Positions 1 through 5,798 of a stretch of 5,798 nt of DNA are shown here, one piece after another. The translations under genes were made by a program, and so were the position numbers. This DNA is from an uncultured Rhodocyclaceae bacterium (GTDB taxonomy: Bacteria > Pseudomonadota > Gammaproteobacteria > Burkholderiales > Rhodocyclaceae). The stretch spans positions 1-5,798 of the forward strand of contig CAJBAP010000026.1 of NCBI GenBank assembly GCA_903950295.1, read 5' to 3'. The notes under the pieces are model-generated. The model did not search any database. It had not been told where the DNA came from and worked only from the letters and a program-made list of their open reading frames with translations. Each line of letters begins with the position of its first letter. Positions within the stretch are counted from its first letter, which is position 1.

Positions 1-1170
1 CAGGCCAAGAAAGGTGTCATTCGCTTCGATGATGTTGCCCTGCGCATCGGTAATCGTGATGCCTTCCTGGGCATGCTCGAAAACACCGGCGGCCACTTGC
101 AACCGTTCCTTGCTGCGCAGGAGCGCACGGTTCGCATATAAAACGCGCCACAAGGCAGCGAGCAACATTGCGATGAAGGTAGCGGCCGCAGTGATAATGG
201 CCGCACCGTAGCGCCCCATCACGTCGCTGAACCGAACGGGCAGATCCGCATACGGGCCAAGCCGAAAGTCGAGGAACAGGTCATGCACTGATTGATAGTT
301 GGCCGGCAGGGTCCAGCCATGAATCCCCGCAGCACGGGTGGCCGGATGGTCCGGTGTCAGTTCAAGCAAAGCGATCAACAGATTGCGGGCAAGATCATCG
401 GAAACATGATCGAGGCGCGCAAACGGCCAGTGCGGATATAACTGGGTGCTATGGGTATACGGGAAGTTCGGCGTATTGCGTGCGCCGACGATGCGGAGAG
501 CACCAAGCTCAAGCTTGCCGGCCGCTGCCATCGATTCGATCAGGTCCGAGCGCACGAAGCCGGCATCCGCTGTTCCAGCAAGAATGCCCTCCACCACCTT
601 TTCCTGATTCTGGATTTCGATCACTTCGCGGGTATCACGCAACAAGTCGATCCCGGCGGCACGGGCCTCGGGAAGGTGAACCTGCCAGCCGCCAAATCCC
701 TTCTTGTCGGGAACCAACAAGCGCCGATCACGCAGATCCGCATAGCCGTTCAGGTCACTGCGTTCACTGCGGGCAATGACGGTTCCGCCAAAACGATCGA
801 CCGCTCCCCGCGGACCGGAAATTCGCATCGTGGCAATGCGCGCCACGCTGCCCCCGGTTTCGAGTTCGACATAGTGACCGGTATTGGTCATCAGCAGGTC
901 GATGCGCCGCTCGGCAACCGCAATCTTGAACTCGGCCAGGGTCAGCGGCATGATCTCGAACCGGCGCGGAGCAAGCCGCTTGGAGAGGTAGTCGGCATGC
1001 GGCTGCCAGTCGCTCATGGCCCGCTCCGCACCACGATAAGCCAGCACACCAATTCGCATGACCCCGGTCTCAGTCGCGGTTTCAGCCGCAGTTGCCGGCA
1101 ACACGACAACGGCACTGAAGAAAAGCAGCGCCCGAATCATGCCAAGAAATTTGGACAGCCTTCGCTTCAC
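1..1170 (-). CDS. Membrane sensor with PhnD-like periplasmic binding domain and PAS domain (partial, C-terminus off the left edge)
   Basis: The frame is open from 1170 to base 1, giving 390 residues without a stop; the C-terminus is missing. I chose the GTG at 1168-1170 because it overlaps the pgsA stop as GTGA and adds a basic n-region (VKRRLSKFLG) to a signal peptide; the ATG at 1138-1140 is the alternative. Numbering from the GTG: a signal sequence at about 1-29 (hydrophobic core ALLFFSAVVVLPA, likely cut near ATAAE); a substrate-binding domain at about 38-290 resembling the phosphate/phosphonate (PhnD-type) family, with the stretch DLLMTNTGHYVELE; a membrane helix at about 321-346; and the start of a PAS domain with VFEHAQEGITITDAQGNIIE. 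The periplasmic domain probably binds a small solute and the PAS domain links to an unseen output, either a histidine kinase or GGDEF/EAL enzymes. The architecture is clear, but the ligand and output cannot be decided here. Confidence 0.82.
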   Translation of the reverse strand, partial: MKRRLSKFLGMIRALLFFSAVVVLPATAAETATETGVMRIGVLAYRGAERAMSDWQPHADYLSKRLAPRRFEIMPLTLAEFKIAVAERRIDLLMTNTGHYVELETGGSVARIATMRISGPRGAVDRFGGTVIARSERSDLNGYADLRDRRLLVPDKKGFGGWQVHLPEARAAGIDLLRDTREVIEIQNQEKVVEGILAGTADAGFVRSDLIESMAAAGKLELGALRIVGARNTPNFPYTHSTQLYPHWPFARLDHVSDDLARNLLIALLELTPDHPATRAAGIHGWTLPANYQSVHDLFLDFRLGPYADLPVRFSDVMGRYGAAIITAAATFIAMLLAALWRVLYANRALLRSKERLQVAAGVFEHAQEGITITDAQGNIIEANDTFLGL

Positions 1171-1730
1171 AGGGCGCGCTCGCGAATTTCCGGCCAGGCC
1201 TTGCTCAGGTAATACCCCATCGACCAGAGCGTCAGCACGGCTGCAATCCAGATCAACCACATCCCCATGGTGGCAATCGGCAAGGGGCCGATCGAATCGA
1301 AATAAAGCAGCAGCGGAATCGCAATCATCTGCGCGGTCGTCTTCAGCTTGCCGACAAACGAAACCGCAACACTGCGCGATGCGCCGATTTTCGCCATCCA
1401 TTCGCGTAGCGCCGAAATGGCAATTTCGCGGCCGATGATGATGAAGGCAACGATGGCATCGGCACGACCGAGCTTCACCAGCATCACCAGCGCGGCAGCC
1501 ACCATCAGCTTGTCGGCTACCGGATCGAGAAAAGCCCCGAAGGCCGAGGTTTGACCGAGCTTGCGTGCCAACCAGCCATCGAACCAGTCGGTGATGGCCG
1601 CGATCACAAACGCAACCGTGGCAATCAGGTTCTGTTCATGCACCGGCAAGGGCATGTAATAGACACCCACCACCAGCGGGATCAGTACGATACGCGCCCA
1701 GGTCAGCAGGTTGGGGATGTTGAACGGCAT
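1167..1730 (-). CDS. pgsA: CDP-diacylglycerol--glycerol-3-phosphate 3-phosphatidyltransferase
   Basis: This inner-membrane enzyme of phospholipid synthesis transfers the phosphatidyl group from CDP-diacylglycerol to glycerol 3-phosphate, giving phosphatidylglycerol phosphate, the precursor of phosphatidylglycerol and cardiolipin. The 187-residue product has the usual family length. It carries the complete CDP-alcohol phosphatidyltransferase signature DGx2ARx8Gx3Dx3D at residues 51-73 (DGWLAR, then G65, D69 and D73); the aspartates bind the metal ion. The N-terminus MPFNIPNLLTWARI is typical of PgsA, and hydrophobic segments at about 7-25, 34-50, 75-100 and 132-172 fit a polytopic membrane protein. 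The ATG at 1728-1730 overlaps the uvrC stop by one base (TGATG), which decides the start over the longer reading frame beginning at 1790 inside uvrC. The stop overlaps the next gene's GTG. uvrC-pgsA adjacency is common in proteobacteria. Confidence 0.96.
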   Translation of the reverse strand: MPFNIPNLLTWARIVLIPLVVGVYYMPLPVHEQNLIATVAFVIAAITDWFDGWLARKLGQTSAFGAFLDPVADKLMVAAALVMLVKLGRADAIVAFIIIGREIAISALREWMAKIGASRSVAVSFVGKLKTTAQMIAIPLLLYFDSIGPLPIATMGMWLIWIAAVLTLWSMGYYLSKAWPEIRERAL

Positions 1731-3523
1731 CAGTGCAGACCCTGGTGAATCGCTTCGGCCAACGCGCGGCTGATGCCAGCCACCCGGCACAAGTCTTCGA
1801 TCGTCGCCGCCTTGACGCCCTCCAGCCCACCGAATTGCGCCAGCAGCCTGCGCCGCCGCGTCGGCCCGACGCCCGCCACATCCTCCAGTGCAGAGCGGCT
1901 ACGCACCTTGGCGCGTCGCGCCCGATGGCCGACGATGGCGAAGCGATGCGCCTCGTCGCGAATCTCCTGAATCAGATGGAAGCCGGGATTGTCCATGGCT
2001 AATTGTAACGGCTCGGAGATGCCATGCAGAAACAAGGTTTCGAGGCCGGGCCGACGCGCCTCCCCTTTTGCCACACCCACACTGGCAAGATGGTCGAGCC
2101 CCAATTCGGCGAAAACCTCGCGCGCCACACCATGCTGTCCCTTGCCGCCATCGATCAACACGAGGTCGGGCGCTGCCGTCTCGCCAGCGCCGACTTTCTC
2201 GTAGCGCCGCATCAGCGCCTGACGCATCGCGGCATAGTCATCCCCCGGCTGAATGCCTTCGATATTGAAGCGGCGATAGTCCCCCTTCTTCATCGCGCCA
2301 TCGACGCAGACCACGCAGGATGCCACCGTGCCCTCGCCCATCGTATGGCTGATATCGAAGCATTCGATGCGGCGGGGCGTTTCCGGCAGATCGAGAGCCA
2401 AGCGGAGGGCTTCAAGGCGCGCCAGCGCCCGACTTTTGGCCTGATGTCTGGCCGTCACCGCCAGCCGGGCGTTGTTCAGCGCCATGGACAGCCAGGCGCG
2501 CTCCATCTCGCTTTTCGGCCCACTCGCACACAAGCTCCCGGGAAAATCTTCCAGCGGCCAGGGGTCGAGAATCACGCGCGGTGGCGGCGTCTGCTCGACA
2601 TAGTGCTGCGTCAGAAAAGCCGCCAATCCTTCTGCGGCTTCAGCTTTCAAACCCGCCTGTGGAAAATGCGCCCGATCACCCAGATGCAACCCACCGCGAA
2701 CCAGCGCCAGATTGACACACAGTTCGCCGCGCTCGACGACCGCAACGACGATATCGACGTCCGCATCCTTGGTCGAACTCACATATTGCCGGTGCAGCAC
2801 CGCCTGCAAGGCCTTGATCTGATCACGCAAGGCGGCCGCCTGCTCGAAGCGCAGCGCTTCGGCTTCCCGTGCCATCTGCTCCATCAGCTTTTCGATCACC
2901 TCCGCATGCCGCCCTTTCAGAAACAGTTCCGCCAAGCGCACATCGACGGCATAGTCGGCGGCAGAAATCAGTCCGACGCAAGGTGCCTTGCAACGCCCGA
3001 TCTGATGCATCAGGCAAGGTCGAGAACGGTGGGCAAAGACCGCTTCCTCGCAGGTGCGCAGAAGGAAAGTCTTCTGGATCAACTGAATACCCTCACGCAC
3101 GGCGAGTCCGCTCGGAAACGGCCCGAAGTAATGCGATTTTTTCTCGAAGGCGCCACGGTGATAAAAAAGCCGGGGAAACGCGCCGTCCCCACCGCCAGAT
3201 ATGCCGATATAAGCGTAAGACTTGTCGTCGCGAAACAGGATGTTGTATTTCGGCGCGAGCTTCTTGATCAGAGTGTTTTCGAGGATCAGCGCCTCGGCCT
3301 CCGAACGCGTCGCGGTCGTTTCCATGCCAGCCACCTGCTGCAACATCAGCGCAATGCGCGGGCTGTGGCCGGTTTTCTGAAAGTAGGATGAAACACGCTT
3401 CTTGAGGTTCTTTGCCTTGCCGACGTAGAGCACCGCACCGTCGGCGGCCAGCATGCGATATACGCCCGGCGCTTCGGTCAGCGTGGCAAGGAAGGATTTG
3501 CTGTCGAAAACGGAGTCGGACAT
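1730..3523 (-). CDS. uvrC: Excinuclease ABC subunit C
   Basis: UvrC is the nuclease of nucleotide excision repair; it is recruited by UvrB on damaged DNA and cuts on both sides of the lesion. The 597-residue product is close to the E. coli length (610). In order: the GIY-YIG nuclease that makes the 3' cut (GVYRM at 20-24, LYVGKAKNLKKR at 32-43, acidic EALILEN at 77-83); four cysteines C158, C170, C178 and C182 with the spacing of the iron-sulfur cluster ligands of E. coli UvrC; a UVR (UvrB-binding) motif at about 207-242; the RNase H-like domain for the 5' cut with D390 (ECFDISHT), D458 (LVLIDGGKGQ) and H526 (DEAHRFAI); and tandem helix-hairpin-helix DNA-binding motifs at about 546-597 (VAGVGPTRRRRLL, VAGISRALAEAI). 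The start at 3521-3523 (MSDSVFDSKSFL) matches the family N-terminus, but no Shine-Dalgarno sequence precedes it. The frame stays open upstream to an ATG at 3616. Confidence 0.97.
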   Translation of the reverse strand: MSDSVFDSKSFLATLTEAPGVYRMLAADGAVLYVGKAKNLKKRVSSYFQKTGHSPRIALMLQQVAGMETTATRSEAEALILENTLIKKLAPKYNILFRDDKSYAYIGISGGGDGAFPRLFYHRGAFEKKSHYFGPFPSGLAVREGIQLIQKTFLLRTCEEAVFAHRSRPCLMHQIGRCKAPCVGLISAADYAVDVRLAELFLKGRHAEVIEKLMEQMAREAEALRFEQAAALRDQIKALQAVLHRQYVSSTKDADVDIVVAVVERGELCVNLALVRGGLHLGDRAHFPQAGLKAEAAEGLAAFLTQHYVEQTPPPRVILDPWPLEDFPGSLCASGPKSEMERAWLSMALNNARLAVTARHQAKSRALARLEALRLALDLPETPRRIECFDISHTMGEGTVASCVVCVDGAMKKGDYRRFNIEGIQPGDDYAAMRQALMRRYEKVGAGETAAPDLVLIDGGKGQHGVAREVFAELGLDHLASVGVAKGEARRPGLETLFLHGISEPLQLAMDNPGFHLIQEIRDEAHRFAIVGHRARRAKVRSRSALEDVAGVGPTRRRRLLAQFGGLEGVKAATIEDLCRVAGISRALAEAIHQGLH

Positions 3524-3568
3524 AAAAGTCGGTGCTGGCGGGATGGAATGCCCCGAATGGGGTACGGC
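3524..3568 (-). repeat. 45-base repeat, copy A, in the uvrC leader
   Basis: Read on the minus strand, this segment runs from GCCGTACCCCAT to CCGACTTTT and stops exactly at the uvrC ATG. It matches the plus-strand segment 5680-5724 inside earP at 42 of 45 positions without gaps. The differences are T/G (serine/alanine codon), C/T (serine/phenylalanine codon) and A/G (silent alanine). Beyond the 45 bases the similarity ends on both sides. The copy holds a short CCCC-ATTC-GGGG inverted repeat. Read in the uvrC frame it would encode AVPHSGHSIPPAPTF, with no stop between it and UvrC. The repeat is seen directly; its origin is unknown. Confidence 0.9.
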
Positions 3569-3599
3569 GACAGAAAACTTTCCGGACAGCCCTGCCGGG

Positions 3600-5177
3600 C
3601 TATGACGGGCAAGCATCCACCGGTTCGACTACAGAAACCTCATAGTCGGCGTTGCCGCTGCAACGCGCCGTGACCTTGAACAGTCGCCGTCCATGATGGC
3701 CGGCCACCAGATAAGTTCCGCCCAACTGGCAGGCAAAGCTCGTGACCAGCCAACTGGCGGGATCACCGGTTATCAGGATGGCGTCACGCATTTCCGCCAG
3801 CCCCACATTCGCGGTCTGTCCTTCGTGGCCCATGCCGACAGGTACCGGATTGCCGCGAAACATCTCGACCCCAACGCGGCGCGCACGACTGCTCCCGTAA
3901 AGACGCCTGACGACGGCGACATGCCAGTCGATGGAGTCGCTCTCGCGTACCGCCAGCAAGCCGCCGACGGCAATCCAGTTGCGAAAACCGGGCATGGCCA
4001 GGCTGTATCCTTGTGCGCTGCTGTCGCAGGCACTCCATGACTCGACGGCCTGGCTGTCACCGATGGTTTCCATCGCCGCCAGAACCTCAACCGGAGTTAA
4101 CTGTCTCTTTTCATCCTCCAGGCCCACCATGATTTCGCGAACACGATCGCTGATGGCGCGGTCTCGCGTATCGTAGGCCTCCAGTTGCCCGCCACCGCGC
4201 ACATAGGCGGCATAGGCGACGACACGGCGGATATTGTCAAAGCCGCCGGTCACCCGCACGCTGTCTTCACGCGTCTGCCGGGCACTGCCGCGCTGGACGT
4301 GCTTGCGCTCCCAAGTGGACGACATGCGTAGCGCCAGCGCTTTGAGGGTCTGCATGTCGGTATGGGGCAAGGGGGTGCCCGCCCAGGCGGGGAACCCCCC
4401 ACTATCCGGCAGTTTTACGATGCCGGCCATCTGTCCGAGCAGAGGGCCGGGACCGACAAAAAGAATCGCAGCATCGACATCGGCCTGCCCCGGCGCCGTC
4501 ACCCGGCCATCCGCCAGTACCGCGTAGGGGGCAGTCGCCCCCGGAGAATTTTTCATGACAATCCGGCTGCCGAAACTCGTGATGAAACGCTCCAGATATT
4601 CGACCTGATCGATCGTCAAGGAATCGAACGGCGCGGTATCCCAAAGCAAGGCGATGGCCAACTCCTGTCCCACGGAAGTTTCTGCCATGCCCGGATAAGG
4701 CGATTTACGCTGGATCGCCAGGCCATGTTGCTGGGCCTTCATGAACAGGTCGATGATTTCCCGATGCAGGACACCCGGGGCGTCGTATGACATGCGCGCC
4801 AAGCGGCAGGCACGAGAAAACAGATAGGCAGCACGCAAGTATGCGGACAGCCTGTCAGCATTATCCACAGACGACTGTCGGGCAACCAGCGCGTAAGCGC
4901 GGGCAAAGCGCTCGCAATAGGTACGCATCAACTTGGGTGCAGTACCGACCCGACGCTGGGTGGATATGGTTTCGCCGATTTCGGCAATCACCGGTTCAAG
5001 ACGTGTGTCGGCCAGTCGCAGCAAGGCCAGGCTGAGATTGCCGCCTTCGCCCTGCTCCTCCACCCAGTCAGAAACCTGCTGCAGCACCGCAATCGCACTG
5101 CCGGTCAACGCCTCGAGAAATTCACTCGCCGTGTCTTCTGGTTTCGCGCTGCCACGTTTGCCAAGCCACTCGAACAT
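3600..5177 (-). CDS. Uncharacterised 525-residue protein with possible PilZ-like C-terminal segment
   Basis: I do not recognise a characterised family. The start at 5175-5177 (MFEWLGKRG) is chosen because AAGGAA at 5186-5191 lies 8 bases upstream; the ATG at 5219 would add 14 residues and run into the earP start. There is no signal peptide or clear membrane helix, so it is probably cytoplasmic. Residues 1-200 look mainly helical and rich in Ala, Leu and Arg. The middle (about 215-265) has short hydrophobic strands (APYAVLADGRV, DAAILFVGPGPLLGQM). At 383-447 the pattern ACDSSAQGYSL, GGLLAV, WHVAVVRRLYG, RRVGVEMF resembles a PilZ domain (c-di-GMP receptor fold), with D385-S-S-A-Q-G390 matching its D/NxSxxG motif. 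The companion RxxxR motif is missing, so nucleotide binding is doubtful. It lies 76 bases before uvrC on the same strand and diverges from earP. The reading frame is secure; the PilZ link is tentative. Confidence 0.85.
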   Translation of the reverse strand: MFEWLGKRGSAKPEDTASEFLEALTGSAIAVLQQVSDWVEEQGEGGNLSLALLRLADTRLEPVIAEIGETISTQRRVGTAPKLMRTYCERFARAYALVARQSSVDNADRLSAYLRAAYLFSRACRLARMSYDAPGVLHREIIDLFMKAQQHGLAIQRKSPYPGMAETSVGQELAIALLWDTAPFDSLTIDQVEYLERFITSFGSRIVMKNSPGATAPYAVLADGRVTAPGQADVDAAILFVGPGPLLGQMAGIVKLPDSGGFPAWAGTPLPHTDMQTLKALALRMSSTWERKHVQRGSARQTREDSVRVTGGFDNIRRVVAYAAYVRGGGQLEAYDTRDRAISDRVREIMVGLEDEKRQLTPVEVLAAMETIGDSQAVESWSACDSSAQGYSLAMPGFRNWIAVGGLLAVRESDSIDWHVAVVRRLYGSSRARRVGVEMFRGNPVPVGMGHEGQTANVGLAEMRDAILITGDPASWLVTSFACQLGGTYLVAGHHGRRLFKVTARCSGNADYEVSVVEPVDACPS

Positions 5178-5185
5178 CAATGCGT

Positions 5186-5191
5186 TTCCTT
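5186..5191 (-). promoter_or_regulatory. Shine-Dalgarno for the 525-residue gene
   Basis: On the minus strand AAGGAA stands 8 bases before the ATG at 5175-5177. It supports that start over the upstream in-frame ATG at 5217-5219. The 40-base gap to earP holds no convincing -10/-35 pair for either strand, so promoters probably lie inside the opposing 5' coding regions. Confidence 0.6.
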
Positions 5192-5206
5192 CATCTACAC
5201 CCGCGT

Positions 5207-5210
5207 AGGA
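5207..5210 (+). promoter_or_regulatory. Shine-Dalgarno for earP
   Basis: AGGA lies 7 bases before the earP ATG at 5218-5220, an ordinary spacing. The next in-frame ATG (5233) has no such motif, so 5218 is preferred. Confidence 0.6.
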
Positions 5211-5217
5211 TACCGCC

Positions 5218-5798
5218 ATGTCCGCAGATCAAATGATCTCCTGCGATATTTTCTGCGCCGTCATCGACAATCTGGGCGATGCCGGCGTCTGCTGGCGGCT
5301 CGCGCGCCAGCTCGCGACAGAGCATGGCTGGCAGGTGCGCCTCTGGATCGACGATCCCGCACCACTCGATTTGCTCGCGCCCGACCATGCGCGTCTGCCG
5401 GTCGAAATCCGCGCGTGGGCGGGCGACTTCGCTACCGTTACGCCCGCACGGATCGTCATCGAAGCCTTCGCCTGCGAGTTGCCCGCCGCCTATCTGGCCA
5501 CCATGGCGACCCAGGCACACCCGCCGGTCTGGATCAATCTCGAATACCTCTCAGCCGAAGATTGGGTCGCTGGCTGCCACGGCCTGCCCTCGCCTCATCC
5601 TCAGTTGCCGTTGCCTAAATACTTTTTCTTTCCTGGTTTCACGTCAGGAACAGGCGGACTGCTGCGGGAGCGTAACTTTGCCGTACCCCATGCGGGGCAT
5701 TTCATCCCGCCAGCGCCGACTTTTGGCGCTTCGCTCAATGTCTCACTGTTCTGTTACGACAACCCCGCACTGCCCGATCTGCTCGATAGCTGGCGCGA
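5218..5798 (+). CDS. earP: EF-P arginine rhamnosyltransferase EarP (partial, C-terminus off the right edge)
   Basis: EarP transfers rhamnose from dTDP-L-rhamnose to a conserved arginine of elongation factor P, which the ribosome needs to get through polyproline stretches. The frame is open from the ATG at 5218 to the end of the window, giving 193 residues, about half of the usual family length. Family hallmarks are plain: DIFCAVIDNLGDAGVCWRLAR at the N-terminus, with D17 and D21 at the positions of the catalytically important aspartates of characterised EarP enzymes; IEAFACELP at 81-89; WINLEYLSAEDWV at 105-117; CHGLPSPHPQ at 120-129; FFFPGFTSGTGGLLRE at 136-151; and SLFCYDNPAL at 176-185. 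Residues 155-169 (AVPHAGHFIPPAPTF) are encoded by a 45-base repeat also found before uvrC and lie in what I recall as a poorly conserved part of the family. The gene diverges from the 525-residue gene with a 40-base gap. In many genomes efp follows earP; that would lie outside the window. Confidence 0.96.
   Translation, partial: MSADQMISCDIFCAVIDNLGDAGVCWRLARQLATEHGWQVRLWIDDPAPLDLLAPDHARLPVEIRAWAGDFATVTPARIVIEAFACELPAAYLATMATQAHPPVWINLEYLSAEDWVAGCHGLPSPHPQLPLPKYFFFPGFTSGTGGLLRERNFAVPHAGHFIPPAPTFGASLNVSLFCYDNPALPDLLDSWR
5680..5724 (+). repeat. 45-base repeat, copy B, inside earP (codons 155-169)
   Basis: This is the partner of the minus-strand segment 3524-3568, with 42 of 45 bases identical, in inverted orientation and about 2.1 kb away. 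It occupies exactly 15 earP codons in the same frame that continues into uvrC at the other copy. It contains CCCC-ATGC-GGGG, and its end forms half of a longer hairpin: AGCGCC at 5712-5717 pairs perfectly with GGCGCT at 5725-5730 around a 7-base loop. Copy A lacks that second hairpin. Confidence 0.9.

Follow-up and report, generated by a model that had tools for sequence, protein, structure and literature searches.

The uvrC-earP locus and its inverted sequence pair

The window, by which we mean the whole 5,798-nucleotide stretch of DNA that was analysed, contains uvrC on the minus strand (1730-3523; Pfam UvrC domains) and, on the plus strand, the 5' half of earP (5218-5796; PF10093, E 7e-71), which runs off the window. 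Between the two lies a gene for a 539-aa protein (3600-5219, minus strand) that had no match in our Pfam scan; among the 40 homologs listed, 39 share 49-98% identity with it and 33 carry PF27104. In another locus, L002, uvrC and earP are adjacent and the gene for the 539-aa protein is absent.

An initial annotation of this DNA had described a 45-base inverted repeat with sharp edges, and this description was borne out: plus-strand 5680-5724 and minus-strand 3568-3524 align without gaps at 42 of 45 bases, 20 first-order Markov shuffles of the window yield inverted 45-mers that agree at 28-32 of 45 positions at best, and the 40 bases flanking the pair on each side match sporadically. The placement given for the two copies also holds, one lying inside earP at codons 155-169 and the other filling the space just before uvrC, where it ends at the ATG (3523-3521), as does the reading of their three differences in the earP frame as two amino-acid-changing and one silent. 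Two features had been overlooked. The leader copy and the earP copy read in the same frame (AVPxxGHxIPPAPTF), and a third, related copy, GCCGTCTCGCCAGCGCCGACTTT, lies within uvrC (2175-2197, plus strand, antisense to the gene), where the minus strand encodes KVGAGETA. Since the sequence abuts the uvrC ATG with no evident Shine-Dalgarno between (3521-3616, minus strand) and the frame of the leader copy stays open upstream to an ATG at 3616 (minus strand), the true start of uvrC is uncertain.

The arms are enlarged copies of a dispersed bipartite motif

We then examined the window by way of the genomes of relatives, taking the best 80 of 585 EarP relatives; the first six (67-73% identity) belong to Rhodocyclaceae or Sulfuritalea or are metagenome assemblies of unplaced affiliation. 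With 20 bases of the repeat as the probe and at most 2 mismatches allowed, we found 69 copies in genome G002, 10 in G001, 7 in G003 and 6 each in G004 and G006 (control 0-1), none in G005, and 1-2 in each of G007-G010, where controls totalled 0-2. When 73 copies were aligned, the edges of the conserved block coincided with those of the 45-base pair to within one base.

These comparisons reveal that the arms are enlarged copies of a bipartite 23-base motif, RCCGT-N4-CCAGCGYCGACTTT, each with a 21-nt stretch, the module M1, that separates GCCGT from the spacer. The earP copy is composed of GCCGT (5680-5684), M1 (5685-5705), the spacer CCCG (5706-5709), CCAGCGCCGACTTT (5710-5723) and a final T (5724), and the uvrC-leader copy, on the minus strand, of GCCGT (3568-3564), M1 (3563-3543), the spacer (3542-3539), CCAGCACCGACTTT (3538-3525) and T (3524). 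The third copy, within uvrC, is plain and matches the bipartite motif with 0 mismatches. In the earP genes of G001 and G003-G006 the corresponding position holds a shorter version without the central 21 bases, 0-2 mismatches away from the plain motif, and in 7 of 30 relatives the plain motif stands a few bases (1-5) before the uvrC start, with a different enlarged form there in an eighth, G135.

One suggestion of the initial annotation, that a fragment of earP was locally duplicated and inverted into the uvrC leader, can thereby be practically discounted: although the two places share the 45-bp form and lie within 2.1 kb of each other, other species hold the plain motif at both orthologous places independently, an occurrence that the annotation had itself named as evidence against its reading, and in G002 dozens of unrelated sites have the 45-bp form as well. 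The search of relatives that it had proposed returned many further copies, with the core present hundreds of times per genome, and the sequence is thus dispersed.

Anatomy and placement of motif copies in G002

In the 763 kb of G002 examined, conservation is concentrated in two blocks, GCCGT, which follows a C in 88% of copies, and the same downstream block as in earP; the 4-base spacer is more weakly conserved. Copies with 0, 1, 2 and 3 mismatches to the bipartite pattern number 66, 41, 20 and 10 before counts fall to background (0, 0, 1 and 0 for the reversed control), so that perfect copies exceed single-mismatch copies, a hallmark of the uptake signals USS and DUS. Genes, called with a custom dicodon finder, cover 90-91% of this DNA and hold 84 of the 127 copies with up to 2 mismatches, with a strong bias in codon phase (0/1/2: sense 22/14/1, antisense 36/0/11). 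With ~19 specified bases and ~1 copy per 6 kb, the motif is longer and sparser than known uptake signals.

On two G002 contigs the mean spacing between copies is 5.4 and 6.2 kb. Pairs less than 1 kb apart number 4 and 4, compared with 11.0 and 9.1 expected, and the coefficients of variation of spacing (0.82 and 0.71) lie beyond the random range on one contig of the two. The largest gaps gave no sign of being foreign islands: in the three largest per contig, of 16-23 kb, the 20 proteins scanned were those of ordinary genes. Motif copies fold no better than their shuffles (z -0.9 to +0.9), which speaks against a terminator or structured RNA.

The motif is confined to one Rhodocyclaceae clade

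The plain 23-mer is the main form, with 413-540 copies in G001-G006, 174 in G007 and 3 in G008, and 0 for the reversed control. In the family to which G002 belongs, 28 of the 249 genomes hold 124-648 copies, 62 hold 1-25 and 159 none, with 0-1 matches per strand for the reversed motif; the class with 1-25 copies includes at least one carrier, since G055 has 18 copies by the pattern used for this count and 214 by a looser bipartite pattern. The G055 copies have a freely varying spacer and either A or G as R, and all 100 listed of the 214 copies have T where other genomes have C; this T form is a dialect, seen in one genome only.

In a wider set of 300 genomes of the order, 22 had a match; only 4 exceeded 100 copies, all of them already known carriers, and the other 18 had 1-5. 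Of the genomes behind 27 named loci, seven exceed 100 copies, three of these being labelled Sulfuritalea sp., and genomes of Propionivibrio, Accumulibacter, Azonexus, Nitrotoga, Cupriavidus, Paraburkholderia and Nitrosomonas have 0-3. The uvrC sequences of 20 carriers are 79-91% identical to that of the window (the nearest, G003, at 91%) and those of 12 non-carriers 54-75%. In a UvrC protein tree of 31 rows, a single branch with support 100/99 separates the window and 19 carriers from 11 non-carriers. The motif is therefore confined to one clade of Rhodocyclaceae, where it is overrepresented on both strands. In three low-copy genomes the few copies are clustered, with 7 of 9 at 1.67-2.01 Mb of contig C1 in G138, 5 of 6 at 1.46-1.50 Mb of contig C1 in G093, and 9 of 16 on contigs C66, C104 and C557 in G066; these clusters look as if they had been imported from carriers.

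Plain motifs arise by substitution at well-aligned coding sites

At well-aligned coding sites the plain motif arises in place by substitution. A 6.5-kb region of G002 was searched for in 33 genomes and 30 loci were taken for alignment; the comparison covers three of the region's five motif sites, few relatives aligning at the other two. At these coding sites, with 28, 29 and 26 genomes aligned, all 83 ortholog rows have net-zero length, 64 of them free of gaps, and mismatches to the motif are graded from 0 to 12. Likewise, at the uvrC site 2175-2197, the length is the same in 28 of 30 relatives, and the mismatches form a gradation from 1 to 12.

We extended the comparison to 91 sites in the loci compared, 77 of which have an alignable ortholog. 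Among 710 pairs, which are redundant, in which the ortholog is motif-free, 541 have net-zero length and 81 differ by 1-3 nt, while the motif-bearing sequence has at least 4 extra nt in 79 and at least 4 fewer in 9; about half of this lean toward insertion comes from one site. The extra length is found mainly at the uvrC site of G135, which is 4 aa longer in its own right, at the earP loop and the uvrC leader, and at three further sites, two in L018 and one in L011. When G002 was compared with the non-carrier G093 over 1.2 of the latter's 3.66 Mb, 8 of 12 motif sites were gapped within 4 aa, as against 59 of 635 control segments (9%), and at 6 of these 8 sites G002 has the extra residues. A similar test in Haemophilus, restricted to segments alignable at 50% identity, is reported to have found that the USS is not inserted (PMC1626085), whereas in Neisseria many recent DUS are described as differing too much from their orthologs to have come about by point mutation, and recombination in permissive regions is the explanation given (PMC2397512). 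Both patterns are seen at the motif sites studied here.

Two modules lie within motif copies

M1 is accompanied by M2, a second module of 27 nt (24 in some copies) located between CCAG and CGCCGACTTT. M1 may be doubled and is once tripled, and the two modules can co-occur; altogether 49 of 179 distinct parsed G002 copies bear a module. Five of these 49 have an ortholog in the loci compared, and all five face a plain motif in a relative. In four of the five the gap is exactly 21, 42 or 27 nt; the fifth, in earP, shows a clean 27-nt gap for M2 and a less clean alignment for M1, and faces the M1 form of the window. In the opposite arrangement, one copy that is plain in G002 has M1 in its G001 counterpart. 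That module-bearing copies face plain ones is in part a matter of ascertainment, since most plain orthologs come from loci chosen for holding the motif; the exact gap lengths are unaffected by this. The uvrC leader holds M1 in the window, M2 in G135 and the plain motif in the seven relatives mentioned above.

M1 and M2 appear to be secondary sequences inside existing motif sites. The mark by which Rickettsia palindromic elements are recognised as insertions, an ortholog that is free of the element and lacks its full length, is borne by M1 and M2 at five G002 sites and is not seen for the plain motif where coding sites align. In 21 of 22 enlarged copies the module length is divisible by three. 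Furthermore, module sequence seems to have been copied between sites, since three doubled copies at unrelated sites combine nearly the same two distinct modules. The other suggestion of the initial annotation, that the arms are copies of a small dispersed element tolerated within genes, consequently stands in part: the sequence is dispersed and the 21-nt module behaves as an insert, but the 23-base core arises by substitution at well-aligned coding sites, even though some sites do change in length.

A putative DNA-uptake signal and its alternatives

Taken together, we consider the best joint explanation to be that a clade-wide 23-base motif, enlarged by modules at both arms of the pair, is a putative DNA-uptake signal spread by molecular drive, and we give this reading a probability of roughly 0.6. 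Under such a mechanism, competent cells would preferentially take up motif-bearing DNA, import and recombination would as a result favour alleles that carry or approach the motif, and molecular drive would spread it. Judged from genome comparison, we infer an uptake-signal-like function: what was observed fits the features published for uptake signals better than the features of a mobile element or of a polar chromosome signal. Counting against this reading are the length and sparseness of the motif, a spacing whose evenness departs from random on one contig of two only, the frequent gaps at motif sites in the comparison with G093 and the lean toward extra bases in motif-bearing sequences. Two families of the uptake machinery do not mark out the carriers either. 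ComEC (PF03772) occurs in 21 of 21 carriers searched but likewise in 8 of 9 non-carriers; PF16732, a ComP-like pilin family, occurs in 17 of 20 carriers and in all 12 non-carriers, where its presence disqualifies it as a discriminator. As both are common in non-carriers, neither explains the restriction to one clade.

The same motif could instead be the chromosomal binding site of a lineage-specific protein involved in chromosome organisation, repair or the steering of recombination, and be kept by selection rather than by uptake. A long, precise, bipartite sequence with a variable 4-base spacer, present in genes and in intergenic DNA at rather even intervals, is what such a site might look like; its dialect and its spread through coding DNA are nevertheless more typical of uptake signals, and it lacks strong strand polarity, with genome-wide counts in G002 of 238 and 231, though two contigs together lean 79 to 52. 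KOPS and Chi, for comparison, have strong strand polarity. The equal genome-wide counts speak against a polar chromosome signal in spite of the lean on these two contigs, and we regard a protein-binding site as unlikely, though a serious contender. A small mobile element of the REP or RPE type, spreading by insertion and tolerated in frame, would explain why some sites are longer in carriers, why enlarged forms share internal modules at unrelated sites and why module lengths keep to multiples of three; in addition, a motif copy with 3 mismatches precedes one RAYT domain match in G006 by ~120 nt (locus L183: copy at 178-201, PF01797 match at 320-649). Such an element is contradicted for the plain motif at well-aligned coding sites by their net-zero length and graded intermediates, and the copies do not fold beyond expectation. 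RAYT was found in only two of five genomes, G002 and G006, with no match in G001, G003 and G004, which are incomplete assemblies, and all three RAYT loci lack an M1 copy; around the one RAYT gene of G002, a locus of 3.3 kb, the nearest motif-like copy is ~1.2 kb off. Neither the strong hairpin nor the RAYT gene flanked by copies that would identify a REP/RAYT element was found, and a mobile origin for the whole family seems to us quite improbable.

Relation to known systems

Uptake signals have been described for Neisseriaceae and Pasteurellaceae (PMC7811141, PMC1939737). With the Pasteurellaceae USS, as reported in PMC1626085, the putative uptake signal shares overrepresentation, location in coding DNA (~65%), an excess of perfect over one-mismatch copies, an origin by substitution (here at the aligned coding sites) and clade-specific types; the USS, however, has a 9-bp core with AT-rich flanks, whereas the motif has ~19 specified bases in two GC-rich blocks and can contain internal modules. 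Like the Neisseriaceae DUS, for which lineage dialects that may differ at one position and sites in permissive regions are described (PMC3630211, PMC2397512), it has a dialect form; DUS, though, are 10-mers with variants that number thousands per genome and have a known receptor, ComP, whereas the putative signal here comes without a ComP-like discriminator (PF16732).

Rickettsia palindromic elements and REP elements are dispersed short repeats tolerated in frame. The motif shares this dispersal and in-frame tolerance, and its enlarged forms resemble such elements, but the plain motif is not inserted at aligned coding sites, shows no extra folding and, in G002, coexists with a RAYT gene that has no M1 copy next to it. 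Among the literature matches listed, we found no report containing any of four stretches of the motif and none joining 'DNA uptake sequence' and 'Rhodocyclaceae'.

Neisseriaceae are betaproteobacterial. If the uptake reading is true, the motif would be a third, long bipartite signal in environmental Betaproteobacteria, offering independent tests of why uptake signals evolve (molecular drive versus selected recombination), and transformation would then have to be frequent in a group that is represented here chiefly by metagenome assemblies. The modules would serve as natural experiments, both on how widely the motif can be broken apart without being lost and on the way in which very short sequences spread. 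We put forward more tentatively, as a speculation well short of an even chance, that this is a third independent uptake-signal lineage outside Neisseriaceae and Pasteurellaceae whose copies have been colonised by 21- and 24/27-nt mini-sequences copying precisely into motif sites, a homing-like parasite that would be among the smallest self-spreading DNA.

Other overrepresented sequences

A second overrepresented 12-mer, GGGCCGCCCCAA, occurs in 42 copies on G002 contigs C1 and C4 (L184-L222), compared with 0.17 expected. A search for a counterpart motif in the non-carrier G093 returned, as the top 15 12-mers of 1.2 Mb, words that belong to a CRISPR-like repeat; weaker motifs may be masked by it. 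The sequence in question, present in ~49 copies on contig C1 (L283-L342) and ending in GAGGATTGAAAC, looks like a CRISPR repeat. Finally, two 10-mers are overrepresented on the same contig, AGCTTTTCCG with 37 copies as against 2.25 expected and AAAGCGGCAC with 28 as against 2.56.
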